Shown here: one piece after another, positions 1 through 64,000 of the stretch
How positions within the stretch are numbered: the first letter of the stretch is position 1
Layout of the letters: the number at the start of each line of letters is the position of its first letter
Assembly: GCF_009184905.1 (NCBI RefSeq)
Contig: NZ_WESC01000006.1
Location: forward strand, 62,001 to 126,000
Reading direction: 5' to 3'
DNA from: Parvibaculum sedimenti
Lineage (GTDB): Bacteria; Pseudomonadota; Alphaproteobacteria; Parvibaculales; Parvibaculaceae
DNA: 64,000 bases
Program-made: the position numbers and the translations under genes
Notes under the pieces: generated by a model
The model's input: only the letters and a program-made list of their open reading frames with translations
The model's database searches: none
What the model was told of the DNA's origin: nothing

Positions 1-11
1 CGAGTCTGTTC

Positions 12-740
12 TCATTTTTTCCCGGTCTGCGACGTTCGTTTATTTCGCGAGGGTTCTATTTTGCGTATGCCGCCTACGGACATTCCGTCGACCACGAATT
101 TGAGAAGTACATGCATGTTTTGCTTGAAGGCGCTGTGGCTGACATAGGTTCCCAGCCAGGTTTGCAGCTGCTGATAGTAGATGGCAAACAGGCATCGCGC
201 TGCTTCGACCGGATCAATATCGGCGCGAATTTCGCCGCGCGCCCGAGCTGCTGAGACGAAATGGACAAGCTTTTCGATAATCGCTTCTGGAATGGTGAGC
301 ACGTCTTTCCGGCGCCCAGGGTTGCCGGAGAAGCTGAGTTCGCGAATTAGCGCGCGGGCAATGACAACATCGCGTCTGTGATATTCAATAAACCCGTCGA
401 ACAATGACTCCGCTTGCTCGAGCAACGGGGCCTTCTTCCGAATTGTTCCATACACTTCCTCTATCAACTGGCTCATTTCATCCTTGAAAACCAGGATGAG
501 GAGGTCTTCCTTTGATTTAGCATAGAGAAATAGTGTGCCAGCTCCGATGTCGGCAGCTTCCGCCACTTCCTGCGTGGTCGTTTCCGTATAACCCTTGATG
601 TGAAACAGAGTGCGGGCCGCCGCCGTGATGCGCGCGACCTTTTCCCGCTTGTTGCGCTCTCTTCGCCCTTCCGTCTGCGGATGTTCCCTCTTTGCGGATT
701 TGGCGCTGGCTTGCTTGCTTATTTTCGAGGATGTGTCCAT
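12..740 (-). CDS. TetR/AcrR family transcriptional regulator
   Basis: This 242-residue protein has a TetR-type N-terminal DNA-binding domain. A basic leader (about residues 1-35) precedes the helix-turn-helix, whose recognition part lies around residues 53-75 (TTTQEVAEAADIGAGTLFLY). The C-terminal helices should form the ligand pocket and dimer interface; that part has diverged too far to name a ligand. The gene points away from the meta-cleavage operon that starts 270 bp to the right. A good sigma70-like promoter and a small palindrome lie in the gap, so it most likely represses that operon and perhaps itself. The Lys/Arg-rich leader is longer than usual for the family. The family call is firm; the target is inferred from position. 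Confidence 0.9.
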   Translation of the reverse strand: MDTSSKISKQASAKSAKREHPQTEGRRERNKREKVARITAAARTLFHIKGYTETTTQEVAEAADIGAGTLFLYAKSKEDLLILVFKDEMSQLIEEVYGTIRKKAPLLEQAESLFDGFIEYHRRDVVIARALIRELSFSGNPGRRKDVLTIPEAIIEKLVHFVSAARARGEIRADIDPVEAARCLFAIYYQQLQTWLGTYVSHSAFKQNMHVLLKFVVDGMSVGGIRKIEPSRNKRTSQTGKK

Positions 741-861
741 CGCGCGTCCTGATTATTGTATGGTTGTGCCCGGCTGCCGCCGGGCCCTTTCTGTCAGATT
801 ATTTGGCGGTGCGGCAAGTATCTTGACCATTCCTGCGCCAATTGTCGGCGAACCTGGCCGG

Positions 862-890
862 TTGACAAGTTTGTGCAACGCGCGGAATAT
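862..890 (+). promoter_or_regulatory. sigma70-like promoter of the meta-cleavage operon
   Basis: A perfect -35 box TTGACA (862-867) and a -10 box GAATAT (885-890) are separated by 17 bp, directed at the HpaB-type gene that starts 121 bp downstream of the -10 box. The predicted transcription start falls beside the palindrome at 899-912. Seen by eye only; no transcript data. Confidence 0.55.
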
Positions 891-898
891 ATGATGCT

Positions 899-912
899 AC
901 TCATAAATGAGT
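899..912. promoter_or_regulatory. candidate TetR operator
   Basis: ACTCAT and ATGAGT form a perfect inverted repeat with a 2-bp AA spacer, placed just after the -10 box of the promoter at 862-890. A short palindrome over the transcription start, beside a divergent tetR gene, is the usual layout of a TetR-type operator. The arms are only 6 bp, so the assignment is tentative. Confidence 0.45.
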
Positions 913-1010
913 GTATATAAAATATGGGTGGCTGCGGGTGGATTTACCAGCCATGCTACTTGAGCCGGATGTCGAGACAAGAATCAAGACGAGTATAAAG
1001 GGAGGAAGCC

Positions 1011-2492
1011 ATGCCGGCACGTACGGGCGCACAGTTTTTGGAAGGCCTCAAGCAACCTCGGGAGATTTGGGTCGGCGACCGCAAGATCGAGAGCGTCGCC
1101 GACGACCCCGCATTCGCGGGCGCGGCGCGTGGCGTCGCAGCCGTCTACGATCTCCAGCATAAAGAGGCTGACGCCTGCTTGATGCCGGATCCGGAGACGG
1201 GCGAGAAGATCAATGTTAGCCATATGATTCCTCGATCGAGGCAGGATCTGGCGCGCCGTCGCGCGGGGTTGGAAAAAATCGCCGCCTATTCGGTCGGCCT
1301 GATGGGCCGCACGCCGGACTATATGAATGTGACCTATGCGGGCTTCGCTGGCCGCGCCGAGGAATGGGCCGTAAATGGCAACGAGGAAGGCGCGGAGAAC
1401 CTCGTCAATTATCAGAAATATCTGCGCCGCCACGACATTTCGCTGACGCATACGATCGTCAATCCGACCATCGACAAGGCGCAGGGCGATGCGCCGCAAC
1501 CCGGCAACGATGTGGCCCTTCGCAAGGTCGGCGAAACGGAGCACGGCATCGTCGTGCGCGGTGCGCGGATCCTCGCGACGCTCGCTCCTTTCGCCGACGA
1601 GCTTGCGGTCTATCCGTCTCATCCCTTGCCGCCCGATTGCGACGAGTACGCGATCTCCTTCTGCATTCCGATATCCACCCCTGGTCTCAAATTCATCTGC
1701 CGGGATTCGTTTTCCGAAAGCAGCAATTTTTTCGATCACCCCATCTCGGCCCGGTTCGATGAGCAGGATGCCTTCGTGATCTTCGACAATGTCGAAGTGC
1801 CCCGGGACCGTCTGCACGTCAACTGCAACACCGCCGTCTACAATTCGGTCATGATGCGCAGCTGGTGGCCGAACGTCATGCAGCAGACGACGATCCGGGC
1901 GCTGACGAAACTCGAATTTGCCTGGGGCCTCGCCTCGCGGATGACCGAGGTGATCAACGACGTCAAGCCGCAGACATGGGAGATGCTCGGCGAAATCTGG
2001 AGCTATGCCGAATTGACACGCGCCTGCCTGAAGGCCGCCGAAGACGGAGCTATCGACTATGGAAATGGCGTCTGGTTGCCGGACGCCCAACCCTTCGCCG
2101 CCATTCGCGCGTCGATGCCACGATGGATGGCGCGGGTCAGTGAAATCATCCAGCTCATCGGGTCGCATAACGTCTTCGCCGCCCCGAGCCGAGCTCAACT
2201 CGACGATCCCAGTCTTCGACCGCTCATCGACCATTATCTGCGCGGCGCCGGCGATGTGGGCGCCGAGCAGCGCGCGCGCGTCTTTCGGCTCGCATGGGAT
2301 TTCGTTGGCACGGGCCTTGCCGGCCGGAACCTTCAGTACGAGCGCTTCTATCTCGGATCTTCGGCCCGTAACTATCAGATGGCCCATCTGTTCGGCGACC
2401 GCACTCGCGCCAACGAGTTGGTTGATCGCTTTCTGGCGGAGGACATCGGAGCAGTGAACAAAGCCGACCGTCGCGTCGCGGGGGCTGTGTGA
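1011..2492 (+). CDS. HpaB-family FADH2-dependent aromatic monooxygenase
   Basis: The 493-residue protein belongs to the 4-hydroxyphenylacetate 3-hydroxylase (HpaB) family. These enzymes use reduced flavin from a partner reductase to hydroxylate a phenol ortho to the OH, giving a catechol. Length and family sequence match throughout, for example residues near LTHTIVNPTIDKAQ and the C-terminal RNLQYERFYLGS stretch. The start is fixed by a GGAGG Shine-Dalgarno 4-5 bp before the ATG. It heads an operon with ring-cleavage enzymes, so it probably makes the dioxygenase substrate. No HpaC-type flavin reductase gene is nearby. The true substrate is unknown; 4-hydroxyphenylacetate is one possibility. 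The Cys/His iron-sulfur ligands of the related 4-hydroxybutyryl-CoA dehydratases are not seen. Confidence 0.85.
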   Translation: MPARTGAQFLEGLKQPREIWVGDRKIESVADDPAFAGAARGVAAVYDLQHKEADACLMPDPETGEKINVSHMIPRSRQDLARRRAGLEKIAAYSVGLMGRTPDYMNVTYAGFAGRAEEWAVNGNEEGAENLVNYQKYLRRHDISLTHTIVNPTIDKAQGDAPQPGNDVALRKVGETEHGIVVRGARILATLAPFADELAVYPSHPLPPDCDEYAISFCIPISTPGLKFICRDSFSESSNFFDHPISARFDEQDAFVIFDNVEVPRDRLHVNCNTAVYNSVMMRSWWPNVMQQTTIRALTKLEFAWGLASRMTEVINDVKPQTWEMLGEIWSYAELTRACLKAAEDGAIDYGNGVWLPDAQPFAAIRASMPRWMARVSEIIQLIGSHNVFAAPSRAQLDDPSLRPLIDHYLRGAGDVGAEQRARVFRLAWDFVGTGLAGRNLQYERFYLGSSARNYQMAHLFGDRTRANELVDRFLAEDIGAVNKADRRVAGAV

Positions 2493-3952
2493 TGGCGGAA
2501 AATATAGCAAATGTAGCGGGCGTCGATGTCTCGACCGATCACTGGATCGACGGGCGGCGCGTTCCCTCGCCGCGGAGATTTGCCGACGTCTCGCCGGTGG
2601 ATGGCTCCCATCTCGCCGATGTTGCGGCGGGCGGCAAGGCGGAAGTGGGTCAGGCGGTCGCCGCGGCGCGCAAGGCATTCCCGGGCTGGGCGGCTCTTGG
2701 TCCGAAAGGCCGTTTGCCGATCCTCAAACGTTTCGCTGACGGGCTGAAGGCGCGCGCGGCGGAGCTCGCCGCTGTCGAAACGATGGATAACGGCTCCCTG
2801 CTTCTTGGCAATGTGCACCGCGTTATTCCGCGCGCGGCACAGAACATCGAATTTTTTGCCGACTGGGCGCTGACGCTCGACGGTCATTCGATCGACTCTC
2901 CCGAAGTCGTCAATCATGTGAAATACGATCCGGCGGGCGTTGCGGCGCTCATCACGCCGTGGAATGCGCCTCTGATGCTGACGACATGGAAGGTCGGCCC
3001 GGCGCTTGCCGCCGGCAATACGGTCGTCGTGAAGCCACCGGAGTGGGCGCCGCTCACCTGCTCGCTGATGGCCGACATTGCACATGCGGCGGGCGTTCCC
3101 GCGGGCGTCCTCAATGTCGTGCAGGGGATCGGCGAGGAAGCGGGAAACGCACTCGTTAACCATCCCGATGTCGACCGGATCAGCTTCACCGGCTCGACCG
3201 ATACGGCGAAGATCATCGGCCAGGCGGCGGCGCGTTCGATCACGCCGATGAGCGCCGAACTCGGCGGCAAGTCGCCCTTCATCGTCTGCGCCGACGCCGA
3301 TCTCGACGCGGCGGCCCAGACGGTCGCGGCTCAGTACATGAACGCGGGTCAGGTCTGCCTCGCGGGTACCCGCGTCATGGTCGAGAAGTCGATCGAAGAC
3401 GGCTTTCTCGCCAAAGTGCGAGACGCGGCCAGCCACATGGTCGTCGGCGATCCACGCGACAAGGACACGCGCGTCGGGCCGCTCATCACGAAAGAACACT
3501 TCGACCGCGTGGCGGGTTTCGTCGAGCGTGCGAAGGCCGACGGTGCCGTGCCGCTCTGGGGCGGTTCTCGCGCAAATTTCGGCGACCTCTATTTCGAGCC
3601 GACGCTCTTTGCCAATGTGAGCCCGTCGCTTGAGATCGCGCAACGCGAGGTCTTCGGTCCCGTGCTTACCTGGCAGAGCTTCACCTCCGACGACGAAGCG
3701 ATCGAGCTTGCCAACAACACGCGCTACGGCCTAGCGGCGACGCTTTTCAGCGGCAACGAGACGCGGGCGACCAAGATGGCCTCGCAGGTTGTGGCGGGCA
3801 CCGTCTGGGTCAATTGCTTCTTCGTTCGCGATCTCGCGGCGCCATTCGGCGGAAGCCGCGACTCCGGCATCGGTCGCGAAGGCGGCGCATGGAGTTTCGA
3901 CTTCTACGCGGACATCAAGAACATATCGGTCCGCAAGGGATCGTTCGCCTGA
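2492..3952 (+). CDS. aldehyde dehydrogenase (semialdehyde DH, HpaE/XylG-like)
   Basis: An NAD(P)-dependent aldehyde dehydrogenase of 486 residues. The fold-defining PWN motif (ITPWNAPL), the catalytic Glu256 in SAELGGKSP, and the nucleophile Cys289 in GQVCLAGTR are all present, with normal spacing. In a meta-cleavage operon this enzyme oxidises the semialdehyde made by the extradiol dioxygenase to the dicarboxylate, as HpaE does with 5-carboxymethyl-2-hydroxymuconate semialdehyde. Its ATG overlaps the upstream stop codon (TGATG), which implies translational coupling. The family is certain; the exact aldehyde is inferred from its neighbours. Confidence 0.92.
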   Translation: MAENIANVAGVDVSTDHWIDGRRVPSPRRFADVSPVDGSHLADVAAGGKAEVGQAVAAARKAFPGWAALGPKGRLPILKRFADGLKARAAELAAVETMDNGSLLLGNVHRVIPRAAQNIEFFADWALTLDGHSIDSPEVVNHVKYDPAGVAALITPWNAPLMLTTWKVGPALAAGNTVVVKPPEWAPLTCSLMADIAHAAGVPAGVLNVVQGIGEEAGNALVNHPDVDRISFTGSTDTAKIIGQAAARSITPMSAELGGKSPFIVCADADLDAAAQTVAAQYMNAGQVCLAGTRVMVEKSIEDGFLAKVRDAASHMVVGDPRDKDTRVGPLITKEHFDRVAGFVERAKADGAVPLWGGSRANFGDLYFEPTLFANVSPSLEIAQREVFGPVLTWQSFTSDDEAIELANNTRYGLAATLFSGNETRATKMASQVVAGTVWVNCFFVRDLAAPFGGSRDSGIGREGGAWSFDFYADIKNISVRKGSFA

Positions 3953-3963
3953 GGGAGGCACAC

Positions 3964-4866
3964 ATGGTTCAGGTAACGGAGCTCGGCTATATGGGCCTCG
4001 GGGTCAAGAGCCTCGAGGCGTGGAAAGATTACGCCGCAAATATCCTAGCGCTTGAAGTGGTGGATGAGGGAGAGCCTGGCCGCTGCTATCTGCGGATGGA
4101 CTACTGGCATCACCGCTTCATTCTCGAAGAGGACGGAACAGACGATCTGAACTATCTCGGCTTCCGTGTTGCCGGCGTCGAGGAATTCCGCGAGATGCAC
4201 AGGAAGCTCGCAGGCGCGGGGATTGATGTACGCATCGGCTCCGAGGCGGAAGCGGCGGATCGCCGCGTTCTCGAGATCATGAAACTCAAGGACTCGAGTG
4301 GATTCCCGATCGAGATTTTCCACGGACCTCAGGTGCAGGCGGACAAGCCCTTCCACCCGGGTCGCCGGATGCATGGCCGCTTCAAGACCGGCGAGGGCGG
4401 GCTTGGCCATCTGATCCAGAAGGAAACGGTCGGCTTCGAAAAGACCTATGAGTTCTACAAGCTGCTCGGCATGCGCGGCGGCATCGAATACCGCATTCCC
4501 TTTCCGGGGCTCGACAAGCCATTCGACCTGATGTTCATGCACTGCAATGCACGCGACCATACGGTCGCTTTCGGCCCGCCCGGCGAAAAGCGTATCAATC
4601 ATCTGATGATCGAAGTCGACAATCTGGACGATGTCGGCCTCGCCTATGAGATCGTCCGCCAGGCGGGCATTTCGGTCCCCATGACCCCGGGCCGCCATGC
4701 CAACGACCATATGTATTCCTTCTACTTCATGAACCCGTCCGGCTGGATGTGCGAAGTGGGCTGGGGTGCGCGCGAGGCGACGCATCAATCGGAATATTAC
4801 CAGCGCGATACCTACGGTCACGAACCGGACGAAGCGGTGATGAAGAAGGGTCTGATGGAAGTCTGA
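3964..4866 (+). CDS. type I extradiol ring-cleavage dioxygenase
   Basis: A two-module vicinal-oxygen-chelate dioxygenase of 300 residues (BphC/HsaC type) that cleaves a catechol next to its hydroxyls using Fe(II). The metal ligands are in register with BphC: His149 (GLGHLIQ), His213 (INHLMIE) and Glu264 (WMCEVGW), against BphC His146, His210 and Glu260. The second-sphere residues His199 (NARDHTVAF), His245 (NDHMYSF) and Tyr254 are also kept. I chose ATG 3964, 11 bp after the previous stop with GAGGGAGG just before it; an upstream in-frame extension lies inside the dehydrogenase gene. The catechol could be homoprotocatechuate or a larger ring compound. Confidence 0.92.
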   Translation: MVQVTELGYMGLGVKSLEAWKDYAANILALEVVDEGEPGRCYLRMDYWHHRFILEEDGTDDLNYLGFRVAGVEEFREMHRKLAGAGIDVRIGSEAEAADRRVLEIMKLKDSSGFPIEIFHGPQVQADKPFHPGRRMHGRFKTGEGGLGHLIQKETVGFEKTYEFYKLLGMRGGIEYRIPFPGLDKPFDLMFMHCNARDHTVAFGPPGEKRINHLMIEVDNLDDVGLAYEIVRQAGISVPMTPGRHANDHMYSFYFMNPSGWMCEVGWGAREATHQSEYYQRDTYGHEPDEAVMKKGLMEV

Positions 4867-4912
4867 CTACGGCGCGGGTCACGAAAAATGGAAGAGCAAG
4901 GGAGAGAAAGTC

Positions 4913-5743
4913 ATGTCGGTCCTGAAAGGTCCCCGTGAGGAATGGCGGCGCATCCTGCATGAAGGCGTGCCGACCTGGGTGCGCCCTGAGGGCGACAAGC
5001 TGCGGCTTGGAGATGGGAGGACGGTGGAGGATGCTGATGCGACCTATCTGCCGCCCTGCGATCCGACCAAGATCATCTGCATTCATCTGAACTACGACTC
5101 GCGCCGCGTCGAGTTCAAGGCGCCGCCGCTCGTTACGCCGACCTATTTTCAGAAGCCGCTCACGACGCTCAATTCGCATCGCGGCTTTCTCAACCGGCCC
5201 GCGAACTGCAAATATTTGAATTATGAAGGCGAGATCGCTGCGATCGTCGGCAAGCCCATGCGCAATGTCGCACGTGAGGATGTCTGGGATTATCTGGCGG
5301 GATTCGCGCCGGCAAACGACGTCGGTGCGCAGGATTTCCGCGACACGGACGCGGGCTCCATGCTGCGTGTGAAGGGACAGGACGGTTTCTGTCCCGTCGG
5401 TCCCGGGATCGTGCGCGGCGTTGACATCCGCAAGGAGACGGTGCGGACCTATATCAACGGCAAGGTCGTGCAGCAGGGTCCGGTCAGCGAGATGACCTTC
5501 CCGATCGACTACATCTTCGCCGACCTCTCGCGCCACATCACCTTCCTGCCGGGCGACATCGTGCTCACCGGTACGCCCGCCAATTCCCGGCCCATGAACC
5601 CGGGCGACGTCGTCGAAGTGGAGGTGACGGGCATCGGTAAGATCACCAACACCGTGCAGGACGTACCTGCCCCCGCCCACAAGGTCGGCCACGAGCCGAC
5701 GGATACCGAGATAGTTCGTCGCGTCGCTCTCGGGCAATTCTGA
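4913..5743 (+). CDS. fumarylacetoacetate hydrolase-family enzyme (HpaG/HpcE-like)
   Basis: A single-domain FAH-family protein of 276 residues. It shows the metal-site region with [12 protein letters not shown] and the typical C-terminal [14 protein letters not shown] and [14 protein letters not shown] motifs. In meta-cleavage pathways such proteins decarboxylate or isomerise the oxidised ring-cleavage product; E. coli HpaG has two such domains in one chain of about 430 residues, one for each step. Here only one domain is present and no separate isomerase is nearby, so it may do one or both jobs. Related FAH proteins also occur in diterpenoid and other ring-degradation clusters. Confidence 0.85.
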
Positions 5744-5748
5744 GGGAT

Positions 5749-6537
5749 ATGAAAATGGCGGAAGCCGTGTCTTTGAAATCGCGTTGGGCGGCTGGAGAGG
5801 AGACATTCGGCGCTTGGTGCATGATGCCCGGCGCGCTCGGAGTCGAGGCCGTTTCGTCGCTTGGCTTCGACTGGATACTCGTCGATATGCAGCATGGCTG
5901 CATGGACTACGGACAGGCGCTTGATATGATCCGCGCCGCCGACATTCGCGGACTTCCAGCAATTGTACGTGTGCCCTGGAACGAGCCGGGAATCATCGGC
6001 CGCGTTCTGGACGCGGGTGCCCTTGGCGTCGTCGCTCCGATGATTCAGACGGCCGACGACGCGAGGAGTTTGGTTGACTCCTGCCGCTATCCGCCGGTGG
6101 GGCGCCGCAGCTTCGGGCCTGTGCGTGTCGGAACGCGCGACGGCGCGGGTTATGCCTTCACGGCCAATGACCGTGTTGCCGTCATTCCGATGATTGAGAC
6201 GCGCTCTGCGCTCGATCAGGTCGATGAAATCGTCGGCTTGCCGGGGGTCGATGCCGCCCTGGTGGGGCCGTTCGACCTTTCGGTCGCGCTTGGCCTGCCG
6301 CCGGGAGACAATGACGGAAAGCCTGTTTTCGACGATGCCATAAAAACCATTGTCGCTGCCTGTCAGCGGCACGGCAAGGCGGTAGCCGTCCTGTCGAACG
6401 CGATCGTCGCGCCGCTGCGCGTCGCGCAGGGGTTTCAGATGGTCTCGGTTACGACGGACATTGCGGCGCTCTCTTCGGCGAGCCTGGCGAGCCTCACGGC
6501 TGTAAAAGAAAAAATGAGAACAAAAAATGCTGGATAG
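5749..6537 (+). CDS. HpcH/HpaI-family aldolase
   Basis: A class II pyruvate aldolase of 262 residues. In the homoprotocatechuate route this family splits 4-hydroxy-2-oxoheptane-1,7-dioate into pyruvate and succinate semialdehyde. Visible family motifs include [14 protein letters not shown] near residues 43-56, [26 protein letters not shown], and the metal-ligand Glu in [15 protein letters not shown] followed by [13 protein letters not shown]. The use of this family, rather than a DmpG-type aldolase, suggests that the cleaved intermediate carries a terminal carboxylate. It overlaps the next gene by 11 bp. Confidence 0.9.
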
Positions 6538-7318
6538 TGCGACAAGGTCAAAAATCGTTGACGAGCTTTTCGACGTCTACGAGACACGCAGGCCGCTCCG
6601 GCGGCTGACCGGCACCTATCCTGGTTTGACCATCGAGGATTCCTATCTGGTTCAGGAAGAGTTCATCCGCCGCAAGGTTGACGCGGGCGCGAAGGTGAAG
6701 GGCTACAAGGTAGGGCTCACGTCGAAACCGATGCAGGAAATGGCCGGATCTTCGGAGCCGGATTTCAGCGCCATAACCGACGACATGTTCCTGCCTGAAG
6801 CGACGCCGATCGATGCTTCCCGGTTTTTCCGCCCGATGATCGAAATCGAAATCGCCTTCGTCATGAAGCACGCACTCAAGGGGCCGGGCGTGCTGCCCGT
6901 CGATGTCATCAGGGCGACCGATTTTGTTGTCCCTGCGATCGAGATTGTCGATTTCCGCGTCATGCCGGAAGCCGGTTTCGGCATCATCGACACCGTGGCC
7001 GATCTGGCTGCCTGCGGCGCTGTCGTGCTGGGCGCCAATCCAAGACGGCTCGATGCGATCGACGTGCGGCGCGTGCATGGCGAATTGAAGTTGAACGGCA
7101 AGTTGGAAGTCGAGGGTGAGGCCTCTGCGGTTCTGGGCAATCCCGTCACGTCCGTCGCCTGGCTTGCGAACAAGCTCGGCCAATTCGGCGTTGTTTTCGA
7201 GCCGGGGCAGGTCGTGCTTACCGGGTCCTTTGTGCGGGCAATCCCCGTTAAGGCCGGCGACGACGTTTTGTGCCGCTTCGACCAGGGATTGGGCGATCTG
7301 TCGATGAGTTTTACCTGA
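6527..7318 (+). CDS. 2-oxo-hept-3-ene-1,7-dioate hydratase-like (HpaH/MhpD family)
   Basis: This 263-residue protein belongs to the 2-hydroxypenta-2,4-dienoate/2-oxohept-3-ene-1,7-dioate hydratase family, which adds water before the aldolase step. Recognisable parts are [12 protein letters not shown] near residue 64, the metal-binding [10 protein letters not shown] (the glutamates at about 106-108), and [22 protein letters not shown] near the C terminus. It is the last gene of the six-gene meta-cleavage unit, and its start lies inside the aldolase gene. The order hydratase then aldolase in the pathway explains the tight coupling of the two genes. Confidence 0.9.
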
Positions 7319-7413
7319 GTCGTGGACGGCCGGTGACTGCGCCAAACAGGAAAAGTGACGCGCAACCTCTCGCATATGCAGGTTATATCATTCCGTACAA
7401 GGATTAAAAGCAC

Positions 7414-7869
7414 ATGAAGCTGGTTCCCTTGATGAAAATTCACGTTCTTGTCGCCTCGCCATTCGACATTGGCGACACGACGCATGGCAAGCGGCTTGTC
7501 GCCAACATTACGGGGGGCGCGTTCGAGGGCAGGCGCCTCACGGGCACCGTTTGCAGCAGTGGCGCCGACTGGATCGTCATCGATTCCGAGAATTTGGGGC
7601 ATATCGACGTGCGGATCGTTCTGCAGACGAACGACGGCGCATACATCTATGTCCATTATACGGGATTTCTCGAATATAATGAAAAGTTCGTCACCGCGGC
7701 GCTCAGCGGCGGAGAAACGAAAATCGGCGACTCGTATTTTTTGAGCCAGCTGCGTTTCGAGACCGGCGCCGAAAAATACAAATGGTTGAACAGGGTTCTG
7801 GGCGTCGGCGAAGGACGCGTTTACCCCGGCGGCATCGAGTATCAGGTTTACGAGCAGGCGCACGATTGA
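7414..7869 (+). CDS. DUF3237 family protein
   Basis: A 151-residue protein that reads as a DUF3237 (UPF0311) member: an N-terminal LVPLMKIHVLVASPFDIGDT strand pair, then KRLVANITGGAFEG-RLTG, GADWIVID and GAYIYVHYTGF. The family is a small beta-barrel of unknown biochemical role, often found beside genes for degradation of ring compounds. There are no signal peptide or membrane segments. It sits 95 bp after the hydratase and 115 bp before the KstD-like flavoprotein, on the same strand, so it could be co-transcribed with either. No function is proposed. Confidence 0.8.
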   Translation: MKLVPLMKIHVLVASPFDIGDTTHGKRLVANITGGAFEGRRLTGTVCSSGADWIVIDSENLGHIDVRIVLQTNDGAYIYVHYTGFLEYNEKFVTAALSGGETKIGDSYFLSQLRFETGAEKYKWLNRVLGVGEGRVYPGGIEYQVYEQAHD

Positions 7870-7984
7870 AACATGCACCCCGGGGAGCGGGGGAGGTGGC
7901 GGGTCGCCTGCCGTTCGTTCATGCGGCGCAGCAAGTGGGCGGCATAGGGTTTCGGCGCGTCGGACAAATTGAGGGAGCACGCAT

Positions 7985-9676
7985 ATGGCTGATAACGGAG
8001 CGGGAGCCGGCATTCGCTGGGACAAGGAAGTGGACTGGCTGGTCGTGGGCGGCGGCGGCGCCGGAATGGTGTCGGCCCTGACGGCCAATCATCTGGGCCT
8101 CGACACGCTGGTGATCGAAAAAGCGCCTTATATGGGCGGCAGCACGGCTCGATCGGGTGGTGTGGTCTGGATTCCCAACAACTACCTGGTGCGCGAAGGC
8201 GGGTTACCGGACTCGGAGGAACGGGCCAGGACCTACATGGCCAGCACGGTCGGCAACCGCGTGCCCTCGGAAGTTCAGGAATCGTTTGTGAAGTACGGTC
8301 CGCAGATGATCGAGTTCCTGCGCGATCACACTGAAACGCGCTTCGTTTGGAGCAAGGGATATTCGGACTATTACCCCGAAGCGACTGGTGGCTTCCCTGA
8401 AGGCCGCGCCCTGGAAGCCGTTCCCTTCAACGGGACTTTGCTTGGCGACAATCAGAAATATTTCCGCCCGCCGGTTCTATCGGGCACTCATTACGCCGGC
8501 CTCCTGCTGTTCGAGTTGTTTTCGGTCGCCCGGATGAGCCGTCATTGGGACGGAAAACTCAAGTTCATGAAGGCGGCTTACAACACGATCACAAACAGGC
8601 TGCTTGGAAGAAAAGTGATGACGGCGGGGCAGGGCACCGCCGGTCGGCTCTTTTACTCCATATTGCGTGCCAACATTCCGTTCGAAGTGAATACGGCCCT
8701 GACGTCGCTGGTGACGGAGAACGGTCGCGTCGTCGGCGCCGAGGTGTCGAAGGGCGGCAGGACGCTTCGGTACAAGGCGCGGCGCGGCGTGGCGCTGACC
8801 GCCGGCGGTTTCGCCCACAATCAGGAAATGCGCGACCGCTATCTGCCGCATCCCACAAGCTCGAAATGGTCGCTTGCCGCCGAAAGCGATACGGGCGATG
8901 CCATTCGTGCCGGCGAGAGCATTGGTGCCCGGCTCGATCTGATGGACGACGCCTGGTGGGGTCCGGTCAGTCACGTAAACGCCAACGAGAACCCGCATTT
9001 TTGCGTTCTCGAGCGCTCGCTGCCGGGATCGATGATCGTGAATTCCTCGGGCGATCGCTTTGTAAACGAGGCGGCGCCCTATTGCGACGTGGTCACCAGG
9101 ATTTACGAAATGCATAACGGGACAGGCACGTCCTGCGTGCCGGTATGGCTTATCCTGGATAAGGCCTACAAGGATTACTATATGATTGCCTCGAACATGC
9201 CGCGCCAGCCCATACCGAAGCGGTGGAATGAAAGCGGCGACGTGGTCTCGGCGCCAAGCCTTGCGGAACTTGCGGAGAAGATAGGTGTTCCGGCGGATCG
9301 TCTCGCGAAGTCGATGGAGCGATTCAACAAGCTTGCCGAGACCGGTGTCGATGAGGACTATCACAGGGGCGATAGTGCGCATGACCGCATGTATGGCGAT
9401 CCCTATTTCAAAAATCCGAACCTGGCGCCGTTGACGAAAGCTCCCTTCTTCGCTATCCGGCTCTATCCCGGCGACATCGGCACACGCGGCGGGCTTGTTA
9501 TCAACAAGTTCGGACAGGTGGTCTCGCAGTCGGGGGAGGTTATCGAGGGCCTTTGGGCGGCGGGAAACAGCACGGCGTCCGTCATGGGGAATTCCTACCC
9601 CGGGCCCGGCGCGACTATCGGCCCGGCCATGACATTCGGTTACATTTCTGCCATGAAAGCAGCGGGACGCATCTGA
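7985..9676 (+). CDS. KstD-family flavoprotein (3-ketosteroid delta1-dehydrogenase-like)
   Basis: An FAD flavoprotein of 563 residues. The N-terminal dinucleotide-binding loop is VVGGGGAGM (residues about 20-28), followed by EKAPYMGGSTARSGG. Three tyrosine regions that are diagnostic of 3-ketosteroid delta1-dehydrogenases are visible: YSDYYPEATGG (Tyr126-130), NEAAPY (Tyr366) and YPGDIGTRGG (Tyr494). Family members introduce a 1,2-double bond into 3-keto ring A, or aromatise related cyclohexanones. A strong GAGGGAG ribosome site precedes the ATG. The family is secure. Whether the substrate is a steroid, a terpenoid or a simpler cyclic ketone cannot be read from sequence. Confidence 0.85.
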   Translation: MADNGAGAGIRWDKEVDWLVVGGGGAGMVSALTANHLGLDTLVIEKAPYMGGSTARSGGVVWIPNNYLVREGGLPDSEERARTYMASTVGNRVPSEVQESFVKYGPQMIEFLRDHTETRFVWSKGYSDYYPEATGGFPEGRALEAVPFNGTLLGDNQKYFRPPVLSGTHYAGLLLFELFSVARMSRHWDGKLKFMKAAYNTITNRLLGRKVMTAGQGTAGRLFYSILRANIPFEVNTALTSLVTENGRVVGAEVSKGGRTLRYKARRGVALTAGGFAHNQEMRDRYLPHPTSSKWSLAAESDTGDAIRAGESIGARLDLMDDAWWGPVSHVNANENPHFCVLERSLPGSMIVNSSGDRFVNEAAPYCDVVTRIYEMHNGTGTSCVPVWLILDKAYKDYYMIASNMPRQPIPKRWNESGDVVSAPSLAELAEKIGVPADRLAKSMERFNKLAETGVDEDYHRGDSAHDRMYGDPYFKNPNLAPLTKAPFFAIRLYPGDIGTRGGLVINKFGQVVSQSGEVIEGLWAAGNSTASVMGNSYPGPGATIGPAMTFGYISAMKAAGRI

Positions 9677-9704
9677 CGTTCTAGGTATGTTTGACTTGGA
9701 AATT

Positions 9705-9749
9705 GTCTTGTCGCCAGATCTCCGTCCACGGAGCATCTGGCGACAAGAC
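9705..9749. terminator. long hairpin between convergent genes
   Basis: GTCTTGTCGCCAGAT (9705-9719) pairs perfectly with ATCTGGCGACAAGAC (9735-9749). Inside them CTCCG (9720-9724) pairs with CGGAG (9729-9733) around a TCCA loop, leaving one bulged C. The 20-bp stem lies between two convergent genes, so a bidirectional transcript end is the simplest reading. Neither side has a strong T run, so a role in RNA protection or protein binding remains possible. Confidence 0.6.
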
Positions 9750-9804
9750 GGGTCGTCGCCTGATTTACGGACCAGACCGCCACGGGGCTTCCAGAAGCAG
9801 ACGG

Positions 9805-10893
9805 TCAAGCCACCTTGCGTTTGCTGCTCTTTCTCAGGGCCGGTATGACGTGTCTGGCGAACGAACGCATGCTTTCGGCTGCCTCCTCGTAGCTCATGCC
9901 GCCGAAAAGGAAGCAGGGATTGATGTCGAATTCGCCCAGAAGCGATTTGCGATATTCGAACTTCTCGACGATTTCCTTGGGCGTCCCCCAGGCAGTGACA
10001 TCGAGATAGGTCTTCGCCATTCCATCCTTGCCGAGCGCGCGAATGGCGTCGACGGCTTGGGCGTAGGACTCGTAGCCCTTGGCGTTTTTAAAATGCTCGC
10101 CGGCCAGTTCATAGTGATCGAGTACCGAAAGCAGATAGTTGGTCACATATTTCTGTCCTAACTCCTTCGCGCGAGCAGGATCGGTGTCGCAATAGGTGAA
10201 GTCGCATATCATGATCGGCGGTGCGTCGTCACCATGCTGCGTCTTGTACGCAGCCTTGTATTCCTTGACGGCCTCGGCCTGAGCCTCCCACGGCTTTTGA
10301 GCGAAGATCACCATCCGCGCGCCAGCCTTCGCGCACTGAAGAACAGATTCCGGCGACATGGCGACCTGATAGATGCGCCCCTTGAAGGAGCCGCGCGGAT
10401 TGGGACGGATTTCGGTCCGCTTCTGCGGATAGAAGGGGCCGCTCCCTTCGATGAAGCCGGTCTCGAGAGCGTCGATGATCATCGGGCTTGCTTCATCGAA
10501 GCGTTGGCGGGCTTCGTCCATGTTCACGCCCATGCCGGCATATTCCTTGCGCGCCAGGCCGCGACCCATCCCGAAGAGTGTTCGGCCTTGGCAAAGGTGA
10601 TCCAGCAGGACGACCTTTTCCGCGATCCGAACGGGCACATTCCAGGGGAGGATGACGGCGCCAGTGCCCAGCTTGATGCGTTTGGTGCGCGCCGCCATGT
10701 AGCTCAGGAACTGTGTGTTGTCGGGACAAAACGAATAGTCCTCGAAATGATGCTCGACGGGCCACAATGCGTCGAAGCCGAGTTCTTCCGCCAAAAGCCC
10801 GAGACGGATCTCCTCGTCATAGACCTGGCCGTCGGTTACGCCGGAGTTGGCTCTGTCGAAATTCTGAAAAACCATCTGAATGCCGAACTGCAT
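9805..10893 (-). CDS. LLM-class (bacterial luciferase-like) flavin-dependent oxidoreductase
   Basis: A 362-residue luciferase-like monooxygenase: N-terminal FGIQMVFQNFDRA, then EELGFDALWPVEHHF (near residues 34-49), LSYMAARTKRIKLGTGAVILPWNVPVRIAEKV and LFGMGRGLARKEYAGMGV, all standard landmarks of this TIM-barrel family. Members use FMNH2 or F420 to oxygenate or oxidise ketones, aldehydes and other substrates. It follows the crotonase gene on the same strand after 39 bp, with its own GGGAG site, so the two are probably co-transcribed. A Baeyer-Villiger-like or hydroxylation step is possible but unproven. No flavin reductase is adjacent. Confidence 0.88.
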   Translation of the reverse strand: MQFGIQMVFQNFDRANSGVTDGQVYDEEIRLGLLAEELGFDALWPVEHHFEDYSFCPDNTQFLSYMAARTKRIKLGTGAVILPWNVPVRIAEKVVLLDHLCQGRTLFGMGRGLARKEYAGMGVNMDEARQRFDEASPMIIDALETGFIEGSGPFYPQKRTEIRPNPRGSFKGRIYQVAMSPESVLQCAKAGARMVIFAQKPWEAQAEAVKEYKAAYKTQHGDDAPPIMICDFTYCDTDPARAKELGQKYVTNYLLSVLDHYELAGEHFKNAKGYESYAQAVDAIRALGKDGMAKTYLDVTAWGTPKEIVEKFEYRKSLLGEFDINPCFLFGGMSYEEAAESMRSFARHVIPALRKSSKRKVA

Positions 10894-10932
10894 CGGAATA
10901 TCTCCCTGTCGTAATGATTTCGGTTTCTTGTT

Positions 10933-11745
10933 TCAGCGGCCCTTATAGTTCGGCTTGCGCTTCTCCATGAATGCCTTGGGCCCCTCGCGGGCATCCTCGG
11001 TCTTGAACACGGGTGCTGCGAAGCGCGACTCCATATCCATCGCCTCGCTCTCGGGGCGTCCCAGACATTCGCGGGCGGATTTGCGAATCGCCTGAACGGC
11101 GATCGGCCCATTCGCGGCGATCTTCTCCGCGAGTTCGAATGCCGCGTCGAGCACCTGCTTCTGGGGAACGACACGATTCAGGAATCCCAGATCGTAGGCT
11201 TCCTGCGCGCTGATCAGATCGCCGGTGAGCAACAGTTCCATCGCCCTTGCATAAGGTATCTGGCGCGGAAGGCGCACCGTTGAGCCGCCGCCCGGAAAAA
11301 TCGCCCATTTGACTTCCTGCACACCGAGCTTTGCAGTATCCGCGGCGATACGCATGTCAGTTCCTTGTGCCAGCTCCATCCCGCCTGCGACGGCAAAGCC
11401 GTTGATCGCGGCGATGACCGGCTTTGTCACATCGAATGTGCGCAACAAGCCCTTGGCCAGGATATTCGGATCAGCCAGAATTTTCTGGTCCCATTCGTTT
11501 TGCGGTTTGCGTGCGCCATTTATGAGCGGGATGAGTTGCCCGAGATCCGCGCCCGAACAAAACGCCTTGTCTCCGGCGCCGGTGACGATGGCGACGCGGA
11601 TATTCGCGTCGTCGCGCACCTCTTCCCAATGACCGGCAAGCCTGACCAACATCTCTGGACTGAACGAGTTGCGCGCTTCTGGTCGGTTGAGCGTGACAAG
11701 GGCGATATGGCCCCTTTTTTCGAGCAGGGCCGGTTCCATCGTCAT
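10933..11745 (-). CDS. enoyl-CoA hydratase/isomerase (crotonase family)
   Basis: A crotonase-fold protein of 270 residues. The oxyanion-hole segments CSGADLGQL and AINGFAVAGGMELAQGTDMRIA are present. Both acid residues of true hydratases seem to be kept: the Glu in GGMELA and the Glu in LGVQEVKWAIFPGGGSTVRLPR. It therefore probably hydrates a 2-enoyl-CoA, though crotonases also catalyse isomerisation, ring cleavage and dehalogenation. A GGAGGAG site lies 9 bp before the chosen ATG; a second ATG two codons on is possible. It leads the leftward operon, diverging from the amidohydrolase operon. Confidence 0.88.
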   Translation of the reverse strand: MTMEPALLEKRGHIALVTLNRPEARNSFSPEMLVRLAGHWEEVRDDANIRVAIVTGAGDKAFCSGADLGQLIPLINGARKPQNEWDQKILADPNILAKGLLRTFDVTKPVIAAINGFAVAGGMELAQGTDMRIAADTAKLGVQEVKWAIFPGGGSTVRLPRQIPYARAMELLLTGDLISAQEAYDLGFLNRVVPQKQVLDAAFELAEKIAANGPIAVQAIRKSARECLGRPESEAMDMESRFAAPVFKTEDAREGPKAFMEKRKPNYKGR

Positions 11746-11762
11746 GTTCGCGTCTCCTCCGA

Positions 11763-11778
11763 ATAACAGATATGTGTT
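11763..11778. promoter_or_regulatory. candidate operator half-sites between divergent operons
   Basis: ATAACA (11763-11768) and TATGTGTT (11771-11778) lie in the AT-rich gap between the divergent crotonase and amidohydrolase genes. The same two words form the arms of the inverted repeat at 20144-20181, in the other divergent gap of this island. Shared rare words in two divergent promoters suggest a common regulator; this is pattern evidence only. Confidence 0.3.
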
Positions 11779-11901
11779 TCCGATCGCATGGATGTAAATT
11801 TATCTGGACTCGGGTTGCGCGGCCAGCGAATATTTCTGATCAGGGATTATCAAATTAAAAGTCGCGGTCTTGAAACCAAATGCGACGCTGGGAGAGAGCC
11901 A

Positions 11902-13005
11902 ATGATCAAGAGGCCCATATCCGCGGACTCACACATCACCGAACCTCCGCATTGCTATGTTGATTACATTGACCCCAAATTCCGCGATCGCGCGCCGCGC
12001 ATCCAGCGGATCGACAAGGTTGGCGACGCTTTCATCGTCGATGGTATGGGGTCTCCAGTTCCGATGGGGCTGGTGGCCGCCGCGGGCAAGGATCCGGCGG
12101 AGATCACAACAGAGGGCGTCGCCTTCGAAGACCTGTGGAAGAGCGGCTGGGACGCCAAGTTCCGCGTCGCGGACCAGGAGAAGGACGGCGTTGCGGCCGA
12201 GTTCATCTATCCGACCGTCGGGATGGTGATCTGCAACCATCCCGACTTCGACTACAAGAAGGCCTGCTTCGACGCTTATAATCGCTGGTTGCAGGAATAC
12301 TGCGCGGAGGCGCCTGACCGTCTTTACGGTCTTGCGCAGGTTTCCATGCGATCGCCGGAAGATGGCGTTGCGGAAATCAGGCATGCGAAGGAGATGGGCT
12401 TCAAGGGCGTGATGATGCCCGGAAATCCCGCCGTCGAGGATTATGATTCAACTGTATACGACAAGGTCTGGGCGACCGCCGTCGAGTGCGACATGCCGCT
12501 CTCGTTCCACATCCTGACCGGCAAATCGGACAGTCTGTCGGGTCAGGTCCGGGGGCCGCGTATCAATGGCTTCCTGTCGATCATTCGTGGCTGCCAGGAT
12601 GTGATGGGCACCTTCATATTCGGCGGTGTCTTCGATCGCTTCCCCGACCTCAAGGTTGTCTGCGTCGAGGCCGATGCGGGCTGGGTTCCGCACTACATGT
12701 ATCGCATGGACCATGCCTACAAGCGTCATCGCTACTGGATGAAGGCGCCGCCGCTCAAGCGGATGCCGAGCGACTATTTCAACGACAACATCTATGTGAC
12801 GTTCCAGGACGACTGGGTTGCCTTCAGGATGAAGGATATGTGCAATGTTCGCCGCCTGATGTGGGCGAACGATTTCCCGCATTCGGATTCGACCTGGCCC
12901 TGGTCGCAGGCAATGCTTGAAGAGCACACGAAAAATCTGAGCGAGCAGGAACGCAACTGGATATGCCACGATAACGTCGCGGAACTCTACAAGCTCGCCG
13001 TTTGA
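11902..13005 (+). CDS. amidohydrolase family 2 (ACMSD-like) protein
   Basis: A TIM-barrel metal-dependent hydrolase or decarboxylase of the amidohydrolase_2 family, 367 residues from ATG 11902. The N-terminal metal motif is the DSHITEP variant of the usual HxH, and the late active-site segment reads MWANDFPHSDSTWPWS. Relatives include aminocarboxymuconate semialdehyde and resorcylate decarboxylases; many uncharacterised members sit in ring-degradation clusters with acyl-CoA dehydrogenases. I prefer ATG 11902 to an in-frame start 38 codons upstream because GGAGAGAG lies just before it and family similarity begins there. The substrate is unknown. Confidence 0.85.
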   Translation: MIKRPISADSHITEPPHCYVDYIDPKFRDRAPRIQRIDKVGDAFIVDGMGSPVPMGLVAAAGKDPAEITTEGVAFEDLWKSGWDAKFRVADQEKDGVAAEFIYPTVGMVICNHPDFDYKKACFDAYNRWLQEYCAEAPDRLYGLAQVSMRSPEDGVAEIRHAKEMGFKGVMMPGNPAVEDYDSTVYDKVWATAVECDMPLSFHILTGKSDSLSGQVRGPRINGFLSIIRGCQDVMGTFIFGGVFDRFPDLKVVCVEADAGWVPHYMYRMDHAYKRHRYWMKAPPLKRMPSDYFNDNIYVTFQDDWVAFRMKDMCNVRRLMWANDFPHSDSTWPWSQAMLEEHTKNLSEQERNWICHDNVAELYKLAV

Positions 13006-13063
13006 CGATCCGTATACTGACGTCAAGGCGCGGGTTTTTTCGATTCACGGGGAGGACGTTTTC

Positions 13064-14746
13064 ATGGACTACGATTTGAAGATCGTGGGTGGATTCATTG
13101 TCGACGGCACCGGCTCTCCGGGCTATGCCGGAGACATCGGTATTCGCGATGGCAAAGTTGTGGCTATGGGGCAGGCCCCCGCCGGGGCGAGGACGACTAT
13201 CGACGCCCGGGGGCAGGTCGTTGCCCCCGGCGTCGTCGATATACATACGCATTACGATGCCCAGCTTCTGTGGGACAGGAGTCTGTCGATCTCGCCGTGG
13301 CACGGCGTGACGACGGTCGTGGTGGGCAATTGCGGGTTCGGCATCGCACCGACGCGCAAGGAGCACCGCGGCCTTATTCTGCGGACGCTCGAAAATGTCG
13401 AGGGCATGAGCGTCAAGGCGCTGGAGGCCGGTCTCGGCGATGAATGGGGGTTCGAGACGTTTCCCGAATATCTCGACGTCGTGGAAAAGAAGGGTACGTT
13501 GATCAACGTGGCCGTTCTTCTTGGGCATACGCCGCTTCGCCTCTATGCCCTCGGGCCTGAATCCACCGAACGGGCGGCGCGACCGGAGGAGGTCAGGCAA
13601 ATGAAAGGCCTGATGCGCGAGGGCCTCGAAGCGGGCGCACTCGGCTATGCGACCTCGAAATCGCCGACGCATGTAGGCTACGAGGGCAGACCGGTTCCAA
13701 GTCGGCTGGCGGAGTTCAGCGAGATACGGGAGATCGCGTCGGCGCTGGGCGACGCGGGCGAAGGCGTGATACAGGCGACTGTCGGCAAGGAACTGTCATT
13801 CGACGAATTCGCGGAATTGAACCGCGTTTCCGGCCGCCATGTCAGTTGGACGGCGTTGCTGGGCGGTGGCGGGGTGCTGAATGTCGGCTCCGCGGCCGAG
13901 CAGTTGGCGCGCTCAATCGAACTTCAGTCGGCTGGTTACGCGGTATTTCCGCAGGTCACCTGCAGGCCCCTCAATTTTGAATTTCGATTCGATCAGCCGT
14001 TTCTGTTCCAGAGCATGCCGGTCTTCGCGCCGGTGAACAAAGCCGACCGCGCGGAAAAGCTGAGGCTTTACGCCGACAACTCTTTCCGGGCGGGATTCCG
14101 GGACGCGATGCGTGGTCCGATGCTCAATGCATGGGACAAGGCGGTCATCGCTCATTGTCCGGGTCGGCCGGAGTTCGGGGAACGGCTGGTGCGCGACGTA
14201 GCAGCGGAACTCAGATGCAACTCGATTGATCTTGCGTTGGATCTCTCGATTCAAAGCGATCTGCAAACGCGGTTCCGCCTGCCTGTCGCGAACGCGGACG
14301 AAGATGAAGTGGCAACGTTGCTGCGCGATTCCTGCACGGTGCTCGGCCTCTCGGACGCAGGCGCGCATGCGAGCCAACTCTGCGATGCGTGTTTTTCCAC
14401 GCATCTTCTCGGGAGATGGGTCCGTGAAAAGCGCGTTTTGACGCTGGAGGAGGCGGTCCGGATGCTGACATCGCGGCCCGCCGAGGTGTTCGGCATCAAG
14501 GATCGCGGTCGCCTCGCTGTGGGAATGCCCGCCGATGTCCTGATCTTCGACGCCGAAACGGTTGGCGCAAGTCCCCTTCGCAGGGTCTATGACCTGCCTG
14601 CTGGCGAAGACCGGCTGGTTTCCGATGCTTCGGGCATTTCGGCCGTCGTCGTCAACGGGACATTGATCCGGCGCAATGGCGTCGACGTGTTGGGCGCTGA
14701 AGGTCGTTTGCCGGGCCGTCTACTGCGCCATGGTGCGGCGGCCTGA
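13064..14746 (+). CDS. N-acyl-D-amino-acid deacylase-like amidohydrolase
   Basis: A 560-residue amidohydrolase of the D-aminoacylase/dihydroorotase-like group. It starts with the small beta-sandwich (LKIVGGFIVDGTGSPGYAGDIGIRDGKV), then the metal-binding GVVDIHTHYDAQLLWD, VVVGNCGFGIAP, and the C-terminal GLSDAGAHASQLCD and MLTSRPAEVFGIKDRGRLAVGMPADVLIFD segments. Characterised relatives remove acyl groups from D-amino acids; others in catabolic clusters have unknown amide or lactam substrates. It follows the previous amidohydrolase by 58 bp and precedes an esterase by 15 bp, so the three form an operon. The function within the pathway is unclear. Confidence 0.85.
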   Translation: MDYDLKIVGGFIVDGTGSPGYAGDIGIRDGKVVAMGQAPAGARTTIDARGQVVAPGVVDIHTHYDAQLLWDRSLSISPWHGVTTVVVGNCGFGIAPTRKEHRGLILRTLENVEGMSVKALEAGLGDEWGFETFPEYLDVVEKKGTLINVAVLLGHTPLRLYALGPESTERAARPEEVRQMKGLMREGLEAGALGYATSKSPTHVGYEGRPVPSRLAEFSEIREIASALGDAGEGVIQATVGKELSFDEFAELNRVSGRHVSWTALLGGGGVLNVGSAAEQLARSIELQSAGYAVFPQVTCRPLNFEFRFDQPFLFQSMPVFAPVNKADRAEKLRLYADNSFRAGFRDAMRGPMLNAWDKAVIAHCPGRPEFGERLVRDVAAELRCNSIDLALDLSIQSDLQTRFRLPVANADEDEVATLLRDSCTVLGLSDAGAHASQLCDACFSTHLLGRWVREKRVLTLEEAVRMLTSRPAEVFGIKDRGRLAVGMPADVLIFDAETVGASPLRRVYDLPAGEDRLVSDASGISAVVVNGTLIRRNGVDVLGAEGRLPGRLLRHGAAA

Positions 14747-14761
14747 GGAGGGCGTGCAAAA

Positions 14762-15655
14762 ATGAGTCTTGAGGAACTTGCTGTCGTTCGTCAGCTGCTT
14801 ACGGGCCTTGTGACCGAGGAAGCTCGTTCTCTTGAGGATTTTCGTACCTCGTATGATGAGGCTGGCAAGGCGTTCGGTCTTCCCGAAGGCGTGACGGTCA
14901 CGCCGGTTTCCGCTGGCGGGGTTCCCGGCGAATGGCTGGCGCCGACTGCCGGTGCCGGCAAGCGGGTTTTGCTCTATCTGCATGGAGGAGGCTATGCGCT
15001 TGGTTCTCTCGACTCGCATCGCCATCTTGCGGCGCACACAGCGCTTGCCCTGAATGGCCGGGTTCTGCTGATTGACTACAGGCGGTCTCCAGAGCATCCA
15101 TTTCCGGCGGCGGTCGATGATGCGCTTGCTGCTTATCGCTGGTTGATCGAGACGGGCGTCGATCCGGCTAAGCTCGCTGTTGCAGGAGATTCGGCTGGCG
15201 GCGGCCTGACGGTCGCCGTGCTTCTGGCGGCGCGCGATGCCGGTCTCAGACTTCCGGCTGCGGCCGTTTGTATTTCGCCGTGGGCCAATCTTGAAAATAA
15301 GGGCGCATCTTATGGCGCGAAAGCGAACGTGGACCCGATGGTGCGCCATGCCGATCTTGAGCTGTGGACGGCGGCCTATCTGGGAACTTCAACCCCGCGC
15401 AGGACGCCTCTGGCATCGCCGGTATATGCCGATCTCAAGGGATTGCCGCCATTCCTGATTCAGGTAGGCAGTTCGGAGGTTTTGCTCTCGGATAGCCACT
15501 TATTGGCCGATAGATTGAAAGAGGCTGGCGTATCCGTCGATCTCCATGTCTGGCCGAACATGATTCATGTCTGGCACTGGTTTGCGCCGGTCTTGAGCGA
15601 AGGCCGGGCGGCGATCGACGAGATGGCCGGTTTCTTGGATACAAAGCTCGGATGA
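14762..15655 (+). CDS. HSL-family alpha/beta hydrolase
   Basis: A 297-residue esterase or lipase of the hormone-sensitive-lipase family. The oxyanion HGGG motif is at residues 74-77 (LHGGGYALGS) and the nucleophile Ser144 is in GDSAGGGL; the acid is probably in VGSSEVLLSDS and the His in NMIHVWHW. Such enzymes hydrolyse short-chain esters and lactones. It is not a C-C meta-cleavage product hydrolase, because those lack HGGG and belong to another subfamily. Its stop codon is directly followed by the stop of the convergent IclR gene, with no base between them. Confidence 0.88.
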   Translation: MSLEELAVVRQLLTGLVTEEARSLEDFRTSYDEAGKAFGLPEGVTVTPVSAGGVPGEWLAPTAGAGKRVLLYLHGGGYALGSLDSHRHLAAHTALALNGRVLLIDYRRSPEHPFPAAVDDALAAYRWLIETGVDPAKLAVAGDSAGGGLTVAVLLAARDAGLRLPAAAVCISPWANLENKGASYGAKANVDPMVRHADLELWTAAYLGTSTPRRTPLASPVYADLKGLPPFLIQVGSSEVLLSDSHLLADRLKEAGVSVDLHVWPNMIHVWHWFAPVLSEGRAAIDEMAGFLDTKLG

Positions 15656-16495
15656 TTACGGCGCTATATCGTCGTCGATTTCAAGTTGGTCCTCGTCGGC
15701 GAGAGTCTCCTTAAAGCCTCGACCGTTTTGTGAGATGTGCTCGGCGATGGCGTTTTTCAATAACTCCGTGAACGGTTGTTTGCGATTGCGAAAATACTCG
15801 TTGGGAGCGGCTATCCCGATCGCGACCGGGCGTCCGGCCGAACCCATCGGAATGGGCATCGCCAGCATGGTGGCTCCCGGCGTCACGAGATCGCTGTAAA
15901 GCGCGAAGCCGCGCTTTCTGATTCTTTGCAGTTCGTCTTCGATCTCCTGCATCGATCCCCGCCGCTCCGGCATGGCGGCAAGGGCGTCTTGAATCAAACG
16001 TCTCGCTTCGGGCAAGGGGAGTTCGCTCAGCAGAACGCGGCCCATCGTCGAAAAAGCGAGCATTCGCCTGGTGCTTGGCTTGACATGAAAGCGGATGGGC
16101 GACGTACCTTGAATCACCTTCACATATTGAGCATAAGCTCCCAGTCGCGTAGCGAGGATGATCGTGCATCCCGTATCGGCCGAAAGCCGTCTCATAAGGC
16201 GCTGGACATTCCGGATCGGTAACGCCTCGGCTTCCACCCAGTTTCCCAGCAAGGATATCCGGATGCTCGGAAAAAAAGTCTTGACCCGGTCGTCGTGCTC
16301 CAGATAGCCGAGGCTGACGAGGCTTTTCAGAAGGGCGGCGGTACTGGAATGAGGATAACTCAGCGCCTGCGCCACGTCTTGAATCGTCACTGGGCGTCTG
16401 ACTTCGTCGAAATACTCGAAAATCTCCAGAACGCGGGTCGCGGATTTTACCGTTGCAGCCGAGGGCAGTTCGGATTTGAGGACGTTAGCGTTCAT
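15656..16495 (-). CDS. IclR family transcriptional regulator
   Basis: A 279-residue IclR-type regulator: a winged helix at about residues 15-75 (SATRVLEIFEYFDEVRRPVTIQDVAQAL, HSSTAALLKSLVSLGYLEHD) and a C-terminal effector domain with MGRVLLSELPLPEARRLI. IclR proteins usually control aromatic and short-chain acid catabolism. The gene lies 57 bp after the FadH-like gene on the same strand, so it may be the last member of the CMD-MaoC-FadH operon. The C-terminal tail (about 25 residues, acidic) is longer than usual. Candidate targets are the divergent operons carrying the ATAACA/TATGTGTT words, but this link is untested. Confidence 0.9.
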   Translation of the reverse strand: MNANVLKSELPSAATVKSATRVLEIFEYFDEVRRPVTIQDVAQALSYPHSSTAALLKSLVSLGYLEHDDRVKTFFPSIRISLLGNWVEAEALPIRNVQRLMRRLSADTGCTIILATRLGAYAQYVKVIQGTSPIRFHVKPSTRRMLAFSTMGRVLLSELPLPEARRLIQDALAAMPERRGSMQEIEDELQRIRKRGFALYSDLVTPGATMLAMPIPMGSAGRPVAIGIAAPNEYFRNRKQPFTELLKNAIAEHISQNGRGFKETLADEDQLEIDDDIAP

Positions 16496-16552
16496 GCGAC
16501 AACTCTGATTTTATATGGTCTCTTGCCGCGCCTCGTTTTTTCATTTGTTTCC

Positions 16553-19466
<2,914 letters not shown>

Positions 19467-19505
19467 TGTCGCGATCCTGTTCCGTAATTGTCATTCCTCG
19501 TCCGC

Positions 19506-20075
19506 TCAGGGTTTCTTGCCGTCCGGTGGCCAGGCAACGACGCCATCCTCAAGCGGGATTTTCAGGCTTTTGAGCAGTTGCGAGAAAAGCGTCCAGTTGC
19601 CGATAGCGACAACCAGTTCGATCCGCTCTTCGGCGGTTTTCAGGTGCGCCGCACAGGCAGTCCAGGTGGCGTCCGAAATCATGCCGCCGTCGAGCGTCTC
19701 GTCGGTCGCGGCGAGAATGGCGCGGTCGGCGTCGGACAGGCAGGAAGCATTTTTCCAGTCCCGCGTGGCGATCAGATCCGCCTCCGGAATGTCAAGCATG
19801 CGGGCGACCCGCCAATGTTGCGTCCATTCATAGAGCGATTTCGTCTTCCAGCCGATGCGCATGATGATGAGTTCGCGCAGTCTTGCATCGAGCTTGTTGC
19901 CCTGGAAAAGCAGGGTGGTCAGCGTCGAGGCAAGCTCGCGCGCTACATCGGGATGCCGGAGCAAGACCCTGAAGACGCTGAGCGGCGCCATTTGTTCGGA
20001 TATGCCGGCTTTCGCCGCCGCGGCCGTCGCTTCCGCCATCGACAGCAGGGGAACCCTGGGCGTTTCGTCGGTCAT
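19506..20075 (-). CDS. carboxymuconolactone decarboxylase (AhpD-like) family protein
   Basis: A small all-helical protein of 189 residues with CMD-family features: SVFRVLLRHPDVARELAS, LDARLRELIIMRIGW, YEWTQHWRVARMLDI and LSDADRAILAATDE. The usual CxxC of AhpD peroxidase partners is absent; the place is occupied by YEWTQH, as in CMD-like proteins of lipid and ring catabolic clusters. Its chemical role is unknown. I chose the ATG at 20075, preceded by GGGGACGAC; an upstream in-frame ATG at 20126 has no such support. It leads the leftward operon, diverging from the Zn-ADH gene. Confidence 0.82.
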   Translation of the reverse strand: MTDETPRVPLLSMAEATAAAAKAGISEQMAPLSVFRVLLRHPDVARELASTLTTLLFQGNKLDARLRELIIMRIGWKTKSLYEWTQHWRVARMLDIPEADLIATRDWKNASCLSDADRAILAATDETLDGGMISDATWTACAAHLKTAEERIELVVAIGNWTLFSQLLKSLKIPLEDGVVAWPPDGKKP

Positions 20076-20143
20076 TATTTTGTCGTCCCCAAAATTTGGC
20101 GAAGTCGGAAGTTTAGGGCTTCGCATCCTACCTTTTGATCTTT

Positions 20144-20181
20144 ATAACACATACAAGGATAAAAAAATATATATGTGTTAT
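20144..20181. promoter_or_regulatory. 10-bp inverted repeat, candidate operator
   Basis: ATAACACATA (20144-20153) and TATGTGTTAT (20172-20181) are a perfect inverted repeat with an 18-bp AT-rich spacer. They lie between the divergent CMD-like and Zn-ADH genes. The spacing puts the arm centres about 28 bp apart, close to an integral number of helical turns, which suits a dimeric regulator; an RNA hairpin in the ADH leader is an alternative. The words recur near 11763-11778. Confidence 0.5.
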
Positions 20182-20221
20182 CGACGCATCGTCGGTACCG
20201 ACACGGAACAGGGAGTCGAAA

Positions 20222-21316
20222 ATGTTGCCGAAAAAATCGATGGCGATGGTGCAGACGGCTCCGCGCAAACTCGAAGCCCGCGATTTGCCGATCCCCCAGA
20301 TCGCCGACGACAGCGCCATCCTCCGCATCGAAGCCTGCGGCATTTGCGGCAGCGATTACGAACAATACGAAGGGGTCTTGCGGACTCCGATGCCGGTGAT
20401 TCCGGGGCACGAACCTCTCGGGATCATCGAGGCAATCGGCGACAAGGCCGCCAGGCGCTGGGGCGTCGATGTTGGTGATCGGGTCGCCATCGAGACGATG
20501 TTGTCATGCCATTGCTGCGACACCTGTGTCGGCGGGCATTATCACCTCTGCGACCGCCGCCAGATCTATTCGTATATTCCGCTCACGGAGGCGCCGGGCC
20601 TCTGGGGCGCCTATTCGCAATATATGTATCTCGCGCCCAACACGATCCTTCACAAGATGGACAAGAGCTTTCCAGCGGAGCTGGCGGTCATGTTCAATCC
20701 GCTGGGTGCAGGCTTCCGCTGGGCGGTAGAGATTCCGCAGACGCAGGTTGGCGATACCGTTTTGATTTTTGGGCCCGGACAGCGCGGGCTTGCGAGCGTC
20801 GTTGCCGCACGTGAAGCCGGCGCGGGAAAGATCATAATCACGGGGCTTGCGGCCGATTCAAACAAGCTCCAGATGGCCCTTGCTCTTGGTGCCGATCACA
20901 TTATCGACGTGCAGAACGAGAATGTTGTCGATCGCGTGCGGGCGCTGACAAACGGAAAGGGCGCGGACGTCGTCGTTGAGGTCACGTCCTACGCGACTCA
21001 GCCGGTCCGTGATGCGCTGGATTGTGTCCGTATGGGCGGAACGGTCGTCCTTGCCGGCGTCAAGGGATTCAAGCCTGTCTCCGATTTCGTGTCCGACCTT
21101 ATCGTCATGAAGGAAATCACCATCAAGGGCGCGATCGGCGTTACGTCGTCGGGATACAAGAAGGCGATCGAGATGATCGAGCGCCGCAAATATCCTCTTG
21201 AACTCATGCATACTCATAATTTCAAGCTTGAGGAAGCTGAACTGGCGATCAAGACGCTGGCGCGCCAGATCGAGGGGCAGGAATCCGTCCATTCCTGTCT
21301 CATTCCGGTGACGTGA
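20222..21316 (+). CDS. zinc-dependent alcohol dehydrogenase (MDR family)
   Basis: A medium-chain dehydrogenase of 364 residues. The catalytic zinc ligands are in [13 protein letters not shown] (Cys near residue 39) and PGHEPLG, and a structural zinc lobe is suggested by [15 protein letters not shown]. The NAD(P) site is [14 protein letters not shown]. It should oxidise a secondary or primary alcohol, or reduce the aldehyde or ketone. I chose ATG 20222, preceded by CAGGGAG; the longer frame that begins at 20135 would cross the inverted repeat and start with non-family sequence. Beside a retro-aldolase, it could handle the aldehyde or ketone left after side-chain cleavage. Confidence 0.9.
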
Positions 21317-21405
21317 TCTGTCTACAGAATATTTTTCAAACGGAAGCATGCGGCGGCTCAACGAAATGGCTGCGTGCGGGGGGCAATGATGATGAGGGCA
21401 GTTTC

Positions 21406-22575
21406 GTGAGGAATTTCAGCGACAAGGCTGCGATCGTCGGGATCGGCGAGACCGGCTATGTAAAAGGGTCGGACCAGACGGCCGTGGCCATGATGCTCGA
21501 TGCCGCCAGGCGGGCCATCGCGGATGCGGGGCTGAAGCCTAGGGACATTGACGGCATGGTGCCGCCGCCCGTCTATACAACGTCGGAAGAACTGGCCGCC
21601 AACCTCGGCGTCGATGTGCTGCGATATGCCTCGACGGTCAACATGGGAGGCGCGAGCCCGACCACGGCGTTGCAGAATGCTGCCATGGCCGTGGCCTCCG
21701 GTGCCTGCGACAACGTGCTGGTCACGCTCGGCTGGAACGGCTATTCGGCGCTGCGTCCTAAAGCGGGGGTGCCGCCAAGTCGGCCGATGAATATGAATAC
21801 GCTGACCTCGACCATCCGGGGTTACTATCTCCCCTATGGCGTTCTGTTGCCGGTGCAGATGTATGCTTGGCTCGCGACGCGGCATTCGAAACTTTACAAT
21901 GTCAGCCCCGAGGCGACGGGTTGGATTGCGATGGCGTGCCGCAAACATGCCCAACTCAACGATCGCGCCCTGACTTGCGGCCAACCGATGACGATGGACG
22001 ATTACATGCGGTCGCGCATGGTGTCCTCGCCGTTTCGTTTATTCGATTGCTGTCTTGAAACGGATGGTGCCTGCGCCGTCGTAGTGACGAGCGCCGAGCG
22101 GGCGAAGGACTTGCCTCACAGGCCGGTCTATATCTCCGGCGCGGCCGAGGGCCATCCTTATCCTGCCGACGATATTCCGTCACGGCCGGATCCCTTCAAG
22201 ATCGGTTTAAGCTACGCCGCGCCACGCGCGTTCGCCATGGCCGGCGTGACACCGAAGGACATGGACTTTCTGCAGGTCTACGACTGTTTCACCTATGTCG
22301 TGCTGCTCCAGCTCGAAGCCCTGGGCTATTTCGAGCCGGGTGGCGCACTCGATTTCGTCAAGGATGGACAGATCGAGCTCGGCGGCAAGTTCCCGCTCAA
22401 TACGCATGGCGGACTTTTGAGCGAGGCGCATGTGTGGGGTCTCAATCATGTGCTTGAGGCGACCCGCCAATTGCGCGGCGATGCGGGCAAGCGGCAAATT
22501 CCGGATGCCGAAATCGGACTCGTGACCGGATGGGGCGATCTCGGCGATGGTAGCCTCGCGATTTTGAGGAGGTAA
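21406..22575 (+). CDS. thiolase-fold lipid-transfer protein, Ltp2-like putative aldolase
   Basis: A 389-residue thiolase-superfamily protein of the SCP2-thiolase/Ltp type ([36 protein letters not shown]). The nucleophilic Cys loop of real thiolases is replaced by [11 protein letters not shown] (residues 79-89), so it cannot form the usual acyl-enzyme. Cys-less members such as actinobacterial Ltp2 work with a DUF35 protein as retro-aldolases that release propionyl-CoA from steroid side chains; a DUF35 gene follows here after 2 bp. The start is taken as GTG 21406, with GAGGGCA before it, because upstream in-frame sequence is not family-like. The aldolase role is inferred from this pairing. Confidence 0.8.
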
Positions 22576-22577
22576 AA

Positions 22578-23000
22578 ATGGAAATTCAGCAACCGAAATA
22601 TCCTCAGCCCGCGACCGTCGATCCGGTCGATGCGGAGTTCTGGAAGCTTTGCCAGGACGGCGTCCTGCGTTTTCAGCAGTGCAGCTATTGTGAAACCTGG
22701 CGGTTCCTGCCGCGTTACATGTGCGCAAAATGTAGCTCGCCGAATTATGAGTGGAAGCCGAGCAGCGGCCGCGGCCGCGTTTTTTCCTGGACGGTGACCT
22801 ACCAGCCCTTTCATCCGGCTTTCGCACGCGACGTGCCCTACATAGCTGCGGTGGTCGAATTGGAAGAAGGCGTCCGCATGGCGACGCGCTTGCTCGACTG
22901 CGACCCGGAGGCGGTGGAACTCGACATGCCTGTGGCCCTTGTCTTCAAGGACATCGGCGACGGATTCAAGCTTCCGTGTTTCAAGCCCGCCCTGAAATAA
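22578..23000 (+). CDS. DUF35 OB-fold protein with zinc ribbon
   Basis: A 140-residue protein with an N-terminal rubredoxin-like zinc ribbon (Cys35, Cys38, Cys49, Cys52 in QCSYCETW and YMCAKC) and a C-terminal OB fold (GRGRVFSWTVTYQP, VVELEEGVRMATRLLDCD). Proteins of this kind bind acyl-CoA and form complexes with thiolase-fold partners; in steroid degradation the DUF35 part of ChsH2 is essential for Ltp2 aldolase activity. The gene is separated from the Ltp2-like gene by only 2 bp, the arrangement expected for subunits of one complex. Confidence 0.88.
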   Translation: MEIQQPKYPQPATVDPVDAEFWKLCQDGVLRFQQCSYCETWRFLPRYMCAKCSSPNYEWKPSSGRGRVFSWTVTYQPFHPAFARDVPYIAAVVELEEGVRMATRLLDCDPEAVELDMPVALVFKDIGDGFKLPCFKPALK

Positions 23001-23038
23001 AACAGAGCCAATCGCCATCTACGCATCGGAGATCGAAA

Positions 23039-24232
23039 ATGGATCTGGCATACGGCCCCAAATACGAAGCCTTCCGGGAAGAGGTCAGGGCGTTCCTGAC
23101 AAAACACAAAAATCAGGCGCCTAAGGGTCTCGGCGCTGCCGGGCGCCCGTCCCCCGAAGCCTGTTCCTGGCAGCAGCTGCTGATCCAGAACGGCTATGCC
23201 GCGCGAACGATTCCGAAAGACTACGGCGGCTACGGTGCCAAGCCGGACATTCTCGAATCGCGCCTCATCGCGGAGGAATTTTCCGCTGCTCGTGTGCCTT
23301 CGGCGTTGCAGAACCAGGGTATCTCCATGCTGGTGCCGACGCTTCTGGAACTTGGCACCGAGGAGCAAAAGAAAAAATGGGTGAAGCCGACGCTTCGCGG
23401 CGAGGTGGTCTGGTGCCAGGGATATTCCGAGCCGGGTTCAGGTTCAGACCTCGCCAGCCTTCAGACCAAGGCGACTGTGGATGGCGACGATTTCGTCATC
23501 AACGGCCAGAAAATCTGGACCAGTACCGCGCACGAGGCGGACATGATCTTTTGCCTGGTGCGCACCGAGCCCGACAAGCCGAAGCATGAAGGCATTTCCT
23601 ATCTGATCTTCTCGATGAAGACGCCCGGCATCGAAGTCCGTCCGCTCACCACCATGACGGGCCATGCCGAATTCAACGAAGTCTTCTTCACCGATGTGCG
23701 CGTGCCGAAGACGCAGATCGTCGGCCAGCGCGGGCAGGGGTGGTTTGTCGCCAACGCAACGCTGAAATACGAACGCGGAATGCTGGGCGATCCGGCCGCC
23801 ATGGAAACCAGGTTCCAGGCCCTTGTCGACCTGATGCGCGAGGAGACTGTCGACGGGCAGCGGGCCATCGACAATCCGATTTTCCGGGACCGCCTGGTAA
23901 GGCTTCAGGCGGAACTTGCCGCCATGAAGTTCAATGGGCTCCGGCTGCTGACCAGCGCCAGCAAGGGCGAGGATCCCGGCTTGGCGCGTCTGATCGTGAA
24001 GCTTCAATCCTGCGAACTTACCCATCAAATATCGGCGCTCGCGATCGACGTCATGGGAGAGTTTGGCGTTCTCTACGACGACAGCCCCTATCTGCGCAGC
24101 CACGGCTCGTGGCAGTGGGGATACATGTTTCAGCTTGGGCTCATCATCGGCGGCGGCACGGCGCAGATTCAGAAAAACATTATTTCGGAACGTGGGCTTG
24201 GTATGCCGCGCGAACCGAAGCAGGCAAAATAG
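23039..24232 (+). CDS. acyl-CoA dehydrogenase, catalytic (alpha-type) subunit
   Basis: A 397-residue acyl-CoA dehydrogenase. Flavin and substrate motifs WCQGYSEPGSGSDLASLQT and INGQKIWTS are intact. At the usual C-terminal catalytic position it has GGGTAQIQ instead of YEGTSQIQ, but a Glu occurs at the alternative isovaleryl-CoA-dehydrogenase position: Glu245 in LKYERGML. That pattern, next to a sister gene lacking both glutamates, matches the alpha2beta2 dehydrogenases of steroid side-chain breakdown (ChsE1-ChsE2). ATG 23039 is chosen because the family N terminus begins there; a longer in-frame reading overlaps the DUF35 gene. Confidence 0.9.
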   Translation: MDLAYGPKYEAFREEVRAFLTKHKNQAPKGLGAAGRPSPEACSWQQLLIQNGYAARTIPKDYGGYGAKPDILESRLIAEEFSAARVPSALQNQGISMLVPTLLELGTEEQKKKWVKPTLRGEVVWCQGYSEPGSGSDLASLQTKATVDGDDFVINGQKIWTSTAHEADMIFCLVRTEPDKPKHEGISYLIFSMKTPGIEVRPLTTMTGHAEFNEVFFTDVRVPKTQIVGQRGQGWFVANATLKYERGMLGDPAAMETRFQALVDLMREETVDGQRAIDNPIFRDRLVRLQAELAAMKFNGLRLLTSASKGEDPGLARLIVKLQSCELTHQISALAIDVMGEFGVLYDDSPYLRSHGSWQWGYMFQLGLIIGGGTAQIQKNIISERGLGMPREPKQAK

Positions 24233-24243
24233 GGATTTATCCG

Positions 24244-25329
24244 ATGGAATTTGCATTGTCGGAAGAGCAGCGCATGTTGCAGGACAGCGTCCGCCGTTTT
24301 CTTGAACAGAATGCGCCGCTCGACAAGGTGCGCCTTGCCGCCGGGAACACGCATACCGTTCAGCGGTCCCTGTGGGCGGGCGCCAGCGAGATGGGCATCC
24401 CTGGAATGCTGATCCCGGAAGATTTTGGCGGCATGGGTCTTGGATTTCTCGACGCGGCGATCGTTTACGAGATGATCGGTCGGCATGTGGCGCCGCTGCC
24501 TTTCCTTGGGACCGCCGTCATGGCGCCGCTCGCGCTGATGCTCGCAGGCAGCGAGGCTCAGCAGGAAAAGTGGCTTCCGAGGATCGCTGCGGGCGAGATT
24601 CTCGCAGGCGTGGCCGTCACGGAAAAAATCGGCATCCGCGAAGATGCCGGCGTGAAAGCCCGGAACGGAACGCTCACCGGCAAGTCCCTCTTCGTAATCG
24701 ACTGGGCTGAGGCCGATCTCTACATCGTGGCCGACAGCGACCATGGACTTCATCTCGTTTTGCCCGACGCGAAGGGATTATCGCGGCGGGCGCTCAACAC
24801 CATCGACAAGACCCGATCGGTTGGCGAACTTGTCTTCGATCAGGTCGCGGCTGAGCCCTTGCCCCGATCCAGCGCCGACGCGGTTGCGCGGGTGATAGAT
24901 GCCGGCAGGGTCATGCTTGCCGCCGATACCCTTGGCGCGGGTCAGATGATGATCGAGAAGGCGGTCGCTTATGCGGGAGAGCGCAAGCAGTTCGGCCGCG
25001 TGATCGGGTCGTTTCAGGCCGTGAAGCACCTCTGCGCCGAGATGGCGGCCGCTCTCGAACCATCACGTTCGCTGGTGTGGTATGCGGCCCATGCGCTGGA
25101 CGAGGTGCCGGGCGACGCGCACCTCATGGCTTGTCATGCCAAGAGCCACCTGTCGGAAGTGGGCCGCTTCGTCGCGCGCACAGCGACCGAGGTTCATGGC
25201 GGCATGGGCTTCACCGATCTGCTTGGCCTGCATTACTGGTTCAAGCGTATTGGTTTCGACCGGCAGCTGCTGGGCGGGCCGGAGCTGGTTCGTCTTGAAG
25301 CCGCGCGCTTGCAGGGTTGGGCCGCCTAG
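24244..25329 (+). CDS. acyl-CoA dehydrogenase, non-catalytic (beta-type) subunit
   Basis: A shorter acyl-CoA dehydrogenase-fold protein of 361 residues, with family landmarks EEQRMLQDSVRRFLEQN, GIPGMLIPEDFGGMGLG and YAGERKQFGRVIGSFQAVKHLCAEM. Neither catalytic Glu is present: the isovaleryl-type site reads DAGRVMLA and the C-terminal site is replaced by LGGPELVRL. It lies 11 bp after the alpha-type gene. The likely role is the structural, FAD-sharing half of an alpha2beta2 heterotetramer. I chose ATG 24244; a much longer in-frame reading overlaps the upstream gene and is spurious. Confidence 0.88.
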   Translation: MEFALSEEQRMLQDSVRRFLEQNAPLDKVRLAAGNTHTVQRSLWAGASEMGIPGMLIPEDFGGMGLGFLDAAIVYEMIGRHVAPLPFLGTAVMAPLALMLAGSEAQQEKWLPRIAAGEILAGVAVTEKIGIREDAGVKARNGTLTGKSLFVIDWAEADLYIVADSDHGLHLVLPDAKGLSRRALNTIDKTRSVGELVFDQVAAEPLPRSSADAVARVIDAGRVMLAADTLGAGQMMIEKAVAYAGERKQFGRVIGSFQAVKHLCAEMAAALEPSRSLVWYAAHALDEVPGDAHLMACHAKSHLSEVGRFVARTATEVHGGMGFTDLLGLHYWFKRIGFDRQLLGGPELVRLEAARLQGWAA

Positions 25330-25433
25330 ACCCCGATCTGGATATCGGGAAGCATGGATACGGCTGTCGATGAGTGTTGCGGCGACTCCCGGCGCGGTAA
25401 CATTTGCACCGGCCCGGCAATGGGGAGATACGC

Positions 25434-26633
25434 ATGAATATCGACTTCACACCGGAGGATGAGGCATTTCGCGACGAGGTTCGAGGATTTATCGCGGCGA
25501 ATCTTCCGCCGGAATGTGCGGATTCGCCGGCCCTGGGTGTGATGACCGACAAAAGTGTGGTCAAGCGCTGGCACAAGACGCTTTACGAAAAAGGCTGGGC
25601 CGCGCCCGCCTGGCCCGAGGAGTATGGCGGCACGGGATGGAACGCGACGCAGCGGTTTATCTTCAACGAGGAAATCGCCAAAGCCAATGCACCGCGTCTG
25701 ATGCCCTTCGGGCTGACCATGGTTGGCCCGGTGATCTACACCTTCGGCAACGCCGAACAGAAGAGCCGCCACTTGCAGGGCATACTTTCCGGCGATGTCT
25801 GGTGGTGCCAGGGCTATTCGGAACCGGGCGCCGGTTCCGATCTTGCCTCGCTTAAAACGATGGCGGTGCGCGACGGCGATCATTACGTCGTCAACGGCCA
25901 GAAAATATGGACGTCCTATGCGCATGAGGCTGACTGGATTTTCTGCCTGGTGCGTACCGAACAGAGCGCCAAGCGGCAGGAAGGGATTTCCTTCCTGCTC
26001 ATCGACATGAGGACACCCGGTATCGAAGTGCGTCCGATCATCTCGATCGCCGGTCTGCACCATCTCAACGAAGTGTTTTTTACCGACGTCAAGGTGCCGG
26101 TGCAAAATCTCATAGGCGAGGAAAACAAGGGTTGGACCTACGCCAAGTACCTGCTTGTCCATGAGAGAACGAGTATCGGCGGCGTCCCCGAGTCCAAGAA
26201 GAAGGCGGCGCATATCAGGGCGATAGCACGAGCGGAGCGGAACGCGGATGGGGGGGCGTTGATGGACGATCCCGCGTTCCAGCGCAAACTCGCCGAGATA
26301 GAAGTCAAGCTCACCAGTCTTGAATACATGAATCTGCGGATTCTCGCCGATGCGGCGGCGGGAAAGGCGGTTGGACCGCAATCGTCCCTGCTGAAGATCG
26401 TCGGCAGCGAGGTTCAGCAGGCCTTGGGCGAGCTCGCTGTCGAAGCCGTCGGCTATTATATCGAACCGTTCGAGCAGGGAGTCTTGCCCGGCGGCGTCAA
26501 CGCACGGGGTATAGGTCCTGCCCATGCGTGGAACGTGTGGGCGGATTACGGCTATGGCCGCGCCGCGAGCATCTATGGTGGATCGAATGAGATTCAACAC
26601 GACGTCATCGCCAAGGCGATTCTAAATCTTTGA
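25434..26633 (+). CDS. acyl-CoA dehydrogenase, alpha-type paralogue 1
   Basis: A 399-residue acyl-CoA dehydrogenase with WWCQGYSEPGAGSDLASLKT, VNGQKIWTSYAHEADW and a C-terminal YGGSNEIQH site lacking the medium-chain Glu. The alternative base is Glu244 in LVHERTSIG. It closely resembles the next gene over its whole length, so the two arose by tandem duplication. GGGGAGA lies before ATG 25434. Related proteins act on cyclic or branched CoA esters and pair with beta-type subunits; the candidate partner is the lone beta-type gene on the opposite strand near 28-29 kb. Confidence 0.9.
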   Translation: MNIDFTPEDEAFRDEVRGFIAANLPPECADSPALGVMTDKSVVKRWHKTLYEKGWAAPAWPEEYGGTGWNATQRFIFNEEIAKANAPRLMPFGLTMVGPVIYTFGNAEQKSRHLQGILSGDVWWCQGYSEPGAGSDLASLKTMAVRDGDHYVVNGQKIWTSYAHEADWIFCLVRTEQSAKRQEGISFLLIDMRTPGIEVRPIISIAGLHHLNEVFFTDVKVPVQNLIGEENKGWTYAKYLLVHERTSIGGVPESKKKAAHIRAIARAERNADGGALMDDPAFQRKLAEIEVKLTSLEYMNLRILADAAAGKAVGPQSSLLKIVGSEVQQALGELAVEAVGYYIEPFEQGVLPGGVNARGIGPAHAWNVWADYGYGRAASIYGGSNEIQHDVIAKAILNL

Positions 26634-26726
26634 AAGAGGCGGACAATTCGATCTTTTGCCCGCTCGGATAAATTCATTATAATAAAAAATACAAACACCC
26701 GGATCGTTGCCGCGAAAGGTCAGTAG

Positions 26727-27926
26727 ATGGATATCGAGCTTACGAAAGAGGATGAAGCCTTCCGCGCGGAAGTCCGTCGGTTCATTTCGGAAAAACTGCC
26801 CAGGGAACTGGCGGAGAAAGACACAGTGGGCGCGTCCGGCGAGCGCGGTGCGCTCAAGCGCTGGCAGAAGGACCTCCACGAGAAAGGCTGGGTAGCGGTC
26901 AATTGGCCCAAGCAGTTTGGCGGCACTGGATGGACGCCGATGCAAAAGCATATTTTCAACGAGGAGATGGCCGCCGCTAACGCGCCGCGTCTGTCGCCTT
27001 TCGGTCTGTCGATGGTCGGCCCGGTGATCTACACCTTCGGCAACGAAGCGCAGAAAAAGCAGCATCTGGCGGGCATTCTTACCGGCGATGTCTGGTGGTG
27101 TCAGGGCTATTCGGAGCCGGGATCCGGATCGGACCTCGCCTCGCTGAAGACCAGGGCCGTGCGTCAGGGCGACCATTACATCGTCAACGGTCAGAAAATC
27201 TGGACGTCCTATGCCCACGAAGCCGATTGGATATTCTGTCTCGTGCGAACGGATGAGACCGCTAAACCGCAGGAGGGCATCTCGTTCCTTCTGATCGACA
27301 TGAAGACGCCCGGCATCGAGGTGAAGCCCATCATTTCCATCGATGGCCTGCATCACTTGAACGAAGTTTTTTTCACTGACGTCAAGGTGCCGGTGACGAA
27401 CCGCATCGGCGATGAAAACAAGGGCTGGACCTACGCGAAGTTCCTGCTCGTCAATGAGCGCACCGGCATTGCAGGTGTTCCTGAGTCCAAGCGCAAGATC
27501 GCGCATCTCAGAAAGATCGCGAAACAGGAAAGGCTTGGCGATGGCGCGGCGCTGGCGGACGAACCGGCATTCATGACGAGGCTTTCCGAAATCGAGGTGA
27601 AGCTTACGGGTCTTGAATATACCAATCTGAGGATCGTCGCGGAGGAGGTGGCGGGTCGCCCTGCGGGCCCCTCTTCCTCGACCTTGAAGATTGTCGGGAC
27701 CGAAGTTCAGCAGGCGTTGTCGGAGCTTGCCGTCGAAGCAGCGGCCTTCTACGCCATGCCGTTCCAGAAGGAACATTTGATGGGAATCGCCAATGAAGCG
27801 CCCGTCGGGCCCGCCTATGCGGTTAGCGTGACGAGTGCCTATAATTTCGGTCGCGCCGCTTCGATTTATGGCGGTTCGAACGAAATCCAGCGCAATGTCA
27901 TTGCAAAGGCCGTTCTGGGACTTTGA
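26727..27926 (+). CDS. acyl-CoA dehydrogenase, alpha-type paralogue 2
   Basis: A 399-residue protein, the same length as its left neighbour and nearly identical in key segments (WWCQGYSEPGSGSDLASLKT; VNGQKIWTSYAHEADWIFCL; SIYGGSNEIQ). The catalytic base is again at the isovaleryl-type position, Glu244 in LVNERTGIAG, and Gly replaces the medium-chain Glu. The 93-bp gap before it is AT-rich and includes CATTATAAT (26675-26683), which also forms the core of the palindrome at 31768-31787, so it may have its own regulated promoter. A clear hairpin ends transcription just after the stop codon. Confidence 0.9.
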   Translation: MDIELTKEDEAFRAEVRRFISEKLPRELAEKDTVGASGERGALKRWQKDLHEKGWVAVNWPKQFGGTGWTPMQKHIFNEEMAAANAPRLSPFGLSMVGPVIYTFGNEAQKKQHLAGILTGDVWWCQGYSEPGSGSDLASLKTRAVRQGDHYIVNGQKIWTSYAHEADWIFCLVRTDETAKPQEGISFLLIDMKTPGIEVKPIISIDGLHHLNEVFFTDVKVPVTNRIGDENKGWTYAKFLLVNERTGIAGVPESKRKIAHLRKIAKQERLGDGAALADEPAFMTRLSEIEVKLTGLEYTNLRIVAEEVAGRPAGPSSSTLKIVGTEVQQALSELAVEAAAFYAMPFQKEHLMGIANEAPVGPAYAVSVTSAYNFGRAASIYGGSNEIQRNVIAKAVLGL

Positions 27927-27947
27927 CGGACCATCCGGACGTGCGAA

Positions 27948-27971
27948 GGGCCGCATCCTTGGATGCGGCCC
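27948..27971. terminator. bidirectional intrinsic terminator
   Basis: GGGCCGCATCC (27948-27958) and GGATGCGGCCC (27961-27971) form a perfect 11-bp stem. It sits between two convergent acyl-CoA dehydrogenase genes, with a short T-containing tail (CTAGTTT) on the right. It can serve both strands. Confidence 0.75.
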
Positions 27972-27989
27972 CTAGTTTACCCGGCGAAC

Positions 27990-29120
27990 TTACGCCGCCT
28001 GCGAATAGCGCTTGAGCTGGTGATCGACGTTGCCGAACTGGGTGTCGATCATGGTCAGCCGCTTGAAGTAGTGGCCGACATTGAGTTCGTCGGTCATGCC
28101 CATGCCGCCGTGAAGCTGCACGGCCTGCTGGCCGACGAAGCGGCCGGCCTTGCCGATCTGCACCTTGGCGCCGGCGGCGGCCTTGACGCGCTCGGCGTCG
28201 CTCTCCGAAAGCTTCAGGTTGACCATGTAGGTCATGGAGACGGACTGCTCATAGGCCATGAACATGTCGACCATGCGGTGCTGCAGCACCTGGAACTTGC
28301 CGATGGGAACGCCGAACTGCTTGCGCGTCTTGCAGTACTCGACGGTCGCCTTGTTGAGTTCGCCCATGCAGCCGATGGCTTCGGCGGAGAGAGCGGCGAT
28401 CGCCTGATCGGTGATCTTCTCGACGAGCGGCAGGGCCTTGCCTTCCGCGCCGATCAGCGCGTCGGCGCCGAGCTTGACGTTCTCGAAGGTGATTTCCGAA
28501 GCGCGGCGGCCATCGACCGTCGGGTAGTCGCGGGTCGAAACGCCCGCCGCCGACTTGTCGACGATGAAGACCGAGACGCCGTCGCGGTCGCCCTGGCCGC
28601 CGGAGGTGCGCGCGGTCACAATCAGCTTCTGGGCCCAGGGGGCGCCGAGAACGACGGCCTTGTAACCGTTCAGCGTGTAGCCCGCGCCGTCCTTCTTCGC
28701 CGTGGTGACGAGGTCGGCAAGGTTGTAGCGGCCCTGCGGCTCGGCATAGGCGAAGGCCCAAACGGTCGAGCCGTCAACGATGCCGGGGATGAAGGCGTCC
28801 TGCTGCGCCTTCGAGCCGCCCTCGCGGAGGAACCCGCCGGCGAGCACGACCGTCTCGACGAAGGGTTCGACGACGAGGTGACGGCCGAACTCTTCCATCA
28901 GGATCATCGTTTCGATGGGGCCGCCGCCGAGGCCGCCCTGCTCTTCCGAAAAGGGCGCGGCGAGAAGGCCGAGATCGGCGAACTGCTTCCACATGGCCGG
29001 GTTCCAGCCGTCGGCCGACTTCACGATCTTGCGGCGCGTGTCGAAGTCATATTTGTCGGCGAGCAGGCTCTGCACCGAATTGCGCAGCAGCGTCTGCTCC
29101 TCGCTGAACGAAAAATCCAT
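27990..29120 (-). CDS. acyl-CoA dehydrogenase, beta-type (non-catalytic) subunit
   Basis: A 376-residue acyl-CoA dehydrogenase-fold protein: FSEEQTLLRNSVQSLL, GLLAAPFSEEQGGLGGG, TLNGYKAVVLGAPWA and CKTRKQFGVPIGKFQVLQHRMVDMF. The isovaleryl-type base position holds Ala (IAALSAEA) and the C-terminal site reads TQFGNVDHQLKRY, so no catalytic Glu is visible. Such proteins (PimD or FadE27-like small subunits) pair with alpha-type partners. It is the last gene of the leftward ligase-SDR-dehydrogenase operon, and it faces the tandem alpha-type genes across the terminator; these are the natural partners. Confidence 0.87.
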   Translation of the reverse strand: MDFSFSEEQTLLRNSVQSLLADKYDFDTRRKIVKSADGWNPAMWKQFADLGLLAAPFSEEQGGLGGGPIETMILMEEFGRHLVVEPFVETVVLAGGFLREGGSKAQQDAFIPGIVDGSTVWAFAYAEPQGRYNLADLVTTAKKDGAGYTLNGYKAVVLGAPWAQKLIVTARTSGGQGDRDGVSVFIVDKSAAGVSTRDYPTVDGRRASEITFENVKLGADALIGAEGKALPLVEKITDQAIAALSAEAIGCMGELNKATVEYCKTRKQFGVPIGKFQVLQHRMVDMFMAYEQSVSMTYMVNLKLSESDAERVKAAAGAKVQIGKAGRFVGQQAVQLHGGMGMTDELNVGHYFKRLTMIDTQFGNVDHQLKRYSQAA

Positions 29121-29194
29121 TGTCGGCTTTCATCCTTGTCTGGTGTTTGTCTTCGGCCTGACGGCCCGGGTCCATATGGCCGCTGGTATTCCCG

Positions 29195-30097
29195 TCAGCC
29201 GCCGATCGCGTCCGGCGGTCTCGTCTTGCTGAGAAGGTCCTTGACGATCGGGCCAAGCTCGACCGGATCGAAACGGCGTTTCGGATTGATGGCGGGCCCG
29301 CGATGCCAGCGCTCGAAGACTGTCAGCCTCCCGCCCGTCGACTCGAAGACCTGTCCGGTCACGTCTTTCGACTCGCTGCTTCCTAGCCAGACGACGACCG
29401 GCGCGATATTGGCGGGATCGCGGGGGTTCCACTCGCCCTCGGGTACCGCCACGGCATAGCCGAGATCTTCCGTCATCCGGGTAAGCGCGCCCGGCGAGAT
29501 CGCATTCACGGTGATGCCATAGCGCGCAAGCTCCATCGCCGACGTGATCGTGAAAGCGGCAATGCCGGCTTTGGCCGCGCCATAATTGCATTGTCCCTGA
29601 TTGCCCAGCAGGCCCGAGACGGAGGTTGTGTTGATGATGCGGGCGTCGACCGTCTTGCCTTCCTTTACCTGTGCCCGCCAGTAGTTCGCGGCATGGTGAG
29701 CCGGGCAAAACGTGCCTCTCAGATGAACCTTGATGACCGCATCCCATTCGTCGATCGTCATGTTGGTCAGCATGCGGTCGCGCAAAATGCCGGCATTGCT
29801 GACGAGCACGTCGAGGCCGCCAAAGGTCGAGATCGCTTGATCGACCATCCGTTTGGCGCCGTCCCAATCGGACACGTCATCGCCATTGGCGACCGCCTCG
29901 CCCCCCATGGCCCTGATTTCCTTCGCCAGCGCCTCGGCGGGTTCGCTCGACCGGCCTTCGCCTGTCCGCTCTCCACCGAGATCGTTCACCACAACCTTGG
30001 CACCCTGACGCGCGAATTCCAGGCAATGTTCCCGCCCGATACCTCTGGCACCGCCCGTCACGATAACAACGCGGCCCTTGCACAATCCAGACGTCAT
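29195..30097 (-). CDS. short-chain dehydrogenase (MFE/17beta-HSD4-like hydroxyacyl-CoA DH)
   Basis: A 300-residue SDR. The cofactor loop is TGGARGIGREHC near residues 15-26, then VVNDLGG, and the catalytic Ser and Tyr-x-x-x-Lys lie in INTTSVSGLLGNQGQCNYGAAKAG. The N-terminal VVVNDLGGERTGEGRSSEPAEALAKEI stretch is typical of the dehydrogenase domain of peroxisomal multifunctional enzyme 2, which oxidises (R)-3-hydroxyacyl-CoA. That matches the stereochemistry of the MaoC hydratase in this island. It lies between the acyl-CoA ligase (16 bp) and the beta-type dehydrogenase gene (74 bp). Confidence 0.88.
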   Translation of the reverse strand: MTSGLCKGRVVIVTGGARGIGREHCLEFARQGAKVVVNDLGGERTGEGRSSEPAEALAKEIRAMGGEAVANGDDVSDWDGAKRMVDQAISTFGGLDVLVSNAGILRDRMLTNMTIDEWDAVIKVHLRGTFCPAHHAANYWRAQVKEGKTVDARIINTTSVSGLLGNQGQCNYGAAKAGIAAFTITSAMELARYGITVNAISPGALTRMTEDLGYAVAVPEGEWNPRDPANIAPVVVWLGSSESKDVTGQVFESTGGRLTVFERWHRGPAINPKRRFDPVELGPIVKDLLSKTRPPDAIGG

Positions 30098-30113
30098 TCT
30101 TTTCCCCTTCCCG

Positions 30114-31688
30114 TCATATTTTCTTTTCGCCTTGCCAGTATCTGTCGCGAACCGTCCGCCGCACGATCTTGCCCGTCGTCAGCCGCGGCAGGTCATCCGC
30201 GAAATCGACGGATCGGGGGCGTTTATAGGCCGCCAGCCGCGCACCCACGAAATCGAGTATGTCCTTGGCCAGCGCTTCGCCCGGTTCGTAACCATCATTG
30301 AGCTGAACGACAGCCTTCACTTCTTCGCCCCAGTCCTTGTTGGGCACGCCGACTGTGGCCACGTCCTTGACCGAGGGGTGCTGAAGGATCTCCTGGTCGA
30401 TCTCGGCGGGATAGATGTTGACGCCGCCGGAAATAATGACCTCGGCGCTGCGGCCAGTCAGGAACAGGAATCCGTCCTCATCGACATAGCCCATGTCGCC
30501 CATGGTGAAAAAATCGCCCCGGTAGACGCTCGCGGTTTTTTCCGGCGCCTTGAAATATTCGAACCGGCCGGTTTCGGGCGCCTTGAAATAGACGGTGCCG
30601 ATCTCGCCTCGCGGCAACTCCTTGCCATTCTCGTCCTGAATCTGCAGAACGACACCCTCCGTCGGCTTGCCCACCGAACCGGGCTTTTCTAGCCATTCGT
30701 CCGGATGGACAAAGACTCCGCCGCCTTCCGTCGCGCCGTAATATTCAAAGACGACCGGACCGAGCCACTCGATCGTCTCCCGTTTCACATGCACGGGGCA
30801 GGGGGCCGCCCCGTGGAGGATCCACCTCAGCGTCGAGATGTCGTATTTGGCCCGGACCTCGGGCGGAAGAAGGAGAATGCGGTGAAGCATGGTCGGTACG
30901 ACATGCGTATGCGTGATGCGCAGTTTATCGACCAGCCGAAGCATTTCCTCCGCGTCCCACTTGTCCATCAGTACCGTGCCGACGCCGGCCGAGAGCGGAA
31001 GCAGGAGATTGAGGGACAGCGGCGCCGCGTGATAAAGCGGCCCCGTCACCACAGCCAGGTCCGTGGCGTTGTTGAACCGCGCCGTCTCGACCATCTTGCT
31101 GAAAAGCGACGAGGCCGCCGGCGCGCTGCCCCGGTAAACGCCCTTCGGATGACCGGTCGTGCCCGACGTATAGAGCATCTGGCTGCCGATGACGGGATCG
31201 TCGATATTCGCGCCGGACTCGCGCGCGACCAGCGCGTCGTAAGAGGCAAAACCCTCGATTGGTCCGCCCACGGCGAGTTTGATGCGCAGACCGGACGCCG
31301 CGGTAGCGGCTTGCGTCGCCGAGGGAGCAAGCCGTATATCCGCGATAAAAGCCTTGGCCTCGCAATTGTCCACGATATAGGCGACTTCCGTGGGCGTGAG
31401 ATGCCAGTTGACGGGAGTCATCCGGAATCCGGCACGTTGACAGGCCACGACGGTCTCGACGAATTCGGGACGGTTGATGCAGAGCAGCGCCACGCCATCG
31501 TCGGGTTGAAGGCCCGCGCCACGCAACACCCTGACCAGCCGGTTGGCCTGCGCATTCAACTCTGAAAAACTGCGGCTGCCTTTTTCGGATGAAATCGCGA
31601 GCCGGTCCGGCGCATGGGCTGCGTGCCAGGCGACGATCATTCCCTTCGATGCGGCGTCCTCGAACGACAGGCTTGACGCAGCTGTCAT
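30114..31688 (-). CDS. acyl-CoA synthetase (FadD/AMP-binding)
   Basis: An adenylate-forming ligase of 524 residues that makes an acyl-CoA from acid, ATP and CoA. The P-loop is MLYTSGTTGHPKGVYRG (about residue 165), the adenine motif EYYGATEGGG, the hinge GDMGYVDEDGFLFLTGRSAEVIISGGVNIYP, and the C-terminal catalytic Lys is in LTTGKIVRR. The acid substrate is not predictable; long-chain, steroid and bicyclic acids all occur in this family. It leads the leftward operon and is preceded by a 20-bp perfect palindrome over a -10 box, so it is probably the regulated entry step for the CoA-linked part of the island. Confidence 0.9.
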   Translation of the reverse strand: MTAASSLSFEDAASKGMIVAWHAAHAPDRLAISSEKGSRSFSELNAQANRLVRVLRGAGLQPDDGVALLCINRPEFVETVVACQRAGFRMTPVNWHLTPTEVAYIVDNCEAKAFIADIRLAPSATQAATAASGLRIKLAVGGPIEGFASYDALVARESGANIDDPVIGSQMLYTSGTTGHPKGVYRGSAPAASSLFSKMVETARFNNATDLAVVTGPLYHAAPLSLNLLLPLSAGVGTVLMDKWDAEEMLRLVDKLRITHTHVVPTMLHRILLLPPEVRAKYDISTLRWILHGAAPCPVHVKRETIEWLGPVVFEYYGATEGGGVFVHPDEWLEKPGSVGKPTEGVVLQIQDENGKELPRGEIGTVYFKAPETGRFEYFKAPEKTASVYRGDFFTMGDMGYVDEDGFLFLTGRSAEVIISGGVNIYPAEIDQEILQHPSVKDVATVGVPNKDWGEEVKAVVQLNDGYEPGEALAKDILDFVGARLAAYKRPRSVDFADDLPRLTTGKIVRRTVRDRYWQGEKKI

Positions 31689-31767
31689 GGTTCCTCCCTG
31701 AAACGCTCTTCCCCGGTTGCCGACACGAGAGGCCGACTTCGGATAGTTTAATCATCCGCATAGCTTT

Positions 31768-31787
31768 TAAAACATTATAATGTTTTA
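31768..31787. promoter_or_regulatory. 20-bp perfect palindrome over the ligase promoter
   Basis: TAAAACATTATAATGTTTTA is a perfect 20-bp palindrome, 80 bp before the acyl-CoA ligase start. On the minus strand it contains a consensus -10 box (TATAAT, 31774-31779), with TCGACA (31796-31801) 16 bp upstream as a -35 box. A repressor bound here would block the promoter directly. The sequence is strikingly AT-rich against its surroundings. The cognate protein is unknown; the TetR at the left end and the IclR are candidates. Confidence 0.6.
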
Positions 31788-31863
31788 CGGAATGCTGTCG
31801 ATGGCCTGAAAGCAGCCGCGAAATCTCCGGCGCGTGGATACAAAAGATCAGCTTGCCTCGACG

Positions 31864-32046
31864 TCAGATGACGCCATCGGCCTTCAGGGCGTCGATTTCG
31901 CTGTCGCTGAGCCCCGGCACGCCGCCGTAAATTTCGCGATTGTGCTCGCCGGGTCTCGCGTTGGACGCGCCCGTCATCCGCGGCGTGCCGTGATACCGCA
32001 ATGGAGAAAAGCCCATGCGTTCACAATGCCGGAAGCAGCCTGGACG
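31864..32046 (-). pseudogene. C-terminal stub of a class III (CaiB/BaiF) CoA-transferase
   Basis: The last 50 or so codons of a CaiB/BaiF CoA-transferase are readable on the minus strand: RYHGTPRMTGASNARPGEHN, then VPGLSDSEIDALKADGVI and a stop. These match the usual C-terminal PGEHN and LSDxEIxxL pattern of the family. The rest of the gene (about 350 codons expected) is missing. The frame runs straight into IS3-type transposase debris near 32046, so an insertion and later deletion removed the 5' part. The right-hand limit is approximate. Confidence 0.65.
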
Positions 32047-32375
32047 GTGAGTTTTATGGCAAGGATGTCGCGCTCCGCCTTGAGCTTCGTGACCTCGCGG
32101 CGAAGCACGTTCGATCTCCAGCTGTTCGGGCTTCATCCGCCATGGCCGGGAAAGGCATGCGCCGGATCGACCGCCAGTCCCCGATCCATTTGCGAAGCAC
32201 ATTCTGGTGCACATCAAGATCACGGACCGCTTGCGCTATCGTCACGCCCCGTTCCCGCACCAGATTCACCGCCTCAAGCTTGAACTCGCGGTTGAATATC
32301 CTTCGTCCCATAGTCCACCTCCGGTTCCATCATGACACCTAAACTTCGTGTCCGTGAAACCGGCAGCAGCCCAGA
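32047..32375 (-). mobile_element. decayed IS3-family element, orfA remnant
   Basis: Reading leftward, an ATG at 32311 opens an IS3-type orfA: MGRRIFNREFKLEAVNLVRE, then GVTIAQAVRDLDVHQNVLRKWI. Typical continuation pieces follow in shifted frames: DPAHAFPGHG, MKPEQLEIER, then REVTKLKAERDIL. At least two frame changes have destroyed it, and no orfB (DDE integrase) is present. The sequence to the right of the start (to about 32375) may hold the terminal inverted repeat, but the other end is lost, so the limits are approximate. It marks the break that truncated the neighbouring CoA-transferase gene. Confidence 0.7.
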
Positions 32376-32747
32376 CCATGAAATCATTGCCGCCTTTATG
32401 ATTCAGACACTTAGAATTTCAATTGACCATCGAGTGGGAGTGATGGGTGCGTGAGGGAACCCATATAGAAACAGCATAAGAAAAATATATGGTTAGAGGC
32501 GATCTTGGTGATGATCGGCAACCTGCCGCCACCTGGTGCTGCCCTTGTTTCGTCACGTTGTTGGTCTACGTCTATCCGTTGCGCAGGAATTCACGGAAGC
32601 CGGGATAGCTGATGATGTTTTTGAATTCCTGCGGGCTGCGTTGAGACGAACCTATTGCTCTGGGTTGTTGGACTCCGAAGTGCCCCGCTGCGCAGCGCCG
32701 CCCGGCGTAGTGTGTTCGTGGCATGTGCCCGGGTATGGAGGCTGAAT
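32376..32747. other. gene-free stretch before the P-type ATPase
   Basis: No convincing gene is seen here. A leftward frame ends at about 32572 with a protein-like tail (EFKNIISYPGFREFLRNG), which could be the end of a lost gene, but the upstream part of that frame has no recognisable character. The region probably holds the ATPase promoter; no clear -35/-10 pair stood out. Confidence 0.4.
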
Positions 32748-35120
32748 ATGACGAGCCCATCGTCTTCGGTAGCCGGTTATTCAGCCAAATCAAGCAGCGC
32801 CACGGACATTGGCGGGCCGACGGGCCTGACAAGCGAAGATGCTCGTGATCGGCGGGAGAAGTTCGGCCCCAATGCAATGCCCGATACGAGCGCGCACCCG
32901 CTTCGCATGGTGCTGGAAAAGTTCTGGGCGCCCGTTCCATGGATGCTTGAGGCGGCGATTGCACTTGAATTGATACTTGGCAAAGACGTCGAAGCCGCAA
33001 TCATCGCAGCTTTGTTGGTGTTCAATGCGGCGCTTGGATTGTTCCAGGAGAGTCGCGCCCAGGCGACTCTTGCGGCGCTCAGGTCGCGCCTGGCGCTGAA
33101 TGCATCTGTCCGGCGCGACGGCGTGTGGAAGACCCTGCCTGTCGTCGAACTGGTTCCGGGCGATGCTGTGAAACTAACGCTCGGCGGTGTAGTTCCTGCG
33201 GATGTCCGTCTTGTCTCAGGTGAAGTCCTGCTCGACCAGTCGATGCTGACTGGTGAATCGGTGCCCATAGAGGCCGGTGCGGGCATACAAGCCTATGCAG
33301 GTGCTTTGGTGCGGCGCGGCGAGGCGGTGGCGGAGGTCATGACCACCGGAGCGCGAACCAAGTTCGGACGCACCGCGGAACTCGTCCGCACCGCCCATGT
33401 CGTAAGTTCCCAGCAGCAGGCAGTCTTGCGCGTGGTGCGCAATCTTGCCGCCTTGAATGGCGTCGCGATCTTCCTCCTTGTGACCTATGCCTACTGGCTC
33501 AAGATGCCGGCCGCCGAGATCATCCCTCTCGTCCTGACGGCGGTTCTTGCATCGATCCCCGTCGCGCTGCCGGCGACCTTCACACTGGCGTCTGCACTCG
33601 GGGCGCGGGCTCTGGCAAATTTTGGCGTTCTTTCGACTCGCCTTTCGGCTGTGGATGAGGCGGCGACGATGACCGTCTTGTGCGCCGACAAGACGGGCAC
33701 CCTGACTCAGAACGCTCTGACGGTGACCACCGTTCGCCCCATGCCCGGATTTGACGAGGCACATGTCCTGGCACTGGCCGCAATGGCCAGTTCGGATGGC
33801 GGTCAGGATCCGGTGGACAGTGCCATTCGGTCAGCCGCCTCGGCCAAGGCCGTTTCAGAATCGTCGAAGCTGATGGAGTTCGTGCCGTTCGACCCGACGA
33901 CGAAGATGTCGGAGGCAAGGGTCCAGGATCCAGCCGGCGAGACGCAACGCGTTGTGAAAGGCGCTTTCGCAGCAGTCATCGGTCTAACCGAGCCTTCATC
34001 AACCGCGACAGCCATGTGCGATGAACTCGAGAAGATGGGGTTAAGGGTGTTGGCGGTCGCGTTCGGACCACCGAAGTCGATGAAGCTCACAGGACTGATC
34101 GCGCTAAGCGACCCGCCGCGCGCTGACTCGGCTGCACTCATCGCTGAACTGCGCGATCTGGGCGTTCGCACCGTGATGGTGACGGGCGATGCTCCAGCGA
34201 CGGCAGCCAGCGTGGCTCACGCGGTGGGGCTTGATGGTGCGGTCTGCCCGCCAAGACCGATCCCAGACAGCGTCAGCCCGGAACAATTCGCGGTCTTCGC
34301 CGGGGTCCTGCCGGAGGACAAGTACAAGCTCGTCAAGGCGTTCCAGAAGGGCGGCCACACCGTCGGCATGTGCGGTGATGGTGCCAACGATGCCCCGGCG
34401 TTGCGTCAGGCCCAGATGGGCATCGCGGTGTCGACCGCCACTGACGTTGCCAAATCGGCGGCCGGTATGGTTCTTACAAAACCCGGGCTCGTGGGTGTCG
34501 TCGCCGCAGTCAAGGAAGGCAGGGTGACATTCCAACGCATCCTGACCTACACACTGAACTCCGTCATTAAGAAGATTGTGACGATTCTCTTCCTGATCGT
34601 CGGTCTCTTTTTGACGGGGCAGGGGATATTGACGCCGTTGCTTATGGTCATCGTGATGATCGCGGGCGATTTTCTTGCCATGTCGTTGACGACAGACAAT
34701 GTGCGGCCATCCCCGGCGCCAAATGTATGGCGTATCAGCAGTCTGACAGCGGCGGGCGTCGTCATGGGCGTCTGCCAATTGGCATTCTGCACTGGCGTCC
34801 TGGCAATCGGACATTTTGGATTGATGCTGGAGGCCGGGGTCTTGAGAACTCTGGCCTTCATAACTCTGGTTTTCAGCAGCCAGGCGACGATCTACGCCAT
34901 TCGCGGGCGGCGGCATCTGTGGGGCCCTCGTCCGAGCCTCTGGGTGGTTGTGTCATCTGTGGCCGATGTCGCGCTCGCATCGACATTTGCCGTCGTTGGA
35001 ATCTCCATGGCCCCGTTGCCGATCTGGATGGTCGCCATCGACCTCGCTGCGGCGGCGGTACTGGCTGCCATCTTGGCGGCGGTGAAGGTTCTCGTATTTT
35101 CTCGCTTGAGGATCGCCTAG
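32748..35120 (+). CDS. P-type ATPase, type IIIA (proton-pump-like)
   Basis: A cation P-type ATPase of 790 residues. It has the actuator TGES loop (Thr168-Ser171), the phosphorylated Asp314 in CADKTGTLTQN, the MVTGDAPATA motif and the hinge GDGANDAP (Asp544, Asp548). About ten membrane segments are expected. In the sixth, Asp641 in MIAGDFLAMSLTTDN lines up with the proton-binding Asp684 of plant plasma-membrane H+-ATPase; with the overall length, this supports a type IIIA proton pump rather than a Ca or Cu pump. I chose ATG 32748, with TGGAGG before it; an in-frame start 31 codons upstream reads as non-family sequence. It lies alone beside IS debris, which suggests acquisition. Confidence 0.88.
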   Translation: MTSPSSSVAGYSAKSSSATDIGGPTGLTSEDARDRREKFGPNAMPDTSAHPLRMVLEKFWAPVPWMLEAAIALELILGKDVEAAIIAALLVFNAALGLFQESRAQATLAALRSRLALNASVRRDGVWKTLPVVELVPGDAVKLTLGGVVPADVRLVSGEVLLDQSMLTGESVPIEAGAGIQAYAGALVRRGEAVAEVMTTGARTKFGRTAELVRTAHVVSSQQQAVLRVVRNLAALNGVAIFLLVTYAYWLKMPAAEIIPLVLTAVLASIPVALPATFTLASALGARALANFGVLSTRLSAVDEAATMTVLCADKTGTLTQNALTVTTVRPMPGFDEAHVLALAAMASSDGGQDPVDSAIRSAASAKAVSESSKLMEFVPFDPTTKMSEARVQDPAGETQRVVKGAFAAVIGLTEPSSTATAMCDELEKMGLRVLAVAFGPPKSMKLTGLIALSDPPRADSAALIAELRDLGVRTVMVTGDAPATAASVAHAVGLDGAVCPPRPIPDSVSPEQFAVFAGVLPEDKYKLVKAFQKGGHTVGMCGDGANDAPALRQAQMGIAVSTATDVAKSAAGMVLTKPGLVGVVAAVKEGRVTFQRILTYTLNSVIKKIVTILFLIVGLFLTGQGILTPLLMVIVMIAGDFLAMSLTTDNVRPSPAPNVWRISSLTAAGVVMGVCQLAFCTGVLAIGHFGLMLEAGVLRTLAFITLVFSSQATIYAIRGRRHLWGPRPSLWVVVSSVADVALASTFAVVGISMAPLPIWMVAIDLAAAAVLAAILAAVKVLVFSRLRIA

Positions 35121-35521
35121 GTCGTAGCCTCTATCAAGGGCCGCCTGATCGGCAAGAACAGGCCACACGCCATTCATCGCTGCGAATTTTCCTGAAGGTC
35201 GATTGCGGAAGAGTCGTTAGCGCGGCCTGACGGCTTTCCCTCCCGACGCCGCCATTCTCGCTGGAGATATAAGCAAGCGACGGATTGATCCCGATTGTTA
35301 TTGAACTCCGGCCAGCTTTCGGTGGTCCAAATCTCGATTCAAAATCAAAAGCAAAAGATTTTGACAATCCGCCAGTCAGTATTTGACCGTCAGAGGAAAG
35401 ACTTTTAATTCAGTGCGTTTCGATGGATCTCTCTCTTCGAGTGATGGCGAGGGTATCGTTATTGGTTTTCATGATGCGCGGGCGGCGCTAGACTTGGGCT
35501 CGCCCCTGTTGGGAGGATACG
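35121..35521. other. gene-free stretch with weak promoter signals
   Basis: About 400 bp without a supportable gene. The right half is AT-richer and holds TTGACA (35361-35366) and TTGACC (35383-35388), the latter 15 bp before TTTAAT (35404-35409); these may drive the TPR gene. No strong hairpin terminator for the ATPase gene was found. Confidence 0.35.
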
Positions 35522-36085
35522 ATGAGACGCTTCGTGTTAGCCGGGTTCCTTGTCGTCGGGCTTTTTCCCGGTGCGGCGCTTGCCGACGCCATCGGCGACA
35601 ATACCCTCTGCTACGAGCAGTTCCGCAGCGGCAACGACAAATCCGCGATCAGCTATTGCACCAAGGCGATCGAGTCCGGGCAGCTTGCGAAAGAGGATCT
35701 CGTCGCTGCGCTCATCAATCGCGGCGTCGCCTATCGCAATCTCGGGGATTCGAAGCGATCCATTGTCGATTATACCGAGGCGCTCAAATATGCGCCGAAC
35801 GACGGGATGATCTATGCCAACCGCTCCAACGCCTTGCGCGATCTCGGCGAAAACAAGCGCGCGCTTGAAGATGGCGACAAGGCGGTGAAGCTCGACAAGT
35901 ATCGCGCGGCGTCCTTCTTTGTGCGCGGCGCGGCTTACGAGGCGCTGAACGAGTATGACCCGGCGCGGCGCGATTACATGCAGGCGCTCACGCTCGAACC
36001 CGGGAACCGCGATTATCAGGACCATGTTTTCGCACTCGACGCGAAGCGCGCGCGGAAAGCGCAGCAGGGTGGCGGGGCGAAATGA
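35522..36085 (+). CDS. secreted TPR-repeat protein
   Basis: A 187-residue protein with a cleavable signal peptide (MRRFVLAGFLVVGLFPGAALA, cut near residue 21) and then tetratricopeptide repeats: AALINRGVAYRNLGDSKRSIVDYTEAL, MIYANRSNALRDLGENKRALEDGDKAV and ASFFVRGAAYEALNEYDPARRDYMQAL. TPR proteins act as binding scaffolds; this one should be periplasmic. A GGGAGG site precedes the ATG. Its stop overlaps the start of the next membrane-protein gene (ATGA), so the two are coupled. No specific partner can be named. Confidence 0.85.
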   Translation: MRRFVLAGFLVVGLFPGAALADAIGDNTLCYEQFRSGNDKSAISYCTKAIESGQLAKEDLVAALINRGVAYRNLGDSKRSIVDYTEALKYAPNDGMIYANRSNALRDLGENKRALEDGDKAVKLDKYRAASFFVRGAAYEALNEYDPARRDYMQALTLEPGNRDYQDHVFALDAKRARKAQQGGGAK

Positions 36086-36879
36086 GCGATCCTTTTTTAC
36101 CGTCCGCGAGCCCGCGTAAGCTCGATGTCCTCGCAGCCATCAAGGAAGCCTATAGGGGCGCCTGGGTGCATTTCGGGCAGATGCTCAAGCTCACCTGGCT
36201 GCCCGGCCTTCTCTATATTGCGCTGACGATCGTTGCCGCGATGCTGGATGCGAATGCCAATCCAGCCTTGCGCTTCCTTCTCGAGATCGCCTCGCTTTTC
36301 CTCTGGCCGATCATTGCGGTGGCCTGGCATCGCTTCATTCTGCTCGGCGATGCCGCGCCGGGGGCGTTTCATCTTCATTTCGGCAGGCGCGAGGCGCGTT
36401 TCCTGATGGTGTCGATCTTCCTCGGCCTGCTCATGCTGCCGGGCTACATCATGGCGGCATTGACGGTCGCGATGAACGAAGGTGCGGCCAATCCGTCGCT
36501 GTCGTTGGTGGCGTTTCTCGGGCTTATCGCGCTGCTCGTCGCCGTCTATTACTTTACCCGGTTGCTGCTTCTGCTTCCGGGCGTCGCGGTCGACGAACCG
36601 ATCGACCCGCGGCTGATCCTCGAGCGCACGCGCGGAAATTTCTGGCGCCTCGTCCTGCTGATGTTGCTGGCGACGCTGCCTATCGGCGTCGCCTTCGTGG
36701 TCATCGGAACAGTGATGCTGTCGCTCGGGTTGCCGACGCTCATCGTCTTTGTGCTTGCGGCGGTCTTCTATATTTTCTTCGCCATCGTCGGCGTTGCGGT
36801 GCTCTCCATCGCCTATCGCGAACTCGTCGGCCCGCCCGGCACGCTGGCCTACGACCTCGACAAGCCGGACGCAGGCTAA
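36082..36879 (+). CDS. hypothetical multi-pass membrane protein
   Basis: A 265-residue integral membrane protein with about six hydrophobic segments (roughly residues 32-52, 66-86, 110-135, 142-170, 192-222 and 224-250). The N-terminal region KLDVLAAIKEAYRGAWVHFGQMLKL and the overall layout resemble the glycerophosphodiesterase-membrane-domain/YciC-like groups, but I do not recognise a specific family. It is translationally coupled to the upstream TPR protein. The function is unknown. Confidence 0.75.
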   Translation: MSDPFLPSASPRKLDVLAAIKEAYRGAWVHFGQMLKLTWLPGLLYIALTIVAAMLDANANPALRFLLEIASLFLWPIIAVAWHRFILLGDAAPGAFHLHFGRREARFLMVSIFLGLLMLPGYIMAALTVAMNEGAANPSLSLVAFLGLIALLVAVYYFTRLLLLLPGVAVDEPIDPRLILERTRGNFWRLVLLMLLATLPIGVAFVVIGTVMLSLGLPTLIVFVLAAVFYIFFAIVGVAVLSIAYRELVGPPGTLAYDLDKPDAG

Positions 36880-37047
36880 CAGGCGGCGCCGGCCCGCCTG
36901 ATTGCGCCGGGGCCCCGCGTCGGATAAGGTCGCGCCAGAAGGATCAGGTAAGGTGCCGGGAGGCACCCCAAGGGCTTGATTTTGAAGCTCTTTCCGGCGC
37001 GGCGTCCGGCCGCCTCGAAATTCCACGCGCAGATATTATCTATTGGG

Positions 37048-37065
37048 CGGGCTTGAGTGAGCCCG
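37048..37065 (+). other. small hairpin upstream of panB
   Basis: CGGGCT and AGCCCG form a 6-bp stem around TGAGTG, 26 bp before the panB start. Another 6-bp hairpin (GGTGCC/GGCACC, 36952-36967) lies further upstream. Together they could structure the panB leader or help end the upstream transcript. They do not match a riboswitch I know. Confidence 0.25.
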
Positions 37066-37090
37066 GGCCTCAACGCAGGGATGATCCGCC

Positions 37091-37915
37091 ATGTCAGTAC
37101 AGTCCAAGATCAAGCGCATCACCGTCCCCGATATCCGCGCCCGCAAGGGCAACGAGCCAGTGGTTTGCCTGACCGGCTATCACGCGCATACGGCGCGCTA
37201 TATCGACCCCTATGTCGATGTGATTCTGGTCGGCGACTCGCTGGGCATGGTCATGTACGGCATGGAGACGACGCTCGGTGTCACGCTCGACATGATGATC
37301 GCGCATGGCTCTGCCGTTGTTCGCGGCACGGAGCGCGCGCTCGTCGTGGTCGACATGCCTTTCGGCTCCTACGAGGAGAGCCCGGAAGTCGCCTTCCGCA
37401 ATGCCGTTCGCGTCATCAAGGAAACGGGCTGCACGGCTGTAAAGCTCGAAGGGGGCAAGCGGCTTGCCCCGACCATCCGCTATCTCAACGAGCGCGGCAT
37501 TCCCGTCATGGCTCATATCGGCCTGACGCCTCAGTCGATCCAGGTCATGGGCGGCTTCAAGACGCAAGGTCGTGTCGAGGAGGAATGGGCCGCGATCGAG
37601 GAAGACGCGAGGGCGGTTGCCGAAGCCGGAGCCTTTGCCGTCGTGCTCGAAGGCATTGCCGAGCCCCTGGCAGCCAAGATCACCGGCCAGATCGACGTGC
37701 CGACCATCGGCATCGGCGCCTCGGCGGCCTGCGACGGCCAGATTCTGGTGCTGGAAGACATGCTGGGCCTGTCGCCACGGGCACCGAAATTCGTCAAGGA
37801 ATTCGCCACGCTGGGGGCCCAGATTGCCGGCGCGGCCGAAGCCTATGCCCGGGAAGTGCGGGCGCGGACTTTCCCCGCCGCCGAGCACACCTACGGCATG
37901 AAAAAAGTAAAATAA
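37091..37915 (+). CDS. panB: 3-methyl-2-oxobutanoate hydroxymethyltransferase
   Basis: PanB makes ketopantoate from 2-oxoisovalerate and methylenetetrahydrofolate, the first committed step of pantothenate synthesis. The 274-residue protein has the family segments [16 protein letters not shown] (Mg ligand Asp), [39 protein letters not shown] (substrate Lys) and [13 protein letters not shown] with the catalytic Glu, plus [14 protein letters not shown]. Its length is close to the usual 263-275. The cell supplies CoA from this route, but here the gene stands with core genes and not with panC. Confidence 0.95.
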
Positions 37916-38002
37916 TAACAGGCGTTTGTGGGGCTTTCCGGCCGGATGAGGTTTGCCAATCCGGGGCCCCCGGGCTATTTTACGCCGCCCATGTGAGTGG
38001 GC

Positions 38003-38011
38003 GGGGGGGGG
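38003..38011 (+). repeat. G9 homopolymer
   Basis: Nine consecutive G residues occur in the panB to YfgM-like gap, directly overlapping the 3' arm of a 7-bp hairpin (CCGCCCA/TGGGCGG, 37985-38004). Such runs are slippage-prone and hard to sequence. The run lies outside coding sequence. Confidence 0.6.
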
Positions 38012-38078
38012 AGGGCGTCTCGCGCCGCGTTGGCGCCTCCCTGATTATTGCTTCCTGGTCATCCTTCGGAGTGTGCTC

Positions 38079-38831
38079 TTGACCGATCTCTTCCGTGAAA
38101 TCGAAGAAGACCTTCGCCGCGACCGGTTGAAGCAGCTTTGGGAAAAATTTGGCATCTATCTCGTCGTTCTCGCGGTCGGGATCATCGTCATCGCGTCGGC
38201 GCTAGTTGGCTGGCGTGCCTGGGAGCGCTCGCGCAACGAGGTGGCCTCCGCGCGCTATATTGAATTGGTTGCGCAGGCGCCGAAGGAAGGTCCGGCAAAG
38301 GCCGCCGCCGCTTATGCCGAATTCGCGGCGACGGCGCCGTCGGGCTATGCCGCGCTCGCGCAACTGCGTCAGGCTGCGGCACTTGTCGAGGCGGGCGACG
38401 CCAAGGGCGCGGTCGTCGTTTATGACGCATTGGCCGCAAAATCCGGTGTCCCCGCGACACTGCGCGACATGGCGCGGGTCAAGGCGGCGATGATCGTCGT
38501 CGATACGGCGAGCTATGATGACATCAAGGCGCGCATCGGCGCACTCAACGACAGCGAAAACGGCTGGAAGAACAGCGCTCGCGAAATTCTCGGTATGTCG
38601 GCCTACAAGGCCGGCAAATATGCCGAGGCGCAGGGCTATTACGATGCGATCGTCGGCGACCCCGCGACATCGGCCGGCATTCGCGATCGCGCCCATGTGA
38701 TGCAGGCGCTGATTGCGCCGCATGTGCCACGGCCCGTGGTGAAATCCGAGGCGAAGAAGCCAGCTGCCGCTGGCGAGACTTCGACCCCCAACAATGCAGC
38801 GCCCGCCGACGCGGCCGCGAAGCCGGAGTGA
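38079..38831 (+). CDS. YfgM-like tetratricopeptide membrane protein
   Basis: A 250-residue inner-membrane protein: a short cytoplasmic N terminus (LFREIEEDLRRDRLKQLWEKFG), one membrane helix (about residues 24-45) and a periplasmic helical-repeat domain, ending in an Ala/Pro-rich tail. This is the layout of YfgM, a Sec-associated factor coded next to bamB and der in many Proteobacteria, as here. The start is taken as TTG 38079 because GGAG lies 7 bp upstream; GTG 38073 is the alternative. Its stop lies just before the bamB start, with the SD of bamB inside this gene. Confidence 0.85.
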   Translation: MTDLFREIEEDLRRDRLKQLWEKFGIYLVVLAVGIIVIASALVGWRAWERSRNEVASARYIELVAQAPKEGPAKAAAAYAEFAATAPSGYAALAQLRQAAALVEAGDAKGAVVVYDALAAKSGVPATLRDMARVKAAMIVVDTASYDDIKARIGALNDSENGWKNSAREILGMSAYKAGKYAEAQGYYDAIVGDPATSAGIRDRAHVMQALIAPHVPRPVVKSEAKKPAAAGETSTPNNAAPADAAAKPE

Positions 38832-38836
38832 CGTTC

Positions 38837-40207
38837 ATGGTTGCGGATTTCAGGGCTGCCGGCTTCGGGTCCAGGGTCAGGACGGCAGGGCTCGTCGCGA
38901 TGGCGGTCGTCATGCTCGGCCTTGGCGGCTGCAGCACTTTCGACGACATGTTCTCGTCCGCGCCCAAGCCGAAGCTGCCGGGCAAGCGCCTGTCCGTCAT
39001 GGAGCTCGACACGAAGCTCGAGGTCGATCCTGAAATCAAGGATAGCGAAATCGACTTGCCCGAACCCGTCCTGAACAAGGACTGGACACAGCCGGGCGGC
39101 ACCGCGGACAACGCCTTCTATCATCTCGCCGCACCGGGCAGCCTTACCAAGCTCTGGAGTGTGAGCGCGGGTGCGGGTTCCGGTCGCGTCTCGCGCGTCG
39201 TCGCGTCGCCCATCGTCGCTGATGGCAAGGTCTTCGTTCTCGATGCGGAAGCCGGCGTGCGAGCCTTCGATGCCAAGTCGGGCAATCAGCTCTGGAAGCA
39301 GGACCTGACGCCGGAAGGCGAGGATTCGGAAAAGGCCCGCGGTGGCGGCGTCGCCTTCGACGGCGGCAAGCTCTTCGTGGCCACCGGCTTCGGCAAGGTT
39401 CATGCGCTCGATGCTGCGAGCGGCAAGGTTCTCTGGACGACGGATGCCGGCGTTCCCTTCCGCGCCTCGCCGACGGCGCATGAGGGCAAGGTTTTCGCCG
39501 TAACGTCGGACAATCAGCTGATCTGCCTGTCGGAAGACAAGGGCGAGATCCTCTGGCGCCATCGCGGCATCACGGAGAGCGCGGGCATTCTCGCTGCCAC
39601 GAGCCCGGCCGTTTCTGGGTCCATCGTTATCGTTCCCTATTCCTCGGGCGAGCTTTTCGCGCTCCGGGTCGAGAACGGCACTGTGCTCTGGTCGGATTCG
39701 CTGACGCGCACCGGTTCGCTGACCTCGCTCTCCGAGCTCAATGACATTGCCGGCCGTCCCGTCGTCGACAAAGACCGTGTTTTCGCGATCAGCCATGCCG
39801 GCCGCATGGTATCCATCGACCTTCGCACCGGCGAGCGCGTCTGGACGAAGGACATTTCCGGTGTTCAGACGCCCTGGGTCGCGGGCGATTACATCTTCCT
39901 CATCACCACGGATCAGGAAATCGTCGCGCTGTCGCGCCGCGATGGCCGCATCCGCTGGCTGACCAAGCTCGCTCGCTATGAGGATGTGGAAGCCAAGAAG
40001 GATCCGATCGAGTGGAGCGGCCCGCTGCTGGTGAGCGGCAAGCTGATGTTCGTCTCGTCGACTGGCAAGGCCGAGATGGTTGATGCCAAGACCGGCGAGA
40101 TCAAGGGCGAGATCGATCTGCCCGGCAAGACGCTGGTCGCGCCGATCGCCGCCGACGGCATTGTCTATATATTGACCGATGACGCGGAACTCGTAGCGTT
40201 GAAGTGA
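38837..40207 (+). CDS. bamB: outer-membrane assembly lipoprotein BamB
   Basis: A lipoprotein of about 456 residues with a long N-terminal hydrophobic signal and lipobox LGGC (Cys32). It is followed by an eight-bladed PQQ-type beta-propeller in which repeats such as [46 protein letters not shown] and [15 protein letters not shown] are plain. BamB is an accessory part of the BAM complex that folds outer-membrane beta-barrels. ATG 38837 has GGAG 8 bp before it; GTG 38828, overlapping the upstream stop, is possible. The yfgM-bamB-der order is conserved. Confidence 0.92.
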
Positions 40208-40265
40208 TGCCGCGTTTGGGCGCCATGAGTTTGGGCGTCGTGAGTTAAGAGAGGGCATTGGCCCC

Positions 40266-41678
40266 GTGCCATTCAAAGTTGCCATTGTGGGCAGGCCGAA
40301 TGTCGGCAAGTCCACGCTATTCAATCGGTTGGTCGGCAAGAAGCTTGCTCTTGTCGATGACACGCCGGGGGTGACGCGCGACCGCCGTGAGGGCGAAGCG
40401 CATCTCGGCGACCTCACTTTCACAGTCGTCGATACCGCCGGCCTCGAAGAGGCTTCCACCGAGAGCCTCGAGGGGCGTATGCGCCGGCAGACGGATGCCG
40501 CCATCGCCGAGGCGGATGTGTGCCTGCTGCTCATGGATGCGCGGGCGGGCGTGACGCCGCTCGACAAGCGCTTCGCGCAAATTCTCCGCAAATCTCCGAC
40601 GCCGGTCGTGCTCGTCGCCAACAAGTGTGAGGGCGGCGCGGGCGAGTCCGGCCGCATGGAAGCATTCGAGCTTGGCCTCGGCGCGCCCATTCCGCTCTCC
40701 GCCGAACATGGTGAGGGCCTTTCGGCGCTCTACCAGTCGCTGCAGCCTTATGCGGACCGGATCGAGGAAGAAGAGCGCGAGCAGGCCGTTGAGGATGCGC
40801 TGGACGAAGCGGAAGGCGCCGATGGACGCTTCGATCCCGAAGCACCCTATGAGCCGGATCTCGAGGCGCCGCTCCGCATTGCTGTGGTGGGGCGACCCAA
40901 TGTCGGCAAGTCGACCCTGGTGAATTACCTCCTCGGCGAAGACCGCATGCTGACGGGTCCGGAAGCGGGCATTACGCGCGATGCCATCGGCATCGAATGG
41001 ACGTGGCGCGGCCGCCGCGTGAAGCTCTGGGACACGGCGGGCATGCGTCGCCGCGCCCGCGTGACGCAGAAGCTTGAAAAGCTTTCCGTCGCCGACACGC
41101 TGCGCGCCATCCGCTTTGCGGAGGTCGTTGCCATCACGCTCGACGCCAGCATTCCCTTCGAGCGGCAGGATCTGCACATTGCCGATCTCGTCGAGCAGGA
41201 AGGCCGCGGAATGCTGATCGTGGTCAACAAGTGGGACGTGGTCGAGGATACACAGGCGAAGCTCCGTGAGCTGAAGGAAGAGCTTGAGCGCCTGTTGCCG
41301 CAGGTGCGCGGCATGCCCATCGTTACGCTCTCGGCACTGACGGGCCGTGGCACGGACAAGCTGATGCCGGCCATCGAGAAGGTGCATACGCTGTGGAATG
41401 CGCGCATCTCGACGGCGAAGCTCAACCGTTGGCTTGAAGAGGCGATTTCGCGCCATCCGCCGCCCGCCGTCAAAGGCCGCGCAATCAACATCAAATATAT
41501 GGCGCAGGTGAAATCGCGTCCGCCGACATTCGCGGTTTTCTCAAACCGCGCCGAGGAAGTGCCTACGGCCTATCGCCGCTATCTGGTGAACGGTTTGCGC
41601 GAAACCTTCGACATTCCGGGCGTGCCGATCCGCCTGTTCATGCGCGCGCGCAAGAATCCCTTTGCGGACAAGAAGTAA
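40266..41678 (+). CDS. der: ribosome-assembly GTPase Der (EngA)
   Basis: A 470-residue double GTPase needed for 50S subunit maturation. Two complete G domains follow each other: the first P-loop GRPNVGKST is at residues 8-16 with DTAGLEE as G3; the second GRPNVGKST is near residue 206 with DTAGMRRR and NKWD. An acidic linker ([20 protein letters not shown]) separates them, and the C-terminal KH-like domain ends with the Arg/Lys-rich [13 protein letters not shown]. It starts at a GTG codon. Confidence 0.96.
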
Positions 41679-41756
41679 TAACCTCTTCCGAGGTGCGGCC
41701 ATGCGGGCCGTTCCTTGCGATGAAGTTTACTTTCAGGGGCGGAGGAAGCGGGCGCG

Positions 41757-42479
41757 TTACGCCTTCACGGGCTTCTTGTATTCCACGACCTCGCCATTCC
41801 TCTCGCAGGAGGTCATCGCAAGTTCGATGAAGAGCGGTACGAGATCGGCGGGCTTCGTCAGCGCACTCGGATCTTCGCCGGGCATGGCCTGCTTGCGCAT
41901 GGCCGTGCGCGTCGCGCCGGGGCTCAGAAGATTGGCGCGGATGCTGGTGTTCGCGCATTCGGCGGCCCAGGTCTTCACCAGAGCTTCCAGCGCCGCCTTG
42001 CTCATCGCATAGCCGCCCCAAAAAGGCTTCGCCTTCTGCGCGGCACCGGAGGTCACGAAGATCGCGCGGCCGGCGTCGGAGCGCTTCAGCAGCGGTTCGA
42101 AGGAGCGGATCAGGCGCCAGTTGGCAGTGATGTTCGTGTTGACGATCTTGTCCCAAGCCTTCACTTCGAGATGGCTCACGGGCGTCAGAACGCCGAGGGT
42201 GCCGGCATTGCCGACCAGAATGTCGAGCTTGCCCCAGCGCTCGAATATCGTCGCGCCGAGCCGGTCGAGAGCGTCGAAATCGGTGAGGTCGAGCGGGACC
42301 AACGTCGCCTTGCCGCCGATCTTGCGGATCTCGTCATCAACTTCCTCGAGCCCGCCGACGGTGCGCGCGACAAGAATGACATGAGCGCCTTCAGCCGCGA
42401 AGCCGAGCGCGACGGCGCGGCCAATTCCACGCGATGCGCCGGTGATGACCGCGAGGCGGCCCTGAAGACGTCCAGTCAT
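41757..42479 (-). CDS. SDR-family oxidoreductase downstream of purF
   Basis: A 240-residue short-chain dehydrogenase with cofactor loop TGASRGIGRAVA (near residue 14), NAG motif VGNAGTLG, and catalytic Ser with Tyr-x-x-x-Lys in FVTSGAAQKAKPFWGGYAMSKAAL. An SDR at this place after purF is common in Alphaproteobacteria, but its substrate is not known to me. It is the last gene of the long leftward unit beginning at dnaB, 12 bp after purF. Confidence 0.87.
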   Translation of the reverse strand: MTGRLQGRLAVITGASRGIGRAVALGFAAEGAHVILVARTVGGLEEVDDEIRKIGGKATLVPLDLTDFDALDRLGATIFERWGKLDILVGNAGTLGVLTPVSHLEVKAWDKIVNTNITANWRLIRSFEPLLKRSDAGRAIFVTSGAAQKAKPFWGGYAMSKAALEALVKTWAAECANTSIRANLLSPGATRTAMRKQAMPGEDPSALTKPADLVPLFIELAMTSCERNGEVVEYKKPVKA

Positions 42480-42491
42480 GATGAGATGGCC

Positions 42492-44036
42492 TTACGCGAT
42501 TTCGGAGAGCAGCGACAATTGGTCCGTACGCTGTTCGCCAACCTTGTCGGTGAGGGGCGTCGGATACTCGCCCGTGAAGCAATGGTCGGTGAATTGCGGA
42601 TATTCTGCGTCGCGGCCTGCATGGCCGAGAGCGCGATAGAGACCGTCCACCGAGATGAAAGCGAGGCTATCGACGCCGATATAGTCGCGCATGCCAGCGA
42701 GGTCGTATTTCGCGGCAAGAAGCTGATCGCGCGATGGTGTGTCGATACCATAGAAATCGGGATGGGTGATCGGCGGGCTGGCGATGCGCATATGCACTTC
42801 CCTGGCGCCGGCCTCATACATCATCTTCACGATCTTCACCGAGGTCGTGCCGCGGACGATCGAGTCGTCGACGAGGATGATGCGTTTACCTTCCACGATC
42901 GCACGGTTCGCATTGTGCTTGAGCTTCACGCCGAGCTGGCGGATGTGCTGCGTCGGCTCGATGAAAGTGCGGCCGACATAGTGATTGCGGATGATGCCGA
43001 GCTCGAAGGGAATGCCGGATTCGCGCGCGAAGCCAAGCGCAGCGGGCACACCGGAGTCCGGCACCGGGATCACGACATCCGCTTCGACATTGCTTTCGAT
43101 CGCGAGCTGGCGGCCGAGTTCCTTGCGGACGTTATAGACGCTGCGTCCGTCCACGATGCTGTCGGGGCGCGCGAAGTAGATATATTCGAAAACGCAGGGG
43201 CGCGGACGCTGCGGCGGGAAGGGATGAAGCGACTCGATGCCTTCGCGTGTGCAGACGACGATTTCGCCGGGCTCGATCTCGCGCACGAAGTCAGCGCCGA
43301 TGATGTCGAGCGCCACCGTTTCGGAGCACAGAATGGGGGCACCGTGGAGGTTGCCGAGAATCAGCGGGCGAATGCCGAGCGGATCGCGCGCGCCGATGAG
43401 CTTCTTCGGCGTCAGCGCCACCAGCGCATAGGCGCCTTCGATCTGGCGCAGCGCGTCGACGAAGCGGTCCATCACGCGGGGACTCTGGCTGCGGGCCACC
43501 AACTGAAGGATGGTTTCCGTGTCCGAGGTGGACTGGAAGATCGCGCCCGCGCGGACGAGCTCGTTGCGCAGCGTGATCGCGTTGGTGAGGTTGCCGTTGT
43601 GGCCGATGGCGAAGCCGCCGCCCCAAAGATCGGCGAAGAGCGGCTGCACGTTGCGCAGGATGGTTTCGCCGGTCGTCGAGTAGCGCACATGGCCGATGGC
43701 AATGTCGCCCTTCAGCCGCTCCATGACGGTGCCGCTGGAGAAATGGTCGCCGACAAGACCCAGGCGGCGCTCCGAATGGAAATGCTCGCCGTCATAGCTG
43801 ACGATGCCTGCTGCTTCCTGACCGCGATGCTGAAGCGCGTGGAGGCCGAGAGCCGTCAGCGCGGCGGCGTCGGGGTGCCCGAAAACGCCGAACACGCCGC
43901 ACTCCTCGCGCAGCGTGTCCCCATGAAGTTCATCTTCTGTGATGCCGCCTTGCATTCGGGCGTCCATGTCCTGGTCTTTGGTCGACCCGCCGGATCGGGC
44001 CGCATTCGGAAAAGGGAGAGACAATTGTTGGTACAT
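42492..44036 (-). CDS. purF: amidophosphoribosyltransferase
   Basis: PurF transfers ammonia from glutamine to PRPP, the first committed step of purine synthesis. The N-terminal nucleophile Cys46 lies in REECGVFGVFG after a propeptide that must be removed. The glutaminase part follows (LHALQHRGQEAAGIVSYDG, GHVRYSTTGE, GHNGNLTNA), then the PRPP loop IILVDDSIVRGTTS. I chose ATG 44036, with GGGAG 9 bp before it, over a TTG five codons upstream, giving 514 residues. It is coupled to cvpA as in many bacteria. Confidence 0.95.
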   Translation of the reverse strand: MYQQLSLPFPNAARSGGSTKDQDMDARMQGGITEDELHGDTLREECGVFGVFGHPDAAALTALGLHALQHRGQEAAGIVSYDGEHFHSERRLGLVGDHFSSGTVMERLKGDIAIGHVRYSTTGETILRNVQPLFADLWGGGFAIGHNGNLTNAITLRNELVRAGAIFQSTSDTETILQLVARSQSPRVMDRFVDALRQIEGAYALVALTPKKLIGARDPLGIRPLILGNLHGAPILCSETVALDIIGADFVREIEPGEIVVCTREGIESLHPFPPQRPRPCVFEYIYFARPDSIVDGRSVYNVRKELGRQLAIESNVEADVVIPVPDSGVPAALGFARESGIPFELGIIRNHYVGRTFIEPTQHIRQLGVKLKHNANRAIVEGKRIILVDDSIVRGTTSVKIVKMMYEAGAREVHMRIASPPITHPDFYGIDTPSRDQLLAAKYDLAGMRDYIGVDSLAFISVDGLYRALGHAGRDAEYPQFTDHCFTGEYPTPLTDKVGEQRTDQLSLLSEIA

Positions 44037-44062
44037 CCGATGCGCTCCCAAAGGGGTATGCG

Positions 44063-44749
44063 TTACTCAGTACTCTCGAACAGCCTGTCGAGACCCCTCC
44101 GTTCGGAGGTGTTATAGCCGTCGTCCTTGCCCGTGTCAGCGGCAGAATTCGAGGGCGATGCGGACGGCGCATTTGCCGCGGAAGGGCGCGGCTCGGCGGC
44201 CGGTTGCCGCTGTGCTCCGTTCGCACGGGCGGGCTGGTTCGGCGTCTCAAATAGCGGCTCACGGCGTGTGCCGGACGGCGCCAGAGTGAAAAGGGTAGCG
44301 GCGGATTGTTCGACCATGGGCCGCAGGCGGGCGTTCCTGATCCAGTCTGGCTGATCGGCGGGATTGGGTACCAGCCATGCAAAAAATAGGTATGCCACGG
44401 TGACAATCAAGAGGCCCCGGGCGAGACCGAAGACGAAGCCCAGCGTCCTGTCGAGGCTTTCGGCCTGATCGTGCAGCGCCAGCAGGTGATCGGCCCAGCG
44501 CACCGTGAAGGCCGCCACCAGCACATATCCGACGATGAAGATGCCAATGGCTGCGGCGACCGCAGCCAACCAGTCCGGCGAGATCACGGAGCGAAGGAGG
44601 GGGGTCACATAGGGGAAAAGCCAGAGCGCCGCCAATGCCCCGACGACCCAGGCGAGGATCGACAGCACCTCGTTCGTGAAGCCGCGAAGCATCGCGAGCA
44701 CGCTCGAGATCAGAAGAACACCAATTACGATGCCGTCGAAAAGCGTCAC
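44063..44749 (-). CDS. cvpA: CvpA family membrane protein
   Basis: A 228-residue membrane protein with four helices (about residues 3-22, 25-47, 62-87 and 100-125) and the family segments LRGFTNEVLSILAWVVGALAA and LDRTLGFVFGLARGLLIV. The C-terminal 70 residues are Pro/Ala-rich and probably disordered. CvpA proteins are needed for colicin V export in E. coli and for envelope homeostasis. The purF neighbour is classical for this gene. It starts with a GTG preceded by GGGAGGG. Confidence 0.9.
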   Translation of the reverse strand: MTLFDGIVIGVLLISSVLAMLRGFTNEVLSILAWVVGALAALWLFPYVTPLLRSVISPDWLAAVAAAIGIFIVGYVLVAAFTVRWADHLLALHDQAESLDRTLGFVFGLARGLLIVTVAYLFFAWLVPNPADQPDWIRNARLRPMVEQSAATLFTLAPSGTRREPLFETPNQPARANGAQRQPAAEPRPSAANAPSASPSNSAADTGKDDGYNTSERRGLDRLFESTE

Positions 44750-44777
44750 TCAAACCCTCCCTGAGACAGACAGCTTA

Positions 44778-46193
44778 TCATACATCGCCCTTCCGGCGCT
44801 CGCGCGGCCGCTTCGCTTCGCCCGCGGCGAGGTGGGCGACGAGGCCCGCGAGGTCGGAAATTTCGGTCAGAGCGAGGCCTGTCGAAGGCCGCTGCCGCGC
44901 GGTCGAGGCGGGCAGGATGGCGCGGCGGAAGCCCAGTTTCTCGGCTTCCTTGAGCCGCGCTTCCATCTGGCTGACGGGGCGGATCGCACCCGAGAGACTG
45001 ATTTCCCCGAATATGACGCAGTCGGAAGGAAGTGCGTTGCCCGTGATCGAGGAGACCAGCGCCCCCGCGACGGCGAGGTCGGCCGCGGGCTCGTTGATTC
45101 GCAGTCCACCGGCGACGTTCAGATAGACGTCCTGGCCTGCCAGCGTCAGGCCGCAGCGCGCGTCGAGCACGGCAAGAACCATGGAGAGGCGGCCCGAGTC
45201 CCAGCCCACCACGGCGCGGCGCGGCGTGCCGAGCGAGCTTTGCGCAACCAACGCCTGAATCTCGACGAGGACGGGGCGCGTTCCCTCGATCCCGGCGAAG
45301 ACCGCCGAGCCGCTGGTCTCGCCGTCGCGTTCGCCGAGGAAGAGGGCGGAGGGATTCGGCACTTCCTGAAGGCCGAGCTCGCCCATCTCGAAGACGCCGA
45401 TCTCGTTCGCCGGGCCGAAGCGGTTCTTCACCGCGCGAAGAATGCGGAACTGATGGCCGCGTTCGCCTTCGAAGTAGAGTACGCAATCGACCATATGTTC
45501 GACGACGCGGGGGCCTGCGATCTGCCCGTCCTTGGTGACATGGCCGACCAGAATGACCGCCGTGTTGTAGCGCTTCGCGAAGCGGACGAGATCCTGCGCG
45601 GTGGCGCGCACCTGGCTCACGGTGCCGGGTGCGGATTCGAGCACGTCGGTCCACATGGTCTGGATCGAGTCGATGACGACGGCGGCAGGCGCCTTGCCAC
45701 CTTCGAGCGTCGACACGATGTCCTTGAGATTCGTTTCCGCGCCGAGCTTCACAGGGCTCTCTGCAAGGCCCAGACGGCGCGCGCGCATGCGGACCTGAGC
45801 GATCGCCTCTTCGCCGGAGATATAGACAACGTCTGCGCCCCGGGTTCCGAGCGCCGCCATGGCTTGCAGAAGAAGCGTCGACTTGCCGATGCCGGGGTCG
45901 CCGCCGACCAGCAGCACCGAGCCCGGAACGAGACCGCCGCCGCACACGCGGTCGAATTCGGCAACGCCGGTGACGAGGCGCGGCGGGTCGGCCGTTTCGC
46001 CCGCCATCGAGACGAGTTCGATGTGTCGCCCCTTCTTGCCGCCGCTTTTTGCGGGCCCGCCCGCGACGCCGGAGCTTTCGGCGACTTCCTCGACGATCGT
46101 GTTCCACTCGCCGCAGGATTCGCACCGCCCCGCCCAGCGCGGAGTAACCGCGCCGCAGGACTGGCAGACGAAGTTGCGCGAGGCGCGGGCCAT
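44778..46193 (-). CDS. radA: DNA repair protein RadA (Sms)
   Basis: RadA is a RecA-like ATPase that promotes branch migration in recombinational repair. The 471-residue protein has an N-terminal zinc finger (Cys10, Cys13, Cys24, Cys27), Walker A GGDPGIGKST at 97-106, Walker B VVIDSIQTMW, the RadA-specific KNRFG motif, and a C-terminal Lon-protease-like domain (VYLNVAGGLRINEPAADLAVA). Its start overlaps the mlaF stop by one base. In many relatives it lies between alr and cvpA; here an ABC transporter pair is inserted in between. Confidence 0.96.
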   Translation of the reverse strand: MARASRNFVCQSCGAVTPRWAGRCESCGEWNTIVEEVAESSGVAGGPAKSGGKKGRHIELVSMAGETADPPRLVTGVAEFDRVCGGGLVPGSVLLVGGDPGIGKSTLLLQAMAALGTRGADVVYISGEEAIAQVRMRARRLGLAESPVKLGAETNLKDIVSTLEGGKAPAAVVIDSIQTMWTDVLESAPGTVSQVRATAQDLVRFAKRYNTAVILVGHVTKDGQIAGPRVVEHMVDCVLYFEGERGHQFRILRAVKNRFGPANEIGVFEMGELGLQEVPNPSALFLGERDGETSGSAVFAGIEGTRPVLVEIQALVAQSSLGTPRRAVVGWDSGRLSMVLAVLDARCGLTLAGQDVYLNVAGGLRINEPAADLAVAGALVSSITGNALPSDCVIFGEISLSGAIRPVSQMEARLKEAEKLGFRRAILPASTARQRPSTGLALTEISDLAGLVAHLAAGEAKRPRERRKGDV

Positions 46194-46969
46194 CAGGGTT
46201 TCAACACGTCCATCTTGATGGGGCCGGTGGCGCGGCCATGGATGAACTGATCCACATAGTCGTTGCCGCTGGAATCGATCTCCGAGCGCGGACCGGCCCA
46301 GATGATGCGGCCCTTGTAGATCATGGCGATCTCGTCGGCGATCTTGCGCGCGCTCGCCATGTCGTGCGTGATCGAAAGCGCAGTCGCGCCGAGATCCTTC
46401 ACGCTGTCGATGATGAGATCGTTGATGACGTCGGCCATGATCGGGTCGAGGCCGGTGGTCGGCTCATCGAAGAAGATGATTTCGGGATCGGCGGCAATGG
46501 CGCGAGCAAGGCCCACGCGTTTCTGCATGCCGCCCGAAAGCTCCGCAGGGTAGAGTTCGCCCACTTCCGGGCCGAGGCCGACCTTGGCGAGCTTTGCAAT
46601 GGCGACGTCCTTCGCCTCCTTGCGCTTCATCTTGCGTCCCTGGATCAGGCCGAAGGCGACGTTCTGCCAGACGGGAAGACTGTCGAAGAGGGCGGCGCCC
46701 TGAAAGAGCATGCCGAATTTGCGTAGCGTCTGCTCGCGTTCGCTCGTCGACATCTTCAGAACATTTTCTCCGTCGACGAAGATTTCACCTTTTTCGGGGC
46801 GCAGGATGCCCAGCACACATTTGAGCATGACGGACTTGCCGGTACCCGAACCGCCGATGACGACGAGCGATTTTCCCTTCGGCACGACAAGGCTCAGATT
46901 GTCGAGCACCACCTTGGAGCCGAAACGCTTGGTGACGTTCCTCAGTTCGATCTTGGGCGTGTCAGTCAT
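46193..46969 (-). CDS. mlaF: MlaF-type ABC transporter ATPase
   Basis: A 258-residue ATPase with Walker A GGSGTGKS (39-46), the signature ELSGGMQKRVGLARAI, Walker B IIFFDEPTTGLDP and the switch His in LSITHDM. This is the ATPase of an MlaFEDB-type phospholipid transporter that moves lipids between inner and outer membrane. The permease gene lies 9 bp upstream. No MlaD (MCE-domain) or MlaB gene is adjacent, so those subunits must be coded elsewhere. Confidence 0.9.
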   Translation of the reverse strand: MTDTPKIELRNVTKRFGSKVVLDNLSLVVPKGKSLVVIGGSGTGKSVMLKCVLGILRPEKGEIFVDGENVLKMSTSEREQTLRKFGMLFQGAALFDSLPVWQNVAFGLIQGRKMKRKEAKDVAIAKLAKVGLGPEVGELYPAELSGGMQKRVGLARAIAADPEIIFFDEPTTGLDPIMADVINDLIIDSVKDLGATALSITHDMASARKIADEIAMIYKGRIIWAGPRSEIDSSGNDYVDQFIHGRATGPIKMDVLKP

Positions 46970-46978
46970 TCTGAGGTC

Positions 46979-47752
46979 TCACTTCGCGAAGAGGAGCGAC
47001 GTCATCACATAATTCGACGCCAGAATGAGGATCGACGCCGTGACGACGGCATTCGTCGTCGCGCGGCCCACGCCTTGCGCGCCGCCCTTCGAGTTGAAGC
47101 CCTGGAAGCAGCCCATTAGCGCAATGACGAAACCGAAGACGCCTGCCTTGATGAGGCCCGAGGTTACGTCGTCGGCCTTCAGGAAGTTGACCGTGTTCTG
47201 CACGTAGACGCCCGGATTGAACGAGAGGCTCGCCGTCGAGATGATGAAGCCGCCCATCACGCCCAGAATGTCCGCGATGAAGACGAGGAGCGGCAGGGTG
47301 ATGACGGCGGCGACGATGCGCGGCGTGACGAGATATTTATAAGGATTGGTCGAGAGCGTGGTCAGCGCGTCGATCTGCTCGGTCACTTTCATGGTGCCGA
47401 GCTCTGCCGCGATGGCCGCCGAGACGCGGCCCGCGACCATGAGACCCGCCATGACTGGCCCGAGTTCACGCGTGATGCCGAGCGCGACGATGGTGGCGAC
47501 GATGCTTTCGGAATTGATCGTGCTGCCGCCATAGTAGATCTGGAGCGCCAGCGCGCCGCCGGTGAAGAAGGCGGTCAGCGCGACGACGGGAAGCGAGAAG
47601 TAGCCGATCCTCATCATCTGCTGGCCGAGCAGGCGCCAGAAGAAGGGCGGCCTGAAGATGTGGCTGATGCTGGCCCATGTGAAGACCGCGAGGTGGCCAA
47701 TCTCGGCAAGCAGCGCCAGCACGACCCGGCCGATAATTGCGAAAAAATTCAA
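46979..47752 (-). CDS. mlaE: MlaE-type ABC transporter permease
   Basis: A permease of 257 residues with about five or six membrane helices and the MlaE landmarks ALTAFFTGGALALQIYYGG, ELGPVMAGLMVAGRVSAAIAAELGTMKVTEQIDAL and NPYKYLVTPR. It is the membrane part of the MlaF complex coded next. I prefer TTG 47752 as start because GGGGAG lies 6-7 bp upstream and the family N terminus begins there; a longer in-frame ATG at 47794 reads as unrelated sequence. It starts 52 bp after the alr stop. Confidence 0.9.
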   Translation of the reverse strand: MNFFAIIGRVVLALLAEIGHLAVFTWASISHIFRPPFFWRLLGQQMMRIGYFSLPVVALTAFFTGGALALQIYYGGSTINSESIVATIVALGITRELGPVMAGLMVAGRVSAAIAAELGTMKVTEQIDALTTLSTNPYKYLVTPRIVAAVITLPLLVFIADILGVMGGFIISTASLSFNPGVYVQNTVNFLKADDVTSGLIKAGVFGFVIALMGCFQGFNSKGGAQGVGRATTNAVVTASILILASNYVMTSLLFAK

Positions 47753-47803
47753 GGCTGCTCCCCGCGAGTGGGTGGCCGGCATGCTAAGGCACATCGGCCG
47801 AAT

Positions 47804-48961
47804 TTATGATTCTGGGACCGTAAGATGGCCGCCAGTGTAGAGCCGCTTGGCGCGATCGCCCAAGCGCGTCAGCACCTCATAGCCGATTGTGCCCGCCCGG
47901 TCAGCGACTTCGTCGAGGGTTACATGAGGCCCGATGAGTTCGGCAAAGTCGCCGCGCTTCACCGCGCCCTCGGGTACGCCGGTCAGGTCGACGGTCAGGA
48001 GGTCCATGGAGACCCGGCCCGCAAGGGGGGCGTAGTGCCCGCCCACATATACCCGCCCGCTGGCCGCGAGGCTGCGGAAATATCCATCTGCGTAGCCGGT
48101 AGCGAGGGTGGCGAGCCGGCGCGGGCCCCTGGCCTCCCAGGTCGCGCCATAGCCTGCGGTGATGCCCGGGGGCACGTCGCGGATTTGCAGCACCCTTGTT
48201 TCCAGCCGAACGGCGGGACGGAAGGGGCTCGGTCCGGGCCCCGACGTGCCGCCATAGAGGCCGTAGCCGCTGCGGATCAGGTCGAAGCAATAGTCGGGAC
48301 CGAGCAATGCGCCGCCCGAATTGGCGAAGCTCGCAGGCCTTGAGGCGAAGGCGTCGCGGATCGGCTTGAAGCGGGCGAGCTGGATGGCATTGAGCGGGTG
48401 CTCCGGCTCGTCCGAACAGGCGAGGTGGCTCATGACGAGCGTGACGTCGATTCCGGCGATGAGCGCGGGTTCCGCGGTGAGACGGGCTGCTTCAACCTCG
48501 TCGAAGCCGAGACGGCTCATTCCCGTGTCGAAGTGAAGGGCGGCGGGGAGCGCCATACCGGCATGGCTCGCGACCTTTCTCCACTCCTCGACTTCCGCGA
48601 GGCTGCCGAGGCATGGCCGCAGCCCATGGCCGCGATAAAGGGCGGCTGCGCCGGGCGTCAGCCCATTCGTCACATAGATGGTGGCGCCGGGAAGCGCCAC
48701 GCGCAGCGCGATGCCCTCATCTGTGTCGGTGACGAAGAAGGTGGTGCAGCCCGCACAGGCGAGTGTTTCCGCCACCGGCGCAAGGCCCAGCCCATAGGCA
48801 TCCGCCTTGACCACGCCAGCCACATCAGCCCCCCCGCCGATCGAGCGTAAGTGCCGGTAGTTCGCGGCAATGGCATCGAGGTCGACGGTAAGGATCGTGG
48901 AGGCGGATGCCGGATCGAAACCGGCGGCCGCTTCATCGCGGAAGAATTCGGGCAGGCTCAA
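47804..48961 (-). CDS. alr: alanine racemase
   Basis: The enzyme makes D-alanine for peptidoglycan. The 385-residue protein has the PLP lysine at Lys52 in GVVKADAYGLG, the second-subunit tyrosine in AGYGATWEA, and the cofactor segment SGYGLYGG. Its length is normal. The start overlaps the dnaB stop by 4 bp, so the two genes are translationally coupled, an arrangement seen in many Alphaproteobacteria. Confidence 0.94.
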   Translation of the reverse strand: MSLPEFFRDEAAAGFDPASASTILTVDLDAIAANYRHLRSIGGGADVAGVVKADAYGLGLAPVAETLACAGCTTFFVTDTDEGIALRVALPGATIYVTNGLTPGAAALYRGHGLRPCLGSLAEVEEWRKVASHAGMALPAALHFDTGMSRLGFDEVEAARLTAEPALIAGIDVTLVMSHLACSDEPEHPLNAIQLARFKPIRDAFASRPASFANSGGALLGPDYCFDLIRSGYGLYGGTSGPGPSPFRPAVRLETRVLQIRDVPPGITAGYGATWEARGPRRLATLATGYADGYFRSLAASGRVYVGGHYAPLAGRVSMDLLTVDLTGVPEGAVKRGDFAELIGPHVTLDEVADRAGTIGYEVLTRLGDRAKRLYTGGHLTVPES

Positions 48962-50457
48962 GACATACGGTCCGGCAGATGGTCTTCGGCAATGAGATCC
49001 CCGAAGCGCGTCACATTGGCCTCGAACTGTAGTTTAACGGTGCCAGTCGGTCCATGGCGCTGCTTACCGATGATGACTTCGGCGAGCGCATGGACCTGGT
49101 TCATTTCTTCCTGCCAGGCGAGATACTCGGGTGTGCCTTCGCGCGGCTCGCGGCGCTGAACATAATACTCCTCGCGGAACACGAACATCACCACGTCGGC
49201 GTCCTGCTCGATCGAGCCCGATTCACGCAAGTCCGAAAGCTGGGGCCGCTTGTCGTCGCGCGCTTCGACCTGACGCGAAAGCTGCGAGAGCGCGATGATG
49301 GGCACGTTGAGTTCCTTGGCGAGCGCCTTGAGGCCGGTCGTGATCTGAGTCACTTCCTGCACGCGGTTTTCGCCCGACTTGCCGGAACCGGCAAGAAGCT
49401 GAAGGTAGTCGATGACGAGAAGGCCGAGGCCACGCTGACGCTTCAGACGACGGGCGCGGGCCGCGACGGTCGCAATGGTAAGGCCGCCTGTATCGTCGAT
49501 ATAGAGCGGGATGCTCTGCAATTCGCGCGAGGCCTCGACCAGCGCATGAAATTCCTCTTCCTGGATGCGGCCGCGGCGAATGCTTTCCGACGGTACGCCC
49601 GATTGCTCGGCGAGAAGTCGCGTCGCGAGCTGCTCGGAGGACATTTCGAGCGAGAAGAAGCCGACGATGGCACCGTCCTTCACATCGACTGTGCCGTCGG
49701 CGTGATGCTCGGCCTTGTAGGCCTTGGCCGCATTGAAGGCGATGTTGGTGGCCAGCGCCGTCTTGCCCATCGATGGGCGGCCGGCAAGGACGATGAGGTC
49801 GGACGGTTGCAAGCCGCCCATCATCTTGTCGAGATCGCGCAAGCCCGTCGAAATGCCCGACAGTCCACCGTCGCGCTCATAGGCGGCGGCGGCCATGTCG
49901 ATCGCGCCCTTGAGCGCCTCGTGGAAACCTCTGAAGCCGCCTTCGTATTTGCCCTGCTCGGCGAGCTGATAAAGAGCCTGTTCCGCCTCGAGGATCTGCT
50001 GCGCGGGCGTGTCGTCGATCGGTGCGTCATAGGCGCGATTGTGAATGCTGCCGCCGACCTGGATGAGCTCGCGGCGGATCGCGAGTTCATAGATAGTGCG
50101 GCCATACTCTTCCACGTTGATGATGGTCGTCGCTGCGCCCGCGAGCCGCGCCAGATATTGTGGCCCGCCGATTTCGGCCAGGGCCTCGTCGCGCTCGAAG
50201 AAGTTCTTCAGCGTCACCGGAGAGGCGAGGTGGCCCGCCGTGATGAGCTTCGCGGCAGCTTCATAGATGCGGCCATGCAGCGCGTCGAAGAAATGCCCCG
50301 CCTCAAGGAATGTCGAAAGCCTGTCATAGGCTTCGTTGTTGACGAGGATGGCGCCAAGCAGCGCCTGCTCCGCCTCGATGTTGTGCGGCGGGACGCGGTA
50401 GCCCTGAGTGCCGTCATCGTCGGGTACGCTGGCGAAAGCTTGCGATGTGTTTTCCAT
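48958..50457 (-). CDS. dnaB: replicative DNA helicase
   Basis: A 499-residue hexameric helicase. The N-terminal domain starts VPPHNIEAEQALLGAILVN, and the RecA-like motor carries Walker A GRPSMGKT at 226-233, ADVVMFVFREEYY and the LLVIDYLQLL Walker B segment. No intein is present: the motor reads through without interruption. It leads an eight-gene leftward unit (dnaB, alr, mlaE, mlaF, radA, cvpA, purF, SDR). In many relatives rplI lies directly upstream; here three unrelated genes separate them. Confidence 0.96.
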   Translation of the reverse strand: MENTSQAFASVPDDDGTQGYRVPPHNIEAEQALLGAILVNNEAYDRLSTFLEAGHFFDALHGRIYEAAAKLITAGHLASPVTLKNFFERDEALAEIGGPQYLARLAGAATTIINVEEYGRTIYELAIRRELIQVGGSIHNRAYDAPIDDTPAQQILEAEQALYQLAEQGKYEGGFRGFHEALKGAIDMAAAAYERDGGLSGISTGLRDLDKMMGGLQPSDLIVLAGRPSMGKTALATNIAFNAAKAYKAEHHADGTVDVKDGAIVGFFSLEMSSEQLATRLLAEQSGVPSESIRRGRIQEEEFHALVEASRELQSIPLYIDDTGGLTIATVAARARRLKRQRGLGLLVIDYLQLLAGSGKSGENRVQEVTQITTGLKALAKELNVPIIALSQLSRQVEARDDKRPQLSDLRESGSIEQDADVVMFVFREEYYVQRREPREGTPEYLAWQEEMNQVHALAEVIIGKQRHGPTGTVKLQFEANVTRFGDLIAEDHLPDRMS

Positions 50458-50764
50458 GGTCTCGTTTTACGCGAAGCACAACGTGGGTGAAGTACCGAAT
50501 GCGGCGGTACGGCGGCCGTCCCCACCAAACTTTTCCACAGGCATTGATAACTCGACGCGACATCTCCAAGGCATTGCCTGGAAAGGGATATTCGTGCCGG
50601 AAAGCCTGTGGACGAAAGAACTATAAACCGAGTCGCTTAGGTGCGGGCATTGTTCCTTGGCTGCAACAATTCATTGTCATTCGCGCCGTAGTCAGCACGT
50701 TGAGCCTGAGCCTAGAGTTCTCTTCGCAGCGCGTCGGAAAGGCGCATTAATTGTGGAGAACAAG
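50458..50764. promoter_or_regulatory. divergent dnaB/DoxX intergenic region with DnaA-box-like sites
   Basis: This 307-bp gap holds TTTTCCACA (50531-50539), which fits the relaxed DnaA box TTWTNCACA, and on the other strand TCGTCCACA (50607-50615), two changes from it. They may control dnaB. No oriC-like cluster or AT-rich unwinding region is present. No gene is supported here. Confidence 0.35.
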
Positions 50765-51157
50765 ATGGATTCCCTGACCAGGTTGGCCGCGCCTCTCGGC
50801 CGTCTGCTGTTGAGCCTTATCTTCATCATCGCCGGTATCGGCAAGGCCACGTCGGCGACGGCCACGATCGGCTACATCGCCTCGAAGGGCATCCCTCTGC
50901 CTGAGGTCTCTTATGTGCTGACCCTGATCGTGGAACTGGGCGGCGGCGCCCTGATCCTGATCGGCTATCAGACGCGGATTGTCGCCTTCCTCTTGGCAGG
51001 CTTCTGCATCGTCACCGGCCTCATCTTCCACAATGACTTCGCCGATCAGACGATGTTCATCATGTTCATGAAGAACCTTGCCATGGCGGGCGGTTTCCTG
51101 CAGCTCGTCGCCCATGGCGCAGGTGCATACAGCATCGACAATCGCGGCAAGGCCTGA
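50765..51157 (+). CDS. DoxX family membrane protein
   Basis: A 130-residue four-helix membrane protein. The family N terminus LGRLLLSLIFIIAGIGKATS is followed by a loop with GIPLPEVSYVLTLIVELGGGALILIGYQTRIVAF and the last helices around FMKNLAMAGGFLQLVAHG. DoxX-like proteins have been linked to thiosulfate oxidation and redox stress, but most are uncharacterised. ATG 50765, preceded by GGAGAA, fits the family start; an earlier in-frame start adds unrelated sequence. Confidence 0.88.
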   Translation: MDSLTRLAAPLGRLLLSLIFIIAGIGKATSATATIGYIASKGIPLPEVSYVLTLIVELGGGALILIGYQTRIVAFLLAGFCIVTGLIFHNDFADQTMFIMFMKNLAMAGGFLQLVAHGAGAYSIDNRGKA

Positions 51158-51177
51158 TCGCAGACTGGCGCGGGCGA

Positions 51178-52422
51178 TCAGTCGCCCGCGCGTAGGCGCC
51201 GCTCGAGGGGGGCGATGGAGAGATCGCGCTCACGCTCGCCCATGTAATCGCGGGTGAGGGGCAGTGCGTCGATCTTCTTCGTCAGTTGAAGCTGGAAGTT
51301 GACCATGCCCTCGTGGCGGAACGAGGTTTCCGATCCCGCGAGATAAAACTCCCACATGCGGCAGAAGCGCTCGTCATAGATCTTTGCCGCGATGTCGCGC
51401 TTCGCCATGAAGCGGCGGCGCCATTCCTTCAGCGTCTCGGCATAGTGGAGCCGCAGCACTTCGAGATCGGTCATGAAGAGGCCGGTTTTTTCGACGGCCG
51501 CCGCCATTTCGCTCAGGGCGGGAATATAGCCGCCGGGGAAGATATATTTAGCGATCCATGGATTGGTTGCTCCGGGCGGATCAAGCCGCCCGATCGTGTG
51601 GATGAGCGCGACGCCATCCTCGTTAAGCAGATTTTTTACGCCGTTGAAATATTCGCCGTAGTGGCCGACGCCGACATGCTCGAACATTCCAACGGAGACG
51701 ATCCTGTCGAACTTGTCGGTGAGCGTTCTGTAGTCCTGCAGGTGAAACTGGACGCGATCGGCAAGGCCGCGTTCCACCGCGCGCTGGCTCGCGATCTTGT
51801 GCTGTTCGCGGCTCAATGTGACGCCGGTGACGAGCGCGCCTGTTTCCTCCGCCAGCGTCAGCGCGAGTCCGCCCCAGCCACATCCGATATCGAGCAGTTT
51901 CATGCCAGGCTCTATCTGGAGTTTCGCCGCGATATGGCGCTTTTTGGCGAGTTGCGCCTCTTCGAGGCTCATTGAGGGATTGGCGTAATAGGCGCAGGAA
52001 TATTGTTTGTCGGCGTCGAGGAAGAGATCGTAGATGCCGCCGTCGAGATCGTAGTGATGAGCGACGTTCTCTTGCGCCTTGCCGATGGGGTTGTGCTGGT
52101 CGATGCGCCGCTTCATGCGTCTGAGGGCGGCATAGGCCTTGAAGGCCCGGCTCGGATAGCTGGTGCCGAGATTGCCGAGTATGAGGTCGAGAAGTTCGTA
52201 GATGGTGGCCGGCTGGTCGATGGTAAGCGCACCGTCCATATAGGCTTCGCCGAGCTTGAGATAGGGATTGGTGGCAAGGGCGACATGCAAGCCCTTGTCT
52301 CGCAGGCGTATGGTCAGCAGGCGGCCCGTGCCGTCGCCATATGTCCTGACTTTGCCGTCATGGTCGATCAGGCGGAGAGAGCCACGCTTGACGACCTGTT
52401 TCAGAAGCACACCGAACAGCAT
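51178..52422 (-). CDS. cyclopropane-fatty-acid synthase-like SAM methyltransferase
   Basis: A 414-residue Cfa-family enzyme. The N-terminal lipid-binding part (NPYLKLGEAYMDGALTI, about 52-68) precedes the SAM domain with LDIGCGWGG at 177-185, GVTLSREQ and SVGMFEHVG (catalytic Glu region). In E. coli Cfa an active-site Cys (Cys354) lies in YYLNACAGAFR; here the matching segment is FYLAGSETSFR, so Ser stands in the Cys place. It probably methylates or cyclopropanates unsaturated membrane lipids. A 7-bp inverted repeat lies just upstream. Confidence 0.88.
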   Translation of the reverse strand: MLFGVLLKQVVKRGSLRLIDHDGKVRTYGDGTGRLLTIRLRDKGLHVALATNPYLKLGEAYMDGALTIDQPATIYELLDLILGNLGTSYPSRAFKAYAALRRMKRRIDQHNPIGKAQENVAHHYDLDGGIYDLFLDADKQYSCAYYANPSMSLEEAQLAKKRHIAAKLQIEPGMKLLDIGCGWGGLALTLAEETGALVTGVTLSREQHKIASQRAVERGLADRVQFHLQDYRTLTDKFDRIVSVGMFEHVGVGHYGEYFNGVKNLLNEDGVALIHTIGRLDPPGATNPWIAKYIFPGGYIPALSEMAAAVEKTGLFMTDLEVLRLHYAETLKEWRRRFMAKRDIAAKIYDERFCRMWEFYLAGSETSFRHEGMVNFQLQLTKKIDALPLTRDYMGERERDLSIAPLERRLRAGD

Positions 52423-52450
52423 ACAACCTCCGTTACCAGAGTTGACGCGA

Positions 52451-52479
52451 GATCGGTTCCCGTCAGTACGCGACCGATC
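52451..52479. promoter_or_regulatory. inverted repeat upstream of the Cfa-like gene
   Basis: GATCGGT (52451-52457) and ACCGATC (52473-52479) are perfect 7-bp arms around a 15-bp spacer, 29 bp before the Cfa-like start codon. It could be an operator or a leader hairpin. Evidence is pattern only. Confidence 0.3.
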
Positions 52480-52563
52480 CAGGTTCGTACGATTTGCCTT
52501 GCTCGGCTATGAAAAGTTAAACCCAGATTAGAATCAATAAAAAAATGCGTGCCGCTCTCACCT

Positions 52564-53571
52564 CTAGAGCGGTATCGCGACGCCTCCGGCTGAATGGCGG
52601 ATGAGATAGACGATCACGAGGAGCACCGCGAGGAGCGTCGTCCAGACGATCAGGCTGACAAGGGTGGATTGTTTCGCGCCCCGCCGTTCGTACCAGGTCC
52701 GGGGCCTTATGCCTCTGATGAGAAAAACGATCTGGGCGGTTAGATTGATGCAAACGATGTTGATGGCAAGCAGGGTTCCGGCGCTGAGCGCCATGTCGAC
52801 CCGCCAGGTGCCCAGCATGTAGCCAAGGGCGACGGCCGGGGGCATAAGCGCGACCGCGACCATGACGCCGACTACCGCGCTTGATACGCTGGTGGTCAGC
52901 GAGATCGCGCCGGCAGCTCCCGCTGCAAGTGCGAGGATGATGCTGTCATAACCGATCTGTGTACGGGCTATCAGTTCTGGGCCTGAAAATCTTTCGGGCA
53001 ACAAGTAGCCGGCAAAGGCTGCGGCGGCGATGGCAAGGCCGAGACCGAGAGCATTGGTCAGCGCGGCGCGGATGATGAGCTCACGGTCGCCGAGTGCGCT
53101 GCCGAAGGCGAGCGCCTCATTGGGGCCAAGCAGCGGTGCGATGACCATGGCCGCAATGACCACGGCGACATTGTTGTTGAAGAGGCCGATGGCGGCGACG
53201 ACCGTCGAGAGGAGCACCAGAAGGACGAAAGTCGCATCGGCCCGCGCCCCGCGCGAGACTTCCACATAAAGCTGTTCTCGCAGCGTGGCGGTGGCGGTTC
53301 TGCGGGCATCCTCCTGCGGTTCGGGGTCGGGGATGATGGCATCGACCGGCAGGATGATAAGGCGCCAGCCGGCTTCCGCACCCAGTGCGCCCTGCAACTG
53401 ATCCACGAGTTCCTGTTGCTTGTCGGAGTGCGCCAGAATGCGGACAGACTGGATACCCGTTTCGTCGGGCGTGGCGATTCGGCAATCCAGCGCGTTGAAC
53501 TGGCGCGCGATCGCCTCCAGCGTGTCGGCGTGTCCTGATTTGGCGACAACCTCAATCAGACGTATGGGCAC
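52564..53571 (-). CDS. DUF389 (TIGR00341-type) membrane protein
   Basis: A 335-residue protein: a soluble N-terminal part of about 110 residues (VVAKSGHADTLEAIARQFNAL, RILAHSDKQQELVDQLQ) and a DUF389 membrane domain of about six helices containing NNNVAVVIAAMVIAPLLGPNEALAFG and GYDSIILALAAGAAGAISLT. DUF389 proteins are widespread and of unknown transport or sensing role. I chose GTG 53571, preceded by AAGGGGAT; a longer in-frame reading runs antisense through rplI and is spurious. Confidence 0.87.
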   Translation of the reverse strand: MPIRLIEVVAKSGHADTLEAIARQFNALDCRIATPDETGIQSVRILAHSDKQQELVDQLQGALGAEAGWRLIILPVDAIIPDPEPQEDARRTATATLREQLYVEVSRGARADATFVLLVLLSTVVAAIGLFNNNVAVVIAAMVIAPLLGPNEALAFGSALGDRELIIRAALTNALGLGLAIAAAAFAGYLLPERFSGPELIARTQIGYDSIILALAAGAAGAISLTTSVSSAVVGVMVAVALMPPAVALGYMLGTWRVDMALSAGTLLAINIVCINLTAQIVFLIRGIRPRTWYERRGAKQSTLVSLIVWTTLLAVLLVIVYLIRHSAGGVAIPL

Positions 53572-53651
53572 GCAGATCCCCTTCCTGAAACCGTGGTGGC
53601 ATTGGATCCCGACACACAGGTTGCCAACGCAGAGGCCGCTCGGCCAACAAA

Positions 53652-53677
53652 AAACGCCGCCCCGAAGGGCGGCGTTT
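53652..53677 (-). terminator. intrinsic terminator of rpsF-rpsR-rplI
   Basis: AAACGCCGCCC (53652-53662) and GGGCGGCGTTT (53667-53677) form a perfect 11-bp stem around a four-base loop. Read on the minus strand, the stem runs into TTTTTTG, a standard Rho-independent terminator 31 bp after the rplI stop. Confidence 0.88.
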
Positions 53678-53707
53678 CGTGTCTCTTTCGGTCTGGACCG
53701 GAGAGGA

Positions 53708-54289
53708 TCAGGCTTCTTCAGCTTCCGTCTCGTCTTCGGCGGGGGCCGCTTCTTCGGATTCGAAGAATTCGGCTTCGTCGATCTCGTCCTCTTCCTCGGT
53801 CCGGCGGGTGAGGTCTTCACCGGCGGCCTGGCGCTTGGCCTCTTCCTCGGAGCGGGCGACGTTGATCGAAATCGTCGCGGACACTTCGGGGTGGAGGACG
53901 ACGCGCACCTGATGGAGGCCGATCGTCTTGATCGGATGCTCGAGCGCGATCTGGTTGCGGTTGGTCGAGAAACCGCCCGCGGTCGCCGCATCGGCGATAT
54001 CGCGGCCGTTGACCGAACCGTAGAGGTGACCGGTTTCGCCAGCCTGACGGAGGACGACGAAGGTCTGGCCGTCGAGCCTGGTCTTGACCTGCTCGGCTTC
54101 CGACTTGAGTTCGAGATTGCGGGCTTCGAGCTGCGCACGCTGCGCCTCGAAACGCACAAGGTTCTCTTTGGTGGCGCGGAGCGCCTTCTTGCGAGGCAGC
54201 AGGAAGTTACGGGCAAAGCCGTCCTTCACTTTAACCACATCGCCCATTTGACCGAGCTTTTCGACCCGTTCCAGAAGTACGACTTGCAT
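53708..54289 (-). CDS. rplI: 50S ribosomal protein bL9
   Basis: The 193-residue bL9 has the N-terminal rRNA-binding signature [21 protein letters not shown], the long connecting helix, and the C-terminal domain with [13 protein letters not shown] and [19 protein letters not shown]. About 40 extra acidic residues follow ([20 protein letters not shown]), common in alphaproteobacterial bL9. It is the last gene of the rpsF operon, 20 bp after rpsR. Confidence 0.96.
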
Positions 54290-54309
54290 GTCTGTCTCCT
54301 TTTCCGGGC

Positions 54310-54555
54310 TCAGCCGATGACGTAGGGCAGGAGGGCGAGGAAACGCGCGCGCTTGATGGCACGGGCGAGCTCACGCTGCTTCTTGGCGGAGACCGCCGTG
54401 ATGCGGCTCGGGACGATCTTGCCGCGCTCCGAAACGTAGCGCTGCAGGAGCTTCACGTCCTTGTGGTCGATCTTCGGAGCGTTGGCGCCGGAGAACGGGC
54501 AGGTCTTGCGGCGGCGGAAGAAGGGCCGGCGCGCGGGGGCTGCTGAGGTGCTCAT
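54310..54555 (-). CDS. rpsR: 30S ribosomal protein bS18
   Basis: An 81-residue bS18: the segment [20 protein letters not shown] is followed by the conserved [20 protein letters not shown] and [16 protein letters not shown]. The protein binds bS6 in the 30S platform. Its start codon overlaps the last base of the rpsF stop (TAATG), which keeps the two partners in balance. Confidence 0.96.
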
Positions 54556-55016
54556 TATTCTTCAATCCCTTCCGAAGCGGCTTCTTCACGATCGCGCGAG
54601 AAACGGGGACGGTCGCCACGGTCGCCGCCACGGGGACGGTCGCCACGGTCGAAGCGGTCGCCACGGCCACCGCCGCCGCGCTCGTCGCGGCTGCCACGGC
54701 TCTGGAGCATGGCCGACTGGCCGGTTTCATGCTCTTCGACGCGGGTGGTCATGAAGCGCAGAACGTCTTCGTTGATGCCCTGCTGGCGTTCCATTTCGGC
54801 GACGGCGGCAGCCGGCGCGTCGATGTTGAGGAGGGCGTAGTGGCCCTTGCGGTTCTTCTTCACCTTGTAGGCAAGGTTACGCAGACCCCAGTATTCGGTC
54901 TTCGCGACGGAACCGCCGTTTTCCTTGAGGATGTTCGAGAACTGCTCGACGAGCGCCTCGACCTGTTGCTGCGTCACGTCCTGACGCGCAATGAAAATAT
55001 GCTCGTAAAGAGCCAT
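54555..55016 (-). CDS. rpsF: 30S ribosomal protein bS6
   Basis: A 153-residue bS6 from [13 protein letters not shown], with the ferredoxin-like core ([38 protein letters not shown]) followed by a tail of about 50 residues rich in Arg, Gly and Asp (repeated RGD/GDR units), probably disordered. ATG 55016 has GGAAAAGG just upstream; an upstream in-frame extension is not bS6-like. The leader between 55017 and about 55200 contains several hairpins and may hold the S6:S18 autoregulatory element. Confidence 0.95.
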
Positions 55017-55240
55017 TGAGCCTTTTCCCATATGTATCCGGCCCCGGCGCAAAGCCCCCTTTGAGCCCCAAAAGGCTCGAAAGGACCACCAAAGAAGCGG
55101 AGACACCGGAGCCCGGGATTTCTCCCTGCCGCGCCCTTCAAGGGACACGGTGCGCCGTTCAGCCTCCAGCCGAGACCTTCAGAAGCGGCGCAATATAAGG
55201 AAAGCGGGGTTGAAAGCAAGCGGAGATGGGCTTGCGCGCC

Positions 55241-56844
55241 CTAGCTACGGCATTCAGGCGGCAGGTAAAGCGAAAGCGGCGCCTTGGGGTATTTGAAGGT
55301 GCCCGCGAGGATGAAGCCATGCGAGGCGGCATAGGCGACCATCCGGTGCTCGAATTCCCGATTACCATAATATCCGGTTAGAAGGCCGGTCGCCGGGCCG
55401 AGATAGCGAGTCACGTCGGAATATTTGCGGAATTCGGGCTTTTTTGCCTGAAGCACGCCGTCGATCCTGAACAGGAATTCGCCCGCCGCGCTTCCCGGCG
55501 AAAGGGGCACCCCGCTTCCGAGGGCCGGAACCGCGCTGGCACTCAGGATTTCGGTGACGCATCCGGGGTGCTTGCCAAGTGAATCGCCGAGGAGCCGCGA
55601 AATGCTCTCCTGGGCGCGCATGACGAGGACGGGAGGGTAGTTGTCCGCCCCCTGTCGGCCAAGGCCCCGAAGATCATGGGCGGAGGACAGGCCGATCAGA
55701 ATGAGCGAGCCCACCATCATTGTGGTTCTGAATGTGGACGAGCGATCCGCGATCATCGCGGCGGCGGGAACCGAAAGGACGATGAGCACGAGGGCGGGGG
55801 TGCTCCAGTATTGCAGGAAATAGATCATCGGCAGGACCGCCGCGATCACGGCAGCGACAAAGATGATGGCTACTTTCGCGATGTTGAGTTTTTCTCGCGC
55901 CGAAAGCGGGAACGCCGGCCAATCGAACTCCCGCCAGTCCCTCCGTGCAAGGATAAAGGCCGCAGCAACCAGCGCCAGAAGCGGAATGGCGAATATTGCA
56001 AAATCAAGGCAGCCATCCATTACCGATATCACCGAACCGAAGAAAGTGAGGCCACGGAACTGGTTGGTGAGGAGATGGAATTCGAAATTCAGAAACAGAA
56101 AATCCGACCTGTCGATCACGAGATAGTAGACGCATGGCAGAATCCCGACGGCGCAACCGGCCAAATAATGAACTGTCAGCGGGCGCCGTCGCCGATCGAT
56201 AAGGAACAGCAGAGCGACTGCGCCCGCGAGTACCAGGAAGCTTATCTTGCCAGAGGCGGCCAGCCCCATGAGCAGTCCGGTCAACGCTCCCCAGGTCGGC
56301 CTTTCCGGTTTGGCGATGTGCAGATAACAGGCAAGAGCGAAGAGGAAGAGAGGAAGAGAGGAAGCGCATAATTGGCCGCTTCGGACATGTTCGCGAAAAT
56401 GTGGGCATTCAGCAGAATCAGGGTGGCGGCGGTCCACGGCACATAGGGCCTTGGAAATAGTCGGTACGCTGTTTTTGCGCTGATCGCCGTCACCCCCAAC
56501 ACCAGCAAAACAGAAGCGAGTTTCGCGGCCAGGTAGAGGTAGGCCGGACCGACGAGCAACTTCAGAAGCGCGTAAATGAAAATGCTCAGAGGTGTCTGGA
56601 CAAAGGGAATTTCCCGATAGAGCGCCAGATGCGGGAAGAGCGAAGCCGCCGGGATATACATGTGATCGTCGTGGCTGTATGTCCCGAACGCCTTGATCGA
56701 GCGGATGATGGCATAGAGGCAGGCGGCGTAGGGAAGGACGAGCGCGGCGGCGTTTTCGACGGCATGAAGCGGCTGGGTCCGTGTATCGAGGCTTGCGCTA
56801 TGCGTTGCCGCGTTGGCCGGTATGACGGGATTGTGTCCGCTCAA
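55241..56844 (-). pseudogene. polytopic membrane protein gene (GT39/PMT-like), broken by an 8-bp repeat
   Basis: Two leftward frames together encode one polytopic protein. The 5' part (56844 to about 56360) reads through several membrane helices, with YSHDDHMYIPAASLFPHLAL and FVQTPLSIFIYALLKLL, and ends at a stop at 56281. The 3' part, in another frame, continues from about 56360 with FALACYLHIAKPERPTWGALTG to 55241. The switch lies in the tandem repeat AGGAAGAG (56343-56364). Removing one 8-bp unit joins the frames as ALPLFLFALA and gives 531 codons. The layout, an acidic pair in the first loop (HDD) and then many helices, resembles glycosyltransferase family 39/PMT-like proteins, but the family is uncertain. 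It could be a true pseudogene, a slippage switch or a sequencing error. Confidence 0.75.
56343..56364. repeat. 8-bp tandem repeat at the frameshift
   Basis: AGGAAGAG occurs at 56343-56350 and 56351-56358, followed by a partial AGGAAG (56359-56364). One unit is exactly the insertion that breaks the membrane-protein frame. Confidence 0.9.
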
Positions 56845-56982
56845 AACATCCCCTTCCGCCTCTTGCTCGCCTGGACTTCAGCACCGGCCGAATGAATCAG
56901 GCAAGCGCGCGGGAGACGAGAATGTTCCGGTCTGAGAAAGGCCTGCCTGCCTTCGCGTCGGGGTCGTCGGGGCCTCGTTGTC

Positions 56983-57010
56983 TTGACACCCCTCTTTGAG
57001 CCTGTATCTC
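56983..57010 (+). promoter_or_regulatory. possible fabD promoter
   Basis: TTGACA (56983-56988) lies 16 bp before TATCTC (57005-57010), about 60 bp before the fabD start. The -35 box is perfect and the -10 box weak, as is common in Alphaproteobacteria. Confidence 0.4.
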
Positions 57011-57067
57011 TGTGGACCAGCCGGGCCGCGAGCAGTCCGGGTTTTGCTGGATATGCAGGGAGCGTCG

Positions 57068-58009
57068 ATGAGCAGGGCTTTCACCTTTCCGGGGCAGGGA
57101 TCGCAGGCGGTCGGCATGGGCCGGGAGCTGGGAGAGGCTTTCGCCTCGGCCCGCGAGGTTTTCGAGGAGGTCGACGAGGCCCTCGGCCAAAAGCTTTCCA
57201 AGCTGATGTGGGAAGGCCCGCAGGAAGACCTGACGCTGACCGAAAACGCCCAGCCGGCGATTATGGCGGTGAGCCTCGCGGTCGTGCGTACCCTTGAAAA
57301 GGAAGGCAGCTTCAAGCTTGCCGACAAGGCCGCTTTCGTAGCGGGGCATTCGCTCGGCGAATATTCCGCGCTTGCCGCAGCCGGCAGCTTCACCATTGCC
57401 GATACGGCGCGCCTTCTGAAGCGCCGCGGCCAGGCCATGCAGCGTGCGGTGCCCGTCGGCGTCGGCGCGATGGCCGTTCTGCTCGGTCTTGATTTCGATG
57501 CGGCGTCGGATGTCGCCAAGGAAGCGGCGCAGGGGGAGGTCTGCGAAGCGGCGAACGACAATGGCGGTGGTCAGGTCGTGGTCTCGGGCCACAAGGCGGC
57601 GGTCGAGCGCGCCATCGAGATCGCCAAAACGAAGGGCGCGAAGCGCAGCATGGCGCTGCCGGTGAGTGCGCCGTTCCATTGCGCGCTGATGCAGCCCGCC
57701 GCGGCTGAAATGGCCGAGGCGCTGGCAGAAGTCGAGATCAAGACGCCCTCCGTTCCGCTCGTTGCCAATGTCACCGCCTCGCGCGTCGCGGACCCCGCGA
57801 CCATTCGCGACTTGCTGGTCAAGCAGGTGACCGGCATGGTTCGCTGGCGCGAAAGCGTTCTCTATATGGAATCGCAGGGCGTCTCGCGTTACGTCGAAGT
57901 CGGCGCCGGCAAGGCGCTTGCGGGCATGATCAAGCGCATCGCGCAGGAGCCCGAGACCGTTTCGGTCGGTACGCCCGCCGACGTCGAAGCCTTTCTGAAA
58001 ACAATCTGA
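57068..58009 (+). CDS. fabD: malonyl-CoA:ACP transacylase
   Basis: FabD loads malonyl groups onto acyl carrier protein. The 313-residue protein starts AFTFPGQGSQAVGMG, has the nucleophile Ser95 in GHSLGEYSA, the His204 in SAPFHCALM, and the usual GQVVVSG segment. I chose ATG 57068, preceded by AGGGAGC; an upstream start would add 24 residues before the conserved FPGQGSQ. It is the first gene of the fatty-acid cluster fabD, fabG, acpP, fabF. Confidence 0.96.
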   Translation: MSRAFTFPGQGSQAVGMGRELGEAFASAREVFEEVDEALGQKLSKLMWEGPQEDLTLTENAQPAIMAVSLAVVRTLEKEGSFKLADKAAFVAGHSLGEYSALAAAGSFTIADTARLLKRRGQAMQRAVPVGVGAMAVLLGLDFDAASDVAKEAAQGEVCEAANDNGGGQVVVSGHKAAVERAIEIAKTKGAKRSMALPVSAPFHCALMQPAAAEMAEALAEVEIKTPSVPLVANVTASRVADPATIRDLLVKQVTGMVRWRESVLYMESQGVSRYVEVGAGKALAGMIKRIAQEPETVSVGTPADVEAFLKTI

Positions 58010-58023
58010 TCCGGGGAGCCCCT

Positions 58024-58761
58024 ATGTTCGACCTCACAGGTAAAAACGCGCTGGTCACCGGCGCTTCAGGCGGCATCGGCTCAGACATCGCCCGCGCCCT
58101 TCACAAGCAGGGCGCGACGGTCGCTCTCTCCGGCACGCGCAAGGACGCGCTCGATGCGCTGGCCGCCGAGCTTGGGGCCCGCACCCATGTGCTCCCCTGC
58201 AATCTTTCGGACAGCGCCGCTGTCGACGCGCTGCCGAAGCAGGCGGAAGAGGCCATGGGCTCGCTCGACATTCTGGTCAACAATGCAGGCCTCACGCGGG
58301 ACAATCTCTTCATGCGGATGAAGGACGAGGAGTGGGACGAGGTTATCCGCGTCAACCTCACGGCAGCTTTCCGTCTGTCGCGGGCGAGCCTGCGCGGCAT
58401 GATGAAACGCCGTTTCGGCCGCATCATCGGAATCACTTCAGTCGTCGGCGTCACCGGCAATCCGGGGCAGGGCAATTACGCCGCCTCGAAGGCCGGCATG
58501 ATTGGCATGACGAAGGCGCTGGCGCAGGAAGTGGCGAGCCGCAATATCACGGCGAACTGCATCGCGCCGGGCTTCATACGCAGCGCCATGACGGACGCTT
58601 TGAACGACGATCAGAAGGCCAAGATCCTGGGAACGATTCCCGCCGGGCGGCTCGGCGAAGGGGCCGAGATTGCCGCCGCGGCGGTCTATCTGGCCAGCGA
58701 CGAAGCGGCCTATGTGACCGGTCAGACCATCCATGTCAATGGCGGCATGGCGATGATCTGA
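58024..58761 (+). CDS. fabG: 3-oxoacyl-ACP reductase
   Basis: An NADPH-dependent SDR of 245 residues that reduces 3-oxoacyl-ACP. The cofactor loop is TGASGGIGS (12-20), the catalytic residues are Asn111, Ser139, Tyr152 and Lys156 (IGITSVVG, GNYAASKAG), and the end ATYVTGQTIHVNGGMAM-like segment is typical. It starts 14 bp after fabD, between fabD and acpP, which identifies it as the housekeeping reductase. Confidence 0.96.
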   Translation: MFDLTGKNALVTGASGGIGSDIARALHKQGATVALSGTRKDALDALAAELGARTHVLPCNLSDSAAVDALPKQAEEAMGSLDILVNNAGLTRDNLFMRMKDEEWDEVIRVNLTAAFRLSRASLRGMMKRRFGRIIGITSVVGVTGNPGQGNYAASKAGMIGMTKALAQEVASRNITANCIAPGFIRSAMTDALNDDQKAKILGTIPAGRLGEGAEIAAAAVYLASDEAAYVTGQTIHVNGGMAMI

Positions 58762-58818
58762 TCTTTTTCGCGGCGAAAAGGTAAACGAAATCAGTGTGAT
58801 AGTTGCCTATGGCAGTAG

Positions 58819-58836
58819 GGTGCCTTTGCTGGCACC
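58819..58836 (+). other. hairpin in the fabG-acpP gap
   Basis: GGTGCC and GGCACC form a 6-bp stem around TTTGCT. The 247-bp gap between fabG and acpP otherwise holds no gene; it probably contains the separate strong promoter expected for acpP. The hairpin lacks a T run, so it is not a standard terminator. Confidence 0.3.
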
Positions 58837-59008
58837 ATGCTGAAAAGTGTGTTACCTAGGCACCTCGATTTGGCTTGCGATCTAGCCTTGAAATGGGCCA
58901 GAAGAGGTGCAGTCTTTCCGCCGAATTCAATCGCGTTGTTTCCCTGAAGCCTGAGGCAATGGGGACGGGGCGTGAAGCCGGTCAAAACAGGGAATCTGAG
59001 GACTTAAA

Positions 59009-59248
59009 ATGAGTGATATCGCGGAACGCTTGAAGAAGATCGTGGTCGAGCACCTCGGCGTCGACGCCGACAAGGTGACTGAGAACGCGAGCTTCATCGA
59101 TGATCTCGGCGCCGACAGCCTCGACAATGTCGAGCTGGTCATGGCGTTCGAAGAAGAATTTGGCGTCGAGATTCCGGACGATGCGGCCGAGAAGATCCTG
59201 ACCGTCAAAGACGCGATCGAGTTCGTCAAGGCGAACGCGAAGTCCTGA
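59009..59248 (+). CDS. acpP: acyl carrier protein
   Basis: A 79-residue acidic helical protein with the phosphopantetheine serine in [21 protein letters not shown]. It carries the growing chains in fatty-acid synthesis. The size and acidity are standard. The start has GAGGACTTAAA before it. Confidence 0.97.
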
Positions 59249-59400
59249 CTTCGGTCTTGTGGAGCGCGGGGCTATCGGTCCCGCGCTCTGCAGCGTCTTC
59301 GGATCCGGCGCGCCGGTCAGGTCTCGCCGGCTCTTCTTCGATTATCAAGTAGGGCAGCCCCGCGCTCGATCGCTGCGGGCGATGGGGAGTAGGGACCGAT

Positions 59401-60654
59401 ATGAGACGGGTCGTCATTACCGGACTTGGCATGGTTTCGCCGCTTGGCTGCGGCGTCGACGTAACCTGGAAGCGTATTCTCGATGGCCAGTCAGCGGCCC
59501 GCCGGATCGAGAATTTCGACGTCTCCGACCTGCCTTGCAAAATTGCGATGCCTGTCCCCCGCGAGGGCGAGGGTGCGTTCATCTCCGACGACTGGATGGA
59601 CCACAAGGAATCGAAGCGCGTCGACGATTTCATCGTCTTCGCTGTCGCCGCCGCCACGCAGGCGCTGGATGACGCGAACTGGCACCCCAAGACCGACGAA
59701 GAACAGTGGCGCTCGGGCACGATGATCGGTTCGGGCATTGGCGGTCTTCAGGGCATTGCCGAGACGGCGCTCATTCTTCAGGAAAAGGGCCCGCGCCGCG
59801 TGAGCCCCTTCTTCATCACCGGACGCCTCATCAATCTCGCCTCCGGCTATGTCTCCATTCAGCATGGGCTCAAGGGGCCGAACCATGCGGTCGTGACAGC
59901 CTGCTCGACCGGCGCGCATGCGATCGGCGATGCGGCGCGTTTGATCGCGCTCGACGATGCTGACGTCATGGTCGCGGGCGGTGCTGAATCTGCCATCAGC
60001 CGAATCGGCATCGCCGGCTTCGCCGCCTGCCGAGCGCTATCCACCAGCTTCAATGATGAGCCCACGCGTGCCTCGCGTCCCTATGACAAGGACCGCGACG
60101 GCTTCGTCATGGGCGAGGGCGCCGGCGTCGTCGTGCTCGAAGAATACGAGCATGCGAAGGCCCGTGGCGCGAAGATCTATGCAGAAGTTGTCGGCTACGG
60201 CCTTTCGGGCGATGCGTACCACATCACCGCGCCGCCGGAAGATGGCAATGGTGGTTTCCGCTCCATGCAGGCCGCGCTGAAGCGTGCCGGCATCTCGGCT
60301 TCCGATCTCGACTATGTGAACGCGCATGGCACGTCCACCATGGCCGACACGATCGAACTCGGTGCCGTGACGCGCCTTCTCGGCAATGCGGTGAACAAGG
60401 TTTCGATGTCCTCGACGAAGTCGTCGATCGGCCATCTGCTCGGTGCCGCGGGTGCCGTCGAAGCGATCTTCTGCACACTCGCCATTCGTGACGGGATCTT
60501 GCCGCCGACGCTTAATCTCGACAATCCGGATGTCGAGACGGAACTCGACCTGGTGCCGCACAAGGCGCGCCGGAAGGAAGTCAATTACGCTCTTTCGAAT
60601 TCCTTCGGGTTCGGCGGAACCAATGCGTCGCTGGTCCTGAAGAAGGTTGATTGA
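59401..60654 (+). CDS. fabF: 3-oxoacyl-ACP synthase II
   Basis: FabF condenses acyl-ACP with malonyl-ACP. The 417-residue protein has the full Cys-His-His triad: Cys168 (VTACSTGAH), His309 (VNAHGTSTMADTIE) and His345 (KSSIGHLLGAAG), and ends with NSFGFGGTNASLVLKK. The neighbouring acpP and mltG genes follow the usual Proteobacterial order. Confidence 0.97.
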   Translation: MRRVVITGLGMVSPLGCGVDVTWKRILDGQSAARRIENFDVSDLPCKIAMPVPREGEGAFISDDWMDHKESKRVDDFIVFAVAAATQALDDANWHPKTDEEQWRSGTMIGSGIGGLQGIAETALILQEKGPRRVSPFFITGRLINLASGYVSIQHGLKGPNHAVVTACSTGAHAIGDAARLIALDDADVMVAGGAESAISRIGIAGFAACRALSTSFNDEPTRASRPYDKDRDGFVMGEGAGVVVLEEYEHAKARGAKIYAEVVGYGLSGDAYHITAPPEDGNGGFRSMQAALKRAGISASDLDYVNAHGTSTMADTIELGAVTRLLGNAVNKVSMSSTKSSIGHLLGAAGAVEAIFCTLAIRDGILPPTLNLDNPDVETELDLVPHKARRKEVNYALSNSFGFGGTNASLVLKKVD

Positions 60655-61788
60655 TTGTCCGACGGGGCAGACACCGGAGAGGCAGGCGAGCCTGGCACCG
60701 AAGCGCGACCAGGCCTCGTCCGCCGCTTCCTTCTCGGCCTGATCGTCGTTCTCCCGATGAGCGCCGCCCTTATTGCGGGTGGCGCTTTCCTTTATGGCAA
60801 ATGGCGTTTCAATGCCCCCGGGCCTGCCGCGGCGCCGACTGTCGTCTGGCTCGCGCCGGGGCATGGGCTTTCCTCCATTGCCGAACGTCTGCGCGAGGCG
60901 CATGTGCTCGACGAGACCGGCATTTTCCGGCTGGCCGTTGAGCTCAATCGTGCTGCGGGTGCGCTCAAGGCGGGCGAATATGAAATTCCCGCCCATGCGA
61001 GCATGGCCGACATCGTCCGTATCCTGAGGGAAGGCAAGTCGATCGTTCACCGGATCACGGTACCCGAGGGTTTGACGAGCCAGGAGGCGATGGAGATCGT
61101 AAGAGCAGACCCCGTGCTTACGGGCGACATGCCACCGGTTCCCGCCGAAGGTTCGCTTCTGCCGGAGACCTACAATTTCTCACGCGGCACGACGCGAGCG
61201 CAGATCGTCCAGCGTATGCAGAAGTCGGCATCCGCGCTCATCAACGAAGCATGGCCGCACCGCACTGCGAACCTTCCCTACAAGACGCAGAGGGAGGCGA
61301 TCATTCTCGCTTCCATCGTCGAGAAGGAAACCGGGCTCGCCGCCGAACGTCCAAAGGTTGCGGCTGTCTTCGTCAACCGGCTGCGCAAGCCCATGCGCCT
61401 CCAGTCAGATCCGACGATCATTTACGGCATCACGGGCGGCAAGGGCCCGCTTGGACGGCCGATCCGCCAGAGCGAACTCGACCGCGTAACGCCCTACAAC
61501 ACCTATCAGGTGGACGGATTGCCGCCGACGCCGATCTGCAATCCAGGCCGCGCCTCGATCGAGGCGGTGCTGAATCCGCCCGAGACCAACGACCTCTATT
61601 TCGTCGCCGATGGAACGGGCGGGCATGCGTTTGCGAGTTCGCTGGCCGATCATGGCCGCAACGTCGCTCGCTGGCGACAGGTCGAGAAAAAGGCCGTGCA
61701 GGTGCCCGTCAAGGCAGCCGAGGAAAGGACAGCCGGGACCAAGCCGGTAATCCCCCTCAAGGCGCCAGCGCGCCATGTTGGCGGCTGA
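60655..61788 (+). CDS. mltG: endolytic murein transglycosylase MltG
   Basis: A YceG-like lytic transglycosylase of 377 residues with one N-terminal membrane helix (FLLGLIVVLPMSAALIAGGAFLYG, about 24-47). A LysM-like part with LAPGHGLSSIAERL follows, then the catalytic domain with ASIVEKETGLAAERPKVAAVF (glutamates at 223 and 225) and NTYQVDGLPPTPICNPG. It cuts nascent glycan strands. The start is a TTG directly after the fabF stop. Confidence 0.93.
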   Translation: MSDGADTGEAGEPGTEARPGLVRRFLLGLIVVLPMSAALIAGGAFLYGKWRFNAPGPAAAPTVVWLAPGHGLSSIAERLREAHVLDETGIFRLAVELNRAAGALKAGEYEIPAHASMADIVRILREGKSIVHRITVPEGLTSQEAMEIVRADPVLTGDMPPVPAEGSLLPETYNFSRGTTRAQIVQRMQKSASALINEAWPHRTANLPYKTQREAIILASIVEKETGLAAERPKVAAVFVNRLRKPMRLQSDPTIIYGITGGKGPLGRPIRQSELDRVTPYNTYQVDGLPPTPICNPGRASIEAVLNPPETNDLYFVADGTGGHAFASSLADHGRNVARWRQVEKKAVQVPVKAAEERTAGTKPVIPLKAPARHVGG

Positions 61789-61856
61789 GTCGGTCCGCGC
61801 CCCGTGCGCTGCTATAGTTGAAAACGTTTCACAGTGATTCCAGGAAGGCCCGCAAT

Positions 61857-62756
61857 ATGCCGTTGACCAGCATGACAGGCTTCGCCCGCGCCGATGGCGA
61901 GAGTGGCACCGAGGCCGGCCTTGTGCGCTGGCATTGGGAGCTTCGCAGCGTAAACGGCAAGGGGCTCGACGTGCGCTTCCGCTTGCCGTCCGGCTTCGAG
62001 GGCGTGGAAGCGCGCTTGCGCGAAGAGCTGGCGCGGCATTTGAAGCGCGGCAATGTGCAGGCGACGCTGACCGTTGATCGTGTGCGTGGCGCCGCGCCGC
62101 TTCGCGTTAATCAGGATGCACTCGACGCGGTGCTGGCGGCGCTTGCGTCGCTTCAGCAGCGCATCGAGGTGATGCCGCCGCGGCCGGAAGGCATTCTCGC
62201 GCTCAAGGGCGTTCTCGAAACATGCGAGACCGAGGAGGACGAGGAAGGCCATGCTGCGCTCGAAAAGCTCGTGCTTGTGTCCTTCTCCGAAGCTGCCGCT
62301 TCGCTTGCCCGTGCGCGGGGCGAGGAAGGACGAAAGCTCGAACGCATTCTGAGCGACCAGGTGGATGAGATCGAAAGGCTGACGCGGCAGGCGGCGGCGT
62401 CGCCCGCCACCGGGATCGAGGTGATCCGTACACGGCTCAAGGCGCAGGTGGCCGAGCTTCTCGGCGCATCGCCCGCGCTTTCCGAGGAAAGGCTCGCGCA
62501 GGAAGCCGCGCTGCTCGCTACAAAGGCCGATGTACGCGAAGAGATCGACCGTCTCATCGCGCATGTGGCGCAGGCGCGCGAGCTTTTCGCGGGCGGTGAA
62601 CCTGCGGGCCGAAGGCTCGACTTCCTGACGCAGGAATTCAACCGCGAGGCGAATACGCTTTGTTCCAAGGCCGCCGATGTTAGCCTCACGCGTATCGGAC
62701 TCGAACTCAAGGCCGTGATCGATCAGTTGCGCGAGCAGATCCAGAATGTCGAATAA
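61857..62756 (+). CDS. YicC family endoribonuclease-like protein
   Basis: A 299-residue YicC-type protein. The N terminus PLTSMTGFARADGE and WELRSVNGKGLDVRFRLP are diagnostic, as is the C-terminal DUF1732 part FLTQEFNREANTLCSKAADVSLT. Some members are endoribonucleases acting on small RNAs. ATG 61857, with AGGAAGG before it, fits the family N terminus. It overlaps gmk by 11 bp; this pair is widely conserved. Confidence 0.93.
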   Translation: MPLTSMTGFARADGESGTEAGLVRWHWELRSVNGKGLDVRFRLPSGFEGVEARLREELARHLKRGNVQATLTVDRVRGAAPLRVNQDALDAVLAALASLQQRIEVMPPRPEGILALKGVLETCETEEDEEGHAALEKLVLVSFSEAAASLARARGEEGRKLERILSDQVDEIERLTRQAAASPATGIEVIRTRLKAQVAELLGASPALSEERLAQEAALLATKADVREEIDRLIAHVAQARELFAGGEPAGRRLDFLTQEFNREANTLCSKAADVSLTRIGLELKAVIDQLREQIQNVE

Positions 62757-63387
62757 GGAACTCGTGGGCCGCAGGGGCCTGATGCTGGCTTTGTCTTCGC
62801 CGTCCGGTGCGGGCAAGACGACGTTGTCGCGCAAGCTTCTCGAAAGCGATCCGCAGATCACCATGTCGGTTTCCGCAACGACACGGAAGCCACGCCCCGG
62901 CGAGGTCGAGGGCAGGGACTATTATTTTGTCAGCACCGAGGATTTCGGGCTGATGCGCAATCGCGGTGAATTTCTCGAAAGCGCCAAGGTCTTCGACAAC
63001 TACTACGGCACACCGCGCGCGCCGGTCGAGAACGCGCTTTCGCTGGGGCATGACGTTCTTTTCGACATCGACTGGCAGGGTGTGCAGCAGCTCGACGAGG
63101 TCGCGCACGAAGACCTCGTGAAGGTCTTCGTGTTGCCGCCATCGGTTCAGGATCTGGAGCGGCGCCTCAACGTGCGCGCGCAGGATTCCGCCGAAGTCGT
63201 CGCGGCTCGCATGGCGAAAGCGTCGGACGAAATCAGCCATTATCAGGAATACGACTACATCATCATCAATGACGATGTGGAGCGGGCCTTTGGCGAATTG
63301 CACTCGATCCTTCAGGCCGAGCGCCTGCGCCGCCGGCGCTTGACCGGCCTGTCGGACTTCGTGAAGCGGCTGCGCGATACGCTGTAA
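62746..63387 (+). CDS. gmk: guanylate kinase
   Basis: Gmk phosphorylates GMP to GDP. The 213-residue enzyme has the P-loop SPSGAGKTT (18-26), the GMP-binding MSVSATTRKPRPGEVEGRDYYFV stretch and DIDWQGVQQL. The start lies within the yicC gene, so translation is coupled. Only 4 bp separate its stop from the end of the convergent last gene. Confidence 0.96.
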   Translation: MSNKELVGRRGLMLALSSPSGAGKTTLSRKLLESDPQITMSVSATTRKPRPGEVEGRDYYFVSTEDFGLMRNRGEFLESAKVFDNYYGTPRAPVENALSLGHDVLFDIDWQGVQQLDEVAHEDLVKVFVLPPSVQDLERRLNVRAQDSAEVVAARMAKASDEISHYQEYDYIIINDDVERAFGELHSILQAERLRRRRLTGLSDFVKRLRDTL

Positions 63388-63391
63388 CGCT

Positions 63392-63997
63392 TTACATGCA
63401 GCCGCCCATCATCGGCAGCACATCGTCAGCCTTCTTGCGCTGATCGGCGGATAGCGCCTTATAGAGCGCTTCGGTCGCCGGCTTTAGCGCTTCGAGCGCG
63501 GCGAGCCTCGACTTCATCGCATTGATATGAAGATCGAAGAACTGCATCGGCGAATTGTCGCCTTTCTGGAATGCCTCGGCCATCTGCTTGTGCATGCTGG
63601 CCATGACTTGCGCATTCGTCGTCAACGCGTCTGCATACTCCTGCCACACAGCTTCCTGTTCCTTGGTGATCTTGAGCTCGGCCTTGAGGAAGGCGATGCG
63701 GCCTTCGACATAAGTGTCAAAGTCGCCGCCCGCTGCGCCATAGCCCATCATGCCGCAGCCGCCGCCCATCATTCCGGCACCCCAACCGCCACCCATCATG
63801 CCTTGGCCGTAACCACGTCCGCCGCCATAGCCCATCATGCCCTGGCCCCAGCCGCCGCCCCGCATTCCGCCGCCCCAGCCTTGACCCATCATCGTGGACC
63901 CGCTGCCGGGCTGTGGCGCCGGTGCTTCCTGTGCCATTGCGACAGATGTGCCGGAGAGCGCGAGCAGCCCGATGAGTGCGCATGTTCGGAGATTCAT
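63392..63997 (-). CDS. secreted Met/Gly-rich Spy/LTXXQ-like protein
   Basis: A 201-residue exported protein. A signal peptide (about residues 1-22, MNLRTCALIGLLALSGTSVAMA) is followed by a low-complexity Gly/Met/Trp region (GQGWGGGMRGGGWGQGMMGY and similar units, about 34-90). A helical C-terminal domain with FLKAELKITKEQEAVWQEYADAL and ALSADQRKKADDVLPMM, the LTxxQ-like repeats of Spy/CpxP, completes it. Spy-type proteins are periplasmic chaperones; the Met-rich block could bind copper. The start ATG is 3 bp inside the window edge, so upstream signals are not visible. Confidence 0.85.
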   Translation of the reverse strand: MNLRTCALIGLLALSGTSVAMAQEAPAPQPGSGSTMMGQGWGGGMRGGGWGQGMMGYGGGRGYGQGMMGGGWGAGMMGGGCGMMGYGAAGGDFDTYVEGRIAFLKAELKITKEQEAVWQEYADALTTNAQVMASMHKQMAEAFQKGDNSPMQFFDLHINAMKSRLAALEALKPATEALYKALSADQRKKADDVLPMMGGCM

Positions 63998-64000
63998 GGT

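Follow-up and report, generated by a model that had tools for sequence, protein, structure and literature searches.

A candidate operator palindrome at the acyl-CoA ligase promoter of Parvibaculum sedimenti and a putative GntR regulon in the surrounding catabolic cluster

Described operators and the ligase-promoter palindrome

AlkR of Pseudomonas aeruginosa SJTD-1, a regulator of the GntR/VanR type with an FCD domain, occupies a palindrome over the -10 box of alkB2 and is freed by C16/C18-CoA (PMC12042122). The locus that we describe resembles it in having an FCD-domain GntR gene beside a hydrocarbon monooxygenase gene and a site over the -10, but the AlkR operator, ATTGTCAGACAAT, is of odd length and contains GT/AC boxes, and AlkR controls the AlkB2 monooxygenase, with binding near ladA1 and almA also mentioned in that account (PMC12042122). 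Atu1419 of Agrobacterium fabrum, of the VanR type with an FCD domain, is likewise a GntR repressor that controls a catabolic region in an alphaproteobacterium, and its palindromes are A/T-rich with some lying over -10 boxes; it differs in its own 10-bp sequence, ATGTATACAT, in which Arg45 reads a G-C pair that is essential, in forming a tetramer able to loop DNA and in serving a hydroxycinnamate pathway (PMC7797058). An operator without GT/AC boxes is known within the FadR subfamily from BioR (TTATMKATAA), whose function lies in biotin metabolism and whose TTAT and ATAA half-sites enclose a two-base centre, in contrast to four bases here (PMC4494728). The TTAT...ATAA arrangement is contained in one of the sites reported below, site F.

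The DNA analysed here, referred to as the window, is 64,000 nucleotides of Parvibaculum sedimenti, corresponding to C38:62001-126000, where C38 is the contig of the window and the genome is 3.70 Mb. A first-pass annotation had described a 20-bp perfect palindrome over the -10 box of an acyl-CoA ligase operon, and the sequence TAAAACATTATAATGTTTTA at 31768-31787 (site A) is indeed symmetric across all 20 bp; no other perfect even palindrome in the window is as long, the runner-up having 16 bp. Palindromes of 20 bp or longer are expected from base composition at about 0.1 per 64-kb window, so the length by itself is mildly unusual and constitutes weak evidence. The promoter proposed in the same annotation also stands: on the minus strand, TATAAT (31774-31779) is preceded at a 16-nt spacing by TCGACA (31796-31801), matching the sigma-70 consensus at 11 of 12 positions. 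KstR and KstR2 are TetR-family proteins with palindromic operators in steroid degradation regulons; their motifs, which we take to be AAC-N2-GTT and AAGCAAG-N2-CTTGCTT, do not appear to fit the ligase palindrome, as the annotation had proposed. VanR of Caulobacter may be a further analogue, on which no weight is placed here.

The operon begins with an AMP-binding acyl-CoA ligase (30114-31688, minus strand; PF00501/PF13193) and continues on the same strand with a short-chain dehydrogenase (29195-30097; PF00106) and an acyl-CoA dehydrogenase (27990-29120; PF00441/PF02770/PF02771), for which the top NCBIfam match is pimD_small, under the model cut-off. The nearest relatives with the same ligase are found in Parvibaculum, Rhodobiaceae and unclassified alphaproteobacterial metagenome-assembled genomes. 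A ligase of at least 94% identity was found in four of 27 genus genomes, indicating that the operon is accessory.

Alignment of the window promoter with those of five relatives (L041-L045, ligases 94-96% identical) shows 54 variable columns among the 176 of the intergenic region; a sixth relative (L046, 82% ligase identity) was excluded from the count because its upstream region differs. The -10 hexamer is invariant in all six loci, as is an 8-nt block, ATCGACAG, that includes the -35 hexamer, and the spacer is 16 nt in the window and 17 in two relatives. The longest invariant block, the 13-nt AAAACATTATAAT, consists of the upstream arm of the palindrome, its core and the -10. On the downstream side of the -10 the arm reads GTTTT in three of the six loci and is changed to GTTTC, GGTTT or AGTTT in the remaining three, and the ligase site of genome G025 is AAAACATTATAATAGTTT. 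Taken by itself, this alignment looks like that of a promoter rather than of a symmetric operator. The locus might thus hold no operator, with strong sigma-70 promoters carrying a consensus TATAAT and a palindrome that extends the self-complementary core ATTATAAT by chance; the ligase relatives keep the -35, the -10 and the upstream arm while the downstream arm varies, TATAAT stands at a proper distance from a -35 in three of the sites described below (A, B and D), and the expectation of about 0.1 such palindromes per window is in keeping with this. We preferred this explanation on the ligase alignment, and dropped it on account of the cluster-specific flank matches and of sites F and G (see below). 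At ligase paralogue loci (L005-L027, approximately 65-70% identity), no palindrome within five mismatches occurs in up to 1.5 kb on each side.

The 5' leader of the ligase operon contains an imperfect inverted repeat, CGGATG...CATCCG (TATCCG in this genome), at 31740-31758, approximately 16-34 nt downstream of the -10. It is largely kept in the six ligase loci and may be either a second operator or a leader hairpin.

Seven candidate sites in one catabolic cluster

The genome scan proposed with the annotation gave no further copy of the palindrome: the 18-bp core has no second match in the genome at up to three mismatches. We initially counted this against any regulon and a regulon of exact repeats was rejected, so that a regulon is visible only through a degenerate motif. 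Such a motif is present, and the recurrence of the core before an acyl-CoA dehydrogenase gene noted in the annotation is confirmed. The sequence CATTATAAT lies at 26675-26683, within site B (AAATTCATTATAATAAAAAA, 26670-26689) and in the -10 region (TTGCCC-16-TATAAT, 10 of 12 positions) of the gene at 26727-27926 on the plus strand, which is assigned to the acyl-CoA dehydrogenases by Pfam and has pimC_large as top NCBIfam match, under the model cut-off. CATTATAAT occurs at four places in the 3.70 Mb genome, three of them inside 34 kb of C38.

The copies at C38:60018 and window position 26675 have the 19-mer ATAAATTCATTATAATAAA in common and differ in their outer flanks. With up to three mismatches this 19-mer is found at 26 places in 14 of the 27 genus genomes, and its reversed-pattern control at none. 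All but one of the 26 (the exception is in G026) are accounted for by two orthologous promoters with different flanks, one before a P450 gene and the other before the acyl-CoA dehydrogenase gene of window position 26727. The extended motif WWYATTATAATRWW has exactly three mismatch-free occurrences in the genome, each of them within the cluster, and among the matches listed for it (from 16 of the 27 genomes, the last in part) 14 of 15 belong to site A, B or C or to an orthologue of one of these, with the fifteenth lying 4 kb from a gntR homologue. This restriction of exact matches to the cluster argues against a mere promoter. Allowing one mismatch made WWYATTATAATRWW uninformative as a regulon probe, which is a limit of the method: the counts are near those of the control, with totals for the 27 genomes of 111 places in the forward search and 84 in the control, scarcely an enrichment, and five against eight in the genome of the window.

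A symmetric weight matrix, trained on second-genus sites and on the B, C and E sites of several genomes with the ligase sites left out, was run over 126 kb (C38:1-126000). The seven top scores all lie outside predicted ORFs and upstream of genes of one 60-kb catabolic cluster. These are site C (C38:60012, score 29.7) before P450-1; site B (C38:88670, window 26670; 28.8) before the acyl-CoA dehydrogenase gene; site E (C38:55515; 26.6) before the alpha/beta-hydrolase and gntR genes; site F (C38:56503; 22.9) before genes for a nitronate-monooxygenase-like protein, a thioesterase and an FMO-like monooxygenase; site A, fifth (C38:93768, window 31768; 22.0), before the ligase operon; site D (C38:43012; 19.6) before P450-2; and site G (C38:33906; 17.4) before a thiolase-like gene. 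The next nine matches comprise one that overlaps site B with a shift of 3 nt and eight inside predicted ORFs. The third P450 gene of the cluster (C38:52423-53688) is without a site.

Three of the seven sites belong to the classes on which the matrix was trained. In 20 Markov shuffles of 92 kb the top score was 18.5 and the ligase site was never equalled, and 324 kb from elsewhere in the genome yielded two matches of at least 17 (19.9 and 18.2) versus seven in the 60-kb cluster. Given these control and shuffle maxima, neither site D nor site G exceeds chance when considered alone. If only A, D, F and G are counted, the four that do not belong to the training classes, the Poisson chance is approximately 6e-4, at a threshold picked post hoc. 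When the second-genus sites are omitted from the matrix, site A drops to 18.0, still fifth in 92 kb and below the best control match of the full matrix; the ligase sites of the five relatives score 19.5-23.1 on the matrix built without ligase sites. Site G was anticipated from matches in two relatives (G017 and G001) before the corresponding stretch of the window contig was examined. A matrix from Parvibaculum alone gives several high matches in the clusters of G032, G061 and G062, where the ORF filter is less reliable, including counterparts of E and G as well as one site that has the core of F, ATGATCAT; some high matches in G024 fall within ORFs, and G013 carries sites B, C, E and F.

Site D is strongly variable among three aligned genomes, which gives the impression of an operator in decay or in the course of replacement.

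Five of the seven sites, those at the ligase, acyl-CoA dehydrogenase, hydrolase/gntR and two P450 promoters, overlap a -10-like hexamer. At sites A, B and D, TATAAT occupies the same register and the promoters match at 11, 10 and 11 of 12 positions, the promoter at site C reads TTGACG-19-TATTAT, and site E overlaps the CATAAT of the hydrolase promoter. No convincing -35/-10 pair is present at sites F and G, suggesting that the shared motif is more than a plain promoter or -10 element. The motif would thus have to be a promoter by-product at a site without a consensus -10 (E) and at two that are not promoter-like (F and G), all of which match the matrix nonetheless, and ligase-like arms are also found upstream of gntR in another genus; strong promoters with a chance palindrome are accordingly quite unlikely as a full account. 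The part of the earlier proposal that treats the palindrome as an operator, and places it and the acyl-CoA dehydrogenase promoter in one small regulon, is favoured by seven candidate sites, with conservation in Parvibaculum and the second genus, although strict symmetry of the ligase site is not conserved, being altered in three of six loci.

The FCD-domain GntR protein as candidate binder

The palindrome is probably the operator of a local, autoregulated repressor, for which the best candidate is the FCD-domain GntR protein of the cluster, with putative binding, repression and release by a ligand. Its gene, at C38:55624-56442, is approximately 6 kb outside the window and 37-38 kb from the palindrome. 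The protein has the architecture of the FadR subfamily, a GntR winged helix (PF00392, 37.1 bits; cut-off 27) followed by a C-terminal FCD domain (PF07729, 72.1 bits; cut-off 24.3).

Site E (AAATCCATTATGATGAATT) is located between the alpha/beta-hydrolase gene, assigned by Pfam, and the divergent gntR, and is kept in a five-genome alignment. A site of this kind (ATTATGAT) is upstream of gntR in all 15 close loci, a count that leaves aside the partial gntR of G022 (L211), which reaches no upstream region. In the second genus, with GntR proteins of 67-69% identity, AAACTATTATAATAGTT or a near variant is at the equivalent place in three of three loci, and the arms there, AAACTATTATAATAGTTT, resemble those of the ligase palindrome. 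The more distant G024 (GntR 63%) lacks a site in the 260 nt upstream of gntR and has AAATCATTATAATAATTT approximately 4 kb from its own gntR. A site in the promoter region of the regulator's own gene, as autoregulation would entail, is thus seen in all of the close and second-genus loci and not in the single locus of G024, and several sites stand before functionally linked operons (seven in 60 kb) and are rare elsewhere.

The gntR gene is found in 16 of the 27 genus genomes, and in 13 of the 14 that have the 19-mer ATAAATTCATTATAATAAA versus three of the 13 that do not (Fisher P=3e-4), a co-occurrence that also reflects in part the presence of the whole cluster. The three genomes with gntR and no 19-mer are G022, in which the gene is partial, G024 and G025, the last two having other such sites. 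The recognition stretch YGVARATLREALRFLELQG is identical in 12 aligned GntR homologues, in line with a common site for all of them.

None of the seven sites contains the GT...AC boxes (NyGTM-N0-1-KACNy), which lowers confidence in the operator assignment and leaves the family membership of the protein as it is. Many FadR-subfamily members have an Arg with a preference for the G-C pair in the GT box, and this is described as the most frequent residue and not an obligatory one (PMC4494728). The residue aligned to it is Gln in 11 of the 12 GntR homologues and His in G024, with the mapping onto position 28 of PMC4494728 inferred from alignments. A non-Arg residue would fit an operator without GT/AC boxes.

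The same regulon could instead be governed by another regulator of the cluster: an IclR protein (window 15656-16495), a TetR protein (window 12-740) or a second TetR protein (C38:45710-46345), all three being DNA-binding regulators by Pfam. The lack in these operators of the GT/AC boxes usual for GntR proteins (PMC4494728) is a point in favour of such a protein. However, none of the seven sites precedes the IclR gene or either TetR gene. The TetR protein at 12-740 is disfavoured by its distribution across the 27 genomes, with orthologues of at least 92% identity in seven of them and in six of the 13 genomes with both the 19-mer and gntR. The other two are disfavoured by their presence pattern in stretches of four relatives, the IclR gene missing from 40 kb of G001 although sites B and C are there, and the TetR gene at C38:45710 missing from the stretches of G019 and G016 although these too have sites B and C. 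Control by one of these proteins is therefore unlikely.

In the mechanism that we favour, repression by the FCD-domain GntR, a dimer would bind an A/T-rich dyad of 14-20 bp, which is approximately TTYATKATMATRAA at the majority of sites but AAC-ATTATAAT-GTT in the ligase palindrome. Where a site overlaps the -10, the bound repressor would shut out RNA polymerase. The gntR gene would be autoregulated through the site in its own promoter region, and a pathway intermediate, either a carboxylate or a CoA-thioester, may free the repressor and so open the operons together. What the analysis shows is the sites, where they lie, how they are conserved and how they co-occur with gntR; binding of the sites by GntR, its repressing role and the nature of the releasing ligand are what we infer.

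Members of the FadR subfamily can act as activators, and GntR might bind the sites and activate or play a dual role instead of simply repressing, as this precedent and the position of sites F and G away from any recognisable -10 would allow. Set against this, five of the seven sites overlap a -10-like hexamer, the position from which the repressors AlkR and Atu1419 act (PMC12042122, PMC7797058), and we regard activation as very unlikely.

Cluster content, rearrangement and significance

Parvibaculum species degrade alkanes and surfactants and have many P450, ligase and acyl-CoA dehydrogenase genes (PMC3368416). In the cluster studied here, P450-1 has CYP153A7 as its best match among solved structures and P450-2 was assigned by Pfam, as were a ferredoxin and, on the G015 orthologue, the thiolase-like gene. 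The cluster also holds CoA-ligase and acyl-CoA dehydrogenase genes and encodes the FMO-like monooxygenase, perhaps of the Baeyer-Villiger type. As a guess, the substrate of the pathway is a cyclic or branched alkane or a similar hydrocarbon.

A direct repeat of 147 bp, 95% identical between its copies at window 31855-32001 and C38:30219-30365, bounds a 64-kb segment and consists of the 3' part of a CoA-transferase gene, presumably of the CaiB type, and some sequence behind it. In G015 and G017 the CoA-transferase gene and the ligase are adjacent, and the cluster of the window is circularly permuted by comparison, which suggests a mobile or rearranged catabolic island. Two genes of the phage-integrase family (PF00589) are on the side of the permuted cluster, at C38:10284-11978 and at C38:22197-23453, the latter just behind an ORF that by eye resembles guaA. 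The region at window 32050-32300, after the CoA-transferase stub, looks by eye like a transposase remnant, and the two short ORFs at 31864-32342 gave no Pfam match.

In the literature searched, and among the matches listed, we found nothing on the control of this Parvibaculum cluster and no title on a bacterial operator for the motif string CATTATAATG; four longer motif strings gave no match there. The regulon and its operator thus appear to be new within that literature, as an instance of a kind of system that is already known.

A more specific proposal can be put forward tentatively, at somewhat less than even confidence. The regulator would represent an undescribed branch of the FCD-domain GntR proteins in which Gln or His replaces the usual G-reading Arg, recognising an A/T-rich core (ATTATAAT or ATGATCAT) and accepting symmetric arms of two kinds, TTC...GAA and AAC...GTT. 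It would govern a seven-operon regulon of P450, Baeyer-Villiger-like and CoA-ligase functions in at least three Parvibaculaceae genera, to which the accessory ligase operon would have been recruited through its AAC...GTT arms.

With a defined operator and a candidate repressor, the control of a large P450-led cluster becomes directly testable, and the set of seven sites indicates which operons would act in concert. The FCD-domain GntR family may thereby gain an operator type outside the GT/AC rule.

Follow-up and report, generated by a model that had tools for sequence, protein, structure and literature searches.

The closest described systems to the locus considered here are the SSR phase-variable genes of Haemophilus, Neisseria and Campylobacter (PMC2651432, PMC5084427, PMC6321876) and the pneumococcal capsule genes in which short duplications have been recorded. 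Phase variation requires that switching be reversible and occur, in the absence of selection, at a rate that can be detected, about 1e-5, and near the lower limit of rate it is hard to separate evolved loci from tracts that are present by chance (PMC11868660). Surveys have set their cut-offs at different lengths: for longer units the Campylobacter survey used at least five units (PMC6321876), while a screen of H. influenzae with a permissive threshold took in octamers with at least three (PMC2651432). The H. influenzae Rd genome has 45 octamers at a two-unit threshold and 0 at a three-unit threshold (PMC2651432 Table 2). The pneumococcal capsule duplications are described as able to revert (Waite 2001, 2003, as cited in PMC4022640), and where the insertion is no longer than 9 bp the reversion rate given is at most about 1e-5 (PMC4022640).

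We found no literature on phase variation in Parvibaculum. The window analysed here is a stretch of 64,000 nucleotides from Parvibaculum sedimenti (contig NZ_WESC01000006.1, positions 62,001 to 126,000), in which an earlier sequence-only reading had described a membrane-protein gene broken by one extra 8-bp repeat unit. It interpreted the repeat as a possible ON/OFF switch, with a simple mutation or assembly error as the alternative. Our analysis makes it likely that an accessory GT87-like glycosyltransferase gene has been lost recently by frameshift, through the gain of one octamer unit.

The split gene and its intact relative

The features of the region are listed below in window coordinates.

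54555-55016, minus strand: rpsF, conserved flanking gene, its protein 100% identical to that of the relative
55241-56844, minus strand: split gene, probably for an integral-membrane glycosyltransferase that is GT87-like (GT-C type); each piece can be aligned to the orthologue L002, which has a GT87 match
55241-56350, minus strand: 3' portion of the gene, 369 codons and a stop in the second frame, with no further internal stop
56281-56844, minus strand: 5' frame, a shortened ORF of 187 amino acids with a TTG start, from the ORF list and the alignment to L002
56341-56364: the point at which the frame changes, where AGAGGAAG (coding-strand form CTTCCTCT) stands three times in perfect tandem
57068-58009, plus strand: fabD, conserved flanking gene in divergent orientation, its protein 96% identical to that of the relative

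The array is 24 bp long with a 100% match between its units. It had been counted as two full copies and one partial copy, where three full units are present; the undercount arises because AGGAAGAG, from position 56343, reads the array in a different register. The 187-residue ORF consists of approximately 166 native codons followed by approximately 21 out-of-frame residues and a stop. The second open frame, as listed, encodes 398 amino acids (56437-55241, minus strand) in a different frame from the first, and the two overlap by 157 bp. Removing 8 bp from the 1604-bp span leaves 531 codons plus a stop, as had been calculated from the sequence.

Comparison with relatives carrying the intact gene had been proposed as a check, and one sister species does carry it. 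A search of 61 related genomes with the 3' half gave, besides the source genome, a match in G020 alone, where the matching sequence is 62% identical and lies in one open frame. The orthologue, L002, is a single ORF of 522 amino acids with a TTG start, with fabD and rpsF on either side of it just as they flank the window gene, and the locus appears to be DAIEIL010000173.1, from a metagenome-assembled Rhodobiaceae bacterium. The two window pieces are 62% and 54-55% identical to its protein. When the DNA across the junction is aligned to L002 there is one 8-bp gap, exactly at the array, and the other large gap within the gene has a length divisible by three (30 bp). The claim that one extra unit breaks the gene is thus borne out by the intact relative. 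At the array site L002 encodes NYALPLFLFSFACFL, and the two window frames encode NYALPLFL and LPLFLFALACYL; the octamer repeat is absent from the L002 DNA at this site (CTGCCGCTTTTTCTCTTTTCT). The joint ALPLFLFALA, which had been considered natural sequence, has the counterpart ALPLFLFSFA in the intact protein. The direction of the change is judged from frame continuity with this single orthologue, at a dS of about 1, rather than with several close relatives.

Distribution, product and age of the break

The glycosyltransferase gene is accessory, being present in 2 of 27 genus genomes and 2 of 40 genomes of the order (0 of the 13 order genomes outside the genus). Among 385 genomes of the class a search for orthologues gave weak partial matches alone, with E values of 3e-6 or worse, and no paralogue was found in the same genome. 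In most other genus genomes fabD and rpsF, the same conserved flanks, lie approximately 340 bp apart, and no significant match to a remnant of the gene was obtained at that site in other genus members. A promoter scan of the region gave no signal above shuffles.

The fabD-rpsF divergent spacer (55017-57067 in the window) varies in length: most species have approximately 340 bp, several have 590-830 bp, and the two species with the glycosyltransferase gene have 2 kb (the loci compared with the window were L034, L037, L042, L052, L053 and L054). It looks like an insertion site in the genus. The spacer of L037 (G006) contains a 137-residue frame that, from its sequence, we take to resemble GFA-type enzymes. 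Elsewhere in the window, the cfa-rplI segment at 52564-53700, which encodes a membrane protein (frame end 52564), has no counterpart in L003, a difference that appears to be an indel between the two species.

We take the product to be, most likely and with modest support, a membrane glycosyltransferase of the GT-C type: the intact L002 protein passes the cut-off for Pfam GT87 (PF09594) marginally, at 26.5 bits against 25. The window halves on their own stay below this cut-off, and the 3' half matches the GT-C family PMT_2, also below cut-off. A PDB sequence search returned no match, and an NCBIfam search none over the cut-off. GT-C enzymes are recognised by their fold and by a catalytic acidic residue in the first periplasmic loop. 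An AlphaFold2 model of the intact orthologue, made with the two window pieces, had a mean pLDDT of 36.8, which is too poor to use. A conserved H-[DN]-D-H motif follows the first long predicted helix. Such an enzyme would transfer a sugar to a cell-envelope acceptor, probably from a polyprenyl-phosphate donor.

Between the window and its relative dS is 1.22 for the 5' part of the gene and 0.88 for the 3' part, and omega is 0.25 and 0.30 respectively, alike on both sides of the break; these omega values show purifying selection on both halves for most of the divergence, over the whole of which they are averaged, so that they are insensitive to a very recent loss or to occasional switching. Flanking genes have dS values of 0.08-0.76 and omega of no more than 0.14. 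We saw no second disabling change in either half which, together with the similar omega on the two sides, fits a recent loss. As in a recent pseudogene, the frame is disabled, the orthologue is intact and the coding sequence is otherwise intact. The break is probably recent, and neither half has the appearance of long decay.

At the DNA level the gene is only 64-68% identical to the orthologue, against 82-99% for most of the aligned sequence around it, and the dS of the gene exceeds that of every flanking gene tested. This high divergence relative to the flanks suggests either fast evolution or replacement of the allele by recombination.

Origin of the third unit

To set the array against its background we counted tandem octamers in 794 kb of stretches, which represent 21% of the genome. 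Two-unit octamers occur 16 times, where a first-order Markov model of this sequence predicts 16.6. The array described here is the only three-unit octamer, and none appeared in five Markov runs, so the third unit did not come from chance composition. It fits duplication or slippage in a pair of units that had arisen by chance, and nothing special need be invoked for such a pair among the pyrimidine-rich codons that encode a membrane helix. No tetra- or pentanucleotide tracts of four units were present in the 794 kb; this and the chance rate of octamers indicate that the sampled part of the genome has no repertoire of contingency tracts.

The recent loss most likely came about as follows. A GT87-like gene would have been inserted between fabD and rpsF in the two sister species, and its Leu-Pro-Leu-Phe-Leu-Phe codons, in a membrane helix, would have formed by chance a two-unit octamer, CTTCCTCT x2. 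Replication slippage would then have added one unit in the sequenced strain. The +8 shift stops translation after 187 of approximately 531 residues, cutting the amino-terminal part off from most of the membrane domain. With this early stop and the separation from the membrane domain, the product of the three-unit gene is almost certainly inactive. We infer slippage as the mutational event, along with the loss of function, its recency and the role of the enzyme. The locus is mutation-prone, with reversion possible at a low rate.

It is unlikely that the extra unit is a sequencing or assembly artefact and that the organism has an intact gene. The assembly is a draft of 41 contigs, a tandem repeat is a possible spot for local misassembly, and both halves of the gene look selected. 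However, the rating of the genome is 100% for completeness and 0.4% for contamination, and any ordinary read is longer than the 24-bp array. To our knowledge the exact gain of a whole unit is not typical of base-calling errors.

Translational phase variation, in which frequent and reversible changes in unit number would turn the glycosyltransferase ON and OFF within the population, is in our view improbable. The unit lies within an ORF, is not a multiple of three, and its number sets the frame, and three units just reach the permissive H. influenzae cut-off. They fall below the Campylobacter cut-off, however, and reversion of so short an insertion would be expected at no more than the rate given for the pneumococcal genes. 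The tract is also not conserved, since the sole orthologue has no repeat and even two units of this octamer occur nowhere in the 26 other genus genomes, and the 794 kb has no enrichment in slippage tracts. The switch that had been proposed is therefore not upheld, and the simple mutation or error offered beside it is the better reading. A young contingency locus, in which an alphaproteobacterial envelope glycosyltransferase switches by gain and loss of octamer units close to the birth of the repeat, in a genome with no other such loci in the sampled part, is more doubtful still. A true switch would, unusually, extend phase variation beyond the host-adapted species in which it is normally met.

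A gene that still functions, either because both pieces are made and cooperate or because ribosomes shift frame at the array, is barely credible despite the two open, overlapping frames, because the orthologue is a single chain, the second frame has no homology to it upstream of the array, and the junction has no slippery homopolymer. For this last reason and for the single-chain orthologue we reject programmed frameshifting.

Comparison with known systems

Taken as a recent loss by the gain of one unit, the locus is a calibration case, since phase variation is readily read into a short tandem repeat that breaks the frame of an envelope gene. It was the genome baseline and the orthologue that revealed two-unit octamers occurring at chance rate, one of them with an added unit.

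The likeness to GT87 (PF09594) enzymes of the GT-C type lies in the L002 orthologue, whose score is over the curated cut-off; the difference is that this score is marginal and that the separate halves in the window fall short of it. With the SSR phase-variable genes of Haemophilus, Neisseria and Campylobacter the locus shares a non-triplet unit inside an ORF and a product that is probably an envelope-modifying enzyme. The known SSR tracts, however, are mostly longer, differ in length from strain to strain and belong to a genome-wide repertoire, whereas here there are three units, unconserved, and no repertoire in the part of the genome sampled. The pneumococcal capsule genes, as PMC4022640 reports them from Waite 2001 and 2003, are similar in that a short tandem duplication within the gene disables an envelope-polysaccharide gene and in that reversion at a low rate is possible in principle. 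As reported there, those cases come from cultures or isolates with a measured phenotype, whereas the present one is known from a single sequence.
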